This document shows, in pieces, positions 1 to 59,843 of a DNA stretch of 59,843 nucleotides. The position numbers and the translations under genes were made by a program. Every line of letters starts with the position of its first letter. The stretch's first letter is position 1. The stretch spans positions 1 to 59,843 of the forward strand of contig JAAXXL010000007.1 in assembly GCA_013334485.1 (NCBI GenBank), written 5' to 3'. The DNA comes from Chlorobiaceae bacterium. GTDB lineage: Bacteria > Bacteroidota > Chlorobiia > Chlorobiales > Chlorobiaceae. The notes under the pieces were generated by a model. The model saw only the letters and a list, made by a program, of their open reading frames with translations. It was not told the DNA's origin and searched no databases.

Positions 1-36
1 CAATCTCGGACCATACGCTCATAACGTGATTATGGC

Positions 37-546
37 ATGATTACGAAAAACAAACGCAACACTCTCCGGTACGCTTTGCTCCTCATTACTCCAGCTCTCT
101 TTTGCTTCATACTGAATGTTTCGCTTCTCGATGCTGCAACCACTGCCCGGCATTCCGAAAAGATTATATCCGACGTTTCATCTCCTGAACAAAACCTTAC
201 AGCAGATCCGGCATCATCAACACAAATCCTCCCTGGACTCTCCGGTGAGCACTCCCTTGCCGCCGAAGGAACCGCATCTTATTACGGGAAAAAATTTCAG
301 GGAAGAAAAACAGCAAGCGGAGAATCGTTTAACGGCAATCATTTTACCGCCGCACACCGATCACTTCCTTTCGGAACCAGTGTAAGAGTGACCAATCTCG
401 ACAATGGGAAAAATGTGGTCGTTCGTATCAACGATCGGGGCCCTCATGTAAAGAGAAGAATTATTGACGTCTCGCCTGCTGCGGCAAGAGAGATCGGGCT
501 CTATGGAGAGGGAACTGCCAACGTGCGTATTGAAGCGTTCAACTGA
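37..546 (+). CDS. rlpA: RlpA-like lytic transglycosylase / double-psi beta-barrel protein
   Basis: Exported 169-residue protein of the RlpA family, whose members bind or cleave peptidoglycan denuded of stem peptides at division sites. A hydrophobic segment at about residues 12-32 looks like an uncleaved signal anchor or signal peptide. A low-complexity linker follows, then the double-psi beta-barrel from about 77 to the end. Family signatures visible are GTASYYG (78-84), the [10 protein letters not shown] stretch (105-114) and INDRGP (131-136), followed by IDVS. It is short and has no SPOR domain, so septal targeting through SPOR is not supported. The end overlaps the convergent methyltransferase gene by 8 bases. 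The family call is firm; enzymatic activity is inferred. Confidence 0.9.
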
Positions 547-1261
547 GATCCCTCTTTCGAAAAACCATGATCAGAGCCGAGTTCCGGCTTTTAATAAACG
601 GCTGCTTGTCAAAACCGCCATACACACCCTCGATCGAAAAGCCTGCCGCAACATGTTGCTGCAAAAACGCTTCCTCACATAAGGGATAGAGCGTCGATTC
701 TTCATGAAAAAGCCTCTTGCCCTCTGAGAGAAGCTCAACTTCAAAAGTAACACAAGCGGGAGAGATTAAAGGATAGCGGCGATGAAACTCCACGTCCCCG
801 GATCCAATGTTCTTTACCCGAAAAGTATACTCCTGCAGGGTAAGCAGGTAGTCCCAGTTTACAACCTGAAATACCCAGACTCCACCCGGCGAAAGCTTTT
901 CATAAACCGAAGCAAGAAAGGGCTGCAGCCGCTCCAGAGAGAGATATGCCAGCACATTACCAACTGAGTAGATCATCTGAAATGTAGCATCAAGTAAGCC
1001 TGCCGCCGAAATATCCATGCAGCGGAATGTAGCCAGGGGAAAGGCTTGCATGGCTGCAGCTATCATCCCTGAATCCAGATCAACTCCTGTTGCCCGAAAA
1101 CCATCATGGGCAAACCTGCCACAATAAAAGCCCGGCCCGCATCCCGCATCAAGCAGCTCACTTCCCGCTTCTCCGGCATATTCCCTGAGAAAACGGTAAA
1201 CCTCATCCCTGAAGGGGAATACCTGACTGTAATACGGAGCAAATTGTGTATAAAAGGACAT
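539..1261 (-). CDS. Class I SAM-dependent methyltransferase
   Basis: About 240 residues with a class I methyltransferase fold. Motif I is LLDAGCGPG near residue 35, followed by an acidic loop (GVDLDSGM) that would bind the SAM ribose and a [10 protein letters not shown] segment at the expected motif IV position. I place the start at the ATG at 1261 because the protein then begins directly with the family-like [15 protein letters not shown] segment. The frame stays open to a TTG at 1345, but the extra 28 residues look non-coding. The substrate cannot be told from sequence; such proteins act on small molecules, quinones or lipids. It is tail-to-tail with rlpA and overlaps it by 8 bases. Confidence 0.8.
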
Positions 1262-1372
1262 AACTCTGCTATCAGATTGCGTATCACTATCAAAATGATG
1301 GCCCCCCTCACAGCCAAGATAAACAGAACTGTTCAGAACAACCAACTGTACGAATGCGCTTAAGGCTGAAAG

Positions 1373-1414
1373 CAGCTCGCCCCGTTCCGGGCGGGCTGCA
1401 CAGAACGGGGCGAG
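1373..1414. terminator. Strong hairpin with an alternative overlapping fold downstream of dsbD
   Basis: Bases 1376-1387 pair perfectly with 1403-1414 (12 bp, 15-base loop). The 5' arm can instead pair with the loop: bases from about 1372 to 1382 with GGGCGGGCTGC just inside, an 11-bp stem with one G-T. It sits between dsbD and the methyltransferase. There is no clear T-tract on either side, so termination is likely but not proven. Confidence 0.4.
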
Positions 1415-1452
1415 AATGAATAAACCGGCAATTTTTCAACAAATGATCAATC

Positions 1453-3315
1453 TCAACTGCCCGTCACAAACTTGCTGAGATGAGAGGAAAAAGCCGGAGC
1501 TTCAAGAAAGCCAACAACTCTGCTCTCCGTGATCTCCTTGCCTGATGCATCAAAAAAGATCATGCCGGGAGGGCCGAATAGCCCGAACCGTTTCATCAGC
1601 TCCCGGTCATCCGCACTGTTAGCCGTTACATCAATCTGAAGCAGTGTCATATTCTCAAACTGCGACATGACCTTTGGATCATGAAAGGTGAATTTATCCA
1701 GCTCCTTGCAGGCAACGCACCAGTCGGCATAAAAATCAAGCATGACCGGCTTTTTTGCACTCTGCAGAGCCTGGTCAAGCTCTGCAGAGGTGCGAATACG
1801 TGTAAAAGTGACCTTTTTCTCTTCACCTGAAGCGGCGGTCGTGGAGCCGTGAAACTGCGAGAGTGGTTCCAGCACATTGGTGCCACCGGAGGTCGCACCA
1901 ACAAGTTCCAGTACACCGATAATAAAGAGTACAAGACCAAAAGCTTTACCAAACTTCTGGGCAATCGTTGATTTTTCGGCATGTTTATCAAAAACTCCGA
2001 GAAAAACTGCACAGAGAATGGTGAATGCTCCCCATGCGATCATGACCACCGGAGCAGGAATAACCGGAGAGACCATCCAGATCGCCACAGCAATCAACAG
2101 AAGTCCGAAAACATATTTGACACCAATCATCCATGCTCCGGCGCGGGGCAGAAGACTTCCTGCACTCAATCCGACAAGCAGAAGAGGAACACTCATACCC
2201 ATGGCCATCGAAAAAAGAGCCAGTCCACCAATCACAACATCTTTCGTCTGGCTGATGTAAACGAGAGTGCCTGCAAGTGGAGCAGCAACACATGGCCCGA
2301 CGATCAAAGCAGACAAAGAGCCCATCAAAAAGACACCGACAAAGCGCCCACCCTTAAGATTTCCTGACGTTTTATTGAGCTTGTTCTGAATGGAAGCCGG
2401 CATCTGAAGCTGATAGACATCAAACATTGAGAGCGAGAGTACCACGAGCAGAAGGGCAAATACCATCAATACCCAGGGCTTTTGCAATGCACCGGCAAGC
2501 CCTTCACCGGCAAGTCCTGCAGCAACACCAAGAGAGGTATAGACTAATGCCATGCCCAGACAGTAAGCCAGCGCCATTAAAAAGCTGCGACGGCGGGTAA
2601 CATCCCCCTCACCAACAATAATCGAAGAAAGAATAGGAATCATCGGAAGCACACAGGGGGTAAAGGAGAGAAGCAGACCGAACGCAAGAAATGCAAGTGA
2701 GATTTTCCAGAGACTTCCCCCTGCAAGGGTCGATTTCGCAAGATCAAGATCATTATCAGCCGGCTTTGCTTCAGGCACAGCAACTGATGAAGGTGCTGCC
2801 GGCTGATCTGCTGGCGGAGTAACTGATCCTGCATCGGTAACCGGCTGATCGCCTGTCGCGGCCAAAAGACCCGACTTGGCTGGATCAAACTTGAAACTCT
2901 TGGTTATGGGAGGATAACAGAGCCCATCTTCAGCACACCCCTGATACTCGACATTCACGGTAAATACTCCATCCGCTTTGACAACAGGCAGAGTGAGCGA
3001 CAGCTTGTCATGATAGATTGCAAGTTTTTCGTTTGTTGTAGGATCAGTAATGGTGATTGCCTTCGGCATAACGGGATTCTGCAGCTTCGCATGACCGCCT
3101 TCAACCGTAACTTTCACATTATCCCGATAAAGCTTGTAGCCTTTGGCTATATCCCAATTCAGCAAAATCGTTTTGGAACTGCTCAGCTCCGCCCGTAGCT
3201 TGAATGCCTGATCCGGATCAAGAAATTCCGCAGCAAGAGCAGCAGTAACAGTAGTGCAGAGGAGCATAAAAACAGCAATAACAGAGGCTGCTCTCCTGAA
3301 TGAATAATGGTTCAT
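1453..3315 (-). CDS. dsbD: Protein-disulfide reductase DsbD
   Basis: Transmembrane electron carrier that moves reducing power from cytoplasmic thioredoxin to periplasmic thiol proteins. All three redox modules are visible in the 620 residues. After a signal peptide (1-29) comes the N-terminal immunoglobulin-like domain with Cys127 and Cys133 (GCAEDGLCYPP). The multi-helix membrane domain carries Cys221 (TPCVLPMIP) and Cys342 (GPCVAAPL). The C-terminal thioredoxin-like domain has Cys533 and Cys536 in DWCVACK. It is slightly longer than the E. coli protein because of an Ala/Pro/Asp-rich linker at about 155-195. It lies directly upstream of apbE and a DUF3570 gene, all on the minus strand. A role in cytochrome c thiol reduction is inferred from the System II genes at 20-22 kb. 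Confidence 0.96.
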   Translation of the reverse strand: MNHYSFRRAASVIAVFMLLCTTVTAALAAEFLDPDQAFKLRAELSSSKTILLNWDIAKGYKLYRDNVKVTVEGGHAKLQNPVMPKAITITDPTTNEKLAIYHDKLSLTLPVVKADGVFTVNVEYQGCAEDGLCYPPITKSFKFDPAKSGLLAATGDQPVTDAGSVTPPADQPAAPSSVAVPEAKPADNDLDLAKSTLAGGSLWKISLAFLAFGLLLSFTPCVLPMIPILSSIIVGEGDVTRRRSFLMALAYCLGMALVYTSLGVAAGLAGEGLAGALQKPWVLMVFALLLVVLSLSMFDVYQLQMPASIQNKLNKTSGNLKGGRFVGVFLMGSLSALIVGPCVAAPLAGTLVYISQTKDVVIGGLALFSMAMGMSVPLLLVGLSAGSLLPRAGAWMIGVKYVFGLLLIAVAIWMVSPVIPAPVVMIAWGAFTILCAVFLGVFDKHAEKSTIAQKFGKAFGLVLFIIGVLELVGATSGGTNVLEPLSQFHGSTTAASGEEKKVTFTRIRTSAELDQALQSAKKPVMLDFYADWCVACKELDKFTFHDPKVMSQFENMTLLQIDVTANSADDRELMKRFGLFGPPGMIFFDASGKEITESRVVGFLEAPAFSSHLSKFVTGS

Positions 3316-3362
3316 AAGCTTATCAAGTCATCATCGTTATTGAAAATAGTGCGAAATCCGCT

Positions 3363-4253
3363 TTATTTATTATTGTGATATATCTTGCCAAACTTGTCCA
3401 CTGCCAGATAGTCCATTCCTGATTCTTTGAGAAAAGCCAAACCCTCGTCCTCTTTCAGCATAGCTATGGTCGAATAACTTCCCGCAGTAATAGTTAACGG
3501 CGCCACAACCGTTACCGATCGCCAGTAAGTGACCGGATATCCCGAACGGGGATGGATAATATGGCAGTATCGTTTACCTCCAGCTTCAAAAAAGCGCTCG
3601 TAATCTCCACTCGTGGCGAGTGCACCTGAATAAAGCGGAATAGAGGCAATAGTTCTCTCCTTGTGACGTGGGTCCTGAATACCGACGACCCAGGGTGTAC
3701 CGTCAGGCTTTGGACCTATAATCCGTATATCACCGGCAAGATTGACATACCCATACTTGACCCCTTTGCCGTTAATAACTGTCGCTGCCCTATCTGCTGC
3801 ATACTCTTTGCCAATTCCACCAAAATCAAGCTCCATTCCCGCAACCGGCAAACGAACCTCGTTATTTCGACGCTCCACACTCTTCCAGTTGATGAGGGAA
3901 AGTATGGTTGAAAGTTTCTCCGGCGAAGGCAGTTCAGCCCCGGTAAAGTCCCAGGCATTGCGCAACACCCCGGAGGTAATATCAAATAACCCTGAACTGA
4001 GTTCATAGAGCTTATCCGCATAATCAAGCAGCGACAGAGTCTCACTGTCACAGTCAACAAAATCCTGTCCGGCGGCGGCATTGATACGAGAAATAATACT
4101 CTCCGGCCTGTATCGAGAGTATATTCTCTCAATTCTTGAGACCTCCGCAATCGCATGCGTAGCTATCGACTGCCCTTTACTTTTACTTTCAGCAACAATG
4201 ACCAGCTCACAACTGCTTTTCATTGCCTGAAAGCGAAAACGAAAAATATTCAT
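3363..4253 (-). CDS. apbE: ApbE family FAD:protein FMN transferase
   Basis: ApbE enzymes attach FMN to Thr/Ser of exported redox proteins. The 296-residue protein shows the family blocks: a central GGIGKEYAADRA segment, YVNLAGDIRIIGPKPDG, then LATSGDYERFF and HIIHPRSGYPV. Two oddities stand out. No signal peptide or lipobox is visible at the N-terminus (MNIFRFRFQAMKSS), although most members are exported. The C-terminal metal-binding block, usually an A-D-x-x-S/T-T pattern, reads AGSYST, so the acidic Mg ligand seems to be replaced by Gly. Activity is therefore uncertain. It lies between dsbD and a DUF3570 gene, an association I recall from other bacteria. I see no obvious flavinylation target nearby. 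Confidence 0.88.
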   Translation of the reverse strand: MNIFRFRFQAMKSSCELVIVAESKSKGQSIATHAIAEVSRIERIYSRYRPESIISRINAAAGQDFVDCDSETLSLLDYADKLYELSSGLFDITSGVLRNAWDFTGAELPSPEKLSTILSLINWKSVERRNNEVRLPVAGMELDFGGIGKEYAADRAATVINGKGVKYGYVNLAGDIRIIGPKPDGTPWVVGIQDPRHKERTIASIPLYSGALATSGDYERFFEAGGKRYCHIIHPRSGYPVTYWRSVTVVAPLTITAGSYSTIAMLKEDEGLAFLKESGMDYLAVDKFGKIYHNNK

Positions 4254-4283
4254 AACTGCTTTTTTTAGAAAACAACCCTCCGC

Positions 4284-5492
4284 TCACAACTGCCGTGAAA
4301 CACCGGCCTGAAAACTTCTGGCATGGAAAGCCGTCACTCCCGGATCGCCATTACCAAAAAGAGCCCACTGTTGACGCTGTTCATACTTTTCGATCTTCAG
4401 GTCAACAAGCCATTCACGGCTCAACTGTTTGCTTATCTTAACCCCGGCAGTAACTGCACCAAAAGCAGAAAGCCGCTGATCTTCCGTATAAAAAAGAGCC
4501 CCGGCAGGAACCTGTGTCGCTATGGAGGGGTTTGCCTGCTCCGCCGGACCGACAGGCACATAAAAATCAGCCCCGCACTGCGTGTAGAGACGAAGCAGTG
4601 GGGTTATCGTCCAGCCGTGATGCAACGGCTGCACATATTCTCCTCCAAGCGTATGCGACCGAATACCAAACGAGTCGGAGTAATAACGCCAGGATAACCT
4701 TATTGTGCCGTCACTGCCTTTGAAATGGTGATTCCACCGGGTCAAGAGGGTCATATTGTTGCGATCCCTCGGTCTCTGGTCAGGATTCTTGTAGGGATCG
4801 GTGTAGTAACCGTTTCCATTGGAATAACCAAGATTGAACTGAACAATATCACTCTTCGACAGCACTCTGGTAACACCAAGCAGCCCCGCTATAATCTGCT
4901 TCTTTTCATCCGGAACTTGCCTCTTGACCGCAACCACATTGGAAGCATCAAGCTTTATGATATCATCGGTAAAACTTCCTCCGAGATTAACCGTTGTATT
5001 TTTGTCTTCTGTTGACCAGCTCCCCTGCAATGATCCGCTGCGGGAGATGTAATCAGACTCTTTTGAATAACTGACACCAGCTCCCAGCGTTCCTTTTGAA
5101 AAGTACCTGGTTAGACTGAGATCTCCGGCATGTCGCAACTCCCCGGATGCTCCGGATACCCCGTTATTTGCAGGAAATCCTGAGGAGTGATAAGCCGGAG
5201 AGGCTCCGCTAACCGAATCCTCCATGAATGACGTTGCAATTGACCATTTACCAGCTATTGGAACGGTTACCATCAATGAAATCGCATTCACCGCTATCCG
5301 CTCTCTCTGCATCCCTGCCGTCAGGGCAGTGTCTCCGGACTGGCTGTCCTGATAATTAAGATATTTCATGCTTACCACGCCCCGTTCCGGCGGAGCATCA
5401 GCATAGACAAACTGCACCGAAGGCAGGGAAAGTGCTGCACCTAAAAGCACTCTGCCTATACGGTTTGATTTTGCCTTTGAATGCGATCTCAT
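4284..5492 (-). CDS. DUF3570 domain-containing outer-membrane-like protein
   Basis: Exported protein of about 402 residues with the alternating polar/hydrophobic pattern of an outer-membrane beta-barrel. It contains repeated short amphipathic strands and many aromatic residues, and ends in a hydrophobic strand (RSFQAGVSRQL). I take the ATG at 5492 as start because it gives a normal signal peptide (RIGRVLLGAALSLPSVQF, then ADA). The frame is open upstream to 5591, but those residues do not look like protein. The DUF3570 assignment is from recalled family character and from the apbE neighbour; function is unknown. Bases 5493-5820 upstream hold no gene I can support, only the likely promoter region. 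Confidence 0.75.
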   Translation of the reverse strand: MRSHSKAKSNRIGRVLLGAALSLPSVQFVYADAPPERGVVSMKYLNYQDSQSGDTALTAGMQRERIAVNAISLMVTVPIAGKWSIATSFMEDSVSGASPAYHSSGFPANNGVSGASGELRHAGDLSLTRYFSKGTLGAGVSYSKESDYISRSGSLQGSWSTEDKNTTVNLGGSFTDDIIKLDASNVVAVKRQVPDEKKQIIAGLLGVTRVLSKSDIVQFNLGYSNGNGYYTDPYKNPDQRPRDRNNMTLLTRWNHHFKGSDGTIRLSWRYYSDSFGIRSHTLGGEYVQPLHHGWTITPLLRLYTQCGADFYVPVGPAEQANPSIATQVPAGALFYTEDQRLSAFGAVTAGVKISKQLSREWLVDLKIEKYEQRQQWALFGNGDPGVTAFHARSFQAGVSRQL

Positions 5493-5820
5493 TGAGTAGA
5501 GAAAGATGTTAATATTAGGGCGCCCATTACTTGATTGATAATCACAGCAGGAGACACAATTACTTCTGTTCCTCAAAACAACAGGTAACACAGGGGTATC
5601 AATAAAATCAAATGCCGGCCCATCAAGAGTAGTAACAGGCTGTAATCATCGGCGCCCTCATGAACAGTCATAAAAACATCTGCATCATCACCATCTCAAA
5701 TCATATACTACAACGTAATGTACCGGCAGGGTCAGCGGTTCTATGCAACGCATCACCTAACCCGTTTTAATTGTAGCAAATAAACAATTAAAGAATCCTT
5801 AACCCTACCTTAATTTATGC

Positions 5821-6642
5821 TTAAAAAATACCCTGACACCTTTTTGCCTCCTGCCACAAAGCATCAAGCTCTTCCGGGCTGAAGGCCTTCCAGTCGCGGC
5901 CTGATCTCTGCACATGAGCTTCAACCGAGCGAAAACGGGCCATGAACTTGTTGGTAGCTTTTCTGAGTGCATCTTCAGGATTGGCATCAAGAAAACGGCT
6001 GTAATTGACTATGGTAAAAAGGATATCACCAAACTCCTCCTCCTGCTCCGCTTTACTCTCTGCATTTTTCAACTCCGTGATCTCCTCAACAAGCTTTTCG
6101 AGCACCCCCTCATCACTTGACCAGTCAAATCCAACGCCTGAGACCTTTTTTTGAACCCTGTATGCCCGCAGGAGTTCTGACATAGCGTTCGGCACTCCAT
6201 CAAGCAGGCTTTGACGACCCTCCTGCATTTTCAGGGTTTCCCAGTTTTTCAGCACATCTCCCTCTGTCTCGGCAACAACGTCACTGAATACATGCGGATG
6301 GCGGTTGATGAGCTTATGACAGAGCGCGTCAAAAACATCTGCAAAAGAGAATGCACCGCGCTCCCCGGCCAGTTCCACCTGAAAACAGAGATGGAGAAAA
6401 AGATCGCCTATCTCTTTTTTTAGTTCACTCTCATCCCCCTCGTCAAGAGCATGAACCAGTTCATAGCTCTCCTCAAGCAAAAGATGGGCGAGGGACTGCG
6501 GAGTCTGTTTCCGGTCCCAGGGGCACTCCTGGCGAAGCACCTTTACCAGACTCACCACCCGTTCAAACTGCTCCTGGCGGCTGCGCTCTTTCTTTGAAGA
6601 GATATCAGCTTTCAACTGCTCAATCGGACTGTTTTGCGACAT
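5821..6642 (-). CDS. mazG: Nucleoside triphosphate pyrophosphohydrolase MazG
   Basis: All-alpha NTP pyrophosphatase that hydrolyses (d)NTPs to NMP and PPi, a house-cleaning role. The full-length two-domain form is present. The N-terminal domain carries CPWDRKQTPQSL, LLEESYEL and the metal-binding E-x-x-E...E-x-x-D pattern (KKEIGDLFLHLCFQVELA). The C-terminal domain repeats it (EEEFGDILFTIVNYSRFL). I prefer the ATG at 6642 (MSQNSPIEQLK); an ATG nine codons upstream at 6669 is possible. It is divergent from mnmE. Confidence 0.93.
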   Translation of the reverse strand: MSQNSPIEQLKADISSKKERSRQEQFERVVSLVKVLRQECPWDRKQTPQSLAHLLLEESYELVHALDEGDESELKKEIGDLFLHLCFQVELAGERGAFSFADVFDALCHKLINRHPHVFSDVVAETEGDVLKNWETLKMQEGRQSLLDGVPNAMSELLRAYRVQKKVSGVGFDWSSDEGVLEKLVEEITELKNAESKAEQEEEFGDILFTIVNYSRFLDANPEDALRKATNKFMARFRSVEAHVQRSGRDWKAFSPEELDALWQEAKRCQGIF

Positions 6643-6850
6643 TGTATCTATGATTTTATTTCCCTTCAAACTTGCATATGAAGGTCATCGCTATGGGTAG
6701 TCGTAAAGAATACCGATCCCGACATGGCAGGGAACAAACGAAGCAATCGAAGCACGGAAGAGAATTTATAGCGATGAGCTAAAGTTACAATTTCTTGCCT
6801 GTTATCCTTATACTTCCGGAAAGGATTATCCACCGCCTAAACATTCAACC

Positions 6851-8275
6851 ATGCCCTCAACCTCCGCCAGATTACCCGAACAGGATATCCCGATAGCCGC
6901 AGTTGCAACGCCTGTTGGAGTCGGAGCTTTGGCTGTTGTCCGGATTAGCGGAAAAGGGGTTTTCGATATCGCACAGCGTATCTTCCGCAAAAAGAAGAAC
7001 CCGGCATTCCGCTTTACTCATTCAAAGGGATACACTGCCCACTTCGGCTCCGTTCATGACTCTGAAGGGCTGATCGATGAAGTGGTTGCGCTCATTTTCC
7101 GTACACCGAACTCTTTTACGATGGAAGATATGGTGGAGTTTACCTGCCATGGAGGGCCGGTAGTTGTGCAGCACCTGCTGAAGGTACTGCTTGATGAGGG
7201 GTGCCGCCTTGCAGAACCCGGAGAGTTTACCCGCAGGGCTTTCCTGAACGGCCGCATTGATCTTCTGCAAGCTGAAGCCATCGGAGAGATGATTCATGCC
7301 CGCTCGGAATCGGCTTTCCGCACGGCGGTAACCCAGATGCAGGGAACGCTTTCTCTTCGCCTTGAGACCATGCGCGAGCAACTTCTGCGCTCCTGTGCTC
7401 TCCTTGAGCTTGAGCTTGACTTCAGCGAGGAGGATGTAGAGTTCCAGAGCCGGATTGAGCTTCAGCAGCAGCTTGGGGTTTTGCAGGAGGAGCTGGTTCG
7501 GCTTGTTGACTCCTACCAGCACGGAAGGATACTGAAGGAGGGAGTTGCAACCGTCATTGCCGGCAGACCGAATGCCGGAAAATCAACCCTGCTCAACACG
7601 CTTCTCGGCGAAGAGCGCTCGATTGTCAGCCACATGCCCGGCACTACCCGTGACTACATTGAGGAGTGCTTTCTCTACAACAAAACCATGTTCCGCCTCA
7701 CCGATACAGCGGGCCTGCGCGAAACAGAGGAGGAGATTGAGCATGAAGGGGTCAGGCGGAGCTACCGCAAAATAGCCGAAGCCGATCTCATCGTTTACAT
7801 CCTCGACCTCACGCTTGATGACTATGCGGATGAGGTTACCCGAATCCTTGAATTCAAAAGCGAGTACCGGAATGGACGGATGATTGTTGCGGCTAATAAA
7901 ATTGACCTTGCTTCCGATAGCATGGAGAGGATTCAAGAGCTGCGTGAAACAACAGGTTGTGATGTATGCGGAATTTCTGCTGCAAAGGGTGACGGATTGG
8001 AGGCACTGAAAGAGATGATGAGCCGTATGGTTGAGGGGCTCGACAAGCTGCATGAGGCAAGCGTGCTGGTCACCAGCCTCCGCCACTACGAGGCCCTCAG
8101 AAATGCCACCGACGCTCTCGAAAACGCCCGCGGACTGATCAACACCAACTCGGAGACCGAGCTCATAGCCTTCGAACTCCGCTCATCCCTCAACTACGTC
8201 GGCGAGATCACCGGAAAAGTCATCAACGAGGAGATACTCAACACCATCTTCGACCAGTTTTGCATAGGAAAATAG
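6851..8275 (+). CDS. mnmE: tRNA uridine-5-carboxymethylaminomethyl modification GTPase MnmE
   Basis: GTPase that, with MnmG, modifies the wobble uridine of several tRNAs. At 474 residues it is normal length. The N-terminal tetrahydrofolate-binding domain includes PVGVGALAVVRISG. The helical domain surrounds an inserted G domain with the P-loop GRPNAGKSTLLN near residue 237, the DTAGLRE switch and the NKID specificity motif. The invariant C-terminal FCIGK includes the catalytic Cys. The last 138 bases (8138-8275) recur in diverged form at 9726-9863 beyond an inserted ATPase gene, so this 3' end behaves like an island attachment site. Confidence 0.97.
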   Translation: MPSTSARLPEQDIPIAAVATPVGVGALAVVRISGKGVFDIAQRIFRKKKNPAFRFTHSKGYTAHFGSVHDSEGLIDEVVALIFRTPNSFTMEDMVEFTCHGGPVVVQHLLKVLLDEGCRLAEPGEFTRRAFLNGRIDLLQAEAIGEMIHARSESAFRTAVTQMQGTLSLRLETMREQLLRSCALLELELDFSEEDVEFQSRIELQQQLGVLQEELVRLVDSYQHGRILKEGVATVIAGRPNAGKSTLLNTLLGEERSIVSHMPGTTRDYIEECFLYNKTMFRLTDTAGLRETEEEIEHEGVRRSYRKIAEADLIVYILDLTLDDYADEVTRILEFKSEYRNGRMIVAANKIDLASDSMERIQELRETTGCDVCGISAAKGDGLEALKEMMSRMVEGLDKLHEASVLVTSLRHYEALRNATDALENARGLINTNSETELIAFELRSSLNYVGEITGKVINEEILNTIFDQFCIGK

Positions 8276-8308
8276 ATTTCCTGCAATGGGCAGGATAACC
8301 CCGAAACC

Positions 8309-8389
8309 GGTAAGAATAAATACCAGATAAAGCGCTAACTGGTATTTATTCTTACCAGTTTGTTATATTAACCGGTAAGAATAAATACC
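8309..8389 (+). promoter_or_regulatory. Three 16-bp palindrome-like sites upstream of the DUF4143 ATPase
   Basis: GGTAAGAATAAATACC occurs at 8309-8324 and 8374-8389 on the plus strand and at 8341-8356 on the minus strand, all identical over 16 bases. Start-to-start spacing is 32 and 33 bases, about three helical turns. Sites 1 and 2 can also form a perfect 18-bp stem (8309-8326 with 8339-8356) around a 12-base loop. A TATATT at 8364-8369, between sites 2 and 3, could be a -10 box; site 2 would then cover the -35 region and site 3 the transcript start. I infer an operator array for the gene starting at 8402. A transposon-end or replication-type function is the alternative. Confidence 0.6.
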
Positions 8390-8401
8390 GGATAAGCAAT
8401 T

Positions 8402-9712
8402 ATGAAGGAAATACTGAAAGAGATAATCCTCGATTTTCAGGAGCTTGACCTCCCGACTGGCGTACTGCGTAAAGTCGAGATTACCCCTGTTGATGGTAAA
8501 GCTACGGTCTGCATAGGAGTACGCAGAAGCGGAAAATCAACCTTCATGTTCCAGATCATCAAGCGGCTGCTTGTTGCAGGAACACCCCGGCAGAATATCC
8601 TCTATCTGAACTTTTTCGATGACAGGCTGCACAACCTGCAACACGAAACTCTTGGTATCATTACAGAGGTCTATTATTCGCTTTATCCGAATAAAAAAAG
8701 CACGGAAAAAGTGTACTGCTTTTTCGATGAAATACAGGTCATTCCCGGCTGGGAAAAATTCATTGACCGGATGATGCGTACTGAAAAGTGTGAAATCTAC
8801 ATCACCGGTTCTTCCGCACAGATGCTCTCAAGGGAGATAGCAACCCAAATGCGTGGCCGGGCTCTTTCTTGGGAGATGTTCCCTTTTTCATTTCAGGAAT
8901 TCCTTGATTTCAAAGGAATCGAAACCCCGGAATCCCTCTCAACCAAAAACCGCCTGAAGATACAAAAGGCCTTTGAAGAGTATTGGCAAGCAGGAGGCTT
9001 TCCCGAAGTAGCAGGACTCAACCGGATGTTACAGATAAAAACCCATCAGGAGTATTTCAATGCCATGCTGTTCCGTGATCTCATCGAGCGTCACGACATA
9101 GCCCACCCGAAAGCAATCAAGGATCTGGCCCACTGGCTTGCAGACAACACCGCATCACTCTATTCGATCAATAATCTCACCGGATATCTCAAATCGCTGG
9201 GGCACAAGGTGCCGAAAACCGCTGTTGCTGACTATCTGGAGTGGTTTGAGGATGCCTATATTTTTTTTTCGGTACGCATTTTCGATGCTTCGCTGGCTCG
9301 CTCCAACACCAACCCGAAAAAAATCTACTGCATCGATCACGCTCTGGTAACCTCGGTAAGCTCGGGCATTCTTGTCAATTCAGGACACTTGCTGGAAAAC
9401 CTCGTATTTATAGCACTTCGCAGGATCACTCCTGATATCTGGTACTATAAAACAAAGGCCGGACGGGAGGTTGATTTTATCGTCCAGCAGCAGAATCGTT
9501 CCCGCATACTGGTACAGGTCTCTGAGTCGTTGGCTGAATCACAAACCCGTAAACGGGAGATCACCGCACTATCCGAAGCTATGGCCGAACTGAAGCTGAC
9601 GGAAGGGATAATCGTAACTCGAAGGGATGATGAACAGATTCAGGTCAAAGCAGGAACCATCAACGTCGTACCCGCCTGGCGGTTCCTACTGAACCTGTCT
9701 GATAGAGCCTGA
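8402..9712 (+). CDS. AAA family ATPase with DUF4143 domain
   Basis: 436-residue ATPase of the AAA_14/DUF4143 group, a large family of unknown function found sporadically in bacteria and archaea. Walker A is GVRRSGKSTF near residues 39-48 and Walker B is YCFFDEIQ near 113. A sensor-like TGSSAQ segment and the family's FPFSFQEFLDF follow. The C-terminal DUF4143 part holds KTKAGREVDFIV, the conserved acidic core resembling a restriction-type nuclease fold. It sits alone between the authentic mnmE 3' end and a diverged duplicate of it, with three identical 16-bp sites at its promoter. I infer acquisition as a single-gene cassette. Family identity is firm; any defence or toxin-like role is speculative. 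Confidence 0.88.
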   Translation: MKEILKEIILDFQELDLPTGVLRKVEITPVDGKATVCIGVRRSGKSTFMFQIIKRLLVAGTPRQNILYLNFFDDRLHNLQHETLGIITEVYYSLYPNKKSTEKVYCFFDEIQVIPGWEKFIDRMMRTEKCEIYITGSSAQMLSREIATQMRGRALSWEMFPFSFQEFLDFKGIETPESLSTKNRLKIQKAFEEYWQAGGFPEVAGLNRMLQIKTHQEYFNAMLFRDLIERHDIAHPKAIKDLAHWLADNTASLYSINNLTGYLKSLGHKVPKTAVADYLEWFEDAYIFFSVRIFDASLARSNTNPKKIYCIDHALVTSVSSGILVNSGHLLENLVFIALRRITPDIWYYKTKAGREVDFIVQQQNRSRILVQVSESLAESQTRKREITALSEAMAELKLTEGIIVTRRDDEQIQVKAGTINVVPAWRFLLNLSDRA

Positions 9713-9725
9713 ACGGTCTGCATAA

Positions 9726-9863
9726 ATAAACAGCGACGCTGAGACCGAGTTTATAGCCTTTGAATTCCGCTCAGCCCTCGACTACGTCGGAGAGATCACC
9801 GGCACAGTCATCAACGAGGAGATACTGAACACGATCTTTGACATGTTTTGTATAGGCAAATAG
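9726..9863 (+). pseudogene. Partial duplicate of the mnmE 3' end
   Basis: 46 in-frame codons ending in TAG translate to a second MnmE C-terminus, from INSDAETEF to FCIGK. They align without gaps to the last 46 codons of the intact gene (8138-8275). By hand I count about 22 differences in 138 positions, many at third codon positions, so this is a diverged copy from a related mnmE or an old duplication, not a fresh one. A TAA stop immediately precedes it and there is no start codon. It marks the right edge of the ATPase cassette. Confidence 0.9.
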
Positions 9864-10487
9864 ATGATAATACTTGGAAAAAGGATAATGAAGAAAGGAA
9901 TAAGAAACCTCGCCGCAGAGCCATTAAATATTTTTTCAAAAGAGATCAATTCACTCACAAAGTAGGGCTTCGAGAAATTTACCCATATCGATTAATAACG
10001 CCATCGACAACGCATAGACTCAACTTTGTAGCACAATAATCTCATCAGATTAACAACAACAAATACTTTCATTTACCGTAAACCAGTACGCAGCCACCTT
10101 CCTGTATAGCTAGACACAATGAACTTCCGTCTATCTATTTTTCTATTAATAGCAATGAAATTCAAAATCATATTCCTGAAACCTCAAAAATCTATATCAG
10201 AGCAAGGTATAAATACTTAAGTTAGATATTAAATACAACAGTAAAGAGATGGATGAAAAACGTATCACGCCAGCTCGCGCGAATTAAAGCGGGATCAGGG
10301 AAAAGCCTAAGGCATCAGATCGAGATAGATAGGAGTCTCAGACAACCAAGCTAAATTTCGTATTGTTTATCAAAATAGCTTTTTTGACAAACGAAAGACA
10401 AGATGTTAGCATATTATAATTTAATACCCCATCCTTATCCAATCTTGATTTATTGCATAAACCATATCTCACCAGATAATCGTCAAG
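9864..10487. other. AT-rich stretch without a supportable gene
   Basis: 624 bases between the mnmE remnant and the lipoprotein gene. Short open frames exist (for example 34 codons from an ATG at 10253), but none shows a recognisable family or persuasive start. The composition matches the AT-rich operon that follows. I looked for an integrase fragment here and saw none. Confidence 0.5.
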
Positions 10488-11186
10488 TCAAAATGCATCG
10501 GGAAAACCAGAAAGAACGGTATATTTAATTTTAGTATTGGTTGCTTCAATGACATTAATTCTGACTTTTTTAAAGCCAATTATTGAGCTATCGTTAAGAT
10601 CATACAGTAATTCTTGGGTAAATGGCGCTCGCATATTGTTATCCGCAAATTCTCTGTATATAAATTTTAATGTACTACCTGATCTCCCATTATAAACAAG
10701 TTCTTGACTAAAGTTTGGGCTATTAATATCGATAGATTTCCCCATGACAAAGGATGGCTGAGGATCAATTATATGATGTGAATTATACTGACTTTTCAGG
10801 TATGCTTCTAAAACCATTGGATTATCATTTCTAATACTAAAACCTCCAAGTTCCTGTTGCCCTTGTGAACTAAACAAGAGATCAGACAAGTAATATACTC
10901 TCTCTCTATCGCGATAAGCAGCCTTATAAGTGCCAATTGGGTACACTATTAAACCACTTAATAATGACACTCTTGCTGAAGCTTGGCTCTGTAAGATTAT
11001 CGCATCATATTCATATATTTTTCCTTTCTTCACCAGCGTCTCTCCGAGTTCCGAAACATTAACCGCACCAAGTGACGGGATATTAAACACCGTTAACCTT
11101 GGATACATCAGTTCTTTTTGTGTCGAACACCCGGCTAATATCAACATCATTGAGCAAAGTAATGAGATAAATTTAATATTTTTCAT
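10488..11186 (-). CDS. Hypothetical lipoprotein
   Basis: 232 residues from the ATG at 11186, beginning with a classic lipoprotein signal: KNIKF, a hydrophobic core, then the lipobox LAGC. The frame is open to a TTG at 11225, but the signal peptide argues for the internal start. The mature part is rich in short beta-like segments and Tyr (for example YRDRERVYYLSDLLF); no family is recognised. It lies 41 bases downstream of the 201-residue gene and shares its strand and AT-rich composition, so it may be the last gene of the same operon. Cell-envelope location is predicted; function is unknown. Confidence 0.65.
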   Translation of the reverse strand: MKNIKFISLLCSMMLILAGCSTQKELMYPRLTVFNIPSLGAVNVSELGETLVKKGKIYEYDAIILQSQASARVSLLSGLIVYPIGTYKAAYRDRERVYYLSDLLFSSQGQQELGGFSIRNDNPMVLEAYLKSQYNSHHIIDPQPSFVMGKSIDINSPNFSQELVYNGRSGSTLKFIYREFADNNMRAPFTQELLYDLNDSSIIGFKKVRINVIEATNTKIKYTVLSGFPDAF

Positions 11187-11227
11187 TTTTAATATTGACA
11201 CTATATACATAAAATAGCCATACAAGC

Positions 11228-11833
11228 TTAAAGATTCCTATCTATTGACTCATTTACTCTAGTAAAATGAATTGATAGTTTTGTCAGAAACAAATAAAAG
11301 CCATAATTGCTCAAAGAAAAAAGCCGTTGTTTATTTAAATCTGACCTATCAACTGATTCGTTATGGCATGAGTTTATTTTATCAAAAAGCACAATTGAAT
11401 CCCCTAATGTCGGACTAGGACTAGTCAAATAAAATATCTGTGTGATAAGCTGTTTTTTTATTGAAGCCAAAAACGCCTGTATTCTCTCCTCATCAGCCAC
11501 ACGAAATTCCCTTAATTTTGAGATATACTTATCCAAGCTAACTATTGGAGCATAACATAAAGACAAAGCAGCTGGCCTTTGGTTTCTTAAGTCTGAATCG
11601 CATGTATTAGAGATGATCATCCCTCGAGACTTAACGATTTTCGTATCAGGTAGATTAATCAACAACAATCCTTCTAGCCCATCTCCTTGATAAACTATGT
11701 CATCTGACCTAAGAGAATACATGCGCTTATCAATATTATTCGGAAAATCCTTAAGGGATTTCATTAAATCCAACTTAGACTCAGGATTTAGATAAGTTGG
11801 CAAATACCTCTTTATCTCATCAAAATCAATCAT
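11228..11833 (-). CDS. Hypothetical protein in the TIGR04255-type operon
   Basis: 201-residue cytoplasmic protein without signal peptide or membrane segment. The central segment SRGMIISNTCDSDL followed by PIVSLDKYI resembles proteins of unknown function in which a conserved (S/N)-x-(S/T)-C-D motif occurs early; I cannot name the family. Its ATG overlaps the stop of the preceding 104-residue gene in an ATGA, a sign of translational coupling. The Lys/Ile/Asn-rich composition matches its operon partners and differs from the core genes, consistent with horizontal acquisition. The function may be joint with the TIGR04255-like protein, which is an inference from context only. Confidence 0.65.
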   Translation of the reverse strand: MIDFDEIKRYLPTYLNPESKLDLMKSLKDFPNNIDKRMYSLRSDDIVYQGDGLEGLLLINLPDTKIVKSRGMIISNTCDSDLRNQRPAALSLCYAPIVSLDKYISKLREFRVADEERIQAFLASIKKQLITQIFYLTSPSPTLGDSIVLFDKINSCHNESVDRSDLNKQRLFSLSNYGFYLFLTKLSIHFTRVNESIDRNL

Positions 11834-12144
11834 AACAAATCAAACAATTGATCTTGCAAGATTTTTGCGAATTCAGAAGGAATATCAATCGATTCAGATA
11901 GTAACTTACTCGTAAAGTTATGGATAACTATTAAATCATCCATATGCGATCCTCGATCAATAATATTCCTATATTCGCCAAATAAGTTTGCTGCAATAGG
12001 GATACCAAGGGATTCATAACTCGTCTCTACACCTTGTGTACAAAATTGATTACACGAAAGGAGTACAGAGGCAGTAATAACTGTCGGTATAATTTTAATT
12101 CGACCAGTGGTCGTCCCATTGTTAGGCAAATGCAAATTCATCAC
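11830..12144 (-). CDS. Small hypothetical protein, middle gene of the TIGR04255-type operon
   Basis: 104 residues, no family recognised. The N-terminal third (NNGTTTGRIKIIPTVITAS) is beta-like, and the C-terminal half is helical and acidic, ending in EFAKILQDQLFDLL. It starts 8 bases after the TIGR04255-like gene and overlaps the next gene in ATGA, so the three are almost certainly co-translated. Its small size and position between two larger proteins would fit a chaperone, antitoxin or adaptor role, but the sequence does not decide this. Confidence 0.6.
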   Translation of the reverse strand: MMNLHLPNNGTTTGRIKIIPTVITASVLLSCNQFCTQGVETSYESLGIPIAANLFGEYRNIIDRGSHMDDLIVIHNFTSKLLSESIDIPSEFAKILQDQLFDLL

Positions 12145-12152
12145 TACTTAGA

Positions 12153-12881
12153 TTAGTATGTAGGCTCATAATTACTAATAAACTCCTCAGTCAGGAAACC
12201 GAAGAAAACCTCTTTTTCTATAGAATGTTCACTATCAATAATCTCCCTGACCCTTGTTTTTATAAATTCATCATCCATATCCTTATAAACGTCTATATCA
12301 AAAACAGACACTTTTTTAGCGTTTAAATCTGGGGACAATCGGGCATCATTTACAATATTTATATTCACTAAATAATCGCCCCGCATGTAAGTACTCCTAA
12401 TATTATTTTGAATTGCCTCAAACTTATCATCATTAAGAACTAGCTTCAAGTTTAAACCATCATAAATATTAGTTTCAAATACATTTATATACCTAACACC
12501 TATTCTCAAGCACTTTTCAACAAGACCAGAATTCTCGATGAGATCTAAAAATTCGTCTATTTTTTTCGTGTAACTATTCCACCCCAAATACTTATCCACA
12601 CTGTTAATAGAAATAACACTAGATCCGATCTGGATCAGGAAATTCTCAGAAACAAGATGATAGTGTGGTTGATATTTCAAACTTTCTTCTTGCTCTCGTA
12701 TATTAATTGGCAAATTTAAAATAGGTAGCTGTTTAATTTCAGGATATTGATCTTTAAATTGATTATAAAGTGTCCCAAAAATAGCAGCAGAAGGCAATCC
12801 AGAAACAAACCTAATCTCAATAATTGCTTCCGCTATCGGTGTTATATTGAGTTGCTTAGGGTATATTATATTCCGCTTCAT
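12153..12881 (-). CDS. TIGR04255 family-like protein
   Basis: 242 residues with the features I associate with the sporadically distributed TIGR04255 family. These are an N-terminal PIAEAIIEIRF strand, a mid-protein GSSVISINSVDKYLGWNSY segment (a beta strand followed by Y-x-G-W), and RIGVRYINVFE, the R-x-G-x-R-Y-I-N block. The C-terminus holds a VFDIDVY strand and a long acidic helix. No signal peptide. It is the first gene of a tightly packed minus-strand operon. The family has no established function that I know of; its patchy occurrence beside unknown partners in AT-rich accessory DNA suggests a defence or mobile-element role. The assignment is from motif memory and is moderately confident. 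Confidence 0.7.
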   Translation of the reverse strand: MKRNIIYPKQLNITPIAEAIIEIRFVSGLPSAAIFGTLYNQFKDQYPEIKQLPILNLPINIREQEESLKYQPHYHLVSENFLIQIGSSVISINSVDKYLGWNSYTKKIDEFLDLIENSGLVEKCLRIGVRYINVFETNIYDGLNLKLVLNDDKFEAIQNNIRSTYMRGDYLVNINIVNDARLSPDLNAKKVSVFDIDVYKDMDDEFIKTRVREIIDSEHSIEKEVFFGFLTEEFISNYEPTY

Positions 12882-13184
12882 TACATTAAATATTTCAAAT
12901 AAATCAAATACTTATTTTTCACAACAAAAACAACAATAAAACTAGCGATATCTATACTCATTCCTTGTTTGCTAACAAATTGAATTCAATGCTTAAGCGC
13001 CGTCAACACATCAGCAAAAACCGTAGTATAGTTTTAGAGAGCGACTAACCACCTAAGCAAGCCTTGCATGCACGCCCTTGCTTTCAATTTAAGTATTTTT
13101 TTGATATATCTTAAAAACCTCCGAACATCCTACCATTTCCTATTTTTGCTATCAGTAGCGATGTATCCTTCATATCCTGTAGGG
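12882..13184. other. Intergenic region upstream of the TIGR04255-type operon
   Basis: About 300 AT-rich bases with no supportable gene. Read on the minus strand, TTGTTA followed by a 16-base spacer and TATAGA (around 12950-12980) could be a sigma-70-type promoter for the operon ending at 10488. This is a weak call. Confidence 0.3.
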
Positions 13185-13432
13185 CTATGTAGATGCTCGA
13201 CATTGGACAACATCAAATACTGCAAGTATTATAAAAAAGTAGCAAGCCTCGAAATCCTTTATCCAATACTTTTTATCTCGACTCGCCATGCCTCAGGGCA
13301 CTGGCAAATCCTGCTCATTGATGCTTCAAATTCATCAAGAAAATCAGCACCAAGACCGGAGCTTTGACTATCATAATATCTAACTGCTCCGCTCAAATCC
13401 TCGACAGCGAGCGAAATGATGCGATAGTTCAT
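13185..13432 (-). pseudogene. Frameshifted RelE/ParE-family toxin
   Basis: The ATG at 13432 overlaps the antitoxin stop (ATGA). The first 50 or so codons read as a ParE-type toxin: MNYRIISLAVEDLSGAV, then RYYDSQSSGLGADFLDEF and a helix ending in CPEAW. The frame then stops at 13259, before the Arg-rich strand and C-terminal strands these toxins need. In another frame the downstream DNA encodes an ILAVFDVVQ-like strand up to a stop at 13185, as expected after an indel. I infer a dead toxin; the intact family length is about 95-100 residues. Confidence 0.65.
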
Positions 13433-13620
13433 CCCAAACCTTTCCGCAGGGAATCAACGACTGATTTTCCGTCAAACGCTTCAATTTCACCGCTGAGAAA
13501 CAAACCAAGGCGCCGTTCCGCTTGGTCAGCGCAAGCCTTCATGACCCTGTCATCGTCACCCCCGAGCGTCTGCAAAAAATGGTCAGCAAGCAGAGCCCTT
13601 TCCTGGAGGGTAAGTTTCAA
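13429..13620 (-). CDS. Putative addiction module component (antitoxin)
   Basis: 63 residues, resembling the short helical antitoxins paired with ParE/RelE toxins (TIGR02574-like). LTLQERALLADHFLQTL at the start and an acidic middle lead to AWxR-type residues replaced here by QAERRLGLFLSGEIEAFDG. The gene overlaps the toxin remnant by four bases. With the toxin frameshifted, it is probably a relic or a stand-alone antitoxin. It lies at the right side of the AT-rich accessory region. Confidence 0.65.
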   Translation of the reverse strand: MKLTLQERALLADHFLQTLGGDDDRVMKACADQAERRLGLFLSGEIEAFDGKSVVDSLRKGLG

Positions 13621-13857
13621 TGCTTCTTTTTCAATTAATACAGCGTCTATTGGTTATTGCAGTTGAATTGTTCCATTCCGCAAGCATCCTTTGCCGGGCG
13701 GCTCATACAGAATCCGTAATTATACTGTCAATGTGCAGAGGGGTACGTCCTGAAATTAACGCAATCGGAAGATATTATTTTTGAGCCACCGCGCACGACT
13801 ACCATTAAAGTACGCAAGGCGATTGATAACAAAAAATCCGTAATCATAGAATCTCCG

Positions 13858-14334
13858 TCAAAACGCCCGGATGGCGCGGACACGGTTGTAGGCGTCCTTC
13901 GGTTCCGTATTCTGGCAACCGAAAGAGCTGAAATCCTTTATCCAGACTCCGGCTTTTATCCAGCCGCCGCCGTCAAGACTCTCCGAAGAGCTCCAGTAGG
14001 TTGCTGAATCATGCACAAAACCGCCAACAACCCGTTTATGAAGATAGAGCTGGTTCAACTGCTCCTTGCTGGGCAATATCCAGTCGCGGAAACCGCCGGT
14101 TTCTGATTTTTTACACACATCAACGGCATCCTGCCAGTTAAACAACCCCTCTGACAACCCTTTCATTGCGGCTATGCCCGTAGAGGAGCCAGCCATATCG
14201 GTTTTGGCGGCAATCCAACCGTGAGCGCCACTCCTGTCGATGAAAAAGATTATCCCGCCGCCATAATGCCCGCCGATTTTAATATCGGGTGAAGGAGATT
14301 CTTTCTCTCCGAAAAGTTTATTGAACAAAGTCAT
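13858..14334 (-). CDS. DUF1566 (Lcl-like) domain protein
   Basis: 158 residues, almost entirely one DUF1566 domain. Typical features are GGIIFFIDRSGAHGWIAA, FNWQDAVDVCKKSETGGFRDW followed by LPSKEQLNQLY, SATYWSSSE and a final NRVRAIRAF strand. These domains occur in surface and adhesion proteins such as Legionella Lcl, but no signal peptide is visible here (MTLFNKLFGEKESP). Export is therefore unsupported unless the start lies elsewhere. It is on the same strand as the chaperone-usher genes and 53 bases after the usher; whether it belongs to that locus is unclear. Confidence 0.8.
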   Translation of the reverse strand: MTLFNKLFGEKESPSPDIKIGGHYGGGIIFFIDRSGAHGWIAAKTDMAGSSTGIAAMKGLSEGLFNWQDAVDVCKKSETGGFRDWILPSKEQLNQLYLHKRVVGGFVHDSATYWSSSESLDGGGWIKAGVWIKDFSSFGCQNTEPKDAYNRVRAIRAF

Positions 14335-14387
14335 GGCTGATAGTTAAAACATTACTGAACCGTACTTTTCACCCTTTTCCCCTTCAC

Positions 14388-17072
14388 TCAGGGAGCCACC
14401 TCGCTGGCGGGAACCTCTGCCGGAGGCGGGGGGGGAGGAACAACAATAGTCATATTGACATCAAAAAGAAAATCATCCTTGATCGTGATGTCAACAGGAA
14501 GTGGCTTAAGAATTGGACGACCACCAACTGAGACCGGAGTAATCCTGTATGATCCGCTGCGCAGGGTATCAGCACGAAAATAACCAAACTCATTGGTAAA
14601 GCTCTTGACTGAGGTCTTGCCTTCCTTTCCGGAGACTTCGAGCAGGACATTGGCAACACCGTTACCTGATGCGTCAGCCACAAATCCCGCAACACCGAAC
14701 TCGGCATAAACCGGAATGGTGAGCGCCGTCACCGCGCCGCTTTTAACCTCAACTTTACGCTCCTTCTGATCAACAGCCAGCTCAATAGGCAGTTTTTCGG
14801 GATCAACTGCAACATTATAGATTCCGGGCTTCAGGCTTCCGATAAAAAACGATCCATCAATCTGCTGTTGCTGCATCTGACGACCATTGAGCAGAATACT
14901 GATATTATTGATGTCTGCAGATGAGAGCTTTGTTTCATTTCCTATATCAAGGGAGCCGGCAATAGCGCCTCTGGTAAGAGTAACTGCATTGCGATTGATG
15001 GGAAAGAGGCCCCGATTCGACCATCCAAGATCCCATGAAATAGCGAGTGCAATATTTTTCTGTGTCTCAGGGATAATAACGTTGGCATTCACATCGCCCA
15101 TCGTAATATTGGTAACGGTCTTCATCTGATAGGCATACTGAAGGGCAACCCTGAGTCCGGTATTGATATAACGCGTCCATGACCCGGCAACACCAAATGA
15201 GGAGGCCGAACGGGAGATAGCCGTCTCAATCAGGTCATTGGTATTGTTTTTTGGATACCAGTTAAGCACCAGATTGGTGACATTTGTTTTATAGATCCGG
15301 TGATAATCATTTAACAGGCGAACATTGAAGTGATCACTAAAATTGCGCTGATAGTCAACTGAAATAATATCATTTTGATAGATAGAGCGCAGGGTATTGT
15401 AATCACCTATCCGGAGGCCGGCCTCATAACGGTAGTTCTCAAAATCATCCGGAGTCGCACTGAGTGTAAGCCGGGAAAAAGGGTAGAGGCTGACTGCGGG
15501 CAAAACATAATGGGCAGGCCAGCGATCCCCCAGTTTTTCATAGTGCGCAATAATCTGCACCCCTAATTGCCGGAAGGGAGATGCTCCCCATCGGAACAGA
15601 TGGTTGATATCTTTTTCCTGAAAATCATAGGCAAAATGGTCCTGACGAAAGGTTCCCCAGTATGCCGCGCTCCACGTTGTGTAATGACCTTCAACCCTTA
15701 TATCGGCAGCACTGCGTTCATTTGATCTGGCCCCGTAAAGTGCGGCATTCCAGTTTGCTCCGGGAGAGAATATTGTGCCAACGAGCAGGTCTGATGATTG
15801 TGCTAACGGGTTCAACTGCATTGCTGCTTCAAGGGTGACTCTGCTGTGCAGGCCATAAAGCACATTGCCGAAAGCAGCGTCAGAATTGTTAGCCCGCTCC
15901 TGCTGGTTCAGGAGATTACCGGTTTTTCCGAGTCCGCCGCGAATAAGCAGCTCGCCCTGAGGCAGTGCCCTTCCCGCAACTGACTGGCTGAAGTCGATTA
16001 CCTTCACTGGTTTTTCATTGACGGAACGAAGGTAGATATAGACCTCTGTTTTACGAAGGTCTGTAGACATCCTGACGTTCTCGAAATAGAACTTTCCATC
16101 CAGACCAATGCGCTGACGTTGAAATACCTCACCGTCAAAACGCAGTTCAGCGATACTTGCAGGGGGGCCGTTGCCTTCAATAGTCCTTAACTGGCTGGCA
16201 TCAATGTTCAGAAAAAGTTCACTTGCATTATCCTGCCCGGCATCAAGCTGTCGCATAATCGAATGGTTATTCCAGCCTATCTGCACCCCGGTCATGTTTG
16301 TAGAACCGATCAGCGAATAACTTCCTGAATACCCTGTACCGAAACGAAGCGCAAGTTTATTGTTGAAAGTTGTCCAATGGTAGCGTGAAGGGGTAAATGC
16401 TGATCCGCTTTCGGTCGCGGCAGTAATATTCCAGACGCCGCCCAACAACCGTCCTCCACTTGCGAGCTGCAGATTACGATTGAAATCAGAGTTGAAGTCG
16501 TAGTCGGCTGATGCTTCAATGCCGATAAATGAAATTGAGCGATCCGGAGCAAGGATATCCGCTGTTCTGGCACCCATTTTTTTTGGGGAACCGGCACTCC
16601 ATGGAATAGTGAGCATAACAGCAAAAAGTTGCTGGTTAAACTCGGGGGAGGCAAGAAAAGTAGTTTTAAGATCTGTAAACGAAATACAGGGAACCGCATC
16701 AAACTCTTTAAGCCTGGCAGTATTGAAACTGATGACACCGATATTCGTCGGATAAAATGCCGTAGCGCCTGCCCGGCGCTCCTCTTTTAATCCTGTTTTT
16801 TCCAGAAACAGTGACAACGGAATCCAGTACTCCTTGTTTTCAAGAAAAACGGTATCCTCTTTTTCAAGGCGGTTATTAATGTAAATACCGACCAGCAGTC
16901 GCTCCATACCTGAAGAAACTTTCTCATTTAATGGAGCTGCCTGAACGGAAGGAGAGGGTGTTTTAACAGGGTTCGGAGCGGGCAAAGAGCCTGCTTCTTC
17001 CGCAACTGCCACAGAGGAAGAGAAGAGCGCAAAAAGTGCGATATGGAGAACAAAAACAAAATAACGCAGCAT
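14388..17072 (-). CDS. Outer-membrane usher-like protein of a chaperone-usher system
   Basis: 894 residues with a signal peptide (1-24). An N-terminal periplasmic segment is followed by a long region of alternating beta strands typical of a fimbrial usher barrel; the plug-like part includes ASIAELRFDGEVFQRQRIG. A C-terminal carboxypeptidase-regulatory-like domain spans roughly residues 790-870 (VAGFVADASGNGVANV, NEFGYFRADTLRSGSYRI). The extreme C-terminus is a Pro-rich tail. The closest style I know is the CS1/alpha-type or archaic usher rather than FimD/PapC. The chaperone gene and two small exported proteins precede it on the same strand, supporting the usher call. Confidence 0.78.
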   Translation of the reverse strand: MLRYFVFVLHIALFALFSSSVAVAEEAGSLPAPNPVKTPSPSVQAAPLNEKVSSGMERLLVGIYINNRLEKEDTVFLENKEYWIPLSLFLEKTGLKEERRAGATAFYPTNIGVISFNTARLKEFDAVPCISFTDLKTTFLASPEFNQQLFAVMLTIPWSAGSPKKMGARTADILAPDRSISFIGIEASADYDFNSDFNRNLQLASGGRLLGGVWNITAATESGSAFTPSRYHWTTFNNKLALRFGTGYSGSYSLIGSTNMTGVQIGWNNHSIMRQLDAGQDNASELFLNIDASQLRTIEGNGPPASIAELRFDGEVFQRQRIGLDGKFYFENVRMSTDLRKTEVYIYLRSVNEKPVKVIDFSQSVAGRALPQGELLIRGGLGKTGNLLNQQERANNSDAAFGNVLYGLHSRVTLEAAMQLNPLAQSSDLLVGTIFSPGANWNAALYGARSNERSAADIRVEGHYTTWSAAYWGTFRQDHFAYDFQEKDINHLFRWGASPFRQLGVQIIAHYEKLGDRWPAHYVLPAVSLYPFSRLTLSATPDDFENYRYEAGLRIGDYNTLRSIYQNDIISVDYQRNFSDHFNVRLLNDYHRIYKTNVTNLVLNWYPKNNTNDLIETAISRSASSFGVAGSWTRYINTGLRVALQYAYQMKTVTNITMGDVNANVIIPETQKNIALAISWDLGWSNRGLFPINRNAVTLTRGAIAGSLDIGNETKLSSADINNISILLNGRQMQQQQIDGSFFIGSLKPGIYNVAVDPEKLPIELAVDQKERKVEVKSGAVTALTIPVYAEFGVAGFVADASGNGVANVLLEVSGKEGKTSVKSFTNEFGYFRADTLRSGSYRITPVSVGGRPILKPLPVDITIKDDFLFDVNMTIVVPPPPPPAEVPASEVAP

Positions 17073-17127
17073 AAACCTGAAAAAGAGAAGATAAACGCCT
17101 TATAGGCTCTTCGAATTACAGTTTAAA

Positions 17128-17952
17128 CTACTGTAAAATCTTTTCAATCTTTTTACCATCAATAGTACCGCTAACCGTTACAATATAACTGATACTCTTG
17201 TCAGGTGGATCAAACTTGGTAGTAATGGTCCGCCTCTGGCCAGCAAGTATCGGGGTATTGTTCATACTGCCGGATCCGATAAACCACTCCGGTCTCTTTT
17301 TATCACGAGGCCAGTTCATATAGCTTCCTATGGACTTGAAACCGGGAAACCCATCTTTTTTCCATAGTGCATACTCACCTTTCAGTCGGGTATGCACATT
17401 TCCACTGTTCTGAATATCCACTTTCAGGGTGCCTGCCGCCTTGTCAAGCGTAACGCCTTGCAGGAGAGTAGAGCGCTGAACCTTTTCGGCATATCCATAA
17501 ACTCCTACACCGATCTTGAAAAGTATCTCCACACCTCCGGGGTTTGTAGGAGAGGGTTGTTCTGTAAAATAGATAACCGCGCGATGCTCACCCGGATTTG
17601 GGAGCGTACGGGGACGAATGGAGAATCTGATTACCTGCTCATTACCGGGATCAATAGTAAAGCTCACCGGATTGATCACCATCCACTGGTCAAGCGACTG
17701 AGAATCAGGCGGTATGATCTTCAGTTTATTCTGTTCATCAAGAGTCCAGTTGTATACATCCACCTTGAGTATTACCGGATTTTTCTTCAGATTCTTGATC
17801 CGTATGGACTCATTGACAGGTTTTGAGCCGATGCTCAGCTCAAACATGGCTGGAGAGACCGCAACCTGCCCAGGCGGATCTTCCGCACAAAGCGGCCTCC
17901 ATGAAACAAAAGAGAGCAGCAGAAAAAACGTGAGCGTTACAATGCGTTTCAT
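17128..17952 (-). CDS. PapD-like periplasmic pilus chaperone
   Basis: 274 residues with a signal peptide (1-23, ending CAED). An N-terminal immunoglobulin-like domain shows the chaperone pattern: VSPAMFELSIGSK, SIRIKNLKKNPVILKVDVYNW, a PGNEQVIRFSIRP strand, then GEHRAVIYFTEQP. In classical chaperones the last block precedes the subunit-binding G1 strand. A second beta domain follows to the end. Its ATG overlaps the stop of the upstream subunit gene (ATGA at 17949-17952) and the usher follows 55 bases later. It should stabilise the two exported proteins encoded upstream and deliver them to the usher. Confidence 0.8.
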   Translation of the reverse strand: MKRIVTLTFFLLLSFVSWRPLCAEDPPGQVAVSPAMFELSIGSKPVNESIRIKNLKKNPVILKVDVYNWTLDEQNKLKIIPPDSQSLDQWMVINPVSFTIDPGNEQVIRFSIRPRTLPNPGEHRAVIYFTEQPSPTNPGGVEILFKIGVGVYGYAEKVQRSTLLQGVTLDKAAGTLKVDIQNSGNVHTRLKGEYALWKKDGFPGFKSIGSYMNWPRDKKRPEWFIGSGSMNNTPILAGQRRTITTKFDPPDKSISYIVTVSGTIDGKKIEKILQ

Positions 17953-18599
17953 TGAAAGTTCACTGAGGTTATGGTGGCTTTAACCGTACCGGAGTAGGAG
18001 CCAGAATTTTTGATACCCCCAAAGTTAAATGAAATATTGACAGAATCCGTCAATGTCCACCTCTTATTTGTCCTTTTTGTTGCTGTCACACCGTTTGGAA
18101 TCACCGTTACGGCAATGGTTGAGGTTGGATCAAGAGAGTTTGAAAACACACCCGCTTGACCATTCAGTCCCGTTACCGTATAGGAGACGTTGACGCTGGG
18201 AGTATTGGAATTATCAAGCTGAAACTTCCAGGTCCAGAGGGGATCAATAGTTCGGGTTTGAGGTACCTGGGAAGTATAAGTGTTATCGGCAGAGAGTGTT
18301 GCATCTGCCCCCGGTGCAATCCAGTCGATTTGAACCTGAGCAGTTGCATAGGCTGTTGTACTCCCCAGTCCAAGCTCTGTTGCCGGTTTTATATTTGACA
18401 ATGTAATCGGTGCAGACGTCATGGTAAAAACAGAGCTACCGGAGACGATCCTGGCCGTCGCTGCAACTGCCGGTGTGGTCATGACACTCACCATCAAAAG
18501 AGGCATTATAATCAGCGTCAGGGTTTTCAGGACATGAACAAAGGCGCCGCTCGCTTTTCTGAACCCCTGTCTTTCATTTCTCTGTACTCTTGTATACAT
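17949..18599 (-). CDS. Putative fibre subunit / pilin-like protein
   Basis: 216 residues. A long N-terminal region (RKASGAFVHVLKTLTLIIMPLL) contains a signal peptide cleaved after AVA near residue 46. The mature part is Thr/Ser-rich and all beta, with few charged residues and ends in an alternating strand (SYSGTVKATITSVNFQ) as in pilus subunits. No named pilin family is recognised and I see no Cys in the mature domain. It is translationally coupled to the chaperone gene. Being a chaperone client is inferred from position and composition. Confidence 0.65.
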   Translation of the reverse strand: MYTRVQRNERQGFRKASGAFVHVLKTLTLIIMPLLMVSVMTTPAVAATARIVSGSSVFTMTSAPITLSNIKPATELGLGSTTAYATAQVQIDWIAPGADATLSADNTYTSQVPQTRTIDPLWTWKFQLDNSNTPSVNVSYTVTGLNGQAGVFSNSLDPTSTIAVTVIPNGVTATKRTNKRWTLTDSVNISFNFGGIKNSGSYSGTVKATITSVNFQ

Positions 18600-18626
18600 A
18601 ACTGAACAGGATATGGGTCCTGACCG

Positions 18627-19256
18627 TTAAATGGTTTGTGCTGTAATCGTGAACGATCCGGTATGGTCACCGGATTCAGTTGTATTCATAAAATTAAGAT
18701 TCATTTTCACATCTCCAACACTCTCGGTCTGGCCGGCAACTCCACGCAGTTGCATGGTAATCGTACTGCCTGAAACGGATCCACCTACACCATTGGTTGA
18801 AGAGAGCGTGTAGCCACTGACATTGATCTTTGATGTCGAACCGGCTCTTGCTGCAAGAAAATCAGTTCCGGTAATCGATACTGTTGCCGTTCCGCTTTTC
18901 GAGAGCCCGGCAACCGCCCAGGCATTCTTGAGTGTGATATTTACTGATAACGGGCCAACCTCTGTTGCTGATGCTGCAAGCGTCTGAGATGTATCACCAA
19001 GAGTTGTCCAGGTGGCCGACAACGCAGCCCCGGACTGAGACTCGCCTGACGATGTTGCCGACAAATTAAGGGCAACTGCGCTGTAGTAGTGCAGAACCAG
19101 ATACTCTGGCATCTTGACCGTAACAGTGGATCTCCCCGATCTTGAAACCGAATCCGAATGGTGGTCATCTGATGCACGCGCTGATGAGGGCACTCCCCAC
19201 ACTCCGCAAAGTGCCGCAGCAAAAGCTATAATCCGGATTGTTTTGAGGTGTTTCAT
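18627..19256 (-). CDS. Putative fibre subunit / pilin-like protein
   Basis: 209 residues with a signal peptide (cleavage after ARA near residue 28). A short His/Asp/Ser N-terminal tail follows (SDDHHSDSVSRSG), then a hydrophobic alternating strand (STVTVKMPEYLVLHYY) that could act in donor-strand exchange. The rest is a Ser/Thr/Gly-rich beta domain ending SGDHTGSFTITAQTI. It lies 27 bases upstream of the second subunit-like gene. Function as the major shaft subunit is plausible given its place at the head of the locus; the family is not recognised. Confidence 0.65.
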   Translation of the reverse strand: MKHLKTIRIIAFAAALCGVWGVPSSARASDDHHSDSVSRSGRSTVTVKMPEYLVLHYYSAVALNLSATSSGESQSGAALSATWTTLGDTSQTLAASATEVGPLSVNITLKNAWAVAGLSKSGTATVSITGTDFLAARAGSTSKINVSGYTLSSTNGVGGSVSGSTITMQLRGVAGQTESVGDVKMNLNFMNTTESGDHTGSFTITAQTI

Positions 19257-19747
19257 AATAGTTATCCCGCTCCTTTGGTTACAATATACTTTATGATCAA
19301 TGAAATACAGGGTTCGCCCCCTTTACTCATAATCATCAACTATCGGGCCAAAGAAATCAGAATCGCTGTTATTTCTACTCATTCAACCAACAAAAGGGTC
19401 ACGAAAACCTTACAGAAGAAGGATTAAGCTCATATTTCTCATTTATAAAAAATTTCGGCATCACAAAACAGGGGAAAGAAGGCGAGACAATGCACGTATC
19501 AATAATCGTCTCATTTACATCAGAATATATCGTTTTATAAGACAAATGATGAGTATGGACAGACAACTGTTTCCAGCTTGTATGGACGGAAATGCTTGCT
19601 GTTTGCAGGAGAAGGGCAGAGAAATCGGGATCGCCACCCGTTAAACCGCAAAGCAATACGATACCTGTTTCAAGAATTCAATAGAGATCAATCAATGCGC
19701 ATCAGCGGCACCACTATTGTCTCAAGGGAAAAGGTGTAAGGAAAGAG
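19257..19747. other. Intergenic region upstream of the subunit genes
   Basis: About 490 bases without a supportable gene. One open frame of 85 codons on the minus strand (19399-19656) has no signal peptide, family feature or good start, and I treat it as chance. The stretch probably contains the promoter of the subunit-chaperone-usher operon. Confidence 0.4.
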
Positions 19748-20008
19748 TCAAAAGAAAACTTGCGAAGCAGGGGCCGATTGTCCGGAACGGGTAGCGGATG
19801 AATCCTGAACTGCGGAAACAGGGGCGGGAGTGTCAGACATCGATTTCAGTGCTGCCATGCGCTGCTTATTAAAATACTCAATCGCTGATTGCGAAATTGA
19901 GATCGTAACTTTTGTGCTTACCGCAACCTGTTGTTCAGCAATCGCATTGCTGAACAGGGAGATGAAAAACAGGATAAAAATCCCGCATTTTACGGTAAAC
20001 AGCATCAT
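19748..20008 (-). CDS. Small exported protein next to the chaperone-usher locus
   Basis: 86 residues from the ATG at 20008, which gives a clear signal peptide (VKCGIFILFFISLFSN, then AIAEQQ). The frame is open upstream to 20107. The mature part has a beta strand (AVSTKVTISISQSA), a basic helix (YFNKQRMAALKSM) and a Ser/Ala/Pro-rich tail. No family is recognised. Same strand as the fibre genes but separated from them by about 490 bases, so membership of the locus is uncertain. Confidence 0.5.
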   Translation of the reverse strand: MMLFTVKCGIFILFFISLFSNAIAEQQVAVSTKVTISISQSAIEYFNKQRMAALKSMSDTPAPVSAVQDSSATRSGQSAPASQVFF

Positions 20009-20176
20009 ATTCTGATTTATAGCAAACAAAGATCGCCTCTCACAGATTTTCTTCAGCAAAAGATGCCCGGCAAAGCCGTACTTTTCTCTGAGAGGCATAA
20101 TACACAATTTCTATCGACTTTAAAAAACAAGGCAAACAAAAAAAACAAGAGTGGCCTTGCTGTGATCAATACCTTA

Positions 20177-20974
20177 TCAGCTTTGCGTATAGGTATGAAC
20201 GCTGTTCTGTGCTGAAGGCAGATAGTTTACTCCGAACCAGCAGACCAGAAGCACAATAAAAGAGAGTGCCAGGTACCACTGGAGTTTTGATCGATCAATC
20301 TTGTAGCGGAATGCATGAAGATAACCGAGATAGGCAAGCCACGAAAGAAATGCCCAGGTCTCCTTCGGATCCCACGTCCAGTAGTGCCCCCATGCCTCCT
20401 TGGCCCAGAGCGCACCGAATATCAAACCAAAGGTAAGTAGCACAAAACCGAGCAGAGCCAGATAGTGAGCGGCAGTTTCACCGGCATCATTTTTTTTATG
20501 CCTCAACTGAAGCGAGACGTTGTGCAGTGCTGCAACCGATGATGCAGCAAGGAGTACATAGCCGACAAGATAGACAACAACATGGGGAATAAACCAGGGG
20601 CTCTGGAGTGCCGGCATGAGTGTCTTGTCGAACACTTCGGGATGAAGCAGATTAATGACAAGAAAAAATCCGGCCAGACCCATACAGTAGTATTTCAGCC
20701 ATGCGATCTTCCAGCGGTACTCTACAAGAAATCCTGCAAGCGGTATAAGTGTTGCATACCAGAGACGCGTTTCACCAAGTGTTCTGAGTGGTGGACGACC
20801 AAGATAACTCCAGTAGATGGCAATATATGCGGCCATGATAAACGTGCCGCCAATTGAGAGCAGAAAAGCCGGAAGTTTCAGTGCCGCGCTCTTTCGCCCG
20901 AACAGATCAAGCAGTGAGCCCAGCGCCCAGCAGGCAATAGCCAGAATGGCCGCAGTTGTAAAATCAATTACCAT
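20177..20974 (-). CDS. ccsA: Cytochrome c biogenesis protein, CcsA/ResC (CcmC-like) type
   Basis: 265-residue polytopic membrane protein of the heme-handling family of System II cytochrome c maturation. The tryptophan-rich WWD signature is visible as WGHYWTWDPKETWAF near residue 208, followed by a His-containing helix (LGYLHAFR). At least seven hydrophobic segments are apparent. It directly follows resB (stop and start share position 20974). Together the two proteins would move heme across the membrane and ligate it to apocytochromes. Confidence 0.93.
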   Translation of the reverse strand: MVIDFTTAAILAIACWALGSLLDLFGRKSAALKLPAFLLSIGGTFIMAAYIAIYWSYLGRPPLRTLGETRLWYATLIPLAGFLVEYRWKIAWLKYYCMGLAGFFLVINLLHPEVFDKTLMPALQSPWFIPHVVVYLVGYVLLAASSVAALHNVSLQLRHKKNDAGETAAHYLALLGFVLLTFGLIFGALWAKEAWGHYWTWDPKETWAFLSWLAYLGYLHAFRYKIDRSKLQWYLALSFIVLLVCWFGVNYLPSAQNSVHTYTQS

Positions 20975-22209
20975 TATGAGACCTCTGAACGTTTAATACC
21001 ATTCCAGAAAAAGAGAATATTACCTGCCATAATCATAAATAAACCAAGATAGACTGCCGGAAGCCAGGGGTCACGAATAACTTCGATCAGACTGAGCTGT
21101 GACCACCGACCCATTTTCTCATCATAACCCATCTGGTAGAGCTTCCATCCGTTAAACGACAACGGCTGGTTAACCCCGAGAGTTGCGGTTTTCTGTTCAC
21201 CATTTTCACCCTGAATTGAAACTGCAGAATTAAATGCTTTCGGCGATCCGGGAACCATGATCAGCAGAATCCCGCCAAGATCAGCCGCATCAGGCTTAAG
21301 CATCGGACTTCCCGTGCTGATCCATGTGTCAAACGACGTTCCATTTGAGGTGACCTGTACTTTGGCAAAAGGTATCCCTGCTGTTTGGTCAGCAGGTTGC
21401 GGCACACCATCAGCCCCTCGAAGCCCGTAGGACAGATAATCGAGCACGTTCACATTCACCCCTTTCCATGATGCAGTTACACCCTTGCGTACCTGAATAA
21501 TCGCCTGTGAGCGCTCAACAAGAAGCTTGTCGTTTTGCGGATCATAGAGCAGGAGCTGGGGCGGGTACTCTTCAAGTGAAAAGTTCTCCAGGTAAATAGA
21601 AAATGGAAGTTTCGTTGGTACATCACTATTCATGGAATAACCGAGGTTATTGGCTTTTCCCTCTTCAATCGGCACAACAAAACGCTGGAGATCGGAACTG
21701 CCGAAAACACCGCAGGCAAGTGCCAGCCAGAAGCCCGCATGAAAGAGAATGAACTGAAGATTCTGCATCTTGAACGGCAACAATTTCCATGAGAGCCCGA
21801 AGCCGAGATTGGCAAGAAAAAAGAGCACCGTCAACGCAAAAGGCCAGCTTGAAAAAATCTGGTTTATCCGCAGCAGGGCTGAGAGCGAGTCGGGAGCAGC
21901 CTCTCCCTGTGGCAGAACACCACCGATAAATGAGAGTACGGCAATCGCAAAAATAAGAGCAAGCCCGAGGGGAATACCTCCCAGCCACTGGACAACAGCG
22001 TTATTCCTGAATGCCAGCCCAACACCGAGCACGGCAACACCAAAAATCGCAAGTGCTATAGCGTTGACCGGCTGATGGAGCGAAGGAACACCTCTCCCTG
22101 CACCGAGATACTCAATAATAAAACCCGCAATAACTGCAATAGCGGTAACAAGAAATGCCTCCCTGAACTCCCAGGGGGACTGAAACCAGCGACGCCGGAC
22201 AACGACCAT
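20974..22209 (-). CDS. resB: Cytochrome c biogenesis protein ResB/Ccs1
   Basis: 411-residue membrane protein. Three or four N-terminal hydrophobic helices are followed by a large periplasmic domain (about 190-380: FSIYLENFSLEEYPP, then a VNVNVLDYLSYG segment). A final helix near the C-terminus (PWLPAVYLGLFMIMAGNILFF) is typical of ResB. KLYQMGYDEKMG just before that helix is a ResB-like feature. It is upstream of and abutting the WWD-protein gene, the usual System II pair. The start at 22209 is a good ATG close to the first basic segment. Confidence 0.9.
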   Translation of the reverse strand: MVVVRRRWFQSPWEFREAFLVTAIAVIAGFIIEYLGAGRGVPSLHQPVNAIALAIFGVAVLGVGLAFRNNAVVQWLGGIPLGLALIFAIAVLSFIGGVLPQGEAAPDSLSALLRINQIFSSWPFALTVLFFLANLGFGLSWKLLPFKMQNLQFILFHAGFWLALACGVFGSSDLQRFVVPIEEGKANNLGYSMNSDVPTKLPFSIYLENFSLEEYPPQLLLYDPQNDKLLVERSQAIIQVRKGVTASWKGVNVNVLDYLSYGLRGADGVPQPADQTAGIPFAKVQVTSNGTSFDTWISTGSPMLKPDAADLGGILLIMVPGSPKAFNSAVSIQGENGEQKTATLGVNQPLSFNGWKLYQMGYDEKMGRWSQLSLIEVIRDPWLPAVYLGLFMIMAGNILFFWNGIKRSEVS

Positions 22210-22392
22210 AAGGATGTAGCTCTAAATCAGTTTACGTAAGTTTTTGTTCTCTTCTCTACCTCCCCGTGTCAGACTGTGACCGGCCTCTTGCTGGAGATGA
22301 TTGTTTCGATAAATCTTACGCCAATATAGTGTGCAAAATGTGTGAGACCCAACAATTGTAACAATGGTTAACTGTTTTTTTCCCTCCTGCGT

Positions 22393-23031
22393 TCACTCCG
22401 AAAAAAGAAACTCCGACGCAGCAGCAAAATACTCCTCTCCAGCACCATGACCGCCATTGAAAAGCGTTGCCGAAAAAGGGATATCCGCACATTGAAGCCG
22501 TGCCTTGTCCAGCTCGAACTGCTCCTGGGAGTAGATTCTGTCGCGGTTTCCTCGGGCGAGGTGCACCCGAAGAGTGCTGCCCTGAAGCTCAAGCTCCTCC
22601 GGGATGTCGCCACCGAGCAGCATAACGCCAAACGCACGGTGACTTCCAAGCAGGGCTGCACGACAAGCCATGCCGACCCCCTGCGAAAAACCGTGATAAA
22701 CAAGCCGTCCATCTGTGTTGTGCTGAGCCCTTATCTGCCGGATAACCCCGTCAACATAGTGAACATTCTCTGCAATACGCTCTTCTCGATAACGGCTGGT
22801 CATCCAGCTTGCGCCCACACTGCCGGAAGAGGTATAAAAAGAGTGCAGGGCTTCGATGGCGCAGCAATACCAATCGGAAGAGCCTGGAATAGCTGAGAGC
22901 TGGTCAAGCGCATCTTCGGCACGCTGGCCGTACCCGTGAAACCCCACAAGAAGCGGGGCCGGACCGGAGGCTGATGGCGGAAGAAGAAGGTATCTTGCGC
23001 TTACCGATGTCTGAAAAATATACTCCTGCAT
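22393..23031 (-). CDS. Carboxylesterase/phospholipase-like alpha/beta hydrolase
   Basis: About 212 residues. The alpha/beta-hydrolase core shows an oxyanion HGYGQ segment, the nucleophile elbow GFSQGVG, a DRIYSQEQ acid loop and a catalytic GGHGAG near the C-terminus. This resembles the bacterial carboxylesterase/phospholipase (YpfH-like) group. No signal peptide, so cytoplasmic. I choose the ATG at 23031 over a TTG at 23046. It lies downstream of the TreS gene on the same strand, separated by a strong hairpin. Substrate unknown. Confidence 0.85.
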   Translation of the reverse strand: MQEYIFQTSVSARYLLLPPSASGPAPLLVGFHGYGQRAEDALDQLSAIPGSSDWYCCAIEALHSFYTSSGSVGASWMTSRYREERIAENVHYVDGVIRQIRAQHNTDGRLVYHGFSQGVGMACRAALLGSHRAFGVMLLGGDIPEELELQGSTLRVHLARGNRDRIYSQEQFELDKARLQCADIPFSATLFNGGHGAGEEYFAAASEFLFSE

Positions 23032-23060
23032 GGCCGGGGTATTCAAGTGCCCTGAAGTTG

Positions 23061-23089
23061 CCGGAAGTGCTCGCCGTCAGCACTTCCGG
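23061..23089. terminator. Hairpin after the trehalose synthase gene
   Basis: CCGGAAGTGCT (23061-23071) and its exact reverse complement (23079-23089) form an 11-bp stem with a 7-base loop, 20 bases past the TreS stop. There is no T-tract, so it may act as an RNA 3' end stabiliser or a weak terminator. Confidence 0.5.
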
Positions 23090-23108
23090 CCCTCAGAAGA
23101 GAGGATTG

Positions 23109-26100
23109 TTAAAGCTCGAGAAGCCTCAAAATACCTCTGAGCGGAATAGTTGCCCATTCGGGGCGGTTGTTCAGCTCGTAATTCAGCTCATAGACAGCCT
23201 TGTTCATCAGATAGGCACGCATCAGATGCTCACGCTGTTTAGGATCCTGCGGAACAATTTCACTCCCTCTGGTTTTCTCAAAATAGGTGTCAATAAAGTG
23301 CTGACCAACATAGAAGCTCCAGAGTTCGGCCCACGGCTCAAGAGCCTGACGATCTTCGGGCCGGATCACCGAATGACTCTCCATCAGCACATTGCATGCG
23401 GCATAGTCGAATGAACGGAGCATGCCTGAAATATCGCGGAAGACCGAACGCTTGATTTTGCGCTCAGAGAGCGGTCGGGCAGGTTCACCTTCAAAATCGA
23501 TGATGACAAAGTCTTTACCGGTAAAGAGTACCTGACCAAGATGATAATCTCCGTGAATCCTGATTTTCAGGGTATCGATTTTCTCCAGACGGACAGGATC
23601 GAACTGCCGTATGATCTCGTCCTGCTTCTGCACAAGAAGAGCGGCAAGCTCCTGCTGTCCATGAGGCAGACGGTGCATGATCTCCCTGATGAGGATCATG
23701 GAGCGTTTGACCTGCTCGCACATAGCCTGATAAATAGAGCGCTGGTAAAGCGTAGTAAAGAATTCGGGAGCAAATGCCGGATCACTCTCAAGCGATGCCA
23801 GGGAGAGGTGCATTTCAGCCGTCCGCTCTGCAAGTTTTTCAATCATGCCGAGATAAGCCTCTCCAATCAGCTCGTGCATAAGCGCAGGAATCTTCACCGG
23901 TTCACCGCTCAGCGCAGGCAGCTCCGGCAGAGCAACACCGGTGCTTCTTTTGGCAAGAACGTCGTCATAATAGCGATTGAGATGACCGAGCGACAACTGC
24001 CATGCATCCCCTTCATTCTTGACAAAGCACTGAAGAATACCAAGAGAGTATCGGCGATTGCGGCTCTGCTCATAGTTCAGCGAACCGAGATACTGAGGAA
24101 GATTGGCAAAGGCTGTCCTGTCACTGAGGGCACTGCACATTTCAACTTCCGGCGAGACTCCGTTTTCAATCCGGCGATAGAGCTTGAAAGAGAGATCATT
24201 ATGGAACCTGATTGAGGTGTTGGTCTGCTCAACTCCCATCAGAGATGGTTCCGGTTCCTGACCGGATATTTCATCAAGAAAAGCGCCCGCTTTTACTGCC
24301 TTTGTTCCCGATACCCTGCCTGACTTGCCAATCCAGCCATCTCTGCCGGTCACAAGATGGAAAAGGGCGTTAAGGAAGGGGTTATCGAAGGTTGCATCAC
24401 AAAGATACCCATCCTCGCCACCTACAACAACTCTTGCAATAACCCGTCTGTGGAAATTATCGTCAGAGAAATTCAGGTCAGAAAGCGGTGTAAAACAGAC
24501 CGGAAGCTGATAGAGTTCATTCTCGCCGCTGGAGTAGCGAACTTCAGTCATGAGCAGCTTTGCCTGCGACATCCCCTCAACAGGAATGGTATCGACAATA
24601 CTGATGCGCATGATGTTACGAGCCTTCCCCCCAAACCAACGGCTCGTATTATAGAATTGCGGCAGCAACTCGGTTTCAAGCAGCTCGCGGTTCTTCCCCG
24701 TAAAGAGGCCCTGCCAGCGCGAAACAGAAGCAAACGGCTTTTCAAGAAAAGGGCGTCCGGCAACTTTTTCACTATCCTCAACAAACCTCAGCCAGAAATA
24801 GCCATAGGATCCGAGTGCCACCATGTAAGGTGCCTTTCGGATTTTTGGAAAGCGGTTGAGGCTGAATACCTCTTCGGGGATATAGCCTTCAAACCTTGAG
24901 AGGTCGATCATAACCGCCTGGGCATTGCGTGAAAGGTTGATGACCGAAAGCATGGTCTCATCTTCAAAGCGACGGATAAAGATCAAAACCTTTGGGTTGT
25001 TGACCTGCAGAAATTCGATAGTCCCCCGGCTGAGAGACTTGTAGCGGCGGGCCGTGGCGATGGCGTGACGCATCCACCAGAGCAGGGAGTTGACATTGCT
25101 CTCCTGTACCTCAACGTTCACCGCCTCATAATGGTATTCCGGATCAATAATGACCGGCAAAAGGAGCTGTTGTGGATTGGCACGTGAAAATCCTGCGTTG
25201 CGATCCGAGTTCCACTGCATGGGGGTACGTACACCGTCACGGTCACCAAGATAGAAGTTGTCACCCATACCGATCTCGTCACCGTAGTAAAGCACCGGGG
25301 TTCCGGGCAGTGAGAGGAGCATGATGTTCATCAGCTCAATCTTGCGGCGGTCGTTGGTCATCAGTGGAGCCAGACGGCGACGGATGCCGAGATTAATTCG
25401 CGCCTTTGGATCATTGGCATAGACTCGGCGCATATAGTCGCGCTCCTCATCGGTCACCATCTCAAGGGTCAGCTCATCATGGTTACGCAGAAACGATGCC
25501 CACTGACAGTTTTCGGGGATTTCAGGTGTCTGGTCGAGAATATCGATAATCGGAAACCTGTCCTCTGTGGCCAGAGCCATGTACATTCTCGGCATCAGAG
25601 GGAAATGGAAGTTCATGTGGCACAGGTCGCCCTCTCCCAGATAGGCTGCGGAGTCCTCCGGCCACTGGTTGGCTTCGGCAAGAAGCATGCGGTTCGGATA
25701 GTGCTCATCGACATAGGTGCGAAGCTTGCGCAGGTAGTCGTAGGTGCGCGGCAGGTTTTCGCAGTTGCTTTCCTCCTCTTCGTAGAGGTAGGGCACTGCA
25801 TCGAGGCGGAGCCCGTCAACACCCATACCGAGCCAGAAATCAAGCACGTCAAAAAGCGCCTGATGAACGGCAGGGTTCTCAAAATTCAGGTCCGGCTGAT
25901 GGTGGAAAAAGCGGTGCCAGAAATACTGCCCGGCAACAGGATCCCATGTCCAGTTTGAAGCCTCGAAATCCTGAAAAATAATACGGGCTTCAGAGTACTT
26001 GTTCGGATCATCGCTCCAGACATAGAACTCTCTTTCCGGAGAGCCTGCGGGGGCTTTTCTTGCACGCTGAAACCATGCATGCTGGTCAGAGGTGTGGTTA

Positions 26101-26411
26101 ACTACCAGTTCAGTAATGACTTTCAGACCACGGCTATGCGCTTCATCAAGAAACTCCCTGAAATCTTCCAGTGTTCCGTAATCGGGATTGACTGTCATAT
26201 AGTCAGCAATATCGTAACCATCATCACGCAGGGGGGAGGGATAAAACGGAAGAAGCCAGATTGCCGTCACGCCGAGGCTTTCAAGATAACCGAGCTTCTG
26301 GCGCAACCCCTGAAAGTCGCCAATGCCGTCATTGTTGCTGTCAAAAAAGGTTTTGACATGCGCTTCATAGATAATTGCGTCCTTGTACCAGAGAAATTCG
26401 GGTTGATACAT
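23109..26411 (-). CDS. treS: Trehalose synthase-maltokinase fusion (TreS-Mak)
   Basis: About 1100 residues joining two enzymes of the GlgE pathway. The N-terminal GH13 part starts YQPEFLWYKDAIIYEAHVK. It carries the usual regions VVNHTSDQH, DGLRLDAVPYLYE (nucleophile Asp), the LLAEANQWPED acid and FLRNHDELT, and interconverts maltose and trehalose. The C-terminal part (about 600-1100) is a maltokinase with a kinase-like HGDYHLGQVLF and IIDFEGEPARP, which would phosphorylate maltose to maltose-1-phosphate. The frame is open to 26540, but the ATG at 26411 begins exactly where the family does and avoids overlap with glgE. glgE lies 62 bases upstream. Confidence 0.95.
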   Translation of the reverse strand: MYQPEFLWYKDAIIYEAHVKTFFDSNNDGIGDFQGLRQKLGYLESLGVTAIWLLPFYPSPLRDDGYDIADYMTVNPDYGTLEDFREFLDEAHSRGLKVITELVVNHTSDQHAWFQRARKAPAGSPEREFYVWSDDPNKYSEARIIFQDFEASNWTWDPVAGQYFWHRFFHHQPDLNFENPAVHQALFDVLDFWLGMGVDGLRLDAVPYLYEEEESNCENLPRTYDYLRKLRTYVDEHYPNRMLLAEANQWPEDSAAYLGEGDLCHMNFHFPLMPRMYMALATEDRFPIIDILDQTPEIPENCQWASFLRNHDELTLEMVTDEERDYMRRVYANDPKARINLGIRRRLAPLMTNDRRKIELMNIMLLSLPGTPVLYYGDEIGMGDNFYLGDRDGVRTPMQWNSDRNAGFSRANPQQLLLPVIIDPEYHYEAVNVEVQESNVNSLLWWMRHAIATARRYKSLSRGTIEFLQVNNPKVLIFIRRFEDETMLSVINLSRNAQAVMIDLSRFEGYIPEEVFSLNRFPKIRKAPYMVALGSYGYFWLRFVEDSEKVAGRPFLEKPFASVSRWQGLFTGKNRELLETELLPQFYNTSRWFGGKARNIMRISIVDTIPVEGMSQAKLLMTEVRYSSGENELYQLPVCFTPLSDLNFSDDNFHRRVIARVVVGGEDGYLCDATFDNPFLNALFHLVTGRDGWIGKSGRVSGTKAVKAGAFLDEISGQEPEPSLMGVEQTNTSIRFHNDLSFKLYRRIENGVSPEVEMCSALSDRTAFANLPQYLGSLNYEQSRNRRYSLGILQCFVKNEGDAWQLSLGHLNRYYDDVLAKRSTGVALPELPALSGEPVKIPALMHELIGEAYLGMIEKLAERTAEMHLSLASLESDPAFAPEFFTTLYQRSIYQAMCEQVKRSMILIREIMHRLPHGQQELAALLVQKQDEIIRQFDPVRLEKIDTLKIRIHGDYHLGQVLFTGKDFVIIDFEGEPARPLSERKIKRSVFRDISGMLRSFDYAACNVLMESHSVIRPEDRQALEPWAELWSFYVGQHFIDTYFEKTRGSEIVPQDPKQREHLMRAYLMNKAVYELNYELNNRPEWATIPLRGILRLLEL

Positions 26412-26473
26412 GATGATGGTGTTAGATAGACAATGATAATTGATAGATATTCTGCTAAAAATAAAGTGCTGTG

Positions 26474-28486
26474 TCAGCCGAGCGTAACCCGGAAAATATG
26501 CGCCGGCATCACCCAGGGATTCACCTCCACATAGTTCCATTCACCGTTCCAGTCGTAACTCATGCCGCTCAACAGATCCTCAACTTTGAACGGATGCTGG
26601 TGCGAAAGTCCAAAAAGCTCAAGCGGAAAGCGCAGCCATCCGCCACGGGTATTGGAGTGATCGAGGTTAACTACGGTAAGAATGATATTGCTGTTGTCCG
26701 CACTCCGCTTCACATAACCCATGAGATAGTCATCCTCATGCCCTTCCGAGGCCTCTATGCGGACAAAACTGATCTCGTTGGTCTGCTGAAGGGCCGCATT
26801 ATCCTTGCGGATCCGGTTGATGCGGGTAATCTCAGCACGGATATTGCCCGGACGGTCAAGATCCCACTGCTTGATCTCGTATTTTTCGGAATCGAGATAG
26901 TCCTCTTTCCCTGCGGCAACAGGCAGATGCTCACAAAGCTCGTAAGCCGGTCCGTACATCCCGTAATTGGAGGAGAGGGTTGCTGCAAGCACCATCCGGA
27001 TAGTGAAAGTTGTCCGGTTACCGCTCTGCAGCTCATCGGGGAGAATATCAGGCGTGTTCGGCCAGAAGTTCGGGCGCATGAAATGCCTCAATTCAGAGGT
27101 TGTCAGCTCATGCAGATAGGCTTGAAGATCATGCTTGGTATTGCGCCAGGTAAAGTAGCTGTAGGACTGGCTGTACCCTGCTTTGGCAAGCCGGGCCATC
27201 AGTTTTGGACGGGTGAAGGCCTCAGCAAGAAATACCGTATCGGGATGCTCCTCCTTGATGGAGGCGATAGCCCACTCCCAAAAACCAAATGCCTTGGTAT
27301 GGGGATTATCAACGCGGAAAATTTTCACGCCCTGCTCAATCCAGAACAAAAAGATGCTTTTCAATTCAATCCAGAGGTTCTGCCAGTCGGAGCTCTCAAA
27401 ATCGATAGGGAGAATATCCTCATACTTTTTGGGAGGGTTTTCGGCAAACTGGACCGTCCCGTCAGGACGCCACCGGAACCAGGTCGGGTGCTCCTTCACC
27501 CACGGGTGATCGGGCGAACACTGAAAAGCAATATCGAGAGCCACAGATATGCCATTCGACTCCGCTTCAGTCACGAACTCCGTAAAATCTTTAAGGGTAC
27601 CCAGTTCCTGATGAACCGCCTTGTGGCCGCCATCGCTGTTGCCGATAGCCCAGCAGCTTCCAGGCTCCCCTGGAGCAGCAACAAGGGCATTGTTCTTTCC
27701 CTTGCGCTTGGCATAGCCTATCGGATGAATCGGGGGAAGATAGAGCACATCAAACCCCATTCCGGCAATCATCGGCAGCATCCGGCTGCACTCCTTGAAG
27801 GTTCCATGCCTGCCCGGCTCAGACGCCCATGAGCGAGGAAAGATCTCGTACCAGGAGCTGAATCCTGCTTTTTTCTGTTCAACCGTCAGGCTGAGTACTT
27901 TTTCGTAGAGAGCAGCACAGCTCTTGTCGGGAGCCTGCGCCATAAGATCTGCAAGCTCACTGTCAAGAGCAGCCTCAACAGACTCTTCCCTCTCGCCTGA
28001 ACGGAGAGCATCCGCAAAGAGCTTGAGTTTTACTGCGGTGGCGGCAGTAGATCTTGCCACGCCACCGTCAATCAGAAGAGCGCCAATCAGCAGGTCAAGC
28101 GAAACATCCTGATTTGCCTCTGTTTTTTTGATCAACCCTTTTTTCCATGTTTCGAAATGGTCAACCCAGGCTTCAATGGTATATTCATAACTGCCTGGAC
28201 TGCCGACACAAAGAGTGCCCGACCAGCGATCATTGCCGGTTGTGGCCATCGCTGAATGCTGCCAACGGGAAGCTCCGGTATGCCGTACACAGAGTTTAGC
28301 TGTGATCGTATCGGCTCCATCAACAAAGATATCGGCCTCAACAACAACAAACCCGCCCTCCACACTTTTTGCCGGGTATTTACCCCCGTCAAGTTCAGGC
28401 GAAACATTTTCTATAACAACCCTTTGGCGACCGTCAAATTCCTGTTTGACAGTTTGAAGGACAGACCGGCGGAACGCATTGTTCAT
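26474..28486 (-). CDS. glgE: Alpha-1,4-glucan:maltose-1-phosphate maltosyltransferase GlgE
   Basis: GH13_3 enzyme that transfers maltosyl units from maltose-1-phosphate to alpha-1,4-glucan. From the ATG at 28486 it has about 670 residues, normal for GlgE; the frame is open to 28558. Seen are the N-terminal beta domain (RVVIENVSPELDGGKYPAK), YEIFPRSWASEPG, DVLYLPPIHPIG, IALDIAF-type region I, IFRVDNPHTKAF with the nucleophile Asp, FLAEAF with the acid, and YSYFTWRN. It is upstream of and in an operon with TreS-Mak, so trehalose can be turned into glucan. Confidence 0.96.
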   Translation of the reverse strand: MNNAFRRSVLQTVKQEFDGRQRVVIENVSPELDGGKYPAKSVEGGFVVVEADIFVDGADTITAKLCVRHTGASRWQHSAMATTGNDRWSGTLCVGSPGSYEYTIEAWVDHFETWKKGLIKKTEANQDVSLDLLIGALLIDGGVARSTAATAVKLKLFADALRSGEREESVEAALDSELADLMAQAPDKSCAALYEKVLSLTVEQKKAGFSSWYEIFPRSWASEPGRHGTFKECSRMLPMIAGMGFDVLYLPPIHPIGYAKRKGKNNALVAAPGEPGSCWAIGNSDGGHKAVHQELGTLKDFTEFVTEAESNGISVALDIAFQCSPDHPWVKEHPTWFRWRPDGTVQFAENPPKKYEDILPIDFESSDWQNLWIELKSIFLFWIEQGVKIFRVDNPHTKAFGFWEWAIASIKEEHPDTVFLAEAFTRPKLMARLAKAGYSQSYSYFTWRNTKHDLQAYLHELTTSELRHFMRPNFWPNTPDILPDELQSGNRTTFTIRMVLAATLSSNYGMYGPAYELCEHLPVAAGKEDYLDSEKYEIKQWDLDRPGNIRAEITRINRIRKDNAALQQTNEISFVRIEASEGHEDDYLMGYVKRSADNSNIILTVVNLDHSNTRGGWLRFPLELFGLSHQHPFKVEDLLSGMSYDWNGEWNYVEVNPWVMPAHIFRVTLG

Positions 28487-28597
28487 CTTCAGGATTTCTG
28501 GTTGGATACCGGGAGTTTTCCGGCCATAAAGCAGTTGATCAAGGGATTGGATTCTCAAAAAAGGTGCGACCGATCCCGATGCTGCCCCCTGTTTTTT

Positions 28598-28834
28598 TCA
28601 ACAGAATGGAAAATATGAAAACTCCCTTACTTTTTTGCTCAGATACTCTTCTAATTTCAAAGAAGCTGATAAATCATCAACCTCAACGACTCCTTTGATT
28701 TCTCCTGAAAAAAATTGTTCCTTTAGTGTAGCCCGCAAGAGCAACAACGTCAAAACAACGAGTATCAGGAATGAAATGAGAGCGATTAAGGCAGATTCCC
28801 TGCACTCATGACGGATTTTCGGGTAAAATGACAT
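28598..28834 (-). CDS. Small single-pass membrane protein
   Basis: 78 residues: a short basic/acidic N-terminus, one strong transmembrane helix (ALIALISFLILVVLTLLLLR), then a charged tail (EVDDLSASLKLEEYLSKK). No family recognised. It lies between glgE and the divergent prfB gene. The start codon overlaps a short dispersed repeat (28833-28856), and the reading frame could be chance, so confidence is limited. Confidence 0.45.
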   Translation of the reverse strand: MSFYPKIRHECRESALIALISFLILVVLTLLLLRATLKEQFFSGEIKGVVEVDDLSASLKLEEYLSKKVREFSYFPFC

Positions 28835-28856
28835 TCTTTAGGGCGACCTCTATTTA
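28833..28856. repeat. Short dispersed repeat, copy 1
   Basis: ATTCTTTAGGGC, then a G, then ACCTCTATTTA. It matches the copy at 31732-31756 except for two small indels. It covers the start codon of the small membrane protein gene. Confidence 0.6.
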
Positions 28857-28876
28857 AATATTATCACATAATCATC

Positions 28877-29972
28877 ATGTTTGAACCACAAAAAGAACGA
28901 CTGCAGGAGATACATCGCCGCCTGGAACAGTTACGGGGGTATCTTTGACGTCGATCAGCGCAAAGAGAAAGTAGAGGATCTTGAAAAAATAACTGCCGAC
29001 CCGGCCTTCTGGAATGACCAGAAAGAGGCCCACAAGATATTGAAAGAGCTCAACGAGCACAAAACCTGGACAGAAGGGTACGAAAAACTCGCTGCCAAGG
29101 AGAAGGTATGCCTTGATGAGCTGGAAATCGCATCCGAGCTTGAGGATGAATCATTCTCCGATGAACTTTCCACTGCCATTGCTGAAATCGAGCAGGAGAT
29201 TGCTGCCATTGAGTTTAAAAACATGCTTTCGGGCAAGGATGATGCGGGTAATGCACTCATCACCATTCATGCCGGAGCCGGAGGCACCGAGGCCCAGGAC
29301 TGGGCGGAAATGCTCTATCGTATGTACATGCGGTGGGCTGAACGCAAGGGCTTTAAGATCTATACCGACGACTATCAGGAGGGTGACGGTGCGGGCATCA
29401 AAACCGCAACACTTGAAATTCAGGGAGCCTATGCCTACGGCTACCTGAAAGCGGAAAACGGTGTTCACCGGCTGGTTCGTGTATCCCCTTATGACTCGAA
29501 TGCAAGACGGCACACCTCTTTTGCCAGTGTCTACACCTATCCGGAAGCACCTCCCGATGTTGAAATCGAGGTCCGCAAGGAGGATCTTGAACTCTCGACC
29601 TTCCGCAGCGGCGGCAAGGGCGGCCAGAATGTCAACAAGGTTGAAACCGCCGTACGCATCAAGCACCTCCCGACAGGTATTGTGGTCGGATGCCAGGAGG
29701 AGCGTTCACAGTTCCAGAACAGGGAGCGCGCCATGAAAATGCTCATGGCACAGCTCTACCAGCGTCAGAGGGAAGAAGAGGATGCCAAAAAGCGGGAGAT
29801 TGAGGGCAAAAAGAAAAAAATCGAGTGGGGAAGCCAGATCCGCAGCTATGTGCTTGACGACCGGCGCATCAAGGATCACCGCACCAACTACGAGCGCTTT
29901 GATGTAGAGACCGTGCTTGACGGCGATCTTGATGAGTTTATGGAGCACTACCTATCCGAATTCGGCGACTGA
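28877..29972 (+). CDS. prfB: Peptide chain release factor 2 (programmed +1 frameshift)
   Basis: RF2 recognises UGA/UAA and triggers peptide release. Translation starts at the ATG at 28877, reads 23 codons to an in-frame TGA at 28946-28948, then must shift +1 to continue to 29972, giving about 364 residues. The GGQ catalytic loop is intact ([14 protein letters not shown]). The codon-recognition tripeptide reads SPY ([15 protein letters not shown]) where the canonical one is SPF, a conservative change worth noting. The N-terminal coiled domain and the C-terminal [17 protein letters not shown] are as expected. Autoregulation by RF2 level is established for this arrangement. Confidence 0.96.
28935..28949 (+). 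promoter_or_regulatory. RF2 programmed frameshift site
   Basis: A G-run (28935-28939) that can act as an internal Shine-Dalgarno precedes the slip codon CTT (28943-28945) by three bases. The CTT is followed by TGA and C. The CTT-TGA-C core is the standard RF2 site. The two frames fit exactly: 23 codons before TGA, then GAC at 28947 in the downstream frame. Confidence 0.95.
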
Positions 29973-30042
29973 TGAGCATCTGTAATCATTTGTTCCGTCT
30001 CCACGGGTTTAGGAACTCACGACAATTAATAAAGACGCTCTG

Positions 30043-30885
30043 ATGCCGGGCTACGGGGATATTCCAATTGTCAGGTTCGGGGTTGTGACCGACATTCACT
30101 ACGATTCAAAGAGCAATCCCGGAGAGGCGGCAAAACTTCGGGAGTGGATTGAGAACAGCAGAAAATACGGGGTTGATTTTCTGCTGCAACTTGGCGATAT
30201 CATCAGGGGAAGTGACGAAGAGAGTGAGGAAGAGCTGAGGCAGGTGCTCGACATCATTCAGGAGTTTCCGGGCACCATCCGTCATGTCATCGGCAACCAC
30301 TGCCTCGCCCAGCCTGGGGACAAGCTGCTGTTTGCTCTCGGCATGAGTAAACCTTTCTACTCATTTTCCGCAAAGGGGTTCCGCTTCATCGTGCTCCATG
30401 GTATGGATATATCGGTGCTGAACACTCCGGACTGCATTGAAGATCAGCGTACCCTTGAATTTTTTCAAAGCCGGCTTGAGATAGACCCATGGCTGCATGA
30501 CTACTGCGGAGCCATCGGTTCCCGGCAGATAGTCTGGCTGAAAAGCGAGCTTGCCGCGGCTGAAATGGCCGGTGAACAAGCAATCGCCATCTGCCACTTT
30601 CCGCTCTTTCAGAAAACAACCGACGAAAAACATGGTCTCCTCTGGAACCACAGCGAAATCGCTGAACTGCTTGCCGCTTCACCCGCCATGAAAGCCTGCA
30701 TCAGCGGCCACTATCACTACGGAGGCTACCTGCAAGAGCACGGCAAACACTTTATTGTGCTTCCCGCCTTTGTAAACAGGCAGGCACACCCCGAATTCAG
30801 CTTTGGTACCGTCGAACTGAAACGTGAAAGAATGGTGATCCGCAATCAGGAAGGAATAACACGTTACGATCTTTCCATTATCTGA
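30043..30885 (+). CDS. Metallophosphoesterase
   Basis: 280-residue calcineurin-like phosphoesterase. The metal-binding blocks appear in order: VTDIHYD near the N-terminus, LQLGDII, IGNHC in the place of GNH(D/E), an AICHFPLF block and a final SGHYHYGGYL. No signal peptide, so cytoplasmic. The family spans nucleotidases, phosphodiesterases and ADP-ribose/CDP-alcohol hydrolases; the exact substrate is not readable. It ends 11 bases before the M23 peptidase ATG, so the two are probably co-transcribed. Confidence 0.9.
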   Translation: MPGYGDIPIVRFGVVTDIHYDSKSNPGEAAKLREWIENSRKYGVDFLLQLGDIIRGSDEESEEELRQVLDIIQEFPGTIRHVIGNHCLAQPGDKLLFALGMSKPFYSFSAKGFRFIVLHGMDISVLNTPDCIEDQRTLEFFQSRLEIDPWLHDYCGAIGSRQIVWLKSELAAAEMAGEQAIAICHFPLFQKTTDEKHGLLWNHSEIAELLAASPAMKACISGHYHYGGYLQEHGKHFIVLPAFVNRQAHPEFSFGTVELKRERMVIRNQEGITRYDLSII

Positions 30886-30896
30886 AAATAACAGTG

Positions 30897-31742
30897 ATGA
30901 TAAAGCTCCTCACACTCCTTCTTCTGCTCGCAGCAGTCGCCTTCCCAGAAACAGGTTGCGGTGAAGAGCCATTTCAACTGAGTGTTGCCCACCTCGAACG
31001 GGAGCAGGGCCAGTTTTTTATCGTCACGGTAACCGGCGCTCAAGGCGAGCCTGAACTCCGCTTTATGGATCGCAGCTTCCAGATGTTCCGCCAGCCGAAC
31101 AACTCCTGGAGAGCACTCCTCCCTGTCGAAAACCTTGCCCCGCCGGGTAGCCACACAATTCTGGTACGTCAAGGGGTATATGAAAAGAGCCTGACGCTGC
31201 GGGTCACAGCGAATAACAGGCCGGTTCAACGGATCACGCTTGATACCACAAAACGAACGCTCAAGGCAACTGAAACTGAACTAAGAAGAGTCAAGGCCGC
31301 ACTGCATACCGAAACACCCGAACCTCTCTTTGCCGGAACCTTCATGCGCCCCGTTGAGGGAGGGACAAGCAGTCTTTACGGACTTAAACGCTCCTACAAC
31401 GACGGACCGGTCGAGAGCTACCACAAGGGAATTGATATTGCGGCACAAAAGGGTACATCGGTAAAAAGTACCGCAAAAGGTCGAGTCGTGCTGACAGGAA
31501 GGGTAGAGGATGGATTTCAGGTGCACGGCAACACCATAATCATCGACCACGGCCAGGGAGTCACCACCATTTACATGCACCTATCAGCCATCAAGGTTAA
31601 AGAGGGCCAATCAGTCGAGGCAGGAGCAGTTATCGGCAACGTCGGCAACACCGGCATCTCAACCGCCCCGCACCTCCACTGGGGCACCTACCTCTATGGC
31701 ACCAGCGTCGACCCTGAGCTTTTTGAGGGCTATTCTCTTTAG
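30897..31742 (+). CDS. M23 family metallopeptidase
   Basis: About 281 residues: a signal peptide with a hydrophobic Leu-rich core, a beta-rich N-terminal domain (about 25-105), then an LytM/M23 catalytic domain. The zinc ligands are seen in SYHKGIDIAAQKGT (His and Asp) and in the H-x-H pair of APHLHWGTYLYG. A GTG three bases upstream of the ATG is an alternative start. Members cut peptidoglycan cross-links in the periplasm. The stop codon falls in a short dispersed repeat (31732-31756). Confidence 0.92.
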   Translation: MIKLLTLLLLLAAVAFPETGCGEEPFQLSVAHLEREQGQFFIVTVTGAQGEPELRFMDRSFQMFRQPNNSWRALLPVENLAPPGSHTILVRQGVYEKSLTLRVTANNRPVQRITLDTTKRTLKATETELRRVKAALHTETPEPLFAGTFMRPVEGGTSSLYGLKRSYNDGPVESYHKGIDIAAQKGTSVKSTAKGRVVLTGRVEDGFQVHGNTIIIDHGQGVTTIYMHLSAIKVKEGQSVEAGAVIGNVGNTGISTAPHLHWGTYLYGTSVDPELFEGYSL

Positions 31743-31756
31743 GGCACCTCTATTTA
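31732..31756. repeat. Short dispersed repeat, copy 2
   Basis: ATTCTCTTTAGGGC followed by ACCTCTATTTA, straddling the stop codon of the M23 peptidase gene. The sequence after it (TTTATTCC) is shared with the third, more diverged copy at 49841. Confidence 0.6.
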
Positions 31757-31773
31757 TTTATTCCGAAACCCGA

Positions 31774-32400
31774 TTACTGCGTTGGGTGGTGCTCGAAATC
31801 CTGTTCGGGAATCGGGACCGCTCTCTCCAGACAATACATTTCGACCGCCTTATCCATATCAAGCCATCCGCCACTTGAAAAAAAAGCCTCCGTGTCTCGA
31901 TTGTCACTCTGCGGCAATTCATCGCTGTTGGCAAGAGCGTTCATCATCGCCCACAGTATGGTGAGATAGCTCTCTGCCGCTCTCATATAATCCCCGGCAC
32001 CCTGATCTTCAAGATAATCAGCAATGGCTCTCCCTCTGCCAAACTCTCCCCTGCATTCAGCTTCCGGTTCCAGTTCCGAAAACCATTCGTTACCCACTTC
32101 ATTGACATGCCTTCCAAGAGGGTAGAGTCGGCAGACCAGAGGTCGGTCAGTATGAACAGAGCACCCTTCCAGGCTAAGAAAGATGCAGATATTATTGTCA
32201 TCAAATCTCAGGAAAGAGCCGTTGTCCGCTGTATAACGGGCAATAAACTCCGTTGCTGAAATCCCCAGGTTTCTGGCAAGACGCGCTGTCTCGTAAGGGT
32301 TAACCTGTATTTTTTTTGCCCGGCAGCACTGCCCGCAGCAATTGCATGAAAAACTGAACGCCTGCCCACGTTCAAGCGATGTCCGGCGTATTGGTATCAT
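31774..32400 (-). CDS. YkgJ family cysteine cluster protein
   Basis: 208 residues with the UPF0153/YkgJ metal-binding pattern: FSCNCCGQCCRAKKIQV near residue 17, then a Cys in NNICIFL, C-S-V-H and a C-R-L-Y-P segment. The spacing suggests an Fe-S or zinc site. Cytoplasmic. The role of the family is unknown, with proposals including Fe-S-dependent modification. The C-terminal third is helical and acidic. Convergent with the M23 peptidase gene. Confidence 0.88.
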   Translation of the reverse strand: MIPIRRTSLERGQAFSFSCNCCGQCCRAKKIQVNPYETARLARNLGISATEFIARYTADNGSFLRFDDNNICIFLSLEGCSVHTDRPLVCRLYPLGRHVNEVGNEWFSELEPEAECRGEFGRGRAIADYLEDQGAGDYMRAAESYLTILWAMMNALANSDELPQSDNRDTEAFFSSGGWLDMDKAVEMYCLERAVPIPEQDFEHHPTQ

Positions 32401-32668
32401 AACGACTGATTACAAAAAAGACCGACTGCTGTTACAATAAATGTACCGTGTTTTTTTATTTTCTTCTCTTTTCGACGGCCTGCCCCCCCTTTTTATTTTC
32501 GCTATTACATTATTAAAACGTTACTTTTACGACATAAATCAAAAAAAGAAGCGGAAACTTTCATACCTCGCCCTCTACTCAAGGAGATACTGCTTTAGAA
32601 ACCGATAACGAAAGCCATACAAACTTGATACCGCTCAATCATCATCAACAATCAAACGATCTGACAAC

Positions 32669-33511
32669 ATGAAAAAGAGCCGTTTTTATCTGCGATACCT
32701 CTTCGGTGCTGTTGTGATGATAACACTGGTCGGAGTACCGACAGTTCAAGCCAGAGAGCATACACAATCGAATGACAACGCAAGCGCCATATACTGGAAA
32801 ACGGAAAAAGACCATATCGGCATGCTGGCGGCTTATGCTGTTGTGTACAAAGGGTGGCAAAAAGATAATGCACGCGGTTACAATATCGGATCTGTTCTCC
32901 TGAGCAATGACTCCCTGAACAGCCGACTGGTCTTTTGGGGCAGGAACTGCAACACAGTTACGCACAATGAAACACAGCACGGCGAGGTTCGTTTGATGCT
33001 CGGATATCTTGCAAAACTGAATGCCGACCGGCAACACAAATTGAAGGTTCCGGATATCAAAAATCTGGATGGATACACGGTATACACAACACTGGAGCCA
33101 TGTGCCCAGTGCTCCGGCATGATGACACTGCAAAAGGTTCACAACACCATATACGGTCAAGGTGATCCGGGATTCGGCAAAGCCCTTGAACGGCTGCAAC
33201 TGAATTCATCCTCCCTGCCGAACGGTTACCTGCCTTATCCTCGCCCGGTTATTTCCGAAAGGGCAAATATCATCTATTGCAACCAACTGGAAAAGGGATT
33301 TTCAGAGTACCAAAAGAAATATGGCCCTGATGCGCATATAACCGATTTCCTCAAATCGGAAGAAGCCCGGCAGATTTTTGAAAGCGCCTACAGTGAGCTG
33401 AAAGCTTACAAAGCAAAAGTACCGTCAATCAACGACAGGTTTTTGATTGAGACCAAAAAGATGGTTGAATCAGTACCAAAGGAGTTTGTCCCGCTTCATC
33501 CCGACATATAA
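32669..33511 (+). CDS. Exported cytidine-deaminase-fold protein
   Basis: 280 residues. A convincing signal peptide (FYLRYLFGAVVMITLVGVP, then VQARE, cleavage near residue 28) precedes a zinc-deaminase domain. The catalytic HGE is at 104-106 (ETQHGEVRLM) and the Cys pair at 145 and 148 (TLEPCAQCSGMM). The remainder is a helical C-terminal extension with no recognised motif. Most enzymes of this fold are cytoplasmic nucleoside or tRNA deaminases, so periplasmic or secreted location is unusual. Bd3614-like or toxin-type deaminases are the closest idea. It stands alone, with a 268-base upstream spacer that shows no other feature. Confidence 0.8.
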   Translation: MKKSRFYLRYLFGAVVMITLVGVPTVQAREHTQSNDNASAIYWKTEKDHIGMLAAYAVVYKGWQKDNARGYNIGSVLLSNDSLNSRLVFWGRNCNTVTHNETQHGEVRLMLGYLAKLNADRQHKLKVPDIKNLDGYTVYTTLEPCAQCSGMMTLQKVHNTIYGQGDPGFGKALERLQLNSSSLPNGYLPYPRPVISERANIIYCNQLEKGFSEYQKKYGPDAHITDFLKSEEARQIFESAYSELKAYKAKVPSINDRFLIETKKMVESVPKEFVPLHPDI

Positions 33512-33645
33512 CAGCCAAGGACTTGGCTGGTCGCTACGGGTTATGCTGCCTCCGTTCTCTGGTAGAGGTGCTTCTGAAAATTGATGAAGGTGGAGAGAAT
33601 CTTGTCGGTGCGGGCGAAATCCCGCACCTTCTCTTCCAAAGCAGT

Positions 33646-34755
33646 TCACAGCAGCCTGTCGAGGACGGCGACGATGCGGGGGGCGGAAGCGCCGTCCCAT
33701 TTTTCGGGAATTTTTGAGCGGCTGGTGATGTGCTGGTGCGAACCGGGATGGAGAATGTCGTGGATGCGGCTTTTGATATCCTCTTCGTCAAGACCGACAA
33801 GCACGTTGGTGCCGATTTCGATTGTAGAGGGGCGCGAGGATGTATCCATCATGGTGAGGCAGGGCACATTCATCACTGTGGCTTCAGCCTGCAACTCTTC
33901 AGTATCGGTAAGGAGCAGCATCGAGTCGCGCAGCAGGGTCAGGAGCAGGGCATGGGATGGTGGATCAATCAGCTTCAGGTTCTCTATGGAGATGAATGCC
34001 GCATCAAGCAAATGCTCCTTGAGCAGTGCGTCAAATCCGGCAATGCGCGGCATGACTACCGTTATGTTAGCGGCAAGATCAGTCATCAGACGAAGCAGCA
34101 TACCAAGATGCTCTTTACCGGCAGAGAAAACTCCCTGGCCGAGAAGTACCAGCGCGTACTTTTTGGGTTTTATCCCCTTGACTGCCGTCGCGCTCTCCTT
34201 GTTTGCCTGCTCCATAAGACGGACAAGGGAGTCGATTGACAGGTTGCCGGAATAGAAGACCTTTTCATCGGCAACCCCCTCGTTGATCAGGTTGTACTCA
34301 CCACTGTGCTCACTGACAAAGTGAAACTCGGCCATGGCGTCAATAACAACCCGGTTGACCTCTTCGGCATCAGAGCGTTCATAGCTTCGAAGTCCCGCAT
34401 CGACGGCTGCAACCCGCAGACCGAGCTTGGCGGCGGCGATGGCCGCGCCGAGAGCGACATTGTCGCTGCCGCAGACCAGAACGAGATCTGGCTTTTCTTT
34501 GAGCAGAGCGGTTTCGATGGAGGCCATGGCTGCGGAAAGCTGCTGAACTGGAGAGCCTTCAGGAAGGGGAATGGTTCTAACGTCGTCACCAATACCAAAA
34601 CAGGTGCAAAGGTCACTGCTCAACGCATCAGCACCCTTGGCCGAAGCAAGAAGGGCTATAGGCTCGTAGGTTCCGTTTTTTTTAAGCGCGTCATAAAGCG
34701 GAGCGAGAAGAAGAGCGCCAGGCCTGCCCCCGGCTGCAAGGAGTAATTTTTTCAC
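33646..34755 (-). CDS. UDP-N-acetylglucosamine 2-epimerase-like protein, divergent
   Basis: 369 residues with the two-domain WecB/GT-B architecture, including VAAVDAGLRSYERSDAEEVNR, then HFVSEHSGEYNLINEGV. Active-site landmarks are altered. The usual V-x-GDTT block reads VCGSDN, HVEAGLRT reads VDAGLRS with the His gone, the HPR/HENPN region is missing, and the DSGG-QEE block reads DTEELQAEA. This suggests a non-epimerase paralogue or a regulatory protein. Divergent from the LptA-like gene, which may indicate an envelope role. Confidence 0.75.
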   Translation of the reverse strand: MKKLLLAAGGRPGALLLAPLYDALKKNGTYEPIALLASAKGADALSSDLCTCFGIGDDVRTIPLPEGSPVQQLSAAMASIETALLKEKPDLVLVCGSDNVALGAAIAAAKLGLRVAAVDAGLRSYERSDAEEVNRVVIDAMAEFHFVSEHSGEYNLINEGVADEKVFYSGNLSIDSLVRLMEQANKESATAVKGIKPKKYALVLLGQGVFSAGKEHLGMLLRLMTDLAANITVVMPRIAGFDALLKEHLLDAAFISIENLKLIDPPSHALLLTLLRDSMLLLTDTEELQAEATVMNVPCLTMMDTSSRPSTIEIGTNVLVGLDEEDIKSRIHDILHPGSHQHITSRSKIPEKWDGASAPRIVAVLDRLL

Positions 34756-34815
34756 AGTAAAAACAAAGCTTTGTTACATTAGAGAGCAAGGCACAACATA
34801 TCAACAAACGGCACA

Positions 34816-35757
34816 ATGAGAAAATTTATTCCGGTCAGCATTTTGTTCGCCTGCTTCATAATCCTGCTTCCGGTTTTGCAGCATAATACACTCAGGGCGG
34901 AAAATAAGAAAATTATTCTCCAGCATGCCGATACCATTGAAGGCGGAGAGAGTGAAAGCGGCGCCTACCGCTCCGTCATTGGCAATGTACTCTTCCAGCA
35001 TAACAACATAACCCTGAAATGCGACCGGGCGACCAATTACGAAGCGGAGAATAAAATCGTTCTTACCGGTAACGTATTCATAACCGATAACTCCGCCGAG
35101 ATATACAGCGAAAGCGGCGTTTACTGGCCCGACAGGGAGACTGGTGAACTCAGCGGCAACGTCCGGAGCCGGATGGTGAACAGCTCACTTGCCGCCAAAG
35201 CCCGTAAAGCAGTGGTCAACAAAGGCACCAGCCAGATCTGGCTTTACGATGATGCCATTGCCTGGCATGAACACAAGCAGATCAGTGGCGACATTATTCT
35301 TCTGCATCTCAAGGAGGCGGCTACTAAAGCAAAAAGCAGCACAATTGATGAAATGCAGGTTCAGGGAAATGCTTTTTTTGCAGCAATGGACACCCTCTCC
35401 CGCTCTCCCGTAGTGTACGATCAGCTCGGCAGCAAAAAAATGGTCATCAAGCTGAACAATAATTCAAAAATAACCGGCATCACCGCAACCACCCAGGCAG
35501 AGAGCCTCTACCACCTCTATGACGAAAAAAGAAAACCCTCAGGTGTCAACTACTCAAGCGGCAACGTGATAAGGATGCTCTTCACTGACGGCATCCTCAA
35601 GCAGGTCAGGGTAATCGGCAGTGTTGAAGGAAAGCAGTACCCTGAAAGGTTCCGGGGAGACAAAAGCATAAATCTCTCAAAATTTGTCTGGCGGGAGAGC
35701 GAGAATCCGTTTACGTCAGGAAAAGAGAAAAGCCTTCCGGGGAAGGCTTTTCAATAA
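34816..35757 (+). CDS. LptA/OstA-like periplasmic protein
   Basis: 313 residues with an N-terminal signal segment (FIPVSILFACFIILLPVL). OstA/LptA-like repeating beta strands follow: LQHADTIEGG, VIGNVLFQHNNITLKCDRA, KIVLTGNVFITDN and TGELSGNVRSRM. Such domains bind the lipid part of LPS in the periplasmic bridge. It is larger than single-domain LptA (about 185 residues), and two consecutive strand sets are visible, so it may be an LptA/LptC-type hybrid or an LptD-N-like protein. The 3' end of the coding region is itself part of a perfect hairpin. Confidence 0.8.
   Translation: MRKFIPVSILFACFIILLPVLQHNTLRAENKKIILQHADTIEGGESESGAYRSVIGNVLFQHNNITLKCDRATNYEAENKIVLTGNVFITDNSAEIYSESGVYWPDRETGELSGNVRSRMVNSSLAAKARKAVVNKGTSQIWLYDDAIAWHEHKQISGDIILLHLKEAATKAKSSTIDEMQVQGNAFFAAMDTLSRSPVVYDQLGSKKMVIKLNNNSKITGITATTQAESLYHLYDEKRKPSGVNYSSGNVIRMLFTDGILKQVRVIGSVEGKQYPERFRGDKSINLSKFVWRESENPFTSGKEKSLPGKAFQ
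35727..35752. terminator. Perfect hairpin inside the 3' coding end of the LptA-like gene
   Basis: GAAAAGCCTTCC (35727-35738) pairs with GGAAGGCTTTTC (35741-35752): 12 bp, with only two bases between the arms. It ends five bases before the stop codon boundary and encodes the residues SLPGKAF. No strong T-tract follows, but its placement between convergent genes suggests transcription termination in both directions. Confidence 0.6.
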
Positions 35758-35799
35758 TCTGTTCTCCCTGAACGGTTCGAAATCGGGCAACGTTGAACG

Positions 35800-36057
35800 T
35801 TATTTTGCCATAGGGCAGGAGCCTGAAGAGCATGAACCGGTTGAGCAGGGCGAAGGAGCCGGAGCCGGCTTGCTGGCGTTATAGTCGGTTTTGTAAAAAC
35901 CGGAACCCTTGAGCACAAATCCGCCTTCCGCGCTTATAACCCGCTCAAATGACTCCTTTTCACATTTCGGACAGATGGTCAGCGAGGCGTCACTCATTTT
36001 CTGGACTATTTCAAGTTCATTTCCGCAGCTTGAACAGCGATACTGATAGGTTGGCAT
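35800..36057 (-). CDS. FmdB family zinc ribbon protein
   Basis: 85 residues. The N-terminal zinc ribbon is plain: [12 protein letters not shown] and ICPKCEK provide two CxxC pairs, followed by the [11 protein letters not shown] segment of FmdB proteins. The tail is Ala/Pro/Ser/Cys-rich ([11 protein letters not shown]), common in this family. An excellent Shine-Dalgarno (AAGGAG) lies 11 bases before the ATG, unlike most genes here. The gene is divergent from recO. Role unknown; regulatory in some formamidase operons. Confidence 0.92.
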
Positions 36058-36217
36058 ATTATGTATATCTCCTTAATTATATTCGTGTTCTGACTATTAT
36101 AACTGTTGGTGATTTCCCGGTTTTTTCGGGATAGATCCGTGTTGAAAAGTTCTCCCGCCTTATCGAAGCAGGGCTAACGTATATACTTATAATTACGAAA
36201 ATAAAAAAGCTGAAGCC

Positions 36218-37003
36218 GTGATCGTCAAAACCCGGGCCGTGATACTTCGGGAGGTCAAATACCGCGACCAGTCGAAGATCTGCGCCCTCTACACCAGGGA
36301 TTTCGGCAAAATTTCCGTCATCATCAAAGGGGCCCGCAACCCTAAAAATAAACTCTCGGGACTCTTCAGTGCCGGCAATGTGGTTGATGTTGTGCTCTAT
36401 AAAAAACAGAACCGCGACATTCACCTTGCCAGTGATGGTAACCTTGTTTTAAGTCCGATGGTTCCCGATCCGGATATGGAGCGCTTTGCCGTCCTCTACC
36501 AGATTATCGATCTGATCCGCACAAGCACGGAGAACGATGAGAAAAACCTGCCGCTTTTCAACCTGCTGGCGGTGACCCTTCAGCAACTCTATCGAAACAA
36601 TATCAATTTCAGGCTGCTCCACGCATGGTTTTTGCTCCGCCTGGTCTCCGTGATGGGGTTTCAGCCCTCCCTGAAAAACTGCGTCTTCAGCGGTGAGGAA
36701 CTTTCGACCGCAATCAGGGAGATGAATCTGACGGAGATCTATTTTGTCATGAACCCTGGCGGACTTGCCCTGCCCGCAGCTCTTTACGACAGCAGCATAA
36801 AAAAGAGAGTCATCCCGGTACGCATGGCCATGCAGTTGAACGCCCTGGAATCTGAACGCCATCCTGCCGGTGACACCATGATGGCTCCTTCTGAAGATAT
36901 TGATGCCCTCTGCACACTCTTGCAGGAGTATTGTTCTCTGCATATGGAACACGCCCGATCGAAAAAAAACATCTCAATCGTCGCACAAATCCTTGTTAAA
37001 TAG
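36218..37003 (+). CDS. recO: DNA repair protein RecO
   Basis: 261 residues from a GTG at 36218. The OB-fold N-terminus is clear: VKTRAVILREVKYRDQSKIC, YTRDFGKISVIIKGARN. A helical domain with the LLHAWFLLRLVSVMGFQPSL segment follows. RecO loads RecA on SSB-coated single-stranded DNA with RecR. The four-Cys zinc motif of some RecO proteins is not complete here (one Cys in KNCVFSGE). Length is normal. Confidence 0.92.
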   Translation: MIVKTRAVILREVKYRDQSKICALYTRDFGKISVIIKGARNPKNKLSGLFSAGNVVDVVLYKKQNRDIHLASDGNLVLSPMVPDPDMERFAVLYQIIDLIRTSTENDEKNLPLFNLLAVTLQQLYRNNINFRLLHAWFLLRLVSVMGFQPSLKNCVFSGEELSTAIREMNLTEIYFVMNPGGLALPAALYDSSIKKRVIPVRMAMQLNALESERHPAGDTMMAPSEDIDALCTLLQEYCSLHMEHARSKKNISIVAQILVK

Positions 37004-37122
37004 CGGCTCCTCTCTGAGTATCAATGGTTTTGGGGTTTTATATCTGCCTGACTATTTCTATCTTAAGAGACATTTTATTACCCTTATAACCTCTTGTTCA
37101 ATCCTAAACCGATCTGTCAGAC

Positions 37123-38418
37123 ATGCCTCAACTAACCAAATCAGCTGAACTCTTTGAAAAAGCAAAGAAGTTTATTCCCGGCGGCGTGAACTCTCCGGTA
37201 CGGGCATTCAAATCCGTTGGCGGAACGCCGATCTACATGGCAAAAGGTTCAGGCGCATACCTGACCGATGTTGACGGCAACACCTATCTTGACTATGTAG
37301 GATCATGGGGTCCCTTCATTCTCGGCAGCATGCACCCGAGAATCACCGCCGCACTTGAATATACCCTGAAAAATATCGGCACCAGCTTTGGCACTCCGAT
37401 AGAGATGGAGATTGAAATTGCCGAACTGCTCTGCAAGATTGTCCCTTCTCTTGAAATGGTCCGCATGGTCAACAGCGGAACAGAAGCAACCATGTCGGCA
37501 GTCCGCCTTGCAAGAGGCTACACCGGCCGCGATAAAATCATCAAATTTGAAGGGTGTTACCACGGTCACGGCGACAGCTTCCTCATCAAGGCTGGCTCCG
37601 GAGCGCTCACGCTCGGAGCACCTGACAGCCCCGGCGTCACCAAAGGTACCGCACAGGATACCCTCAACGCAACCTACAACGATATTGAGTCGGTAAAGCT
37701 CCTCGTCAACGAGAACAAGGGCAACATTGCCGCAATCATCATTGAGCCTGTTGCAGGTAACACCGGCGTTATTCCGGCTAAGCCCGGCTTCCTTGCTGAT
37801 CTTCGCACGCTGTGCGACCAGGAAGGAATTGTGCTGATTTTTGACGAAGTGATGTGCGGTTTCCGCGTAGCACTCGGCGGTGCACAGAGCCTCTACGGCG
37901 TCACACCTGATCTCACCACCATGGGCAAGATCATCGGCGGAGGCCTTCCAGTTGGCGCATTCGGCGGCAAACGCAAAATCATGGAGCGTGTTGCTCCCCT
38001 CGGCGACGTCTACCAGGCAGGAACCCTTTCAGGCAACCCGCTGGCACTGACCGCAGGTCTTGAGACACTGAAAATCCTTATGGATGAGAATCCCTATCCG
38101 GAACTCGAAAGAAAGGCACAGATCATTGAAGCCGGCTTCAGCGACAACCTGAAAAAGCTCGGCCTGAACTATGTGCAGAACCGCGTAGGATCAATGTCCT
38201 GCCTCTTCTTTACCGAAACTCCGGTAACAAGCTATGCAAGCGCCATCACGGCCGACACCAAAAAGCACGGCAAGTACTTCCACTCTCTGCTTGATCAGGG
38301 CATCTACACCGCCCCGTCGCAGTTTGAGGCAATGTTCATCAGCGCGGTTCACACCGATGCCGATCTGGAAAAGACTATCAAGGCGAACTACAACGCACTT
38401 GTTGAGTCCCAGAAGTAA
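37123..38418 (+). CDS. hemL: Glutamate-1-semialdehyde 2,1-aminomutase
   Basis: 431 residues, a class III aminotransferase-fold enzyme. It converts glutamate-1-semialdehyde to 5-aminolevulinate, the committed precursor of heme, bacteriochlorophyll and cobalamin in the C5 route. Diagnostic segments are FIPGGVNSPVRAFKSVGG, NSGTEATMSA, FEGCYHGHGDSFL, IFDEVMCGFR and TTMGKIIGGGLPVGAFGG, which holds the PLP lysine. A strong bidirectional terminator follows. The start is at the ATG opening MPQLTKS, without an obvious Shine-Dalgarno. Confidence 0.97.
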   Translation: MPQLTKSAELFEKAKKFIPGGVNSPVRAFKSVGGTPIYMAKGSGAYLTDVDGNTYLDYVGSWGPFILGSMHPRITAALEYTLKNIGTSFGTPIEMEIEIAELLCKIVPSLEMVRMVNSGTEATMSAVRLARGYTGRDKIIKFEGCYHGHGDSFLIKAGSGALTLGAPDSPGVTKGTAQDTLNATYNDIESVKLLVNENKGNIAAIIIEPVAGNTGVIPAKPGFLADLRTLCDQEGIVLIFDEVMCGFRVALGGAQSLYGVTPDLTTMGKIIGGGLPVGAFGGKRKIMERVAPLGDVYQAGTLSGNPLALTAGLETLKILMDENPYPELERKAQIIEAGFSDNLKKLGLNYVQNRVGSMSCLFFTETPVTSYASAITADTKKHGKYFHSLLDQGIYTAPSQFEAMFISAVHTDADLEKTIKANYNALVESQK

Positions 38419-38439
38419 CCCGTTCCTGTTACACAGAAA

Positions 38440-38475
38440 ACAAAAAAGGGAGGCCTCACGGCTTCCCTTTTTTGT
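38440..38475. terminator. Bidirectional rho-independent terminator after hemL
   Basis: An A-tract and GGGAGGCC arm pair with GGCTTCCC and a T-tract (four-base loop TCAC at 38456-38459). The stem is eight GC-rich pairs, one of them G-T, extended by six A-T pairs and CA/TG. It sits between convergent hemL and the DUF190 gene. Confidence 0.92.
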
Positions 38476-38522
38476 TTACTACGCATTTCAATTCCTCACA
38501 GCAATGGCGCCTCCACACAAAA

Positions 38523-38858
38523 CTATTCAATAATTCCGGATTGTACCTGCTCACGGGTCACCATAACCCGTCCGGAAGCATCGCGTACCATCTGCTCAAC
38601 CTTCGGCAAAAAACTCTCTATCTTTTCAGGAAAGTCTACAATCTCGACAACCATGGGCAGGTTGGTGCCGAACTCCATGATTTTGGAGGTTTTGATCAGC
38701 ATGTCATGACCGTACGAAAGCACCCCTTTCAATGCCGTAGCTCCGGCAAGACCATGCAGACGGGCTTCGCGCACAATCTCTTCGTAGAGCGGGTTGTGAC
38801 CGAATCGAACCTGTTCACCCACAAAAATGCGCAGCAGTTCTGAACTGTGAAATTCCAT
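38523..38858 (-). CDS. DUF190 domain-containing protein
   Basis: 111 residues of the DUF190 family, a PII-like fold often encoded beside CrcB. Family features are LLRIFVGEQVRFGHNPLYEEIV, GLAGATALKGVLSYG and LPMVVEIVDFPEKIE. It follows crcB by 11 bases on the minus strand. A regulatory link to the fluoride channel is inferred from gene pairing only. Confidence 0.92.
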   Translation of the reverse strand: MEFHSSELLRIFVGEQVRFGHNPLYEEIVREARLHGLAGATALKGVLSYGHDMLIKTSKIMEFGTNLPMVVEIVDFPEKIESFLPKVEQMVRDASGRVMVTREQVQSGIIE

Positions 38859-38869
38859 AATTGACTCCT

Positions 38870-39253
38870 TTATGACCAGATTTTTGCAAAAAGCATTCCT
38901 GAATAAATCGCAATAATCCCTCCGGCAATGCTGCCGAAAAGGTAGAGCCCTGCATAAAAGAGCTGACCATCTTTCATCAGCGAAGCATGCTCAAACATGT
39001 AGGCGGAGAATGTTGTAAACCCTCCGCAGAATCCTGTAACAAGAAAAAGCCTCGCTTCAGGAGAGACGATAGTGGTCGAAACCGCAAGCTCGCTCAACAA
39101 TCCGATAAGAAAACTGCCAAGCATGTTGACCGCAAAGGTTGAAAAGGGAAAGCCCGGAGCAAGTGGAAGGAAGAGCAGCGCCACCCCGTACCGGGCCACA
39201 GAGCCGAGAAACCCCCCAGCACCCACAAGCGCAACTGCTCCAAAGTGCTTCAT
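38870..39253 (-). CDS. crcB: Fluoride-specific ion channel CrcB/Fluc
   Basis: 127 residues with four transmembrane helices. The signatures are GSVARYGVA, FAVNMLGSFLIGLL (pore Asn) and GFCGGFTTFSAYMFE (the central GxxGGxTTFSxF). The protein acts as an antiparallel dimer that lets fluoride leave the cytoplasm. It is flanked by a small two-helix membrane protein upstream and DUF190 downstream. No fluoride riboswitch is recognisable in front of either gene. Confidence 0.95.
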   Translation of the reverse strand: MKHFGAVALVGAGGFLGSVARYGVALLFLPLAPGFPFSTFAVNMLGSFLIGLLSELAVSTTIVSPEARLFLVTGFCGGFTTFSAYMFEHASLMKDGQLFYAGLYLFGSIAGGIIAIYSGMLFAKIWS

Positions 39254-39265
39254 AACAGATAAATG

Positions 39266-39493
39266 TTAGCGGTCATCGCCCGTCTGCCTTCCCTCAATCC
39301 TCTTGTGCGCGCAGCACATCTCATCAAGAATACCGAGCAGGGTGTTGAAAATTCCAAGGGCAATGATGGTAGGAGCCCATAGCCCGATAAAAATGGCAAT
39401 CAGCTCATGGTTAACCCCTGTTCCAAAAATAAAGATATAGATGGAAAGCAGTATCGAAAGCGTTGCGGAGATGAAATAGTAGAGCGGCTTCAT
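39266..39493 (-). CDS. Small two-helix membrane protein upstream of crcB
   Basis: 75 residues: two hydrophobic segments (YFISATLSILLSIYIFIFG and IAIFIGLWAPTIIALGIF) and a charged C-terminus with CCAHKRIEG. No family recognised. It ends 12 bases before crcB on the same strand, so it is probably co-transcribed. An accessory role is possible but unsupported. Confidence 0.7.
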   Translation of the reverse strand: MKPLYYFISATLSILLSIYIFIFGTGVNHELIAIFIGLWAPTIIALGIFNTLLGILDEMCCAHKRIEGRQTGDDR

Positions 39494-39577
39494 ACTGATG
39501 GATTGATTTAATTGAGCTGTAGTTTATAAAAGGTAATAATAATCAGGCGAGGAAAAAACCTCATGGGGACTTCGGCC

Positions 39578-40198
39578 TTACTCAATATCAATCTGCACCT
39601 CATTGCGGCGCAGAAACGGTATGGTCCAGGGGGGATCATAGCTTGCCGCCCTGGGGCCGGAGAGTGACCGGTACCCTCTCTTCTCAAGCCACACCGTCAG
39701 CTTTTCGGCATAGCTCCGGAGATTACTCTCGGAATGAAGACCTGAATAAGAGATGACGGCAACCTTTTTCGCTCTTACCTCACGAAATTTCACCGTTTGG
39801 TCGAGAGGCTCGGGAAGTGAGGCAAGCGTAGATCCTTCAGGCATCACAAACGACATCACCCAGGAGTTCCCATGCTTTTCCTGCATCACCGGAGCGGTCA
39901 TGGAGAGTTTCTCCGAAGCAGGCTCCTGAAGCACGGGAGCAGTCATGGAGAATTTCTGTTTCGAGCGGTTCTTGCCGAAAATATAGCCGGCAAGGCGACT
40001 GAAGGCCTGACCGCTTGACTGGCCGTATCCTCCTTCAACAACCGTCTCCGCAAAAACCATCTCTCCATACTGCCTTATTTCAATCTCCCCGTCCTTTTCA
40101 AGCACCGAGAATGGCGGTTCAGCAGATTCCCGCTTGCCCAATACCGAACAGCCCGCAAGCAGCATACCTGTCATCAGTAATAGTGACCATGAACCCAT
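39578..40198 (-). CDS. SOUL heme-binding family lipoprotein
   Basis: 206 residues. A lipoprotein signal ([13 protein letters not shown]) is followed by a SOUL/HBP domain: [22 protein letters not shown], two tandem MTAPV-type segments ([12 protein letters not shown] and [12 protein letters not shown]) and a final [18 protein letters not shown]. The fold binds heme or tetrapyrroles in eukaryotes and some bacteria. An envelope-anchored tetrapyrrole-binding protein would suit an organism with heavy tetrapyrrole flux, which is an inference. Confidence 0.9.
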
Positions 40199-40389
40199 AA
40201 GAAACCCCTTTCCGTTGATCCGGTTAAAAAAAACGCTGTTCTTAGTGGAACACTCACAAAAGCAAAAAGGTTTTGCATGCTCGAATTTATTGCGTGACTA
40301 CAGAAAAGGAGTTCTATGAAATATTTGCCTGCATAGTTATATCTTGGGAGTACATTTGTGAAACGGGTTGATGAATTTATGCTCTTCTC

Positions 40390-40821
40390 ATGGGCTTTAC
40401 GCTAAAAAAAAGGGTGGTCGCCATCGACTACGGAACAAAGCGCATCGGCGTGGCACAAAGCGACCAGCTCCAGCTCTTCGCCCAGCCGGTTGGCACCTTT
40501 GACCGGGCTGGACTTTCCAAAACAGTTCAGGAGATGCTCCGCAGCGACGAGATCGGCAAGGTCCTCGTTGGCTACCCTCTGAGCAGCAACGGCGAAACAA
40601 ACACCATGACCGGCGTTATTGACCGCTTTATCGAAGAGCTGCTCGCGGAGTTCCCTCAACTGATGATTGAGCGGATCGATGAACACCACTCATCAAAAGA
40701 TGCGAGAAAGATCCTTGCCGCTTCAGGTAAATCAAGAAAAGTACGGCAGGAAAAAGGGAGAGTAGACAGCGCGGCAGCATGTGTGATGCTTACCGACTAT
40801 CTGGAATCCATAAACCATTAG
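40390..40821 (+). CDS. ruvX: Holliday junction resolvase-like RuvX/YqgF
   Basis: 143 residues with RNase H-like fold: RVVAIDYGTKRIGVAQSD, VLVGYPLSSNG, MIERIDEHHSSKDA and the final RVDSAAACVMLTDYL, which carries a late catalytic Asp. The family takes part in pre-16S rRNA 5' end maturation or junction resolution. Normal length. It precedes pyrE by 165 bases. Confidence 0.93.
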   Translation: MGFTLKKRVVAIDYGTKRIGVAQSDQLQLFAQPVGTFDRAGLSKTVQEMLRSDEIGKVLVGYPLSSNGETNTMTGVIDRFIEELLAEFPQLMIERIDEHHSSKDARKILAASGKSRKVRQEKGRVDSAAACVMLTDYLESINH

Positions 40822-40986
40822 AGCATCCCCCCCTCTATGCCCTATGCCGGGAGTTACGGCAAACAAAAGCAATGCCTGCTCTGACAGCTTTTGTGGGGAA
40901 AGCAGGAGTTTTTCATTTAGCTTTTCCGCACGGCTTCTTTATCTTTAGGGCATAGAGCTTGTCGACACCCTTACCCATTACCATTC

Positions 40987-41568
40987 ATGAGTACCTCTGA
41001 ACTGCTTGACATTTTCAAATCTACAGGCGCCCTGCTTGACGGCCATTTCAGGCTTACATCCGGACGGCACAGCAACACCTATTTTCAGTGCGCAAAAGTT
41101 CTGCAGCACCCGGAACACCTCGGCACGGTGTGCAGCATGATCGCGCGGCATTTCAGCGGAAAAGGGGTCGAAACAGTTATCTCTCCAGCCATTGGCGGGA
41201 TCGTTGTCGGTACAGAGGTTGGACGCCAGATCGGAGTGAAAACTATTTTTGCGGAACGCAAGGATGGGGTGATGACGATCCGCCGGGGCTTCACTCTTGA
41301 GCCAAATGAACGGGTTCTGGTGATTGAAGATGTTATCACCACAGGAGGGTCGGTAGCAGAAGTGATTGCTCTTGTCAAGGAGGCCGGGGCAACGCTTGTC
41401 GGAGTAGGATCAGTCGTTGACCGCAGCAATGGACGGGTCAGGCTTGCTGACGACCAGATTTCAGTGCTTTCGATGGAGGTGATCAGCTATACCCCGGAAG
41501 AGTGCCCGCTCTGCAAGGAGAATGTACCGATTGACGCTCCCGGAAGCCGTGCCAACAAGCAAAACTAA
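40987..41568 (+). CDS. pyrE: Orotate phosphoribosyltransferase
   Basis: 193 residues. Type I phosphoribosyltransferase that makes OMP from orotate and PRPP in pyrimidine synthesis. Visible are [17 protein letters not shown] at the N-terminus, [33 protein letters not shown] and the PRPP-binding loop [13 protein letters not shown]. The C-terminal CPLCKENVP carries a Cys pair. The stop is four bases before the preferred tyrA start. Confidence 0.95.
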
Positions 41569-41572
41569 GGGC

Positions 41573-42442
41573 ATGAGTGCAACGCCACCTGTCAGGAAAA
41601 TCTCGTTTATCGGTCTCGGGTTGATCGGCATGTCGCTTTTACGGGCAATAAAGCACTCTCCGCTTGCCCAACAGAGTAACATCTTTTTTCAGGGATTTGA
41701 CCCCGGCTTTACCGACACCGACCGCAGCAACGTTGAATCACTCGGCCTCGACCGGTTTACCGGGGATAAAGAGGAACTCTACAACGCCGACCTGATCATT
41801 CTTTCAGCACCGGTCGAGATCAATATTGCCCTGCTTGAGGAAATCAAGCGGATAGCTCCGCCCGAAACGCTTGTAAGCGATGTCTCAAGCACAAAATCAC
41901 TCATTGCCCGTAAAGCACGGGAACTTGAGCTGAACTTTATCGGCATGCATCCGATGGCCGGCAAGGAGCAGCAGGGATATCGTGAAAGCCATGAGGAGCT
42001 GCTGCATGGCCGGAGAGTCATCCTTTGTGACGACCGGGGGTTGCTTGACGAGCCGAAAGGCGCATTCCTTGTAAGGCTGCTTGAATCTGCCGGGTGCATG
42101 ACACTCACGATGAACGCCGATGAGCATGACCTCGTGGTGGCAAAAACAAGCCATCTTCCTCAACTGCTCTCGACCCTCCTGATGACCCACTGCGGAGATT
42201 CGATCAGCAAAACCGGACCGGGCTTTGCAACTCTTGCCCGGCTTGCCGGAAGCCCCTGGCAGATATGGCGGGATATCATTGCAACAAACAGCGAAAACAT
42301 TGCTGACGAGCTGGAAAGGTTTTCAACCGAGCTTGCGGATCTCTCACAAGAAGTCCGGACCCTCAACCATGAACAGCTTGAATCGCGCTTCGATGAAGCC
42401 AACCGGCTTTATCAAACCCTTAAAGAGATGAACCGGTCATGA
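41573..42442 (+). CDS. tyrA: Prephenate dehydrogenase
   Basis: 289 residues from the ATG at 41573, which has AAGGGC just upstream; an in-frame ATG at 41522 lies inside pyrE. The N-terminal Rossmann domain begins [15 protein letters not shown]. Prephenate-binding features include DVSSTKS and [13 protein letters not shown], then a helical dimerisation domain. It catalyses the NAD(P)-dependent step towards tyrosine. No ACT or chorismate mutase domain is fused. It overlaps nadK in ATGA. Confidence 0.93.
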
Positions 42443-43320
42443 AATTTGCGATTGTTGTCAATGTTTCACGGGAGCACGCGCTTGATCTTGCACGCGAGCT
42501 TGCCCTCTGGCTCGATGAACGGGGTGTAGAGTATGTTTTTGAAACCCTTTCGGCTGAAAAACTGCAAGTCTCCCGCTCGGCATCGATCGAGGAGCTGAAC
42601 CGGCAGTGCGATGCATTCATCTCGCTGGGCGGAGACGGCACCCTGCTCTTTACCTCCCATTACGCCATGACCAAACCGGTTATCGGCATCAATGTTGGCT
42701 ATCTCGGGTTCCTGACCGAGTTCACCCAGGCTGAAATGTTTTCGGCTATAGAAAAGGTACTGAACAACACCTACTCTATCCATAACCGCTCGCAGCTTGA
42801 AGCATCAACCATTGTTGAGGGTAACCTTCAGCTTTTCAGGGCGCTGAATGATGTCGTTATTGAAAAAGGGGCCTATCCGCGCATTCCGACCTTTGTTATC
42901 AGGCTCGACGGCGAGCTGCTCAGCTCCTATCGTGCGGACGGCATCATTATTGCAACATCTACCGGCTCAACCGCCTACTCCATGTCTGCCGGAGGGCCGA
43001 TTATCGCTCCGAAATCAAGCGTCTTTGTCATCACACCGATCTGCCCGCACATGCTCACTGTCCGACCTATCGTCATCAGCGACGACAAGGTAATCGAGGT
43101 GTCGGTTGATGCACCCGACGGAGAGTTCCCGCTCAACTGCGACGGACATCTGGTAGAAATGCTTGCACCGCAGATAGTTGTCACGGTAAAAAAGTCGGCA
43201 GAACTTGTCCATCTTGTCGCAAATGAAAAAAGGGATTACTGTGAGATCCTCCGCACCAAACTGCTCTGGGGACGCGAACATAATTGCAAAGACAATGAAC
43301 AATTGTCAATTGACAGTTGA
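42439..43320 (+). CDS. nadK: NAD kinase
   Basis: 293 residues. ATP-NAD kinase that makes NADP. Signatures are [43 protein letters not shown] and the C-terminal CDGHLVEM. The last few residues (NEQLSIDS) are encoded by an intergenic repeat (CAATTGTCAATTG-type), so the C-terminal tail is probably a repeat-derived extension. Translationally coupled to tyrA. Confidence 0.94.
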
Positions 43321-43369
43321 CAACTCTCCATTAGTTATTGTCCATTAACCATTGTCAATTGTCAATTGA
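43300..43369. repeat. TTGTCAATTG-type repeats spanning the nadK stop
   Basis: CAATTGTCAATTGAC (from 43300) and ATTGTCAATTGTCAATTGA (43351-43369) flank a spacer containing TTATTGTCCATTAACC. They overlap the last codons of nadK and the putative TTG start of the next gene. Such short A/T palindromes recur as intergenic filler in these genomes, as far as I recall. Confidence 0.6.
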
Positions 43370-44814
43370 AAAGTATCAACTCCAGCACTCTCCACCATCT
43401 CCTCGGCACTCCTGCTGACACTCCTCTCAACATTGAGGGGATGTGCCGAAAAATAAAACCGGTCATCTACCCTGCACCGATACTCCCTGTACGACTTGAA
43501 AAGTTCTGCCGCGCCCTCGTTTCGGCTATGGAGTCGCTGGAGATTACCGTACTCTCTGAAGAGGAGGCCTCTGGCAGTGACGGCCGGTTCATACCCGGAA
43601 CGGTTGTCTTTGCTCCGGGCTCGTTTCCCGACAAGCTGCTCGCCATCAACCGGGTCTCAACACTATACAATAATATCATTGTCGGTATCTACGATGAACC
43701 GGCACCGCTCACCACCGCAGCCCTGCCGCAGGAGCGTCTGGACGCCATTGTCGGGAGGCTCGCTCGCGACATGGTGCATATTCTGATTTTTGTTACCGAC
43801 CAATCCTGGACGATCTGCACCATGAACGGAGGTGTAGTCACCTTCAACACTCCTCTTCCCACTGTGGAGGATGTCCGCTGCACACTCATACCGAAGCTTA
43901 CTGCCCAGGTTGTGCCACCCCGACCGGAAGATCTTGATATTGAGCATGGCACACTAAAGACCGATACCGAACTGTTTCAGAGTGTGGGTGGGGATTTTGC
44001 CGAATGCAGCAGACTATGGCGCGAGAACCAATGCCTGCTCACCCATACATCAACGGCAGGGCTTGAATACCGCAGTGACTTTTACAAGCGGATCGTTGCC
44101 CGCTATCTCGACCAGCGTAGCGGTATGAGCTATGGCTTCTTTGCCCGGCAACTGCCGGTTGCAGTAGAGCCGGCAACCCTTTGCAATGATTCCGGATGGA
44201 GAGAGGATGCGGATAATAAGGGAAGCGTACGAATCCGGGTACAGGAGAACAACTGGCTCGTCGCGGTTCCGAGTGTAAGCGTCATCACAACCCGGTCCGG
44301 ATGCCGGAAAAACCATCTTGACCCCCGGCATGATCTGGTAGAAATCGGTATAACAGCAGGAAGAGCCTGGCTCAAGACCCCTTCAGGAGTTTCAGCGGCA
44401 AACAGCGCAAAGCCCTCATTCGACACCCTGACTATTCTGGCTCATGCACTTGGGAACGCCATAACGGCCAGTATTCTGATGAGCATCAGGCCTGACGCCC
44501 TCTTTCCCGGCCATCTTGCCCGTTACGGGGCCTCCATGACGCACTGGCATGACTATCCACAGAGAGGTATGCTGCCTGAAGGATACTATCTGCATGGGGC
44601 GGAGAATCCGCCGGTCTCCTGCTCAACGCCGCAATCAGCCGCATACAGCCTGCTCGGAAAAATAACGGCACTTGAGCAGGCTCTTGAAAATGAAGCTGAA
44701 TACCGGGGCGATGTGCACATTGAACCAAACCATGGCACCAATATTGTCGGCATGCTCTCCCTTGCCGAAACCGCAGCGATCCTCAACCCGGAAGCCGTTG
44801 CCGCAACCCGCTAA
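43366..44814 (+). CDS. Conserved hypothetical protein (large, unknown)
   Basis: 482 residues if a TTG at 43366 is used, or 457 from the ATG at 43441. The TTG lies in a repeat, so the start is unsure. No signal peptide or membrane helix. No named domain is recognised. There is an N-terminal alpha/beta half (RFIPGTVVFAPGSFPDKLLAINR), a middle with several Cys and Arg/Asp-rich loops, and a C-terminal half with HWHDYPQRGMLPEGYYLHG and HIEPNHGTNIVGM. The HWH and H-G-T-N segments could bind metal. Codon use and composition match neighbours, so it looks like a native core gene of the lineage. Confidence 0.7.
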   Translation: MKSINSSTLHHLLGTPADTPLNIEGMCRKIKPVIYPAPILPVRLEKFCRALVSAMESLEITVLSEEEASGSDGRFIPGTVVFAPGSFPDKLLAINRVSTLYNNIIVGIYDEPAPLTTAALPQERLDAIVGRLARDMVHILIFVTDQSWTICTMNGGVVTFNTPLPTVEDVRCTLIPKLTAQVVPPRPEDLDIEHGTLKTDTELFQSVGGDFAECSRLWRENQCLLTHTSTAGLEYRSDFYKRIVARYLDQRSGMSYGFFARQLPVAVEPATLCNDSGWREDADNKGSVRIRVQENNWLVAVPSVSVITTRSGCRKNHLDPRHDLVEIGITAGRAWLKTPSGVSAANSAKPSFDTLTILAHALGNAITASILMSIRPDALFPGHLARYGASMTHWHDYPQRGMLPEGYYLHGAENPPVSCSTPQSAAYSLLGKITALEQALENEAEYRGDVHIEPNHGTNIVGMLSLAETAAILNPEAVAATR

Positions 44815-44847
44815 ATCGGCTCAGCCCATTGTCATTTCATTCCGCTC

Positions 44848-45310
44848 TGTCATCTCGACCAACTCACGCTGTCATCTCGACCGCAGGGAGAGATCTGCTT
44901 TTCCTGTTCGCCTTGAATGAGATTCCTCTCTTCGTTCGGAATGACACGAAGGCGTTCAGAATGACACACAAAGAAGTTTGAAATAACAAAGATAGGCAAC
45001 CAAATACATTCCCACCCTGTCATCTCGACCACCTCACGCTGTAATCTCGACCGCAGGGAGAGATCCGCTTTTCCTGTTCGCCTCGAATGAGATTCCTCTC
45101 TTCGTTCGGAATGACACGAAGGCGTTCAGAATGACACACAAAGAAGTTTGAAATAACAAAGATAGGCAACCAAATACATTCCGCTCTGTCATCTCGACCA
45201 ACTCACGCTGTCATCTCGACCGCAGGGAGAGATCCGCTCTTCCTGTTCGCCTCGAATGAGATTCCTCTCTTCGTTCGGAATGACACACAGAGGAGTTCGA
45301 AATGACAACC
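44848..45310. repeat. Three tandem copies of a 169-170 bp intergenic repeat
   Basis: Units start at 44848, 45018 and 45187 with TGTCATCTCGACCA, giving periods of 170 and 169 bases. The third unit is cut short at about 45310. Each contains CTCGACCGCAGGGAGAGATC and, about 40 bases later, GATTCCTCTCTTCGTTCGG with AATGACA. The two arms are imperfect inverted repeats and can fold into a hairpin. The copies differ at only a few positions. No coding capacity is apparent. Confidence 0.9.
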
Positions 45311-45336
45311 GGGAAAATATCCAGCAACCATACCGG

Positions 45337-45924
45337 TCAGCTCTCCGTTTCAGCTACCTCTTCAGCAGGCTCGTTGTAGATCCACTTGCCCTGCTGGGCG
45401 AGAATCAGTTCGATAATCTCCCTCAGGCAGCCTTTACCCCCTTCGTAACCGGCAATGTAGCCGACACGGTTCCGGAGATAGTCAGCTCCGTCAATCGGAG
45501 TAACGGGAAGACCGACTTTTTCAAGAACGGAAAGGTCACCGATATCGTCACCGATGTAGGCACACTCCTCATCGCTGAGCCCCTGAGCATCACGGAACAG
45601 CTCATAGGCGGTCAGAAGATTACCAGTATTGAGATAGAGATCTGTAACTCCAAGATTTTCGAGCAGGGGACGATACCCTTCGGCATTGCGCTCCGAAATA
45701 ACAGCTATCTTCAACCCCAGCTTCAGTCCCTCCCTGATGGCAACAGCATCTCTGACTGAAATTGAGCAGAGCTCACCGCCCCGGCTGTCAAAGGTTATTC
45801 TCCCGCCGTTAAGTACTCCGTCAACGGGAAAAACAACCGCCCGTACAACTTTAAGTGCCTGTTCGATTCTTGTTGATGGATCGGCCTGTGAAGGCTGCAT
45901 CCCGAAATATTGAAAACCGGCCAA
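45337..45924 (-). CDS. KdsC-like HAD protein lacking the nucleophile Asp
   Basis: 195 residues of the KDO-8-phosphate phosphatase family: RAVVFPVDGVLNGG, then SISVRDAVAIREGLKLGLKIAVIS, YIGDDIGDLSVLEKVG and the final GGKGCLREIIELIL. The HAD motif I should be D-x-D; here the first position, residue 33, is Pro (codon CCC), leaving only Asp35. Motif II also reads SERN instead of (T/S)GRxS. The Asp pair of motif IV is kept. Phosphatase activity is therefore doubtful. It follows kdsA by 12 bases, so a structural or regulatory role in KDO synthesis is possible. Confidence 0.85.
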   Translation of the reverse strand: MAGFQYFGMQPSQADPSTRIEQALKVVRAVVFPVDGVLNGGRITFDSRGGELCSISVRDAVAIREGLKLGLKIAVISERNAEGYRPLLENLGVTDLYLNTGNLLTAYELFRDAQGLSDEECAYIGDDIGDLSVLEKVGLPVTPIDGADYLRNRVGYIAGYEGGKGCLREIIELILAQQGKWIYNEPAEEVAETES

Positions 45925-45936
45925 AGGTATCGTAAT

Positions 45937-46767
45937 TTAGAGTGAATGAAGCGACTGCACACATCGGTAGAGATGGAGCAGTTGTTTGACAATTGTCCCG
46001 AATTCATCGAGCGCAATTTGAGTGGAAGCATCCGACAAAGCTTTTGACGGGTCGGGATGAACCTCGAAAAAGAGGCCATTCACCCCTGCGGCAACCGCTG
46101 CACGGGCAAGCGGCATCACATACTGTCGCTCTCCGCCTGAAACGCCATTGCCAGCACCGGGAAGCTGAAGACTGTGCGTTGCGTCATAGATAACAGGATA
46201 ACCTGATTCAGCCATTTTGGCCAAACCACGAAAATCAACAACAAGATTGTGATAACCGAAACTTGATCCACGTTCGGTCAGCATCACCCTCTGGTTGCCG
46301 GTTCCTGACACCTTGGCCGCTGCAAGCGCCATATCTTCCGGAGCCATAAACTGCCCCTTCTTGATATTGACCGCAAGTCCGCTCTCTCCGGCAGCAACAA
46401 GAAGTTCCGTCTGGCGACAGAGGAAGGCAGGTATCTGAAGCACGTCAACATAACGGGAGGCAAGCGTCACATCCTTTGTTTCATGCACGTCGGTCAGAAC
46501 CGCCATCGAATAGGTCCTGCGGATTTCGTCAAGTATTTCAAGCGCCTCAACATCGCCGATACCGGAGAAGGAGGAGCCTGAAGTGCGGTTGGCCTTGCGG
46601 TAGGAGCCCTTGAAAATAAAACCAACCCCCTCCTCTCTGCTGATGCGCTGAAGCTCCTCGGCTGTTTTTATCGCCATTGTCCTGTTTTCAATCAGGCAGG
46701 GTCCGGCAATAATGAGCGGAGTCGAGGGATCAGGAATCGAGAGTGAACCAATGGAGAACTTTTGCAC
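45937..46767 (-). CDS. kdsA: 3-deoxy-8-phosphooctulonate synthase
   Basis: 276 residues. It condenses phosphoenolpyruvate with arabinose-5-phosphate to KDO-8-phosphate for LPS. Features include [45 protein letters not shown] and [10 protein letters not shown]. The N position of GSxxxN-type metal variants cannot be settled by eye. It is upstream of the KdsC-like gene and divergent from the half-ClpB gene. Confidence 0.96.
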
Positions 46768-46889
46768 GTTGTTACCCGTTATACTTTTATCGGTTAAAGG
46801 TTAACTACCTTTTGTGACTTTGATCATTTAAGCCTTAAATTTACAACAATATTTCTTATTCACAGTCCGTAATCAAACACCGGAAAACT

Positions 46890-48215
46890 ATGAGCACCGC
46901 TGACACGAAACAACGACTGGAGGAGATAGAAAAACAGCTTGCAAATCTTACCGAAGAACAGACTGTCATCAAGGGTCGGTGGGATAGTGAAAAAGAGCTG
47001 ATACAGTCCTCCCGCAACCTCAAATCGCAGATTGAGGATCTCCGCGTTCAGGCTGAGGAGTTTGAACGTCAGGGCGACTACGGGAAGGTTGCCGAGATAC
47101 GCTATGGTAAAATCACACAGATAGAACGCGACCTTGAAACGAATCGCCTGAAGATTGAAGAGAAAAAAGCCTCTGGTGACCTGATCATGAAAGAGGAGAT
47201 TGATGCCGAGGATATTGCCGATATCGTCTCCAAGTGGACCGGCATACCAGTCAGCAAGATGCTCCAGAGTGAGCGCCAGAAACTGCTTCTGATTGAAAAG
47301 GAGCTGCACAAACGGGTGATCGGGCAGGAAGATGCCGTCACGGCAGTCAGTGAAGCGGTAAAGCGCTCAAGGGCGGGCATGGGTGACGAAAAACGCCCTA
47401 TCGGCTCCTTTATCTTTCTGGGACCAACCGGTGTAGGAAAAACAGAGCTGGCCCGTGCTCTTGCCGAATATCTTTTTGATGATGAGGACTCCATGATCCG
47501 CATCGACATGAGTGAATATATGGAGTCTCATACCGTAAGCCGGCTGGTCGGAGCGCCTCCCGGCTATGTAGGCTATGAGGAGGGCGGGCAGCTTACCGAA
47601 GCGGTCAGACGCAAGCCATTCTCTGTGGTGCTGCTTGACGAGATCGAGAAGGCACACCCCGATGTGTTCAACATCCTCCTGCAGATACTCGATGATGGCC
47701 GCCTGACCGACAGCAAGGGGCATACGGTGAACTTCAAAAACACCATCATCATCATGACGAGCAATATCGGTGCCCAGATGATCCAGGCCGAGATGGAAAA
47801 ACTTGATGGAGTAAACCGTGACTCCCTGCTTTCCGGCCTCCAGGAGAAGCTCTTTCAGTTGCTGAAACAGCAGGTAAAGCCGGAGTTTCTCAACCGTATT
47901 GACGAGATCATCCTCTTTACTCCTCTCACACGGGAAGATCTGAAAAAAATTGTGCTGATCCAGTTTGACCGTATCAAAGAGACCGCAATGCGTCAGCGCA
48001 TCAAACTCACCATTACCGATGGCGCGCTTGAGTGGATTGCCAATGCTGGCTTTGACCCGGCCTTCGGTGCCCGGCCACTCAAACGGGTTATGCAGCGAAA
48101 AATCACGAACAAGGTCTCAGAGCTTATCCTCTCCGGAGAGGTAGAGGAGGGAGAAGCGGTTGCTATTGATATCTCAAAGGGAGAGCTGACCATCACCAAA
48201 ACAACAGCAGGATAA
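46890..48215 (+). CDS. Half-length ClpB-like AAA+ chaperone (M-domain part plus NBD2)
   Basis: 441 residues corresponding to the C-terminal half of ClpB (about 860 residues in full). Residues 1-100 are a coiled-coil from the middle domain, with the linker [14 protein letters not shown] at 111-124. One AAA+ module follows with Walker A GPTGVGKT (178-185), the pore loop [13 protein letters not shown], Walker [14 protein letters not shown] and the ARPLKR sensor 2. The N-domain and NBD1 are absent, and the upstream DNA shows no trace of them. I recall a similarly short ClpB in Chlorobaculum, so this is probably a stable paralogue, not a fresh truncation. Confidence 0.9.
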
Positions 48216-48222
48216 AATTTCT

Positions 48223-49347
48223 ATGAAAAAAATCCTGCTGAGTGTTGCAACCCTCTTCCTGCTGTCGGCAACCGCCCTTCCGGTTTTTGCTGCACAGAAA
48301 ACGGACAGCCTCTCCGTTAAAATCGGTCAGATGCTGATGATCGGCTTCAGGGGACTCTCTGTAGCCGACTCTCCGGGCATAGCCGAAGAGATCAGAGAAC
48401 GGAAAATCGGGGGTGTGGTGCTCTTTGACTATGACGTTCCGCTGCACTCAACCTCAAGAAATATCAGCAGCCCTGATCAACTTGCCCGCCTGACGCTTGA
48501 ACTGCAAAAGCTCTCGAAAATCCCTCTTCTGATCGGTATTGACCAGGAGGGCGGAAAGGTCAACCGCCTCAAAGCGAAGTTCGGTTTTCCCCCGAGCGTT
48601 TCCGCAGAGCATCTCGGAGTGCTCAACAATCCCGACAGCACAACCGCCGCAGCCGCAACAACGGCCCGGACACTGAAATCGCTGCATATCGGCCTGAATT
48701 TTGCCCCGGTAGCTGACCTGAATGTCAATCCGGACAATCCGGTGATCGGCAAGCTCGGGCGCAGCTTTTCCGGTGATGTGGATGTTGCCGTCCCGAATAT
48801 CCGGCTGACCGTCAAGGCATTCAACCGCGAGGGGATCATTGCCACACTGAAGCATTTTCCGGGGCACGGCAGTTCTACTACCGACACGCACCTTGATTTC
48901 ACCGATATAACAAACAGTTGGTCGGAAAAAGAGCTTGAACCCTACCGCACCCTTATTGCGTCAGGCTATCGTGATGTGATTATGACAGCACACGTCTTCA
49001 ACGGAAAACTCGACCCGATCTATCCGGCAACCCTCTCAAAATCAACCATCACTGATCTTCTCCGTAACCGGCTCGGCTTCAAAGGGGTGGTAGTCAGCGA
49101 CGATATGCAGATGAAGGCCATTGCCGACCGCTACGGACTTGAAGAGGCGATCCGTCTGGCCATTGATGCCGGTGTGGATATATTGCTTTTCGGCAACAAC
49201 ACCGCATGGGACCCGGCTATTGGCACAAAAGCAACTGCGATCATCCGCTCTCTCGTGGAGAGAAAACTTATAACAGACGAACGCATTGACCGCTCCTACA
49301 GGAGAGTCATGGAACTCAAAAAACAGTACCTTAAACCCCGCATATGA
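48223..49347 (+). CDS. nagZ: Glycoside hydrolase family 3 (NagZ-like beta-N-acetylhexosaminidase)
   Basis: 374 residues with a signal peptide (KKILLSVATLFLLSATALP, cleavage after VFA). The GH3 barrel shows GIDQEGGKVNRL, FAPVADLNVNP, the NagZ-type loop KHFPGHGSSTTDTH with the His/Asp general-acid pair, and VVSDDMQM with the nucleophile Asp. E. coli NagZ is cytoplasmic; the signal peptide here implies action on exported muropeptides in the periplasm. It overlaps sixA in ATGA. Confidence 0.93.
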   Translation: MKKILLSVATLFLLSATALPVFAAQKTDSLSVKIGQMLMIGFRGLSVADSPGIAEEIRERKIGGVVLFDYDVPLHSTSRNISSPDQLARLTLELQKLSKIPLLIGIDQEGGKVNRLKAKFGFPPSVSAEHLGVLNNPDSTTAAAATTARTLKSLHIGLNFAPVADLNVNPDNPVIGKLGRSFSGDVDVAVPNIRLTVKAFNREGIIATLKHFPGHGSSTTDTHLDFTDITNSWSEKELEPYRTLIASGYRDVIMTAHVFNGKLDPIYPATLSKSTITDLLRNRLGFKGVVVSDDMQMKAIADRYGLEEAIRLAIDAGVDILLFGNNTAWDPAIGTKATAIIRSLVERKLITDERIDRSYRRVMELKKQYLKPRI

Positions 49348-49841
49348 AAACCATCTGCCTTGTCCGCCACGCAAAGTCAAACTGGGCGGATGCTCATACC
49401 GCTGATTTCGACCGATCACTGAACAGTCGGGGAGAACACTCCTCCGGGATCATGGCAGAAGTGCTGAAGGAGATGGGAGTAGTGCCGGATCTGATCATTT
49501 CAAGCCCGGCAAACCGGGCAATAACAACGGCAGAGCTTTTCTCTGAAATACTCAACTTCCCTCAGGAACAGATCGTTAAACGGATAGAGATTTACGAGGG
49601 CAGAGCCGATCAACTGCTCACTATCGTTCAACAGATTCCCGAGAGCAGCAAAAGTGCCTTGATATTCGGGCACAACCCGACCATCACTGAATTTGCCAAC
49701 CTGCTCTCCGGCTCTCACCTTGAGAGTATGGAGACCTGCGGTATGGTCCGGATTGATCTGGATATCGCGAAGTGGAACGATGCAGCTTACGGGAAGGGAA
49801 AACAGATCTGGTATGAGTACCCGAAGAGAGGCAAAGCCTGA
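49344..49841 (+). CDS. sixA: SixA-like histidine phosphatase
   Basis: 165 residues of the histidine phosphatase superfamily: LVRHAKSNW at the N-terminus carries the RHA/RHG catalytic motif, then SSPANRAITTAEL and IFGHNPTITEFA with the second His. SixA dephosphorylates phosphohistidine in phosphotransfer proteins in E. coli; the target here is unknown. It is translationally coupled to the NagZ-like gene. Its stop abuts a short dispersed repeat (49841-49864). Confidence 0.9.
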   Translation: MKTICLVRHAKSNWADAHTADFDRSLNSRGEHSSGIMAEVLKEMGVVPDLIISSPANRAITTAELFSEILNFPQEQIVKRIEIYEGRADQLLTIVQQIPESSKSALIFGHNPTITEFANLLSGSHLESMETCGMVRIDLDIAKWNDAAYGKGKQIWYEYPKRGKA

Positions 49842-49864
49842 AGGCACCGCTATTTATTTGTTCC
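49841..49864. repeat. Short dispersed repeat, copy 3 (diverged)
   Basis: AAGGCACCGCTATTTATTTG then TTCC, immediately after the sixA stop and similar to the 31732 copy. Like the others it sits exactly at a gene end. Confidence 0.45.
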
Positions 49865-49872
49865 TAAAACAG

Positions 49873-50874
49873 TTAATCCCGTTCGGATTTGGGGTCACGG
49901 GTCATAAGCTCAAAAATCGCCTGACGTACAGGCTTGCTTTCAAAGAGCATCTGATAGACCGCCTGGGTAATGGGCATTTCAACCCCGAGCCTGCAGCTCA
50001 ATTCATAAACCGCCCTTGAGCTGAGCACTCCCTCTGCAACCATGTTCATCTGGCTGATGATATCGTCAAGTGTGCGTCCCCGGCCTATCTCCTCGCCAAC
50101 ATAACGGTTTCTACTGTGGCGCGAAAGGCAGGTAACAACCAGGTCGCCTATCCCCGACAGTCCGGAAAGGGTCAACGGATCACCTCCGAGACGGATGCAT
50201 AGTCTTGATATTTCGGCAAGTCCTCTCGTAATAATTGCGGCCTTGGCGTTATCACCATAACCCAGACCATCTGAAATACCCGCGGCTATTGCAATAATAT
50301 TCTTGACCGAACCGGCAGTCTCAACCCCGATGATATCGGTATTGACGTAGACCCGGAACATATCGGTACGAAAAAGCTCCTGCACAATTTCGGCGGTCCG
50401 GAGTGACGGGGAGGAGGCAACCACGGTAGTCGGTTGCAACCTGGCAACCTCTTCGGCATGGCTCGGTCCATAAAGCGCTGCAACCTGGTCGGCATGCAGC
50501 GAGGGAAGCACCTCAAGCAGCACTTCCGACATCCGTTTGCCGGTGCCGAGTTCAATACCCTTGGCGACATTGACCAGAATTTTCCCGTCGAGGGAAGTGC
50601 TGCCAAATCCGGCGGCAGTCTCACGCAATGCCTGCGATGGTACGGCCGTAACGATCACCTCTGACCAGGAGACAAGTTCTGGCAGAAGATCGGCAATCTG
50701 GAGTGATTCAGGAAAAGCAATTCCTTTGAGGTAGCGCTGATTTTCGCGCTCAGCTCTCAGCTTTGCTGCGGATTCAGGGTTGTGAGCCCAGAGCCGAACA
50801 GGATAACCTTTCGATGCAAGAAGGACGGCAAGTGTGGTGCCCCAACTACCGGCACCCAGTACAGCAATATTCAT
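49873..50874 (-). CDS. gpsA: NAD(P)-dependent glycerol-3-phosphate dehydrogenase
   Basis: 333 residues. It reduces dihydroxyacetone phosphate to sn-glycerol-3-phosphate for phospholipids. Signatures are [35 protein letters not shown], the catalytic Lys region [20 protein letters not shown] and [13 protein letters not shown]. It is directly downstream of plsY, which uses its product. Confidence 0.96.
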
Positions 50875-50889
50875 CGGATAATCAGGCCG

Positions 50890-51597
50890 TTAAGCACGCC
50901 TGCCGAATGTCAGACGGTTTTCCGTTCCGGAAAGCAGCCTTCTGATATTGGCCCTGTGCGTGTAAAGAATGGCAAGCGCAACAATAAGCCCGAAAATCAT
51001 AAGATGATAGTCGAGGCTGTCATGGAATGAGACGGGGGAACCGAAAAGCCTGATGTAGTAATCAAGTCCGCTGCCAAGCTCAAATATATACTTGCGGATG
51101 GCAATGATGAGCGGAAAAGCAAGTGCAGCAAGAATGGATGCTACCGAAACGTAGCGTGACAGATAGACCGTCAGAAGAAAGATGGCAACAACAATAAGCA
51201 TGCTTACCGGTGCGATACCGATCAGCATCCCTGCCGCAGTGCTGACACCCTTGCCACCCTTGAAGCCGGCAAAGACTGTAAAAACATGGCCGATAACTGC
51301 GCTCATGCCAGCCAGAAGCCGGAGAGCAACCTCATTCATGTCGGGAAAAGTGCCAATCGGGTGCTCCCGGAAAAAAGCCACAACCGAAACTGCAGCAATA
51401 ACGCCCTTGATAATATCAATAAGCGTGACCGTAAGGCCGGCTTTCCAGCCAAGCACACGGAATGCGTTGGTCCCTCCGGCATTGCCGCTGCCGAAATTGC
51501 GGACATCAATACCCTTGAGCATCTTTCCTGCCATAATGCTGGTAGGAATAGAACCGATGATGTAGCTCACCGCTAAAATGGCAAGTAAAGTCACCAT
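50890..51597 (-). CDS. plsY: Glycerol-3-phosphate acyltransferase PlsY
   Basis: 235-residue multi-pass membrane protein that acylates glycerol-3-phosphate from acyl-phosphate. Motifs are [30 protein letters not shown] and the loop [14 protein letters not shown]. It has six or seven hydrophobic segments. It lies 15 bases upstream of gpsA, giving substrate supply and use in one transcript. Confidence 0.95.
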
Positions 51598-51647
51598 AAA
51601 CTTTCTTGATTATTGCTGTATGAGAAAAAATATCGCAAAAAATCCCC

Positions 51648-52637
51648 TCAGGCTTTGGATACCTGCCCTATAATGTACGAATTTTCCCCTTGAGATTGCA
51701 ATATGGCCCGCACACCGTCAACAGCATTTTTTTCAACAATCATCACCAGTCCGGCTCCAAGATTAAATGTTCGGCGCATATCTTCCTCGGGAACATTGCC
51801 CTCCTTGCGGATAAGATCAAAAATCACCGGCTCAGGCCATGCACTCCACTCAACATCAAGCTTCAATCCATCAGGCACGATACGCATGGTATTACCGAGA
51901 AGACCTCCACCGGTAATGTGTGACAACCCCCTGACACTTGCCGATCCGAAAAACGGCTCAATAGCCCGGAGATAGGAGCGGTGTCCCTTCAGCAGTTCTT
52001 CACCGACAGAACCCTCAAGACCGGAAAATGTCTGATGCATCCTTCCCTCAAACACTTTTCGTGCAAGCGAGTAACCGTTGGTATGCAGGCCTGTAGAGGG
52101 AAGGGCAAGAAGCACATCCCCTTCGGTTATTGCTGATCCGTTGATAATTTTTTCATGATCGACAACACCGACAATAGATCCTGCAAGATCAAAATCATCC
52201 TCACTGTAGAGACCCGGCATCTCGGCGGTTTCGCCGCCGATGAGAGCACATCCGTTATCGCGACAGGCCTTGACCATGCCGGTGACAACGGCAGCAGCAA
52301 CTTCAGGAGTCAGTTTTCCGCAGGCATAGTAATCAAGAAAGAAGAGCGGCTTTGCTCCGCAGACCAGAATATCATTGACGCAATGATTGACAAGACATGA
52401 GCCTACCGTGTCATGGATACCAAGTTCAATAGCTATTTTCAGCTTCGTACCAACCCCGTCAATACTGCTGACCAGTACCGGTTTTTTATACGCTGAAAAG
52501 TCCGGCAGAAAAAAGCCTCCGAATGCACCGATATCGGTAATAACCCCGGGAGTGAATGTCTGGCGAACCTGCGGTTTGATCAAACGGACAAACTCTTCAC
52601 CCGCACTGATATCAACTCCGGCTTTTTTATAATCCAT
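51648..52637 (-). CDS. purM: Phosphoribosylformylglycinamidine cyclo-ligase
   Basis: 329 residues; makes AIR from FGAM in purine synthesis. Seen are [55 protein letters not shown] and [14 protein letters not shown] take the ATG at 52637 because AAGAGG precedes it by six bases; a TTG two codons earlier is possible. It is 51 bases upstream of plsY and 40 bases downstream of lysC. Confidence 0.96.
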
Positions 52638-52676
52638 CTGCAACCTCTTGTTTTTTTCGTTAACGCTATCCCGCTT

Positions 52677-54092
52677 TTACGGGGTACCTGCCGGTGTTTC
52701 AAAAATACCTGCATCCTCGGGGCCGGAGAAAAACTCTCTGTGGAGATTTCTGACCGCAGTAACCACCTCGGCCTCCTGTACCACAAATCCGACATTGATC
52801 TCTGATGCTCCCTGGGAGATCATCCTGAGATTGACATCTTTCAGTGCGCTGAAAATTCTGCCGGCAACACCACGAGCCATGCGGAGGTTATCACCAACCA
52901 CACTGACCGTAGCTACATTATGCTCGATATCAACTTCACCAAAATTTTTCAGATCCTGGATCAGCTCCTCACTGAAACTTTTTTCGTCAACAGTCAGCGA
53001 TACCGAAACTTCACTTGTCGAGATCATCTCAACCGATACACCGTAACGGGCAAAAGCACCAAACAGCTCATTCATAAAGCCGTGACGACCAAACATCCGG
53101 TTTGAACGCATGTTGATGATACACTGACCCTTTTTGACCGCAATAGACTTGACAAGGCCACCGTAACTCTTGCCGGAAAGCCGTTCCGGATCGTTGGTAA
53201 TAAGCGTTCCCTTGGCATCGGGATGCCAGGAGTTGAGCACGTATACCGGAATATTTTTCTGAACCGCAGGGGCAATGGTGTCCGGATGGAGCACCTTGGC
53301 ACCAAGATAGGCAAGCTCCGCCGCCTCGGAAAAGGTCATAACACGAATGCTTCGTGCTTCAGGGACAAGCCTTGGATCACAGGTCATGACACCGTCAACG
53401 TCGGTCCATATCTGTATAGAGTTGTCATTGAGCCATGCACCGAAAAGGGCTGCGGAAAAATCAGAACCGCCCCTGCCGAGCGTGGATGTTATACCACCCT
53501 TTGTTGAGCCAATATAGCCCTGGGTAATGACCATAGTGCCCTTTGCAAGCAGAGGGGCGATCATGAGCGTAACATTAGCTTCACACAGGTCATTAAGCGG
53601 ACGGGCAAAGCCGAAATTGTCATCGGTAATCATAACCTTGCGGGCATCGACCCACTCTGCGTCATAGCCCTGATCCTGCATTGCAGCAGCAAACACAGTG
53701 GTAGAAAAGAGCTCGCCGAACGAACAGAACATATCTCTGGAACGCTCGGTCAGTTCACCAACAATATCAACGCCCTTGACAAGCATTTCAAGACGGGCAG
53801 AAAACTGTTCGATTGTGTCAAAAAGCTCTTTTTTCAGCTCTTCGCCCTTGATCAGTTGCTCAACGAGATCAAGATGAAACCCTCGTACCTCTCCGGCAAG
53901 ACACATTGCCTCGTCAAGATCGCTTCGTCCGGCAGCATCGGCAATATGCACCAGCTTGTTGGTTATACCGCTGCATGCACTGAGAACAACAAGAGGCGCA
54001 GCTCTCTTTGACTCCCGGACAACCAGTGAAATTGCCTGCTGCATCGCACCGGCACTCCCCACGGAGGTCCCTCCGAATTTCATCACCGCCAT
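52677..54092 (-). CDS. lysC: Aspartate kinase
   Basis: 471 residues, monofunctional. It phosphorylates aspartate for Lys, Thr, Met and diaminopimelate synthesis. Motifs are [44 protein letters not shown] and [14 protein letters not shown], followed by two ACT domains (about 310-460), which indicate allosteric control by an amino acid. The first gene of a probable lysC-purM-plsY-gpsA run; divergent from the NlpC/P60 gene. Confidence 0.96.
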
Positions 54093-54208
54093 ATCAATTC
54101 AAACAAATAGGTTAACTGTTATTCGTACTTTTTCGATTTTTCACGTACTTTTCTGTCATCTCTTCCATAGGCTGACTCCCGCAGTTTGCCAAAAAAAAAC
54201 CGGCAAAC

Positions 54209-54823
54209 ATGAAACAGTGCAGTTTCAGATATTCACACCCCTCATGGCTCAAGCCGTGCCGGGCACTGCTGCTCCTCGGAGTACTGGCAGGCATGCTCTT
54301 CAGCGTTACAGGATGCCAGATCCTGAAAGGCTCAGGAGAGAGTCGGGAGAGCAAATATAGTTTAAAAAAGAGAAAATCGTATATCTCCTGTCTCCCTGAA
54401 GGAGGGGGCGCTACGGTAAGGCGACCGCTTCCGCTAAGGGTACCTGATCAAGCTCTCAACGATCTCTTTGACTCCATTGACAACGCACTCGGAACCTCCT
54501 ACCGCTCCGGCGGCTCCTCACCTGACGGATTTGACTGTTCAGGCCTGGTAACCTACCTCTACAAAAAAAACTTCCGGATGCTGCTGCCGAGAACTGCCGG
54601 TGAGCAGGCTCTGCTCGGACCCCTGGTTGAGAAAAAAAACCTTGAGGCGGGTGATCTTCTCTTTTTCAGTATCAGGGGAGGACGAATTGACCATGTAGGA
54701 ATCTTTATGGGCAATGACAGCTTTGCTCATGCTTCAGTCGGGGGCGTGATGATCAACCGCCTGATCGAGAGCTACTACCTGCGCCGCTATATCTGTGCTG
54801 CCCGGATTATCCAACCTGATTGA
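54209..54823 (+). CDS. NlpC/P60 family lipoprotein (C40 peptidase)
   Basis: 204 residues. An N-terminal lipoprotein signal has a lipobox around SVTGC near residue 36. The NlpC/P60 catalytic domain follows: SPDGFDCSGLVTYLY (catalytic Cys), GDLLFFSIRGGRIDHVGIFMG (His) and SFAHAS with the third polar residue. It cuts D-Glu/diaminopimelate bonds in peptidoglycan, by family. Anchored in the envelope; closest to the Spr/MepS type. Confidence 0.92.
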   Translation: MKQCSFRYSHPSWLKPCRALLLLGVLAGMLFSVTGCQILKGSGESRESKYSLKKRKSYISCLPEGGGATVRRPLPLRVPDQALNDLFDSIDNALGTSYRSGGSSPDGFDCSGLVTYLYKKNFRMLLPRTAGEQALLGPLVEKKNLEAGDLLFFSIRGGRIDHVGIFMGNDSFAHASVGGVMINRLIESYYLRRYICAARIIQPD

Positions 54824-54922
54824 GCGCACTTCTCCGGCAGAGCAAAACCTGCTGCGCAAGGGGAAAATCTCTTATATTGCTGCTCAGCATTTCACTCTAT
54901 CAAACCACTCTGGCCATTTTTT

Positions 54923-55804
54923 ATGCCGCATTCAGCTCCGAACAACTATATCGAACTTGCTTTTGCAATAAATCCATCCCTCCATGAACTCTATATCGGA
55001 CTGCTTGCCACAGAAGGGGTAGAGTATTTTCAGGAGGAGGACGACCGGCTGCTTGCCTATCTGCCGGAAGCGGAGTGGAACGAAAAGAAAGAGCAAGCCA
55101 TAGTGAAACACCTGCACGAAAGGCTTGGCTCACTTCCTGTATACAAGGCCACCTTTATAGCCGACCGTAACTGGAATGCAGAATGGGAGGCCAACCTTCA
55201 GCCAATTGAGATATCAGATCGCTTTCTGATTGTCCAGCAAAACAAGCAGATTACCCCCAAGCCCGGCCAGATTGTCATTGAGATCAATCCAAAAATGTCA
55301 TTCGGAACCGGCTACCATGCCACAACCCGCCTGATGCTGCGCCAGATGGAACAACTGGAACTGAAAGACAAAAAAATGATGGATATCGGCACAGGCACCG
55401 GAGTACTTGCCATTGCAGCCCGGAAGCTCGGCAACAATCTGCCGATCCTTGCCTTCGACAACAGCTCCTGGTCGGCGGAAAATGCCATCGAGAATGTTGA
55501 ACAGAACAATGCTGAGGATATTCAAATAGCGCTCCTTGATGCAGAAGAGGATCTTATTGTGAATCTCAAAACGGGATATGACCTGATTCTGGCAAATATC
55601 AACAAAAATGTAATCGACCGGATTCTACCGGCCATAAGAAAGTACTCACCCGAAGCCACAGTGCTGCTCTCCGGCATTCTGGTCTATGACGAACCATGGC
55701 TGAAAAAACTTCTTAAGCGGCTCGACTATGAAAATGTTCAAACCATCTACGAAGATGAATGGCTCTCAAGCCTTGTCCTCCCACTATCCCGTCCAACTCG
55801 TTAG
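54923..55804 (+). CDS. prmA: Ribosomal protein L11 methyltransferase
   Basis: 293 residues. It trimethylates ribosomal protein L11. The N-terminal substrate-recognition domain is followed by a class I methyltransferase: NPKMSFGTGYHATTRLML, MDIGTGTGVLAIAARKLG, then DLILANINKNVI, the NxN variant of motif IV. Length is typical. The ppx gene follows after 15 bases. Confidence 0.94.
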   Translation: MPHSAPNNYIELAFAINPSLHELYIGLLATEGVEYFQEEDDRLLAYLPEAEWNEKKEQAIVKHLHERLGSLPVYKATFIADRNWNAEWEANLQPIEISDRFLIVQQNKQITPKPGQIVIEINPKMSFGTGYHATTRLMLRQMEQLELKDKKMMDIGTGTGVLAIAARKLGNNLPILAFDNSSWSAENAIENVEQNNAEDIQIALLDAEEDLIVNLKTGYDLILANINKNVIDRILPAIRKYSPEATVLLSGILVYDEPWLKKLLKRLDYENVQTIYEDEWLSSLVLPLSRPTR

Positions 55805-55819
55805 TCTTATTATCACTCT

Positions 55820-56755
55820 ATGAAACGGGTTTCATGCATTGATATCGGTACCAATACAGCCCTCTTGCTGATTGCCGACCTCGAACCGGAAGGAGGTATC
55901 ATCATACCGGTATGCCACCGCCAGACCATTGTACGGCTTGGCAAAAATGTAGATGCAGGAAAAGTCATCGACCGGGCGGCTCAAGAGCGCTTGATCACCT
56001 GCATGAAGGAGTACGCAGAACTAAGCCGCGAACACGGAAGCGAAAAGATCATCGCCGCTGGCACAAGTGCCCTGAGAGATGCCTCCAATCGGGCTGAGGT
56101 GATACGAACGATTGAGGATGAAACTGGCATTACGCTGAAATGCATCTCCGGCGAGGAGGAGGCTGAACTCACCTTTTTCGGCGCAGTTGCCGGTATGAGC
56201 CGGGTTCAGGAACCCTTCCTCGTGATTGACATCGGAGGCGGAAGCACGGAGATATCAATGGGCTCTCTTGCTGGTATAACGGAGAGTGTGAGCCTGAACA
56301 TAGGATCGGTAAGGCTGACGGAACGGTTTTTCACCATGCTGCCTCCGCCGGAAAGCGAGTTTGAACGGGCAAAAACAGAGATCAACAACATGCTCACCAG
56401 CAGTATACTGCCCTTTTTTGCTGCAAGGGAACAAGTGTTCGGTGTAGCCGGAACCGTGACGACCATAGCCCAGGTCAGTCAGGGAATGAAACACTTTGAC
56501 GCCCTGAAAGTACACAACTACCCGCTCAGCTACCGCGAAGTACACGAGATGCTCGAAAAGCTCAGGGTGAAAAACCATGAAGAGATCATTGCGCTTGGTA
56601 TTCCTGAGGGGCGCTCTGACGTCATCACTATGGGAACCCTGATCCTTCATCAGTTCATGCGGCTGCTCGGCATAGGGGAGATCAAAGTCAGCATCCAGGG
56701 TTTGCGCTTCGGCCTGGCGCAAAAGGAGCTGATTGACCTTCAGGAAACACTCTGA
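55820..56755 (+). CDS. Ppx/GppA family phosphatase
   Basis: 311 residues, hydrolysing polyphosphate or pppGpp by family. The actin-like ATPase fold shows CIDIGTNTALLLIADL, AAGTSALRDASNR, ISGEEEAELTFFGA and VIDIGGGSTEISMG. It is the short single-module form without the C-terminal HD-like domain of E. coli Ppx. Its last 68 bases overlap the end of the convergent methyltransferase gene. Confidence 0.93.
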   Translation: MKRVSCIDIGTNTALLLIADLEPEGGIIIPVCHRQTIVRLGKNVDAGKVIDRAAQERLITCMKEYAELSREHGSEKIIAAGTSALRDASNRAEVIRTIEDETGITLKCISGEEEAELTFFGAVAGMSRVQEPFLVIDIGGGSTEISMGSLAGITESVSLNIGSVRLTERFFTMLPPPESEFERAKTEINNMLTSSILPFFAAREQVFGVAGTVTTIAQVSQGMKHFDALKVHNYPLSYREVHEMLEKLRVKNHEEIIALGIPEGRSDVITMGTLILHQFMRLLGIGEIKVSIQGLRFGLAQKELIDLQETL

Positions 56756-57944
56756 GTGCATAGACGACAACCGGCTCTCTCTTTGCATTTCTGGTAAAAA
56801 AAAGAAACGCCTGTTCACTCTCTCTGAGACGGAACCTCTTGCGCAGTTCGTCAGGTGAAAGAGGAAAATCCCTCCGCTGGATGCTTGCTCCCCTAATATT
56901 GTGCTTCTCCAGAAAGGCCCTGAAGGCTTTCGGCTTCCAGGGGATGCTCTCAATGACACGAAACACCCTGCCGGGAAAAGCCTCGACGAGGCGGTCACCG
57001 GTCAGGTAATCAACCGAACTGTTCATAAACTCAAGGCCAACATCATGGGCAAGCACCGCTGAAAGTCTCGCCTTGATAATTGCGGGATCCGGCTCATAGA
57101 GATACTCCTTCAGCGAAGGGGCTACTGCTCGTTCTGCATCATGACCCCCGGAAACTTCAACAACGGCATCCGACCCGCTCGAAAGCGCAACCGCCCTGAG
57201 CTTCACCGGACTATCTTTCGCATCCCGGTCAAGCAGCAACAGCGACTCCTTGCATTCACCGTCAACCGAAACCACCACGATTTCCGAAAGTGCAGGAAGA
57301 GTCGCTTTCAGGGTACTCAACTCAAGCGCAGGAGAGGCCTTGATGCAGACCTTCGCCGCCTTGCGGAGAAGCAGGTCATGGTTGAGAACAACGTCAGGAC
57401 TTGCCGACTCAAGAGTGACAGAACGCCGCCCCTCTTCGCGGCGCGCCGGATCGACATAGATCCACTCAAAGCTGTTATCAGGAAAACCTGCAAGCAGGGT
57501 GAGGCTGTCAGCATGGTGCACCTGGACATTACCAATCCCGCACTGCTTCAGGTTATGCTCCATCAGGGTACAGAGCAGCGGATCGCGCTCACAATAGAGC
57601 ACCTCTTCAAAATTGCGGGAGAGAAACATCGAGTCTATGCCAAAGCCTCCGCTCAAATCAATTGCCTTCTTGCCCGACATAAACGAAGATTTGTATGCCG
57701 CCGCCCGCTCTCCCGAAGCCTGCTCCAGCGAGAGCGGAGTGTAGAGCAGGTTGTGCTGTGAAAGTGCTGGTAGTTTTTTTACAGCCTTCTGCCGGCACCC
57801 GATCTGTTCAGCCATCGCCCTGACCGGAAGCTCCGTTCGTCCATGAAACCGCATGGCAAATTGCGCCGGATCATAGGAGTAATGAAGCGCAATCAGCGCC
57901 TGAACATCAGGCTCAAGCAGGCGGTGGAACTCTTCGAAGGTCAT
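56688..57944 (-). CDS. THUMP-like class I methyltransferase
   Basis: 418 residues from the ATG at 57944 (TFEEFHRLLEPDVQA). A helical N-terminal domain precedes a methyltransferase core: KAIDLSGGFGIDSMFLS (motif I) and WIYVDPARREEGRR (the DPAR motif IV). The C-terminal THUMP-like domain includes RVIESIPWKPKAFRAFLEKH and IQRRDFPLSPDELRKR. The target is probably RNA, but this is not established. The last 23 codons overlap ppx on the other strand and read as a low-complexity tail. The first codons and 5' leader recur at 59036-59111. Confidence 0.85.
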   Translation of the reverse strand: MTFEEFHRLLEPDVQALIALHYSYDPAQFAMRFHGRTELPVRAMAEQIGCRQKAVKKLPALSQHNLLYTPLSLEQASGERAAAYKSSFMSGKKAIDLSGGFGIDSMFLSRNFEEVLYCERDPLLCTLMEHNLKQCGIGNVQVHHADSLTLLAGFPDNSFEWIYVDPARREEGRRSVTLESASPDVVLNHDLLLRKAAKVCIKASPALELSTLKATLPALSEIVVVSVDGECKESLLLLDRDAKDSPVKLRAVALSSGSDAVVEVSGGHDAERAVAPSLKEYLYEPDPAIIKARLSAVLAHDVGLEFMNSSVDYLTGDRLVEAFPGRVFRVIESIPWKPKAFRAFLEKHNIRGASIQRRDFPLSPDELRKRFRLRESEQAFLFFTRNAKREPVVVYALRVFPEGQSAPFAPGRSANPGC

Positions 57945-58002
57945 TGGGGGGAAATTTTCTTGAAAGGACTTACAGGACTTCAGCGACAACAAGGATCAAT
58001 AA
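57925..58002. repeat. Direct repeat copy A: 5' end and leader of the methyltransferase gene
   Basis: 78 bases including the first seven codons of the methyltransferase gene and its leader. A 76-base relative lies at 59036-59111 in the same orientation, with GGAACTCTTCGA, GAAATTTTCTTGAA and ACTTCAGCGACAACAAG shared. The two copies bracket the toxin-antitoxin-like pair. Confidence 0.85.
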
Positions 58003-58013
58003 TAACACTGCGA

Positions 58014-58493
58014 TTATTCTCCAATCCGTTGTAAAATTGCTGTCACAAATCGAGGGCTATACCGGATTCCTCTTTGCATCATCTCATCAAGAAACGGTTT
58101 GACTGCCGAGATTTCACCCATCTGTTTTGCCCGAATCAAAATCCCGACAGAACCGGATACGGTCAGATGTAAAGACTCCGCCACCTTGCGCCCAGTGAGT
58201 TCATCTATCAGGACTAATCCTGCTGCTCGCTCTAACGCTAAAGCAATCACTTCGGCTTCACCAGGATCAAGGGTCGGTAGCAGTAAATGAACTTGAGCTT
58301 CCGATTGTACTGTTTGAACTGAAATCCAGGGTTCTTGTACCAAATCAATAATCCCGTGCTGAATGTCACTGTATACAGCAATTTCTCCGGCAACAGCGTT
58401 TGGAATGACAAGTGTTCCAACAACTTTTCGAAGCAACGCCAATTGACCAATACGGGCAAAGGCAATTAACGGGGTAGCATTACAGATAATCAT
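58014..58493 (-). CDS. DUF3368 PIN-like protein (putative VapC-type toxin)
   Basis: 159 residues of the DUF3368 family, which has a PIN-like nuclease fold. NATPLIAFARIGQL holds the N-terminal motif, where Asn stands in the usual acidic position as in many family members. DPGEAEVIALAL supplies acidic residues, and VLIDELTGRKVAESL plus VSGSVGILIRAKQMG are family-typical. It overlaps the UPF0175 gene in ATGA, the classic antitoxin-toxin arrangement. An RNase toxin role is inferred. Confidence 0.88.
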   Translation of the reverse strand: MIICNATPLIAFARIGQLALLRKVVGTLVIPNAVAGEIAVYSDIQHGIIDLVQEPWISVQTVQSEAQVHLLLPTLDPGEAEVIALALERAAGLVLIDELTGRKVAESLHLTVSGSVGILIRAKQMGEISAVKPFLDEMMQRGIRYSPRFVTAILQRIGE

Positions 58494-58768
58494 GCCGCAC
58501 CTTTGGATAACTGCGCGACTCCTTGTAACTCACTTTCAACAATTGACTCATCATAATCAAACACAACAATCCCTTTTTGCGCCAGTATATCCATAAAGCT
58601 GAGCCGATTACATCCGGCCAAATCAGCCGCTTTTCCCAATGAAAGTTTTTTCTCCTGAAAATAAGTTATGGCCGCCATCAAACGAATCTCTTGTGCCAGG
58701 TCCTGAATCCCGATCTTGAGTGATGCCAGCAAGTCCTGGGATACTTCAAACGTCATTGTTTCTGTCAT
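58490..58768 (-). CDS. UPF0175 family protein (putative antitoxin)
   Basis: 92 residues from the ATG at 58768 (TETMTFEV); another ATG lies two codons upstream. UPF0175 proteins have an N-terminal beta/helix part (EIRLMAAITYFQEKKLSLGKA) and a helix-turn-helix-like segment (AADLAGCNRLSFMDILAQKG) followed by VVFDYD. They commonly pair with DUF3368 PIN-like proteins. Translationally coupled to the downstream toxin gene. Bases 58769-59035 upstream hold no gene. Confidence 0.88.
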   Translation of the reverse strand: MTETMTFEVSQDLLASLKIGIQDLAQEIRLMAAITYFQEKKLSLGKAADLAGCNRLSFMDILAQKGIVVFDYDESIVESELQGVAQLSKGAA

Positions 58769-59035
58769 AATCAAGCTCCTTCATAAAAATCGTTCAAGCA
58801 ACATACAACCATCAAGCTTCCTGTTTCAAAGATACTCACTGCGGTGTGCTCCATCAAGAGAAAATCAACGTATTTTTGATGATACCCGTGTTGGGGATTT
58901 TTCCGTGAGTCAAAAGTGATCAACCACCTCGGAGATGCGGTGATAAAGGTTTTCAGGGTGGAGTGACCTCTGCTCTCTCATAAAAAATTGATACCCGATC
59001 GTTGTTTTTATCATGACGAGAAAGCAGGCTTGCTG

Positions 59036-59111
59036 TGGAACTCTTCGAGGGCCATGGGGAGAAATTTTCTTGAAGGACCAAAAAGACTTCAGCGACAACA
59101 AGTACCAATAA
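59036..59111. repeat. Direct repeat copy B: truncated 5' end of the methyltransferase gene
   Basis: Matches copy A (57925-58002) over about 76 bases at roughly 80 percent by eye. On the minus strand an ATG is followed by ALEEFH, matching the TFEEFH start of the methyltransferase, then homology ends and a stop follows within about eight codons. It is a non-functional remnant at the outer edge of the toxin-antitoxin-like cassette. Confidence 0.85.
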
Positions 59112-59178
59112 AAAAAGAACTCCCGTTCCGGAAAATAGTGATTTACTCTTCGTCCCTGGTGTCCTTTGAGTCCTTCTC

Positions 59179-59739
59179 TTATTTCTTCGACCTGCTTCTC
59201 TGCTTGAGGCGAGCTTTGGTCATACGCTCACGAAGGCCGCCCTCGGCAACAAACTCCAGCTCAAGATAACGAATCTGGCGCGCAAGAAGGTAACTGCACA
59301 CCCTGATGAGACCGATAATCACATTGGCAGAAATTTCACTCTGTTCATGCTCAATACCTTTCTGAAACGTAGAGTAATCCGCATCAGGCAGCCGGTTAAG
59401 CTCTCGAAGACGCAGTGCATAGGGATGTTCAGGGCTCCACTCGCTGAAACCGTGAACTCTGAGAAAATCGCGATAATCCTCAAGCAACTCTTCAAGGCTC
59501 GCACGGGCAACATTGGTTAGCTTGATCTCTGTCTCCTTTGAGGTTCCGGATGCCATACTCCCTTCAATAATGTTCTGCTTGCCGGAACGGGCAGCCTGAA
59601 CCATCTGATCAATAGTACGGTCACTTTTTTTGTAAAATCTCCGGGTGAAATAACAGGTGGCATCATAAATAATTTCAGCCTTCCTGTAGGAGAGAAGATT
59701 CCTGTAACCTCCATGAACAGGAATAAAGCCTTCAGCCAT
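59179..59739 (-). CDS. Four-helix-bundle protein with suffix domain
   Basis: 186 residues. The family-typical opening GGYRNLLSYRKAEIIYDATCYF leads into the four-helix bundle (DQMVQAARSGKQNIIEGSMASG, then KLTNVARASLEELLEDYRDFL) known from S23-type intervening proteins. A C-terminal extension (VIIGLIRVCSYLLARQIRYLE) corresponds to the suffix domain. The C-terminal tail is very basic. Function unknown; such genes are spread patchily between genomes. It is encoded next to the toxin-antitoxin-like cassette. Confidence 0.85.
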   Translation of the reverse strand: MAEGFIPVHGGYRNLLSYRKAEIIYDATCYFTRRFYKKSDRTIDQMVQAARSGKQNIIEGSMASGTSKETEIKLTNVARASLEELLEDYRDFLRVHGFSEWSPEHPYALRLRELNRLPDADYSTFQKGIEHEQSEISANVIIGLIRVCSYLLARQIRYLELEFVAEGGLRERMTKARLKQRSRSKK

Positions 59740-59843
59740 AAATTCCCTCCAAAGATTTTTTGAGAAAAAAACCGAAAAGAGAATTATTATCTTTAAAATA
59801 CTTCACATCAATCGAAAAACCTGAGCAAACCTGGTTTTTTTGA

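Follow-up and report, generated by a model that had tools for sequence, protein, structure and literature searches.

The genes P1, P2, and P3 (Table 1), found within the analyzed window (i.e., a 59,843-nucleotide stretch of the Chlorobiaceae contig JAAXXL010000007.1), constitute a conserved three-gene unit that is mobile and carried by phages, and the module structure of this unit is well supported. The reading that we prefer, with a probability of roughly 0.7, is that of a three-part toxin-antitoxin (TA) module, in which P1, a TIGR04255-family protein, guards the antitoxin as in the TAC systems, where SecB-like chaperones protect the antitoxin (PMC5105189). We infer that P3 is the toxin and P2 the antitoxin of this module.

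Table 1. Location of the module, its neighbor, and the surrounding insertion within the window.
Feature	Position	Strand	Basis and remarks
P1, TIGR04255-family protein, 242 aa	12153..12881	-	NCBIfam TIGR04255, phrog_5464; constant gene that opens the module; putative chaperone of the antitoxin and/or sensor
P2, 104 aa, proposed antitoxin	11830..12144	-	relatives with the same position and a conserved tail; purifying selection; family tracks the family of the third gene
P3, 201 aa, phrog_4575, proposed MazF/PemK-fold toxin	11228..11833	-	phrog profile, AF2 model, Foldseek
P4, lipoprotein, lipobox LAGC, phrog_1353	10488..11186 (alternative start 11225)	-	neighbor of the module, not a member
Whole insertion, from mnmE to the parE remains	8276..13280		missing in the two nearest relatives; homology to L098 resumes at 13281
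Second copy of the mnmE 3' end	9726..9865	+	last 140 bases of mnmE, 85%; repeat search; tblastn 77% identity

The four minus-strand open reading frames reported in the preliminary description were all recovered, together with their tight packing, i.e., an 8-base gap between P1 and P2, a 4-base overlap between P2 and P3, and 41 bases between P3 and P4 if the latter starts with the ATG at 11186. Their odd, AT-rich composition was reproduced as well, with a G+C content of 32–35% across 10–13 kb and of 45–54% in the flanks. None of the four proteins matched a Pfam family, and no solved structures were found by sequence for P1, P2, or P3. The PADLOC 2.0 models gave no match for P1–P4, nor for the copy of the trio from Escherichia coli, and a known defence system was rejected on the lack of such a match for the core proteins. 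In a promoter scan, sites were no commoner than in shuffled sequences. P1 matched NCBIfam TIGR04255 over residues 14–235 (2.6e-38; 132 bits, with a curated cut-off of 30), and the resemblance to this family described earlier turned out to be full-length membership; the NCBIfam record gives no function and does not include the operon architecture. A match to phrog_5464 was also obtained for P1. The second and third genes had been considered familyless, which holds for Pfam but not for P3, a protein of phrog_4575 (1.6e-41). The phrogs of P1 (phrog_5464), P3 (phrog_4575), and P4 (phrog_1353) are listed as being of unknown function, and these entries do not connect phrog_5464 with phrog_4575.

Relatives of P3, searched for in annotated phages, IMG/VR, and GTDB genomes, were found in Pseudomonas phages VW-6S and Dobby, two MAGs, and about 20 prophage contigs. 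At every one of these loci, the P3 gene follows directly on a TIGR04255 gene with only a small gene of about 100 codons between the two, and neighboring genes overlap or are a few bases apart; the co-occurrence of the 242-, 104-, and 201-residue proteins, suggested earlier as a check, is thus seen in the same order in each case. The small gene is usually recognized by the profile of the P2 family, the C-terminal tail being the conserved part, and the 104-aa family shows purifying selection (dN/dS 0.13–0.27); the small frames, which keep their position and order among relatives, are conserved as proteins. Moreover, the trio is present in 92 of 5,426 E. coli genomes as a close set (at least 99% identical), annotated in RefSeq as a "TIGR04255 family protein" and two hypothetical proteins; an E. 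coli prophage copy of the trio is located at 3763763–3765490 of NZ_CP028578. The one E. coli copy that was examined is localized in a lambdoid prophage, between the antiterminator Q and holin genes and on the strand opposite to the late genes, and the trio of Dobby is placed between the integrase and portal genes. Both intervals are typical places of phage accessory genes.

In the three phyla that were sampled, TIGR04255 genes were identified in 15 of 296, 30 of 398, and 22 of 247 genomes, i.e., in 5–9% of the genomes in each. Among 73 such loci from the three phyla, 71 had a tightly spaced second gene on the same strand and 68 a third one, the commonest spacing being −4 bases; as each gene was called as the longest frame close to the stop codon before it, and the gene-order count has no calibration with random genes, the weight rests on the gene families. 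The third genes represented PemK/MazF (four), HEPN (three by Pfam, four by PADLOC), PIN (two), HicA (two), DUF7689 (four), and several unknown families, and most of the middle proteins matched no Pfam family. The family of the middle gene corresponds nearly one-to-one with that of the third gene, with an AMI of 0.907 (best of 1,000 shuffles, 0.226), a statistic that is inflated by related loci. Among the longest open reading frames upstream of P1, no family occurred more than twice, and no such toxin was seen among the 25 families listed of 100. When the toxin class was mapped on a tree built from 58 P1 proteins, 16 changes were required (minimum, nine; mean after shuffling, 34.8); hence P1 and its pair stay together over the tree, although the pair was replaced several times. 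The PIN and PemK clades are sisters and lie beside the P3 class. It should be stressed that TIGR04255 genes do occur without the P2 and P3 partners, a finding that the preliminary description had named as speaking against the system; yet the system stands, because the same three-gene layout is found at those loci with other cognate pairs.

The largest class of the TIGR04255 operons (22 loci, e.g., L022, L048, L136, and L137) combines a middle protein with a "WDGYGA" motif and a third protein of 130–180 aa with an "NPAH" motif, without Pfam matches, and this pair is a candidate for a new toxin-antitoxin family. In the TIGR04255 operons of loci L130, L132, L133, and L140, DUF7689 proteins are encoded in the toxin slot, a position suggesting that DUF7689 is a toxin. 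At loci L041, L044, L049, L051, and L066, third proteins of about 200–280 aa with the signature "GW.QG ... C.L" accompany a middle protein with a helix-turn-helix (HTH), and they may be distant kin of P3; joining P3 and the 270-aa third genes into one sequence family obtained no hhalign support. A search of openly accessible, published papers found no mention of TIGR04255 or DUF7689.

In three genomes of the window's own genus, a true PemK takes the place of P3 in the TIGR04255 operon, and therefore a MazF fold was expected for P3 before any model was available. This forecast was then matched by the AF2 model of P3 (pLDDT 79.7), for which the best 50 matches listed by Foldseek against the PDB were all MazF, MoxT, or Kid proteins (best E 5.9e-05, probability 1.00), with TM-scores by target of 0.63–0.73 in the first 45, all of the MazF type. 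At the level of sequence, PF02452 was not matched, and hhalign against MazF reached a probability of 18–20%; this weak profile alignment is in the right register, with QGD aligned to RGD and the LSN strand to the LVVS strand. The invariant residues of P3 (Q49, G50, D51, S75, N76, C78, D79, N84, R86, and Q128), which include those of its signatures QGD and SN-x-CD, differ from the catalytic Arg/Thr pair of MazF, and this pair was not evident in an alignment made by eye. P3 is thus predicted to be MazF-like in fold without being a member of PF02452.

The AF2 model of P1 (pLDDT 86) best resembles the TATA-binding protein (TBP) and related two-repeat folds, with weak TM-scores of 0.33–0.41, and no SecB-like fold was seen among the best 50 structure matches listed. 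In 75 non-redundant relatives, one Tyr (97%) and one Phe (93%) are nearly invariant and polar positions reach at most 82%. An enzyme was rejected, as near-invariance is confined to structural and aromatic positions and a catalytic site is unlikely; because no polar position is invariant, a binding role appears likelier from the conservation pattern than an enzymatic one. In a rival reading, P1, the first gene of the operon, would be a DNA-binding autoregulator instead of a chaperone, sitting with P2 on the operon promoter as a TBP-like saddle, and P2 and P3 would be a plain two-part TA pair. Many TA modules are autoregulated, and most P2 classes have no DNA-binding domain, which P1 could supply; however, one class of middle genes has its own HTH and P1 is still present there, and the TM-score of the TBP-like match is low. 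We consider this explanation unlikely.

P2 matched no antitoxin family. It has a hydrophobic N-terminal segment (about residues 16–30) and a conserved C-terminal tail (EF..iL....DLL). With regard to P2 being perhaps a lipoprotein or a protein of the membrane, its cysteine is not common to the relatives. A hydrophobic segment at residues 12–30 occurs in nearly all P2 proteins of the window's class, and, together with the accessory positions of the trio in prophages, it would fit a three-subunit defence effector without TA logic, in which P1 senses the phage, P3 is an effector activated directly, and P2 serves as an adaptor or membrane anchor. However, the P2 proteins of other classes have no such segment, the P2 families track the toxin families as antitoxins do, and classic TA toxins occupy the third slot of the sister operons. 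We consider the effector unlikely.

The insertion of about 5 kb that carries the trio is absent from the two nearest relatives (L097 and L098; mnmE 90% identical), in which the flanking genes directly follow mnmE. The mnmE-type insertion mentioned in the preliminary description was confirmed; the last 140 bases of mnmE are duplicated, and this copy is likely an attachment-site duplicate inside the insertion. No integrase was noticed within the insertion of the window. Among other members of the genus, the mnmE 3' end is followed by a DNA methylase in L121 and by an integrase fragment in L101, and in L109 a complete tyrosine integrase lies directly behind mnmE, so that this 3' end appears to be a hotspot of integration throughout the genus. 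Between the two copies of the mnmE 3' end, an AAA_14/DUF4143 ATPase is encoded (8402–9712), which matches the PADLOC candidate PDC-S01 (1.9e-113) and has relatives on human-gut phage contigs. Just behind mnmE (8304–8395), there are three copies of a 25–26-base sequence, two direct and one inverted, with alternative hairpins possible. At 13259–13620, a ParD-like antitoxin gene is accompanied by a ParE gene cut at about codon 50 by the right edge of the insertion, and the L098 copy is intact; the insertion removed the 3' half of parE, and the "TA relic" noted earlier is thereby explained. Further on (14388–17952), a large protein with a CarboxypepD_reg domain, either secreted or located in the outer membrane, adjoins a PapD-like chaperone, possibly as a chaperone-usher cluster.

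The fourth gene was rightly described as a lipoprotein gene (phrog_1353, 1.3e-32). Relatives of P4 were found in Fels-2 and in Klebsiella and Acinetobacter phages, the P2-like and Acinetobacter phage copies being without the trio, and a P4 homologue is absent from every other trio locus. P4 is a separate phage gene and not a member of the module, and the four-gene operon is rejected; from the undescribed four-gene system proposed earlier, there remains a conserved, apparently undescribed, mobile, and phage-borne system of three genes. These P4-like lipoproteins (e.g., locus L006, 3953–4684, of Fels-2, and L007), which are encoded also in 47 E. coli genomes, are perhaps superinfection-exclusion lipoproteins. 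A chance gathering of unrelated AT-rich foreign genes on a genomic island, which the mnmE repeat and the unrelated P4 could suggest, is true for P4 and refuted for P1–P3 by the identical gene order at all independent P3 loci.

Like TAC (Mycobacterium tuberculosis HigBA-SecB and CmdTAC), the TIGR04255 operons consist of three genes and combine a constant component with several TA families, including HicA, and the pair is of type II, as judged from the PemK, PIN, HicA, and HEPN third genes of the family and, for the window locus, from the predicted fold. In contrast to TAC, the constant component is a TIGR04255 protein of 240–290 aa, which is first in the operon and shows no match to SecB in sequence or fold, and its pairs belong mostly to other families (PemK, HEPN, PIN, and unknown ones). 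With regard to the chaperone-addiction extension of TAC antitoxins, the feature observed in the window's class of P2 is the hydrophobic N-terminal segment, a putative site of binding. MazEF/PemIK systems are resembled in the predicted MazF/Kid fold of P3 and in the true PemK of the same-genus sister operons; P3 departs from them in its helical extension at the N-terminus, a pair of inserted helices, and the QGD/SN-x-CD signature, it gives no PF02452 match, and the module invariably includes a third gene.

TAC systems combine one constant protein with exchangeable TA pairs, and as the TIGR04255 operons share this layout, we propose a TAC-like job for TIGR04255, carried out by a protein of a different, possibly TBP-like, fold. 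In the three-part TA module, P3 would be a MazF-fold toxin, probably an RNase shutting down translation, and P2 its labile antitoxin. P1 would hold or protect P2, possibly by covering its hydrophobic N-terminal segment, and so, like the SecB-like chaperone of TAC, would control whether P3 is free. The simplest trigger would be phage infection, in which a phage protein draws P1 off P2; the degradation of P2 deprived of P1 would then leave P3 to arrest growth. Activity against phage is known for some TAC systems (PMC5105189, PMC11618068), and in CmdTAC the SecB-like chaperone is titrated by a phage capsid protein (PMC11618068). Anti-phage action appears the likeliest, although putative, use of the module. 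It can tentatively be speculated, with rather less than even odds, that TIGR04255, without kinship to SecB, serves as a general hub for sensing infection, on which at least ten kinds of TA pairs, including undescribed toxins such as the "NPAH" group with its "WDGYGA" antitoxin, are docked, and by which prophages and bacteria abort rival phages.

The P1-P2-P3 trio apparently represents an undescribed, widespread, modular, three-gene TA-like system, and it offers the first testable role for TIGR04255, a family without a function. Position within these operons alone predicts the toxin or antitoxin identity of several unannotated protein families, and a combinatorial TA network missing from the current defence catalogues (PADLOC) is added. 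The results suggest that TIGR04255 represents a novel type of controller, acting on switches for bacterial suicide or against phages, and that the control principle of TAC, i.e., a dedicated third protein guarding the antitoxin, may have arisen more than once.
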